The notes below the pieces were generated by a model. The model worked only from the letters and a program-made list of their open reading frames with translations, ran no database searches and was not told where the DNA came from. Source: an uncultured Marinilabiliaceae bacterium (GTDB lineage Bacteria > Bacteroidota > Bacteroidia > Bacteroidales > Marinilabiliaceae). From it: DNA of 14,274 nucleotides. The DNA is taken from assembly GCA_905235955.1 (NCBI GenBank), contig CAJONN010000050.1, positions 1-14,274 on the forward strand. Direction: 5' to 3'. Shown here in pieces: positions 1 through 14,274 of the stretch (position 1 is its first letter; each line of letters starts with the position of its first letter). Both the position numbers and the translations under genes were made by a program.

Positions 1-169
1 CTCAAACAGAAAATCGTTTTTAACGCTTCGCTACGATAATTTTCTTAACGCTCCGTGCCAAAGGCGACAACCGCGAGGTGAAAATCGGGTTCCGTACTAG
101 TTGTTGAAAGCAATTTGTTGGTTATATTTCTTTCGCCCATTCGGGGCTACTTTACTTGCGAAACTTGAG
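1..169 (-). repeat. Partial copy of a dispersed inverted-repeat (MITE-like) element
   Basis: This non-coding stretch matches the reverse complement of the left half of the element at 10828-11175. Bases 24-87 are identical to the reverse complement of 10919-10982, and similarity continues less perfectly to base 169. It ends with the same terminal motif as the other copy, ACTTGCGAAACTTGAG at 154-169. The match already holds at base 1, so the rest of the copy must lie outside the window. No ORF of substance occurs in it. It sits directly upstream of the cdaA promoter. Confidence 0.85.
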
Positions 170-230
170 TAAAATAAAAAATTAGAATTAATAGAATACC
201 TCATAGAGTTCAATAGAGCCTCAGATTATG

Positions 231-238
231 TATATTTG
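231..238 (+). promoter_or_regulatory. Putative Bacteroidota -7 promoter box for cdaA
   Basis: TATATTTG fits the Bacteroidota sigma-70 -7 consensus TAnnTTTG and lies 23 bases before the cdaA start codon, which implies a very short 5' leader. I see no good TTTG-type -33 box at the expected distance, so the call rests on the -7 box and its position. Confidence 0.5.
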
Positions 239-261
239 TAGCCTTGAAAATATAAGTTTGT

Positions 262-1026
262 ATGTCCCCATTTTTTGAAATACGACTATTTGATGTAATT
301 GATATAGTGCTATGTGCCTATATAATGAATGCAATCTATAAGCTAATGAAAGGCACTGTAGCATTGTCGATAGTGGTGTCGATAGTTGGCTTTTTGTTGC
401 TATGGTTTATTGTTAGGGCACTCAAAATGTCGATGCTTTCAGGCATAATGGATAGCTTTATCAGCATCGGCTTGTTGGCACTGATTATCATATTTCAGCA
501 AGAAGTACGCCGATTTTTGGTGATGATAGGCTCAAAATACGATGTTATCAGAAAATATGGTATCGACAATGCATTGGCTGTTGACGAACAAGATACTGAT
601 TTTGTTTCGAGCATAGTGAAGTCGTGCGACAATATGTCGAAAACAAAAACTGGAGCGCTGATAGTTATTGCGCGTAGCGTAGGACTGAAAGACTTTATAG
701 CTACAGGCGACGAAATAAATGCAGAATATTCGCAGCAACTCATTGAAACAATATTCTTCAAAAACACTCCTCTACACGATGGAGCTATGATTGTGGATAA
801 ACACAAAATATTGGCTGCAGCGTGCATATTGCCAGTGTCGCAAAAAATGGACATACCAAAGCATTTTGGTTTGCGACATCGTTCGGCATTGGGCATAACA
901 GAAGTGAGTGATGCAATAGCAATAGTAGTGTCAGAAGAAACGGGGCACATCACTTTGTTTGACCGTGGCACATTTATTGGCATCGACACAGTTATGGAGC
1001 TGGGTGAACAATTGGAGAAAATGTAA
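262..1026 (+). CDS. cdaA: Diadenylate cyclase CdaA (membrane-bound)
   Basis: It makes cyclic di-AMP from two ATP at the cytoplasmic face of the inner membrane. The 254-residue protein has the usual CdaA layout. Hydrophobic segments fill about residues 10-80 (around 10-30, 33-53 and 60-80). A DAC catalytic domain spans about residues 95-240. The two diagnostic motifs are intact: DGA at 173-175 (in NTPLHDGAMIV) and RHR at 205-207 (in LRHRSALG), which bind ATP and metal. Length is near the family norm of roughly 250-280. The next gene starts 22 bases downstream and is probably cotranscribed. In many Bacteroidales folP lies upstream of cdaA, but here the visible upstream DNA is a repeat. The ATG at 262 directly precedes the first membrane segment, so the start is likely right. 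Confidence 0.95.
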   Translation: MSPFFEIRLFDVIDIVLCAYIMNAIYKLMKGTVALSIVVSIVGFLLLWFIVRALKMSMLSGIMDSFISIGLLALIIIFQQEVRRFLVMIGSKYDVIRKYGIDNALAVDEQDTDFVSSIVKSCDNMSKTKTGALIVIARSVGLKDFIATGDEINAEYSQQLIETIFFKNTPLHDGAMIVDKHKILAAACILPVSQKMDIPKHFGLRHRSALGITEVSDAIAIVVSEETGHITLFDRGTFIGIDTVMELGEQLEKM

Positions 1027-1048
1027 ACACACACACAAGGGTAGCGCA

Positions 1049-1915
1049 ATGGCAAGTAGAGTAGTGATATGTGGCAAAGGAACGGTGCTGGGCAATGCAC
1101 TATCAGCCTATCTGAAAGATAAAGGATATGAACTCACAATGCTCTCTGCCGACGACCTTACGCGCACACCTGCACCTATGCTTGCCAAGCGCATCGATGG
1201 ATGTTATGCCGTCTGCAATACGGTTGGAGCCAACTTTGTAGCAAAATGGTCAGACCGATATGTGCACGATATATATTGTAGCCGAATGTTATCTATACGC
1301 GCTGTTATAGAGGCGCTCAGATATTGCAAAGATAAACCACAAGTAGTTTTGCAACTCTCCAATGCCATGATTTATGACCCCTATGAAGTACATGACGACT
1401 TCTCAGTGCAATACGGTGAAACATTCACATCAGAAGTGGCGCAGATGGAAACCAAAGAGATAATGAAGCTACGCAAACGCTTGCCACAAGTGCGCTTAGT
1501 GTTGGTGCGATGTGGCTATATAATGAGCAAGTCGCATGGGCTATTTTCGCTACTCAAAAGGCTCTTTAGGCGCAAAATAAGTGGCTATGTGGGCGATGGT
1601 TATCAGTGCATTCCGATGATACACATCGACGATGCCGTGAAAGCTTGCGAAATGTTTATCAACAACGACAATGCCAATGGCATATTCAACCTCACTATAC
1701 CAGAAATGGCTTCGTTGCGCGAGCTATCTGAGGCATTTTCATCGAGAGACAAAAGTTTGCATTTCCCATTTATGGATATATTTGTTCGCATCCTGACGGG
1801 GCGCGCCATAGCATTGCTCGAACAAAATTGCAAAGTAGAGCCCAAACGCTTGCAAAATATGGGCTTTGAGTTTGAATATCCCAACGTCGATGCTATTGTT
1901 AGGTCGTTGTATTGA
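1049..1915 (+). CDS. SDR39U1/YfcH-like NAD(P)-binding epimerase family protein
   Basis: This is a 288-residue extended short-chain dehydrogenase/reductase-like protein. The N-terminus has a beta strand and a Gly-rich dinucleotide loop, GKGTVLG (residues 9-15), fitting GxGxxxG rather than the more usual GATGLIG. The middle and C-terminus resemble the YfcH/SDR39U1 family (TIGR01777): a short IHIDDAV stretch, GIFNLTIPE, and a C-terminal part ending in GFEFEYPNVDAIV. No substrate is established for most of this family, and a clear YxxxK catalytic pair is not evident, so activity is uncertain. The frame is open from 959, inside cdaA. I chose ATG 1049 because the Rossmann strand begins immediately after it and it clears the cdaA stop by 22 bases. 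It is probably in an operon with cdaA. Confidence 0.75.
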   Translation: MASRVVICGKGTVLGNALSAYLKDKGYELTMLSADDLTRTPAPMLAKRIDGCYAVCNTVGANFVAKWSDRYVHDIYCSRMLSIRAVIEALRYCKDKPQVVLQLSNAMIYDPYEVHDDFSVQYGETFTSEVAQMETKEIMKLRKRLPQVRLVLVRCGYIMSKSHGLFSLLKRLFRRKISGYVGDGYQCIPMIHIDDAVKACEMFINNDNANGIFNLTIPEMASLRELSEAFSSRDKSLHFPFMDIFVRILTGRAIALLEQNCKVEPKRLQNMGFEFEYPNVDAIVRSLY

Positions 1916-1922
1916 AAAATTG

Positions 1923-1930
1923 TAATTTTG
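1923..1930 (+). promoter_or_regulatory. Putative -7 promoter box before the LtaS-like gene
   Basis: TAATTTTG followed by CAC fits the Bacteroidota TAnnTTTG -7 box. It lies in the 40-base gap between the epimerase-like gene and the LtaS-like gene, 25 bases before the ATG. No convincing -33 box is seen. It suggests that the membrane enzyme can be transcribed separately from cdaA. Confidence 0.45.
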
Positions 1931-1955
1931 CACGTTTTTTGAGAGAAAGGTTAAG

Positions 1956-3800
1956 ATGAAACAAAGTTTGTCGAATGTATTGAAATTGGTGCAATTCTTA
2001 CTGATGCACTGCTTGTTTTGGTTAGTAACATTTTTGTTGCAACGCATACTCTTTATTTTTATCAATAGTAGCAAAGCCATCGATGTGCCACCAAGCGAAC
2101 TGATGTCGGCATTGTTGCACGGCATGGTTTTCGATGTTAGTATAGCGGGCTACTTGTCGTTGCTTTTTTGTGTTATTGTAGCTATAGGTTCGCAGTTTGT
2201 AAGCATAAGCAAATTGCTACATGTGTGCTACACCATTGCAGTAATACTTTCATCGGTAATTACCTTTTTGCTACCAGCCGACGGCATTATTTACGGCTTT
2301 TGGGGCTTCCACTACGATGCTACATGCATAGCCGCATCAACCACTGATGCCATCGAAATGTGGGCATTGGTAGTTTACCTTATAATATGTATAGCGTTGG
2401 TTATTGGCAACAATATGCTATTGCATTCGATGCTTGTGCGCATCATTAAAACTAAAATAGTTCCGCCTCAAAACATTGTAGGTAAGATAGTTAGTGCACT
2501 TATGATGCTTGTGATAGGTGCTGCTATGATAATACCCATACGTGGCGGCTTTGGCATAGCTCCACTGAGCAATAGCCGCGCATATTTTAGCCAATATCAG
2601 TTTGCTAATCATGTGGCAATGAATGCAGTATGGAACTTCTTGTATTCAACCAAACGTCTTGATAGTGCCTCGGCAGTATATCGTTATATGGATGATGCCG
2701 ATGCTGAAGCTATATTTAGCAAACTGACGCATCATACAGGTGAGCCAGTTGCCATCTTGAAAACACAACGCCCCAATATCATCTTCATCTTGCTCGAAAG
2801 CTTTTCGGCTCACGGTATAGAATATTTGGGCGGCGAAAATGCTACACCAAACATCAAAGCATTGCTCAAAGAGAGCGTCGCATTTAGTAATCTGATGGCA
2901 GCCAGCGACCGATCTGGCAAAGGACTTGTGGCGGCTATGTGTGGATATCCAGTGTTGCCAACATTTAGCATCATTCAGTATCCAAAAAAGACACAATCGT
3001 TATCATTCTTGCCTCGCAAACTGCGTGAAGTAGGCTATAATAGTCAGACATTTATATATGGTGGCGATCTCAATTTTAACAATTTCAATTCGTTAGTTAA
3101 TATTGCTGGCTTCGACCATGTTATTACTGAAGACGATTTTGGGGCCGAAACACGCGGACCAAAGTGGGGTACTCATGACGAATATACCTTTCGACGTTTG
3201 CTCGCCGAAGCCAACCAACAGCCACAACCATTTTTCGATTTCTACTTTACACTGTCGAGTCACGAGCCATTTATAGTGCCAATGGAAAAACAGTTGGACG
3301 ATGAATATCTCAACTCAATGTATTATACAGATAAATGTTTGGGCGAATTTATAGCCAATGCCAAGCAGCAAGAGTGGTGGAGCAACACGCTCGTTATACT
3401 TATGGCCGACCATGGGCATGGCGGACCGCAAAATGTAGGCGTTGACGACAAAAAACGCTTCAATATACCACTGATACTCACAGGTGGCGCATTGGCTTGT
3501 ACCGATACAATAGTGGCAAAAAAAGGTACGCAAATAGATTTGGCAGTAACGTTGCTCAATCAGCTTGGCATCGCAGCTGACGATTTTACCTTTAGCAAAG
3601 ACTTGCTCAACCCAACAACTACTGGTTACTCATTTTTTGACTTCAACGACGGATATGGCTATGTTGACGACAAAAACTATCAAGTGTACGACAATAGAGG
3701 TAATGTATGGTTGCGCCTTGATACACAAGCAGCTGAACCTGATACACTTACAGGTAGAGCCATATTGCAACTTATGTCGAACGATAATCAACGCAGATAA
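1956..3800 (+). CDS. LtaS-type sulfatase-fold phosphoglycerol/phosphoethanolamine transferase-like membrane enzyme
   Basis: A 614-residue membrane protein. Several hydrophobic segments occupy about residues 10-200 (near 10-38, 60-80, 90-108, 135-155 and 175-197), followed by a periplasmic alkaline-phosphatase/sulfatase-fold domain from about 270 to 550. Likely metal and active-site motifs are NIIFILLESFS with Glu281, the loop SDRSGKG (318-323), SSHEP with His436, and MADHGHG with Asp485/His486. LtaS relatives transfer phosphoglycerol from phosphatidylglycerol onto an acceptor. Gram-negative bacteria lack lipoteichoic acid, so the acceptor here is unknown and may be a glycan or lipid. In relatives the nucleophile is usually Thr; here Ser320 (or Ser318) takes that place, which fold members can tolerate. 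The stop codon abuts the next start (TAA then ATG), indicating cotranscription. Confidence 0.88.
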   Translation: MKQSLSNVLKLVQFLLMHCLFWLVTFLLQRILFIFINSSKAIDVPPSELMSALLHGMVFDVSIAGYLSLLFCVIVAIGSQFVSISKLLHVCYTIAVILSSVITFLLPADGIIYGFWGFHYDATCIAASTTDAIEMWALVVYLIICIALVIGNNMLLHSMLVRIIKTKIVPPQNIVGKIVSALMMLVIGAAMIIPIRGGFGIAPLSNSRAYFSQYQFANHVAMNAVWNFLYSTKRLDSASAVYRYMDDADAEAIFSKLTHHTGEPVAILKTQRPNIIFILLESFSAHGIEYLGGENATPNIKALLKESVAFSNLMAASDRSGKGLVAAMCGYPVLPTFSIIQYPKKTQSLSFLPRKLREVGYNSQTFIYGGDLNFNNFNSLVNIAGFDHVITEDDFGAETRGPKWGTHDEYTFRRLLAEANQQPQPFFDFYFTLSSHEPFIVPMEKQLDDEYLNSMYYTDKCLGEFIANAKQQEWWSNTLVILMADHGHGGPQNVGVDDKKRFNIPLILTGGALACTDTIVAKKGTQIDLAVTLLNQLGIAADDFTFSKDLLNPTTTGYSFFDFNDGYGYVDDKNYQVYDNRGNVWLRLDTQAAEPDTLTGRAILQLMSNDNQRR

Positions 3801-5075
3801 ATGAATATAAGCAGAACCGACATTGAAATAATGGCACCAGTAGGCTCGTATGAGTCGCTTATGGCAGCATTGCAAGCTGGTGCTGACTCAGTTTATTTTG
3901 GCATAGAACAGCTCAATATGCGTTCGCGTTCGTCAAACAACTTCACCAAAGACGACCTGCGCAAAATAGTTGAAATAGCCAACCAACACAATGTCAAAAC
4001 CTACCTCACCGTCAACACCGTCATCTACAACAACGAACTCTCGCTGATGCGCGAAGTGGTTGATGCTGCCAAAGAAAATGGAGTAACAGCCATCATAGCA
4101 TCAGACTTGGCAGTTATCACCTATGCCCGACAGATAGGCGTTGAAGTACACATATCAACACAATGCAACCTTACCAACGTAGAGGCAGTAAAGTTTTTTA
4201 GCCAAATGGCCGACGTAATGGTGCTTGCGCGTGAATGTAACATGGAGCAAGTGAAGGAGATACATCAAGCCATAGAGCGCGAAAATATCAGAGGACCCAA
4301 AGGCGACCTTGTCAAAATAGAGATGTTTGCCCATGGTGCACTCTGTATGGCAGTGAGTGGAAAATGCTATCTGAGTCTCAACACACTTGGCGAATCGGCC
4401 AATCGGGGCGCATGCTTGCAAGTGTGTCGACGTAGCTACCTCGTGCGCGACCGCGAAACAGGCACCGAACTCGAAGTTGACGGCAAATACATCATGTCGC
4501 CCAAAGACCTCAAAACCATTGACTTCATAGACCGCATGCTCGATGCAGGTGTGCGTGTGCTGAAAATAGAGGGGCGCGCTCGCTCGGCCGACTACGTATA
4601 CACCGTTGTAAAATGCTACAACGAAGCTATAAACGCCGTATGCAATGGTCAATATGACCAAATAGAAAAAGGACATTGGGACGAACAACTCTCCAAAGTC
4701 TTCAACAGAGGCTTTTGGGATGGCTATTATCTGGGGCAGAAAATGGGCGAATGGAGTGGCAGATATGGCAATATGGCAACAGAAAAAAAAGTATACATAG
4801 GCAAAGCTCAAAACTGCTTCTCGAAACTTGGCGTAGGCGAATTTGTAATGGAAACAGGCGAGCTAAGCGTAGGAGATAAAATAGTAGTGATGGGTGCAAC
4901 CACAGGCGTGCTCGAAGCTGAAGTAAGCGAACTGCGTGTAGCACTTTCGCCCACCAACATAGTGCGCAAAGGCGATGTATTCTCAATGCCAGTGCCAAAC
5001 AAAGTTCGTCGAAACGACAAACTATATAAAATAGTGCCCGCTGAAAAGGTAAACGATGGACAAGGAGCAAAATAA
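3801..5075 (+). CDS. U32 family protein, RlhA/TrhP-like RNA hydroxylation factor
   Basis: A 424-residue member of the so-called peptidase U32 family. It begins with a TIM-barrel-like domain (EIMAPVGSYESLMAALQAGADSV). The family signature ExFxxG[SA]xCx4GxCxxS is fully present at residues 174-192, and further cysteines at 205 and 209 complete a plausible Fe-S ligand set with Cys182 and Cys189. A small beta-rich domain lies C-terminal of about residue 335. In E. coli the relatives TrhP (YegQ) and RlhA (YdcP) act in prephenate-dependent hydroxylation of tRNA U34 and 23S rRNA C2501 respectively, so the older peptidase label is doubtful. I cannot tell which RNA this one serves. Translation is probably coupled to the preceding gene. 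The use of prephenate by relatives is notable because the chorismate/prephenate operon follows. Confidence 0.88.
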   Translation: MNISRTDIEIMAPVGSYESLMAALQAGADSVYFGIEQLNMRSRSSNNFTKDDLRKIVEIANQHNVKTYLTVNTVIYNNELSLMREVVDAAKENGVTAIIASDLAVITYARQIGVEVHISTQCNLTNVEAVKFFSQMADVMVLARECNMEQVKEIHQAIERENIRGPKGDLVKIEMFAHGALCMAVSGKCYLSLNTLGESANRGACLQVCRRSYLVRDRETGTELEVDGKYIMSPKDLKTIDFIDRMLDAGVRVLKIEGRARSADYVYTVVKCYNEAINAVCNGQYDQIEKGHWDEQLSKVFNRGFWDGYYLGQKMGEWSGRYGNMATEKKVYIGKAQNCFSKLGVGEFVMETGELSVGDKIVVMGATTGVLEAEVSELRVALSPTNIVRKGDVFSMPVPNKVRRNDKLYKIVPAEKVNDGQGAK

Positions 5076-5092
5076 CATCACGGATCTTTTCA

Positions 5093-5120
5093 TTTAATTG
5101 TTTAGCTTCGCTCAATTAAA
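5093..5120 (+). terminator. Hairpin after the U32 gene, possible terminator or repeat remnant
   Basis: TTTAATTG (5093-5100) pairs perfectly with CAATTAAA (5113-5120). An inner AGC/GCT pairing closes a TTC loop, with three unpaired T on the left side. It lies 18 bases after the U32 stop codon, where a terminator is expected, but no clean run of T follows (ATTTTAAC). The loop core AGCTTCGCT resembles the GCTTCGCTACG words of the dispersed repeat elsewhere in the window, so it may be a degraded small repeat. Confidence 0.4.
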
Positions 5121-5187
5121 ATTTTAACACAGAAGAAAAAATTAAAACTTTTCAGAGGTAAAGTGAACATCGTATAAATAGTTTTTA

Positions 5188-5195
5188 TATCTTCG
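5188..5195 (+). promoter_or_regulatory. Putative -7 promoter box of the aromatic amino acid operon
   Basis: TATCTTCG followed by CAGTG differs by one base from the Bacteroidota TAnnTTTG -7 box and has the typical downstream GCA. Transcription starting some 7 bases later would give a leader RNA of about 180 bases before pheA, carrying the whole short ORF and attenuator hairpins. I see no clear -33 box. Confidence 0.45.
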
Positions 5196-5228
5196 CAGTG
5201 TGAAATCAAAAGCAAACAAGAAAGAATT

Positions 5229-5309
5229 ATGTTCAACACCCGATTTTATATTGGCTTTTACTTTTACTTTTTTGGTTATCGCCAAGAAAAGGGTGGGTGT
5301 TGTATGTGA
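5229..5309 (+). CDS. Phe/Tyr-rich leader peptide of the pheA operon
   Basis: A 26-codon ORF, ATG to TGA, beginning about 30 bases after the predicted transcription start. It encodes six Phe and four Tyr; residues 6-17 read FYIGFYFYFFGY, with nine aromatic residues in twelve. The remaining tail is Gly/Cys-rich. It matches the classic attenuator leader peptides such as E. coli PheL, whose translation speed reports charged tRNA levels. Here the codon mix would report both Phe and Tyr, the end products of the operon's two branches. The peptide itself probably has no function after synthesis. The tract is T-rich, which favours Phe codons by chance. The alternation with TAC/TAT and the fit with the downstream hairpins are what make the call convincing. 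No strong ribosome binding site is visible, which is normal in this phylum. Confidence 0.8.
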   Translation: MFNTRFYIGFYFYFFGYRQEKGGCCM

Positions 5310-5362
5310 TGATAAAACGATAACGAACTAACAAAAGCCCACCCGAACAAGGTGGGTTTTTT
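5234..5362 (+). promoter_or_regulatory. Ribosome-mediated transcription attenuator of the aromatic operon
   Basis: Four segments make mutually exclusive pairs. Segment 1 (CAACACCC, 5234-5241) pairs over 8 bases with segment 2 (GGGTGTTG, 5295-5302), aided by TTTT 5244-5247 with AAAA 5287-5290 and TTGGC 5251-5255 with GCCAA 5281-5285. This hairpin encloses the Phe/Tyr codons. Segment 2 (GGGTGGGT, 5291-5298, then TTGT 5300-5303) can instead pair with segment 3 (GCCCACCC, 5337-5344, and ACAA 5331-5334) as an antiterminator. Segment 3 otherwise pairs with segment 4 (GGTGGG, 5351-5356) as a terminator. A ribosome stalled on 5256-5279 for lack of charged tRNA would break 1:2, leave 2 free for 3, and let transcription reach pheA. 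A ribosome running on to the stop at 5307 would cover 2 and permit termination. The pairings are read directly; the mechanism is inferred from known attenuators. Confidence 0.78.
5333..5362 (+). terminator. Attenuator terminator hairpin upstream of pheA
   Basis: CCCACC (5338-5343) pairs with GGTGGG (5351-5356) around the 7-base loop CGAACAA. The stem is extended by one G-U pair and four A-U pairs into the T run at 5357-5362. It ends 17 bases before the pheA ATG, a position that only makes sense as a conditional terminator for the operon. Confidence 0.85.
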
Positions 5363-5379
5363 GTTTTGATAGAGAAAAA

Positions 5380-6246
5380 ATGAAAGAGAAAAAAAGAGTG
5401 GCAATACAAGGCGTAGCCGGTGCAAACCATGAAATAGCAGCACGCGAATTTTTTGAAGGATACGACGTTGAAATAGTGCCTTGCATTACATTTGAAGAGC
5501 TATTCAACCGAGTACGCCAAGACCGTTCACTCTACGGCATAGTAGCCATTGAAAATACACTTGTTGGCTCAATACAGTCAAACTACACACTGCTTAAAGA
5601 TTCAGGCTTGGAGGTGATAGGCGAATACAAACTGCGCATCAAACACAACCTGATGGCACTGCCCGGCGTGAAAATGGAAGACCTCACCGAAGTGCGTTCA
5701 CATCCAATGGCACTGCGCCAATGCGAAGCCTTCTTTCGCGACTATCCGCACATACGCATCACCGAGAGCGACGACACAGCATTATCAGCCAAAGATGTAG
5801 CCGACAAGCAGCTCAGAACAGTGGGCGCCATCGCTCCAGAATTGGCAGCCAGCCTATATGGCCTCAACATATTACACAAAGGCATCGAAACCAACAAGAA
5901 AAACTTTACCCGATTCTTGGTAGTGAGCGACCGAGGACGCACCGAAATTGACGACCTATTGGCACAAAACCGCATCAACCGCTCGTCGATAGTATTTTCG
6001 CTACCCGGCAACGAAGTGGGCAGTTTGTCAAAAGTGCTAACAATACTCGCATTCTACGGCATCAACCTATCAAAAATACAGTCGAATCCTGTTGTTGGGC
6101 ACGAATGGGAATACCTATTCTATATAGACCTCTCATTCAACAACTACACACGCTACATACAAGCCCTCGATGCAGTTCGTCCGCTATGTGCCAAACTTGT
6201 TGTGCTTGGCGAATATGAAAACGGCAGGCAAAGCCACGAAGACTAA
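5380..6246 (+). CDS. pheA: Prephenate dehydratase
   Basis: It converts prephenate to phenylpyruvate in the Phe branch. The 288-residue protein has the two-lobed dehydratase domain at about residues 5-182, with the AIENTLVGSI stretch and the catalytic TRF motif at 177-179 (NFTRFLVV). A C-terminal ACT domain follows at about 203-280. In many PheA proteins the ACT domain binds Phe through GALV and ESRP motifs; here the matching sites read GSLS (214-217) and QSNP (234-237), so allosteric control by Phe may be altered. There is no N-terminal chorismate mutase domain as in E. coli PheA; that activity is supplied by the DAHP synthase fusion two genes on. The ATG follows the attenuator terminator by 17 bases. 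The next gene begins 34 bases after the stop. Confidence 0.95.
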   Translation: MKEKKRVAIQGVAGANHEIAAREFFEGYDVEIVPCITFEELFNRVRQDRSLYGIVAIENTLVGSIQSNYTLLKDSGLEVIGEYKLRIKHNLMALPGVKMEDLTEVRSHPMALRQCEAFFRDYPHIRITESDDTALSAKDVADKQLRTVGAIAPELAASLYGLNILHKGIETNKKNFTRFLVVSDRGRTEIDDLLAQNRINRSSIVFSLPGNEVGSLSKVLTILAFYGINLSKIQSNPVVGHEWEYLFYIDLSFNNYTRYIQALDAVRPLCAKLVVLGEYENGRQSHED

Positions 6247-6280
6247 ACATCAACCATACTGATAACAACTACAAAACGCT

Positions 6281-7441
6281 ATGATAATAGAGCCATCGAA
6301 AAGAGCAAACACAGTACAAGAGTACTACTTCTCGCGCAACAATAGACGCCTTGATGCTATGCGACAAGCTGGCACTGACGTTATCAACCTCGGAATAGGT
6401 AGCCCCGATATGCCACCTGCCGATGAGGTGATAGAGACACTCGCCAACGAAGCACGCAAACCCAACGTACACGGCTATCAATCATATGTAGGTATACCTG
6501 AACTACGCAATGGATACGCACAATGGTATGAGCAGTGGTATGGCGTAAAACTCAATCCGAGCAACGAAATATTGCCACTCATAGGTTCCAAAGAGGGTAT
6601 TATGCACATCATGATGGCATTTATCAATGAAGGCGATGGCGTTCTCGTGCCAGATCCGGGCTATCCAACCTATTCGTCGGTAGCCAATCTTGTAGGAGCT
6701 CGCACCATAAAATACAAGCTCTATGAACATTTAGGCTGGCAACCCGACTTCGACGAACTGGAGAAAACCGACCTCAAGGGGGTAAAGATGATGTGGATAA
6801 ACTATCCGAACATGCCAACCGGCGCACCCGCTACTATGGAGTTATATGAAAAAATAGTAGACTTTGGTCGCCGACACAGCATACTCATCTGCAACGACAA
6901 CCCATATAGTTTCATTCTCAACGAACATCCAATAAGCCTCTTGGCTGTTGAAGGTGCAAAAGATGTAGCCATTGAGCTCAACTCAATGTCGAAGGCACAC
7001 AATATGGCAGGTTGGCGTTTTGGTATGGCAGCCTCTAATGCCGACGTGATAGCCACTGTACTCAAAGTGAAATCGAATATGGATAGTGGCGTTTTCCGCC
7101 CAATGCAAATGGCAGCAGCCAAAGCTCTGACATTGCAAAAAGATTGGTTCGACAAGATAAACAAAGAGTATAGAGAAAGACAAAAATATGCCTTTGAGAT
7201 AATGGAAACACTTGGTTGCAAAGTAAACCGCAAGCAAGGCGGACTCTTTGTTTGGGCTCAGGTGGCCGATAAATGGGCAAATGCTGAAGCGCAAAGCGAC
7301 GAAGTGCTCAAACAGACAGGCGTATTCATCACCCCCGGCTTCATATTTGGCAGCCAAGGTGAACGATTTTTGCGCATATCGCTATGTGCCAAAGTGCCAG
7401 TTTTTGAAGAAGCACTAAAGCGCATTAAAGCTATGAAATAA
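6281..7441 (+). CDS. Class I/II PLP aminotransferase, probably aromatic amino acid aminotransferase
   Basis: A 386-residue fold-type I aminotransferase. Visible motifs are the substrate/PLP loop LGIGSPDMPP (37-46), NYPNMPTG (174-181), the PLP-binding Asp206 in CNDNPYS, the Schiff-base lysine Lys238 in SMSKAHNMAGWRFG, and the carboxylate-binding Arg365 in RFLRISL. The family also contains aspartate, alanine and LL-diaminopimelate aminotransferases, and sequence alone does not fix the substrate. The position between pheA and the DAHP synthase/tyrA pair suggests that it turns phenylpyruvate and 4-hydroxyphenylpyruvate into Phe and Tyr. The gene is closely packed with pheA, with a 34-base gap, and is presumably under the same attenuator. 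Confidence 0.88.
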   Translation: MIIEPSKRANTVQEYYFSRNNRRLDAMRQAGTDVINLGIGSPDMPPADEVIETLANEARKPNVHGYQSYVGIPELRNGYAQWYEQWYGVKLNPSNEILPLIGSKEGIMHIMMAFINEGDGVLVPDPGYPTYSSVANLVGARTIKYKLYEHLGWQPDFDELEKTDLKGVKMMWINYPNMPTGAPATMELYEKIVDFGRRHSILICNDNPYSFILNEHPISLLAVEGAKDVAIELNSMSKAHNMAGWRFGMAASNADVIATVLKVKSNMDSGVFRPMQMAAAKALTLQKDWFDKINKEYRERQKYAFEIMETLGCKVNRKQGGLFVWAQVADKWANAEAQSDEVLKQTGVFITPGFIFGSQGERFLRISLCAKVPVFEEALKRIKAMK

Positions 7442-7505
7442 ATATTCAATATATTATCAGTCAGATTGTTATCATTCAATAAAAAATAATAAAAAACAAA
7501 ATATA

Positions 7506-8603
7506 ATGGAAACTAAATTGGACTTGGAGCCCATAACGCTCCCCGGTATCGAACTCACTCGCCCTATTGTTATTGCTGGTCCATGCTCAGCAGAAACTGA
7601 AGAACAAGTAATAAATACAGCACAAGAATTGGCAGCCAACGGTGTAAAAATATTCCGTGCTGGCATCTGGAAGCCTCGTACACGTCCTGGTGCATTTGAG
7701 GGTGTTGGCTCTGAAGGTTTGCCATGGATGCAACGAGTGAAAAAAGAAACTGGCATGTTCATATCTACCGAAGTTGCTACAGCTCACCACGTACATGAAG
7801 CCATAAAATATGGTGTCGACCTACTTTGGATTGGAGCTCGCACTACAGCCAACCCATTTGCTGTGCAAGAAATAGCCGATGCACTGCGTGGAACCAACTT
7901 GCCAGTGCTCATCAAAAACCCCGTAAACCCTGACCTCGAATTGTGGATAGGTGCGTTTGAACGTTTGAACCGTGCCGGAATAAAGAAACTTGGTGCCATA
8001 CATCGCGGTTTCTCAACCTATGAGAAAACCAAATACAGAAACCACCCAATGTGGCAAATACCCATTGAGTTGCATCGCCGCATACCCAACTTGCCCATCA
8101 TCACTGACCCATCGCACATCACAGGCAACTGCGACCTCATTCAAGATGTATCGCAAGAGGCAATGGACCTCAACTTCGACGGTCTTATAATAGAGAGCCA
8201 CGAATGCCCCGCACGCGCTTGGAGCGACGCTAAGCAACAAGTAACGCCTGCACACCTCAAGATGATACTTGACGGCATCGTATTGCGCGACCATGCCATA
8301 GCTGACAAACCTCGCCAGACACTTGACGAACTACGTGGCGAAATAGACAAACTCGACGTAACATTGCTCGAAACACTTGCCAAACGTATGAAAATATCAG
8401 AAGAAATAGGCAAATACAAATACGAGCACGGCATCACCATACTACAAGAACGCCGATACGACGAAGTGCTACAAAGCCGCAGAGATCAGGCAGTAAAGCA
8501 AGGACTGAACCCAGACTTCGTAGTGAAAGTGTATGAAGATATACACGAAGAATCAGTTGCTACGCAGAACAACATAATGAAAGAACTTTCAAAGAAAAAC
8601 TAA
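7506..8603 (+). CDS. Bifunctional DAHP synthase / chorismate mutase (type Ibeta DAHPS-AroQ fusion)
   Basis: It catalyses the first step of the shikimate pathway (phosphoenolpyruvate plus erythrose 4-phosphate to DAHP) and the conversion of chorismate to prephenate. The 365-residue protein has a DAHP synthase barrel at about residues 10-262. Likely metal ligands are Cys27 in GPCSAE, His204 in DPSH, Glu230 in IIES and Asp241, with substrate motif KPR at 56-58. An all-helical AroQ chorismate mutase domain covers about 270-360; Arg277, Arg294 (KRMKISEEIGKYK) and Arg316/317 (ILQERRYDEVL) fit its active-site basic residues. C-terminal mutase fusions of this kind are known in Bacteroidetes, where the mutase domain can mediate feedback by prephenate or chorismate. 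It supplies the mutase that PheA and TyrA here lack. The 64-base gap before it is AT-rich with no clear promoter. Confidence 0.95.
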   Translation: METKLDLEPITLPGIELTRPIVIAGPCSAETEEQVINTAQELAANGVKIFRAGIWKPRTRPGAFEGVGSEGLPWMQRVKKETGMFISTEVATAHHVHEAIKYGVDLLWIGARTTANPFAVQEIADALRGTNLPVLIKNPVNPDLELWIGAFERLNRAGIKKLGAIHRGFSTYEKTKYRNHPMWQIPIELHRRIPNLPIITDPSHITGNCDLIQDVSQEAMDLNFDGLIIESHECPARAWSDAKQQVTPAHLKMILDGIVLRDHAIADKPRQTLDELRGEIDKLDVTLLETLAKRMKISEEIGKYKYEHGITILQERRYDEVLQSRRDQAVKQGLNPDFVVKVYEDIHEESVATQNNIMKELSKKN

Positions 8604-8623
8604 CTCAACAAAGAGGCTAAAAA

Positions 8624-9400
8624 ATGAGAATCTGTATCGTAGGTGCGGGCAAAATGGGGGCATTCTTGGCCGACTCAATGTGTCTTTTGCACGAAGTAGC
8701 CATCTTTGACGTCGACATCAAACGACTACAATACGTATTCAACACACGTAGGCTTACTACACTTGATGAAATCCGCGACTTCAATCCCGAACTCATCATC
8801 AACGCCGTAACACTCAAATATACTCTGTCAACATTTCAAAGTATATTGCCCTATATATCAGCTAATTGTATGCTGTCTGATATAGCATCGGTAAAGACTG
8901 GGCTCAAAGAGTTCTATGAGGCAAGCGGTCATCCATACGTGTCGACACACCCAATGTTTGGTCCTACTTTTGCCAACTTGCGCGAACTACGCAAAAACCA
9001 CGCCATCATCATCTCAGAGGGCGACCATTTGGGTAAAGTATTCTTCAAAGACTTCTATGGCTCACTTGGTCTCAACTTGCACGAATACACCTTTGATCAG
9101 CACGATGAAACCATGACCTACGCACTCTCTATACCATTCGTAGCCACCATGGCATTTGCCGCAAGCATGCGCTATCCTGACGCACCCGGTACTACATTCA
9201 ACAAGCACCTCGAAACTGCCAAAGGCGTATTGTCAGAAGACGACTACCTGCTCTCTGAAATACTCTTTAGCCCCTATACACCCGATAAAATAAATCAAGT
9301 TATTTCACAAATGACACGGTTGAAGGGCATTATAGAGAAAAAAGATACGCAAGAGATGAAAGATTATTTGACAGAGTTGAGGAAAAATATATTTGGATGA
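8624..9400 (+). CDS. tyrA: Prephenate dehydrogenase
   Basis: It oxidatively decarboxylates prephenate to 4-hydroxyphenylpyruvate in the Tyr branch, using NAD(P). The 258-residue protein begins at once with a Rossmann fold (MRICIVGAGKMG, GAGKMG at 7-12). An acidic FDVD at 28-31 ends the second strand, which favours NAD. The motif STHPMFGP (His109) and the helical-domain His160 in FDQHDETM fit the prephenate site of TyrA enzymes. It is a minimal dehydrogenase: there is no mutase domain and no C-terminal ACT domain. Enzyme-level feedback by Tyr is therefore less likely and transcript-level control more important. It follows the DAHP synthase fusion by 20 bases. Confidence 0.92.
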   Translation: MRICIVGAGKMGAFLADSMCLLHEVAIFDVDIKRLQYVFNTRRLTTLDEIRDFNPELIINAVTLKYTLSTFQSILPYISANCMLSDIASVKTGLKEFYEASGHPYVSTHPMFGPTFANLRELRKNHAIIISEGDHLGKVFFKDFYGSLGLNLHEYTFDQHDETMTYALSIPFVATMAFAASMRYPDAPGTTFNKHLETAKGVLSEDDYLLSEILFSPYTPDKINQVISQMTRLKGIIEKKDTQEMKDYLTELRKNIFG

Positions 9401-9432
9401 AATAAAAAAAGCAAAATAGAACAGAAACCACA

Positions 9433-10713
9433 ATGAAAAAAAATCTCGCAACCATCTGTATACATGGAGGTTGGAAAGCTCAGAAGGGTGAGCCACAGCA
9501 GTTGCCCATCTATCAGAGCACAACTTTCAGATACGAGACAAGCGACCAAATGGCTCGCCTCTTCGACCTCAAAGACGAAGGCTACTTCTACACACGTCTT
9601 GCTAATCCGACCAACGATGCTGTGGCTAAAAAAATAGCCGCACTCGAAGGTGGAGTAGGCGCTGTACTTACGTCGAGTGGACAGGCAGCCAATTTCTACG
9701 CCATCTTCAACATCTGCCAAGCTGGCGACCACTTTATCACCAGCAACACCATCTACGGAGGCACATACAACCTCTTTGGAGTAACGCTGAAAAAACTTGG
9801 CATTGAGTGCACCTTCATCGACCCCGAATGGGATGATGAACGCATTGAAAAAGAATTTCGTCCAAATACAAAATGCTTTTTTGGCGAAACAATATCCAAT
9901 CCGGGTGGCAATGTGTTTGATATTGAACGATTTGCCAATATGGCACACAAACACGGTGTGCCTTTGGTGATAGACAACACATTTGCTACACCTATCAACT
10001 GCCGACCATTTGAATGGGGGTGTGACATTGTAACGCACTCAACAACCAAATATATGGACGGACATGCTACGCAAGTAGGTGGCGTTGTGGTTGATAGTGG
10101 CAACTTCGATTGGGATAAATATGCCGACAAATTTCCCGGACTTTGCACTCCCGACGAGAGCTACCATGGGCTTACCTACACCAAGTCGTTTGGCAAAATG
10201 GCATACACCACAAAGCTCATCAGTCAGCTTATGCGCGACCTTGGTTCAATTCCGGCACCGCAAAATTCATTCTTGCTCAACATCGGACTTGAAACACTCC
10301 ACTTGCGTATGCAACAGCACTGCAACAACGCACAAAAAGTGGCAGAGTGGCTCGAAAGAAACCCCAATGTAGCATGGGTAAACTATGCCGGATTGCCAAG
10401 CAATAAATATTACTCATTGGCACAAAAATATATGCCCAATGGCACGTGTGGAGTAATAGCTTTCGGACTGAAAGGTACTCGTGAAGATGCAATAAAGTTT
10501 ATGGACAACCTCGACTTTATCTCAATAGTTACTCACGTAGCTGATGCTCGTACATGTGTGCTTCATCCAGCAAGTCACACACATCGTCAGCTCTCTGACG
10601 AGCAATTGCGCGAAGCTGGTGTTGCACCAGACCTTATTCGCTTGTCGGTAGGCATAGAGGATGTGGCTGACATTATTGCCGACCTTGAACAAGCTATGGC
10701 AAAGATGAAATGA
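9433..10713 (+). CDS. metY: O-acetylhomoserine sulfhydrylase (aminocarboxypropyltransferase)
   Basis: It condenses O-acetylhomoserine with sulfide to make homocysteine (methionine synthesis); some relatives also use O-acetylserine. The 426-residue protein belongs to the Cys/Met-metabolism PLP family. Visible motifs are YFYTRLANPT (51-60, phosphate-contacting Tyr/Arg), SSGQAAN (81-87), Asp181 in VIDNTFATP, and the PLP lysine Lys206 in THSTTKYMDGH. The C-terminal HPASHTHRQLSDEQ and LIRLSVGIED stretches are typical. Length of about 425-430 is the MetY norm, longer than the roughly 380-400 of cystathionine gamma-synthase or lyase. It starts 32 bases after tyrA with no terminator between, so it is probably the last gene of the aromatic operon, which is not an obvious pathway partner. 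Confidence 0.93.
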   Translation: MKKNLATICIHGGWKAQKGEPQQLPIYQSTTFRYETSDQMARLFDLKDEGYFYTRLANPTNDAVAKKIAALEGGVGAVLTSSGQAANFYAIFNICQAGDHFITSNTIYGGTYNLFGVTLKKLGIECTFIDPEWDDERIEKEFRPNTKCFFGETISNPGGNVFDIERFANMAHKHGVPLVIDNTFATPINCRPFEWGCDIVTHSTTKYMDGHATQVGGVVVDSGNFDWDKYADKFPGLCTPDESYHGLTYTKSFGKMAYTTKLISQLMRDLGSIPAPQNSFLLNIGLETLHLRMQQHCNNAQKVAEWLERNPNVAWVNYAGLPSNKYYSLAQKYMPNGTCGVIAFGLKGTREDAIKFMDNLDFISIVTHVADARTCVLHPASHTHRQLSDEQLREAGVAPDLIRLSVGIEDVADIIADLEQAMAKMK

Positions 10714-10758
10714 TATATTGAAAAATATTAGTTTCTGCTAAACGCAAGATGTAAGATA

Positions 10759-10804
10759 AAAAAGGAGTCTATTCCAAGTTTTGCTTTTGGGATAGGCTCT
10801 TTTC
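10759..10804 (+). terminator. Terminator after metY
   Basis: A long stem pairs AAAGGAGTCTATTCCAA on the left with TTGGGATAGGCTCTTTT on the right, with a few G-U pairs and one extra G, around a short loop. A-rich sequence precedes it and a T-rich tail follows. It lies about 45 bases after the metY stop and closes the aromatic operon. Confidence 0.85.
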
Positions 10805-10827
10805 TATTTTATATTGAAAAATAATAA

Positions 10828-11175
10828 CTCAAGTTTCGCAAGTGAAAAACGCACAGAAAATAAGAATGGGCGAAGGGAAATGTAACAACCAATTGCTTCC
10901 AACAATAAGCACGAAACTCGATTTTCACCTCGCGGTTGTCGCCTTTGGCACGGAGCGTTAAGAAAATTATCGTAGCGAAGCGCCCGAAACGATTTTCTGT
11001 TTGAGCGAAGCGAGTTTAAAATCGTTTAGCGTAGCGCAGATAATTTTTAGCGGAGTGGTAACAGCGACGAGTTCTTTTTGTTACTTTTTCTGTCGGCACA
11101 GAAAAAGTAAAAGATTAATGAAAAAGCTGTGTTTGAAAATATGTTTGTAGTACATTTCTACTTGCGAAACTTAAG
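10828..11175. mobile_element. 348-bp MITE-like palindromic element with terminal inverted repeats
   Basis: The ends are 16-bp inverted repeats with one mismatch: CTCAAGTTTCGCAAGT at 10828-10843 and ACTTGCGAAACTTAAG at 11160-11175. The element is roughly palindromic overall. AAACGATTTT (10987-10996) faces AAAATCGTTT (11018-11027), and flanking words such as GATAATTTT, GCG-rich words and GCGAC recur inverted on both sides of a centre near 11005. The same 4 bases, ATAA, flank both ends (10824-10827 and 11176-11179), a possible target duplication, though chance is easy in AT-rich DNA. There is no coding capacity. A second, inverted partial copy lies at the left edge of the window. It fills most of the gap between metY and tdk and could also act in RNA as a large hairpin. 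Confidence 0.7.
11081..11110. terminator. Perfect 12-bp hairpin inside the repeat element
   Basis: TTACTTTTTCTG (11081-11092) is perfectly complementary to CAGAAAAAGTAA (11099-11110) around the 6-base loop TCGGCA. It is close to symmetric, so it would form on transcripts from either strand. Given its place between convergent genes it could end leftward tdk transcription. It has no canonical T tail on the plus strand beyond the stem, so terminator function is only a possibility. Confidence 0.45.
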
Positions 11176-11199
11176 ATAAGAAAAATCAGCTACACTGCG

Positions 11200-11802
11200 T
11201 TACCCCTTCAGTGCTATTGCATAGCAACGCCTACAAAGTGGCTCATAATGATTAGTTTCGCCAATCACTACCAAACCTCGCCCACCCGATGTGCGATGGC
11301 TAAACTGAGCCAAAGAACCACATTGCACACAGATAGCATGCACCTTTAGCACATCGTTGGCTATAGCCATCAGCTGTGGCATCGGACCGAAAGGTTTGCC
11401 CATAAAGTCCATATCAAGACCTGCTATTATCACACGGCAACCATTTTCAGCTAATGCCTTACACACATCAACAATGTCAGCCTTGAAAAATTGCGCCTCG
11501 TCAATGCCAACCACGTCAGCATCAGCGGCATGGTTGAGTATGTCGGTAGCGCAGTCGGCAAGCGTAGCATCAATAGCATTAGCATCGTGCGACACTACTT
11601 GATTGGTGCTATACCTATTGTCGATACTTGGTTTGAAGAGTTTGATATTTAGCTTGGCAAAACGAGCTCGGCGTAGTCGGCGCAACAATTCTTCTGTTTT
11701 ACCAGAAAACATTGAACCTGTTATTACTTCTATTGATCCTTGTTTCATGTTTTGATAGGCAACATTATCTGCAAAATCATCGTGTACGTGTCCGTGTTCC
11801 AT
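11200..11802 (-). CDS. tdk: Thymidine kinase (type II, TK1-like)
   Basis: It phosphorylates thymidine to dTMP in the salvage pathway. The 200-residue protein has the P-loop GSMFSGKT at 29-36, the Walker B/catalytic motif DEAQFF at 101-106 (Glu102 as likely general base), and a structural zinc site from Cys158 and Cys161 (CVQC) with Cys190 and Cys193 (CRRC). Bacteroidales-like blocks such as VVSHDANAI, AGLDMDFMGKPFGPMP, SHRTSGG and YEPLCRRC are intact. The N-terminal 20 residues before the first strand are His/Asp-rich and variable in the family, so the start could be a few codons off; the ATG at 11802 gives a normal length. It is transcribed leftward, divergent from the next gene. Its stop codon lies 24 bases from the repeat element. 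Confidence 0.95.
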   Translation of the reverse strand: MEHGHVHDDFADNVAYQNMKQGSIEVITGSMFSGKTEELLRRLRRARFAKLNIKLFKPSIDNRYSTNQVVSHDANAIDATLADCATDILNHAADADVVGIDEAQFFKADIVDVCKALAENGCRVIIAGLDMDFMGKPFGPMPQLMAIANDVLKVHAICVQCGSLAQFSHRTSGGRGLVVIGETNHYEPLCRRCYAIALKG

Positions 11803-11880
11803 CTTTTAAATAAAAGCCCTTGTTGTTGAGTTTTTTTATATTAATATTGAAAAAATGAATAACCAATCGCATATTTTAAA

Positions 11881-11896
11881 TACCTTTGCAAAGGTA
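11881..11896. promoter_or_regulatory. Palindromic bidirectional -7 box between tdk and the divergent gene
   Basis: TACCTTTGCAAAGGTA is a perfect 16-base palindrome that places a consensus TAnnTTTG box on each strand. Rightward transcription would start near 11895, about 37 bases before the ATG at 11932. Leftward transcription would start near 11882, about 80 bases before the tdk ATG. Neither direction shows a clear -33 TTTG at the usual 19-21 base spacing. The palindrome could also be a repressor operator. Confidence 0.55.
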
Positions 11897-11931
11897 CGAA
11901 TTAGAACAAAAAAAAGAATTACATTTTTCAC

Positions 11932-12558
11932 ATGAAGAAAGACGCAATTATCGACATTTTGAGCAACGACTTGAAAGAGATGCAGTTGCTTCTCGATAAT
12001 TTTCGTGGCGATGATGCCATACCTTCTGCTTTTATTGAACTACTCAAAGCAAAGCATAGCAACATAGGCAAAGAGGTTGAACTGCTTGCTTATTGGTCTA
12101 CCGATGCTACAGAGTCATCGGTTGAGCCCATTGTGCCACAAGTTGCAGCAGCATCGGTGCCAAATAGCGAGCCACAAGAGCCTATTGCACAGCCACAACC
12201 ACAAGTAATTCAGACACCAGAACCCGAGATAGAAATTGTGCCCCAACCGGAACCAACGCCAACACCTGTACCTGCACCACAGAAACCGCAAAAAGCAGCA
12301 CCCAAAGCGAGCGACGTTACGGCATACGGCACACCAGTTAGCGACATAAAAAAGGCTATAGCCATTGCTGACAGATTTTTATATCAGAAAGAACTTTTTG
12401 CGGGCGATGCCAACGACTTTAAGGCTGCTATAGAGATAGCCAATAGTATGGATACGTATGAAGAGGCCGAACGCTATTTGGTTGCTACATACGGCTGGGA
12501 TATGGACAACCCCATAGTTGTGTCATTTCTCAAAGCAGTTCACCGACGTTATATTTAA
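11932..12558 (+). CDS. Conserved Bacteroidales hypothetical protein with Pro-rich linker
   Basis: A 208-residue protein with three visible parts. An N-terminal helical region (1-55) starts MKKDAIIDILSNDLKEMQ. A low-complexity linker (about 60-128) is rich in Pro, Gln and Glu. A compact C-terminal helical region (about 135-208) contains the pattern SDIKKAIAIADRFLYQKELF, TYEEAERYL, YGWDMDNPIVVSFL and ends HRRYI. I recognise that C-terminal pattern from uncharacterised Bacteroidales proteins but know no function for it. There is no signal peptide or membrane segment, so it is probably cytoplasmic, with the linker tethering two helical modules. The ATG follows the shared promoter palindrome. rsmI begins 27 bases after its stop and is likely cotranscribed. 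Confidence 0.8.
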   Translation: MKKDAIIDILSNDLKEMQLLLDNFRGDDAIPSAFIELLKAKHSNIGKEVELLAYWSTDATESSVEPIVPQVAAASVPNSEPQEPIAQPQPQVIQTPEPEIEIVPQPEPTPTPVPAPQKPQKAAPKASDVTAYGTPVSDIKKAIAIADRFLYQKELFAGDANDFKAAIEIANSMDTYEEAERYLVATYGWDMDNPIVVSFLKAVHRRYI

Positions 12559-12585
12559 CCTCGAAACATACAAAAACTCATCAAC

Positions 12586-13314
12586 GTGGCTAAACTATAT
12601 GTAGTACCAACGCCAGTTGGCAATTTGGAAGACATAACAGCACGAGCATTGCGCATATTGCGCGAAGCATCGTTTGTATTGGCTGAAGACACTCGCACTA
12701 CAGGCAACCTTTTCAAGCATTTTGGCATTGAAACACGTTTGGTGAGTTATCACAAATTCAACGAGCATCAGGTTGTAGACAATATGGTACAACGAATAGC
12801 AGCTGGCGAATCGGTTGCATTGGTGAGCGATGCTGGTACACCAGCTATTAGCGACCCCGGATACCTATTAGTGCGCAAGTGCATCGATGAAAATATTACT
12901 GTAGAGTGTTTACCCGGTGCCACGGCATTTGTTCCGGCTTTGGTTGATAGCGGGTTGCCCAATGATAAATTTTGCTTCGAAGGTTTTTTGCCGCACAAAA
13001 AAGGCAGACAAACAGCCATACAACAGCTTGCTACTGAACCTCGTACGATGATAATATATGAGTCGCCATTCCGACTTGCCAAAACATTGCAGCAACTTGC
13101 TGAAGCCTTTGGAGCTGACAGGCGTGCGAGTGTTAGCAGAGAGATAAGCAAGATACATGAGCAAACAGTGCGAGGTACACTTGCCGAATTGGCTGAATAT
13201 TTTGAGCAAAATCCACCCAAAGGTGAGATAGTAATGATAGTAGAAGGACTTACACGCAAACTATCAAAGCGTACCGCTGAAGATGTTGATACAGAAGAAG
13301 ATACTGATGAATAA
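12586..13314 (+). CDS. rsmI: 16S rRNA (cytidine1402-2'-O)-methyltransferase RsmI
   Basis: It methylates the ribose of C1402 in 16S rRNA near the P site, using S-adenosylmethionine. The 242-residue protein has the tetrapyrrole methylase-like fold with RsmI hallmarks: VVPTPVGNLEDIT (6-18), AEDTR (33-37), SDAGTPAISDPG (81-92), CLPGATA (108-114), and PFRL (161-164) with REISK (185-189) towards the end. The start codon is GTG at 12586. It directly precedes the conserved first strand (AKLYVVPTPVGN), and no in-frame ATG is better placed. The C-terminal tail from about 224 is charged and acidic and probably disordered. The following lipoprotein gene starts 28 bases downstream. Confidence 0.95.
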   Translation: MAKLYVVPTPVGNLEDITARALRILREASFVLAEDTRTTGNLFKHFGIETRLVSYHKFNEHQVVDNMVQRIAAGESVALVSDAGTPAISDPGYLLVRKCIDENITVECLPGATAFVPALVDSGLPNDKFCFEGFLPHKKGRQTAIQQLATEPRTMIIYESPFRLAKTLQQLAEAFGADRRASVSREISKIHEQTVRGTLAELAEYFEQNPPKGEIVMIVEGLTRKLSKRTAEDVDTEEDTDE

Positions 13315-13342
13315 GATACCAAATAAAAACCAAATAAAAACA

Positions 13343-14203
13343 ATGAAAATGAAAAAGTTATTTTTATCAGCAGTTGCAATTGCCATGACAATGGCATCGT
13401 GCGACAATCAGCAGGCCAAAGTCGATGCTTTGTCAGCCAAAGTTGACTCACTTCAGGCAGTAAGCGACCTCAAAGACAGTAGCATGGGCATGCTTGCTCA
13501 GACAATGTCTGACATTCAGAACAACATCAGTGCCATAAAAGAGAAGGAAGGCATCATTAGCGTGAGCCTTGCTGAAGGTGCTGACGAAAATCAGATAAAG
13601 AGCGACCTCGAAGCTATTCAGCAGGCTCTGGAAAACAACAAAAAGAAAGTATCAAGCTTGCGTGCACAACTCTCAAAAGCAACCAAGAACAACAAAGAGC
13701 TTGAAGCTATCATCAGCACACTCAACACACAGATAGAACAGCAAAACGCTGAAATAGCTAAGCTTAGTGCAATGCTTGAAGAGAAAAATATTGAAATCGA
13801 CTTCCTCAACAATGCTGTTATTCGCCTCTCAACATCAGTTGACTCGCTTGCTACAGCTAAAGAAGAGGTTGACCAAAAGCTGGCTACTGCTACTGACCAC
13901 ATCGAAACTGGCTACTACATCATCAGCAGCAAAGCAGATTTGAAAGAGAAGGGATTGCTCGAAACAGGTCTGTTCAAAGGCAAGAAAGCTACTGGCAATG
14001 TAGACGAAAGCCTCTTCACCAAAGTGAATGTTACAGAACTTAGCTCATTGGCTCTGAATGTGAAAAAAGCACAAATAGTTTCAACTCATCCTCAAGAGTC
14101 GTACACACTTGATGAAGATGCTGACGGACTTCTGACACTCAACATTAAAGATAAAGCAGCTTTCTGGAAAACGTCTAAATATCTGATTATTATAGGCAAA
14201 TAA
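13343..14203 (+). CDS. Coiled-coil lipoprotein, Bacteroidales conserved
   Basis: A 286-residue predicted lipoprotein. The frame is open from 13283, inside rsmI. ATG 13343 is chosen because it begins a clear lipoprotein signal, MKMKKLFLSAVAIAMTMASC, with lipid-modified Cys20 followed by DN. Residues about 22-180 are rich in Glu, Lys, Gln, Leu and Ala with heptad-like spacing, indicating long coiled coils. A small C-terminal domain (about 185-286) opens with GYYIISSKADLKEKGLL, has GLFKGKKATG and THPQESYTL, and ends AAFWKTSKYLIIIGK. I recognise this arrangement from uncharacterised Bacteroidales lipoproteins and know no established function. Asp after the Cys is the E. coli inner-membrane retention signal but does not carry that meaning reliably in this phylum. 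A strong terminator follows its stop. Confidence 0.88.
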   Translation: MKMKKLFLSAVAIAMTMASCDNQQAKVDALSAKVDSLQAVSDLKDSSMGMLAQTMSDIQNNISAIKEKEGIISVSLAEGADENQIKSDLEAIQQALENNKKKVSSLRAQLSKATKNNKELEAIISTLNTQIEQQNAEIAKLSAMLEEKNIEIDFLNNAVIRLSTSVDSLATAKEEVDQKLATATDHIETGYYIISSKADLKEKGLLETGLFKGKKATGNVDESLFTKVNVTELSSLALNVKKAQIVSTHPQESYTLDEDADGLLTLNIKDKAAFWKTSKYLIIIGK

Positions 14204-14231
14204 GCATCAGATAATATTCTAAATAATAACA

Positions 14232-14274
14232 AAAAAAAGGAATGCATACTTGCAAAAGATGCATTCCTTTTTTT
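14232..14274 (+). terminator. Strong intrinsic terminator after the lipoprotein gene
   Basis: A 16-bp perfect stem pairs AAAAAAAGGAATGCAT (14232-14247) with ATGCATTCCTTTTTTT (14259-14274) around the loop ACTTGCAAAAG. The T run reaches the end of the window. It ends the transcript running from the hypothetical gene through rsmI and the lipoprotein. The symmetric A/T flanks mean it could also stop transcription from the right. Confidence 0.93.

Follow-up and report, generated by a model that had tools for sequence, protein, structure and literature searches.

The pheA operon described here is very probably (about 0.92) controlled by a transcription attenuator of the ribosome-mediated type, with Phe and Tyr as the amino acids sensed. 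It lies in a window of 14,274 nucleotides, the whole stretch of DNA analyzed, from the 2.18 Mb genome (271 contigs, completeness 81%) of an uncultured Marinilabiliaceae bacterium, and reads, in order, pheA, aminotransferase, DAHP synthase/chorismate mutase and tyrA (Table 1). A leader open reading frame (ORF), the pairings that its RNA can form, the conservation and covariation of these pairings, and the gene content of the operon were calculated here. The proposal of a Phe/Tyr leader peptide attenuator, first made from the letters of the DNA alone (hereafter the sequence-only reading), is supported by aromatic leaders in 43 of 43 testable pheA loci, by covariation in the antiterminator (2:3) and terminator (3:4) helices, and by 55 of 64 covariance model matches that precede aromatic-biosynthesis genes.

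Table 1. Features of the operon and of its leader (positions in the window).
Feature	Position	Strand	Basis
Probable -7 promoter box TATCTTCG (TAnnTTTG with one mismatch)	5188..5195	+	Aligned motif in relatives
Leader peptide ORF MFNTRFYIGFYFYFFGYRQEKGGCCM	5229..5309	+	26 codons, ten Phe/Tyr; stop codon 5307-5309
Segment 1, immediately 5' of the aromatic codons	5234..5241	+	CAACACCC, perfect 8-bp complement of 5295-5302 GGGTGTTG
Segment 2, at the 3' end of the ORF; a ribosome on the stop codon overlaps it	5291..5303	+	2:3 duplex energy, covariation
Segment 3, pairing into the antiterminator with segment 2 or into the terminator with segment 4	5331..5344	+	Duplex energy, covariation
Segment 4 (5351-5356) and T run (5357-5362)	5351..5362	+	Terminator scan, 3:4 covariation
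pheA, prephenate dehydratase, first structural gene of the operon	5380..6246	+	Pfam PF00800, E 7.6e-55
Class I/II aminotransferase, probably aromatic	6281..7441	+	PF00155; aromatic substrate inferred from context
Bifunctional DAHP synthase/chorismate mutase	7506..8603	+	PF00793 and PF01817
Prephenate dehydrogenase (tyrA)	8624..9400	+	PF02153, E 1.7e-7

The Leader ORF and Its Aromatic Codons

Translation and coordinates confirm the ORF that had been noticed in the 304-nt gap between the end of the upstream gene (5075) and the start of pheA (5380): nine of its ten Phe/Tyr residues (F2, F6, Y7, F10, Y11, F12, Y13, F14, F15, and Y17) fall within residues 6-17, and a run of codons for the operon's own amino acids stands before an operon for Phe and Tyr. 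The upstream gene (3801-5075) is a U32-family member whose top score is to TrhP, the prephenate-dependent tRNA hydroxylase (186 bits, well short of the cutoff of 534), with UbiU close to it (168 bits); prephenate is what the product of the adjacent pheA uses up.

Aromatic richness was scored as the count of Phe, Tyr, and Trp in the richest 14 consecutive residues (the best stretch) of any ATG-initiated ORF of 10-45 codons within 450 nt upstream. The window scores 9, a value reached by none of 200 dinucleotide shuffles of its own upstream region. Across shuffles of all 43 testable regions a score of 7 was reached by 135 of 8600 and a score of 9 by three, and the reverse strands of these regions score 0-6. 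When the upstream regions of 275 control ORFs (at least 200 aa, on either strand of the fetched loci, with gene status unchecked and some loci counted twice) were scanned alike, five reached 7 or more and none reached 9. A coding signal is also seen among seven sequences of the genus, in which codons 5-19 show 105 differing codon pairs (pairwise, hence non-independent, differences), 48 of them synonymous, 12 aromatic-to-aromatic and 45 other, against synonymous differences of only 16/96 and 16/86 in the other two frames.

Conservation Ahead of pheA

The search of 61 genomes, that of the window included, gave 46 PheA matches in 45 genomes, of which 45 were taken after a 64-residue fragment (G042) was dropped. 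The contig end was too near in two loci, one with 3 nt of upstream sequence (L041) and one with 101 nt (L009) that nonetheless shows a terminator-like hairpin. In each of the 43 testable loci, i.e., the window and 42 relatives, an aromatic leader scoring 7-13 and a terminator (a GC hairpin followed by T's) were found, so that the aromatic-rich ORF anticipated for close relatives is indeed kept. The lowest value includes L031, where the run scores just 7 and is apparently out of frame with its relatives, perhaps through a homopolymer error.

Named genomes were scanned as well, and the best 80 of 592 PheA loci were kept, three of which proved to have 140 nt or less of upstream sequence. This yielded an aromatic leader in 75 of 77 testable loci, namely 74 with an ATG leader scoring at least 7 and one (L077) whose leader, by manual reading of the sequence, is a read-through from GTG. 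The two sets are not independent, since at least eight loci are the same contigs. No aromatic leader was found in L105 or L125 among the 77, two loci in which coding-looking sequence seems to extend near pheA, and the terminator scan of the 74 ATG-leader loci fell short of its criterion in L073, L082, and L089. Both Phe and Tyr occur in the best stretch of 41/43 leaders among the relatives and of 72/74 in the named set. The best-matching named locus among the best 80 of 592 belongs to the uncultured Bacteroidales bacterium SIG108. The element is also present in Phocaeicola vulgatus ATCC 8482 (L093), a culturable commensal that offers a ready test system. One relative (L045, genome G060) apparently carries tandem attenuators upstream of pheA, with a 27-residue leader and its terminator followed by the peptide MFYYYFFYYP and a second terminator-like hairpin.

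Mutually Exclusive RNA Helices

The three exclusive pairings put forward by the sequence-only reading (1:2, 2:3, and 3:4 with a T run) can be read directly from the sequence at the positions of Table 1, so that an antiterminator and a terminator compete for segment 3. The core of helix 2:3 joins 5291-5298 GGGTGGGT to 5337-5344 GCCCACCC with a single G-T pair, and that of helix 3:4 joins CCCACC at 5338-5343 to GGTGGG at 5351-5356, just before the T's. A terminator scan of positions 5070-5400 lists the stem over 5333-5361 and returns four terminator-like sites on both strands, against a shuffle mean of 0.2. The 138-nt leader folds with a z-score of -3.3 (0/200 shuffles equally stable), and helix 1:2 of the window is matched in strength by none of 100 shuffles.

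Pair changes were counted in 32 family members, and both structures were read off these same sequences, which favors them over slid versions in the comparisons that follow. Helix 2:3 is paired in 87.9% of cells (slid controls 35-54%) and has 23 cells with two-sided changes (mean of the shuffles 5.9; 0/500 shuffles reach 23); its pairs changed on both sides (3 vs. 2.8) and its further pair types (9 vs. 9.6) do not exceed the shuffles. Helix 3:4 is paired in 97.6% of cells (slid controls 29-59%), with 51 two-sided changed cells (shuffle mean 16.1; 0/500 reach 51), six of nine pairs changed on both sides (equaled in 30/500 shuffles) and 13 further pair types (98/500). For helix 1:2, pair counting on the alignment was dropped because segment 1 shifts register between genera, and duplex energies compared with shuffles were used in its place. 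By that measure, at most 5 of 100 shuffles are as strong as helix 2:3 in 41 of 43 sequences (the exceptions being L022 and L040) and as strong as helix 1:2 in only 15 of 43. The mean 2:3 energy is -21.0 for matched pairs vs. -14.6 for segments swapped between species, and the corresponding 1:2 values are -15.3 and -12.3. Compensatory change had been expected in all three helices; it holds for 2:3 and 3:4, but 1:2 is significant in only those 15 sequences.

Predicted Switching between Antiterminator and Terminator

Switching was modeled by folding with a ribosome-sized mask, both on full-length transcripts and on transcripts cut before segment 4. For the window, the claimed geometry, in which a stalled ribosome frees segment 2 and a ribosome at the stop codon covers it, is reproduced on the cut transcript: the antiterminator forms for 10/10 stalls, is absent with the ribosome at the stop codon and is present without a ribosome. 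Over the whole set the antiterminator forms at most aromatic stall positions in 40/43 sequences (exceptions L015, L016, and L024), but 16/43 still antiterminate on cut transcripts with the ribosome at the stop codon. The stop codon of four sequences (L027, L029, L032, and L033) is situated well beyond segment 2, and we conjecture that the ribosome may hinder helix 2:3 there by occupying its loop.

At equilibrium on full-length transcripts, the terminator forms in 43/43 sequences with a stop-codon ribosome and in 41/43 without a ribosome, and it wins at most aromatic stalls in 39/43. The window is among the exceptions, with 7/10 stalls giving the antiterminator and the terminator forming when the ribosome is at the stop codon or absent. 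Since the terminator wins on full-length transcripts, the model needs helix 2:3 to form before segment 4 is synthesized, which is also the order of events in the standard attenuation model.

The mechanism that we infer comprises a promoter, translation of the leader, stalling, read-through, and a response to Phe and Tyr. Transcription would start near 5200 and a ribosome would translate the leader peptide behind the RNA polymerase. On the one hand, with plentiful Phe-tRNA and Tyr-tRNA, the ribosome would reach the stop codon at 5307-5309 and cover segment 2, and the 3:4 terminator (5333-5361) would form. On the other hand, should either charged tRNA be scarce, the ribosome would stall in the aromatic codons at 5244-5279 and leave segment 2 free to capture segment 3, so that no terminator would form and the operon would be read. 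In the weakest step of the scheme, helix 1:2 may form first when the leader is not translated and so favor termination. Ribosome-free folds of the cut transcripts, which give the antiterminator in 33/43 sequences, the window among these, speak against 1:2 as a strong default, and termination in the absence of translation is not secured by these modeled folds.

The promoter is suggested by a box that we take to be the Bacteroidota -7 consensus, TAnnTTTG, exact copies of which, ending 16-57 nt upstream of the leader ATG, are present in 39/43 sequences, vs. 522/8600 mononucleotide shuffles. The box of the window (TATCTTCG) has one mismatch and lies 33 nt before the ATG; L035 likewise has one mismatch, and the box is absent from L038 and L043 among the 43 upstream sequences. 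For the window by itself such a pattern does not reach significance, and the terminator/promoter scan of 5070-5400 found no site of the sigma-70 type. A transcription start downstream of 5309 is unlikely because a promoter-like box precedes the leader ATG in those 39 sequences.

Other Readings of the Leader

The attenuator might work as set out above and yet have as its main or added output a short terminated leader RNA, or the peptide itself, acting in trans. A precedent is provided by the leader peptide peTrpL of Sinorhizobium meliloti, for which a trans role is reported (PMC7298713). The peptide of the present family varies greatly between families of bacteria, which weighs against such a role, and we consider it improbable. 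Poorer still are the prospects of nascent-chain sensing of the TnaC kind, in which free Phe or Tyr bound at the ribosome, and not a lack of charged tRNA, would stall an aromatic peptide. That the peptide is strongly biased and keeps a conserved core in close relatives would suit this idea, but arrest peptides need fixed residues, whereas Phe, Tyr, and Trp interchange here and the length and order of the run vary between families, as fits the sensing of cognate codons. The sign would also be reversed, as stalling in times of plenty would free segment 2 and turn a biosynthetic operon on. An ordinary terminator between operons next to a chance T-rich ORF is scarcely credible and is regarded as already refuted by the conservation of the leader, for although the region is T-rich and does hold an intrinsic terminator, the shuffles and control ORFs rarely or never match the aromatic score, the antiterminator covaries, synonymous bias is confined to one frame, and a promoter-like box stands between the upstream gene and the ORF.

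Distribution in the Phylum

A covariance model, built from 95 leaders including that of the window, was searched against 296 genomes of the phylum, that of the window among them, and gave 64 matches in 60 genomes at E 1e-3 or better. The outcome agrees with the covariance search envisaged at the outset, since 55 of the 64 precede aromatic-biosynthesis genes: 48 lie within 400 nt of pheA on the same strand, four (L144, L147, L148, and L159) lie 3.5-3.8 kb upstream of pheA and directly before a DAHP synthase/chorismate mutase gene, and three other aromatic leaders stand before genes for DAHP synthase (L222), tyrA (L223), and DAHP synthase/chorismate mutase (L227). One match (L220, genome G286) is a His-rich leader, MTLSQLHHHHFHTCIQASWN, with a terminator before hisG, another (L225) lies before ilvD with no clear leader, and seven are treated as false, without assignment. 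In the genome of the window, the window itself is the sole confident match (E 6e-14, as a training sequence), with six weaker ones at E 0.035-0.83.

A PheA occurs in 258 of these 296 genomes, most of them outside the class of the window. Within the class, the model matches at an aromatic gene in 46 of 66 PheA-bearing genomes. Eleven of the remaining 20 were opened (L171, L173, L174, L179-L181, L193, and L230-L233, a set that leaves out G072, G155, G250, G270, G286, G309, G325, G337, and G341), and all 11 have an aromatic ORF scoring at least 7 by criteria relaxed to admit ATG, GTG, or TTG starts and lengths of 9-40 codons. Outside the class, the model picks up ten genomes, and in six of these (G126, G216, G343, G200, G244, and G315) its match falls at an aromatic gene; 18 further loci were opened, with a leader in L172 alone and none in L190 or in L234-L249 (16/16). 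These counts suggest an element that is typical of the class, which its named members indicate to be Bacteroidia, and sporadic outside it.

On balance we lean toward a still broader statement, namely that a Bacteroidia-wide Phe-plus-Tyr attenuator constitutes an RNA family missing from Rfam, in which interleaved codons set both branches of the pathway at once, which in some lineages is followed not by pheA but by DAHP synthase-chorismate mutase, DAHP synthase, or tyrA, which is tandem in at least one, and which operates in bacteria said to initiate translation without Shine-Dalgarno pairing. The attenuator described here assigns a predicted mechanism and input signal to the Phe/Tyr operon of very common gut and environmental bacteria, for which the literature searched holds little direct documentation of leader peptide control, and a model of the family would annotate the leader where Rfam gives nothing above its cutoff.

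Relation to Known Systems

With E allowed up to 1, Rfam gives a single match in the window, RF01859 (Phe_leader), at 32.6 bits against a gathering threshold of 55; no T-box family match was found there at the same limit. Above its cutoff, RF01859 occurs in 0/61 genomes, and its 16 sub-threshold matches include four just before pheA. Rfam was set aside as proof of the family, the RF01859 matches being sub-threshold only and the two inspected away from pheA (L126 and L129) resembling plain terminators. Comparison of PheA with a plasmid collection gave relatives below 60% identity only and was left unused.

No description of a Phe/Tyr leader attenuator in Bacteroidales was found in the literature searched, in agreement with the sequence-only reading; most subscription papers lie outside that literature. 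The abstract of Vitreschak et al. 2004 reportedly mentions attenuators in Bacteroidetes/Chlorobi. Lopatovskaya et al. 2010 is cited in passages of PMC4833913. Small ORFs that recall leader peptides occur in 5' UTRs of B. thetaiotaomicron according to parts of PMC7366714, in whose main text the terms “pheA” and “phenylalanine” are absent.

Tryptophan has a Bacteroidota cis-regulatory motif of its own, Bacteroid-trp (RF01692), listed in passages of PMC2864571, which differs from the Phe/Tyr leader in amino acid and genes; searched up to E 1 in the window and at E 1e-3 in the genome of the window, it gave no match. Just below the RF01692 cutoff, one genome (G004, contig C43) carries two near-identical Trp leaders about 4 kb apart, ..NNWWWRLRKHNS (L166) and ..SNWWWRLRKHNS (L168), both with a WWW peptide and a terminator, the gene that follows being trpE-like in one case and trpB-like in the other. 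In the genome of the window (contig C114 of G000), positions 409-552 hold a leader rich in branched-chain residues, MTTIFNIVVLHLLVVVLVVQP, with a terminator, directly before an ilvD-type gene (L160), which makes it probable that the genome employs leader peptide attenuation in more than one place. Patterns of His and Trp codon runs, with 42 and 47 places in the same genome, were too unspecific to be of use.

The closest published parallel in the phylum concerns Flavobacterium psychrophilum and other Flavobacteriaceae, in which conserved structured 5' elements without Rfam matches lie before pheA and hisG, and in F. psychrophilum strong clues point to leader peptide attenuation before amino-acid operons, as stated in passages of PMC9723704. 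The element is thus not restricted to Bacteroidales, and with the covariance model other families of the class likewise prove to have aromatic leaders upstream of pheA. The flavobacterial pheA elements resemble the leader studied here in their Bacteroidota host, their position before pheA, and the lack of an Rfam match above cutoff; they differ in that peptide and helices are not described in the main-text passages of PMC9723704, whereas the present element is from Bacteroidales and comes with covariation.

In its predicted mechanism, the element is a classic and ordinary attenuator, and what it adds is a leader of wide evolutionary spread, for Phe and Tyr alike, that goes unreported by Rfam at its cutoff. 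Its nearest anatomical counterpart is pheL-pheA of E. coli (RF01859), with which it shares a leader ORF rich in aromatic codons, helices 2:3 and 3:4 that exclude each other, a T run, and a prephenate dehydratase gene downstream. Unlike pheL, which carries Phe only, the leader of the window interleaves Tyr with Phe, its pheA is monofunctional, and the operon that follows makes Tyr as well.
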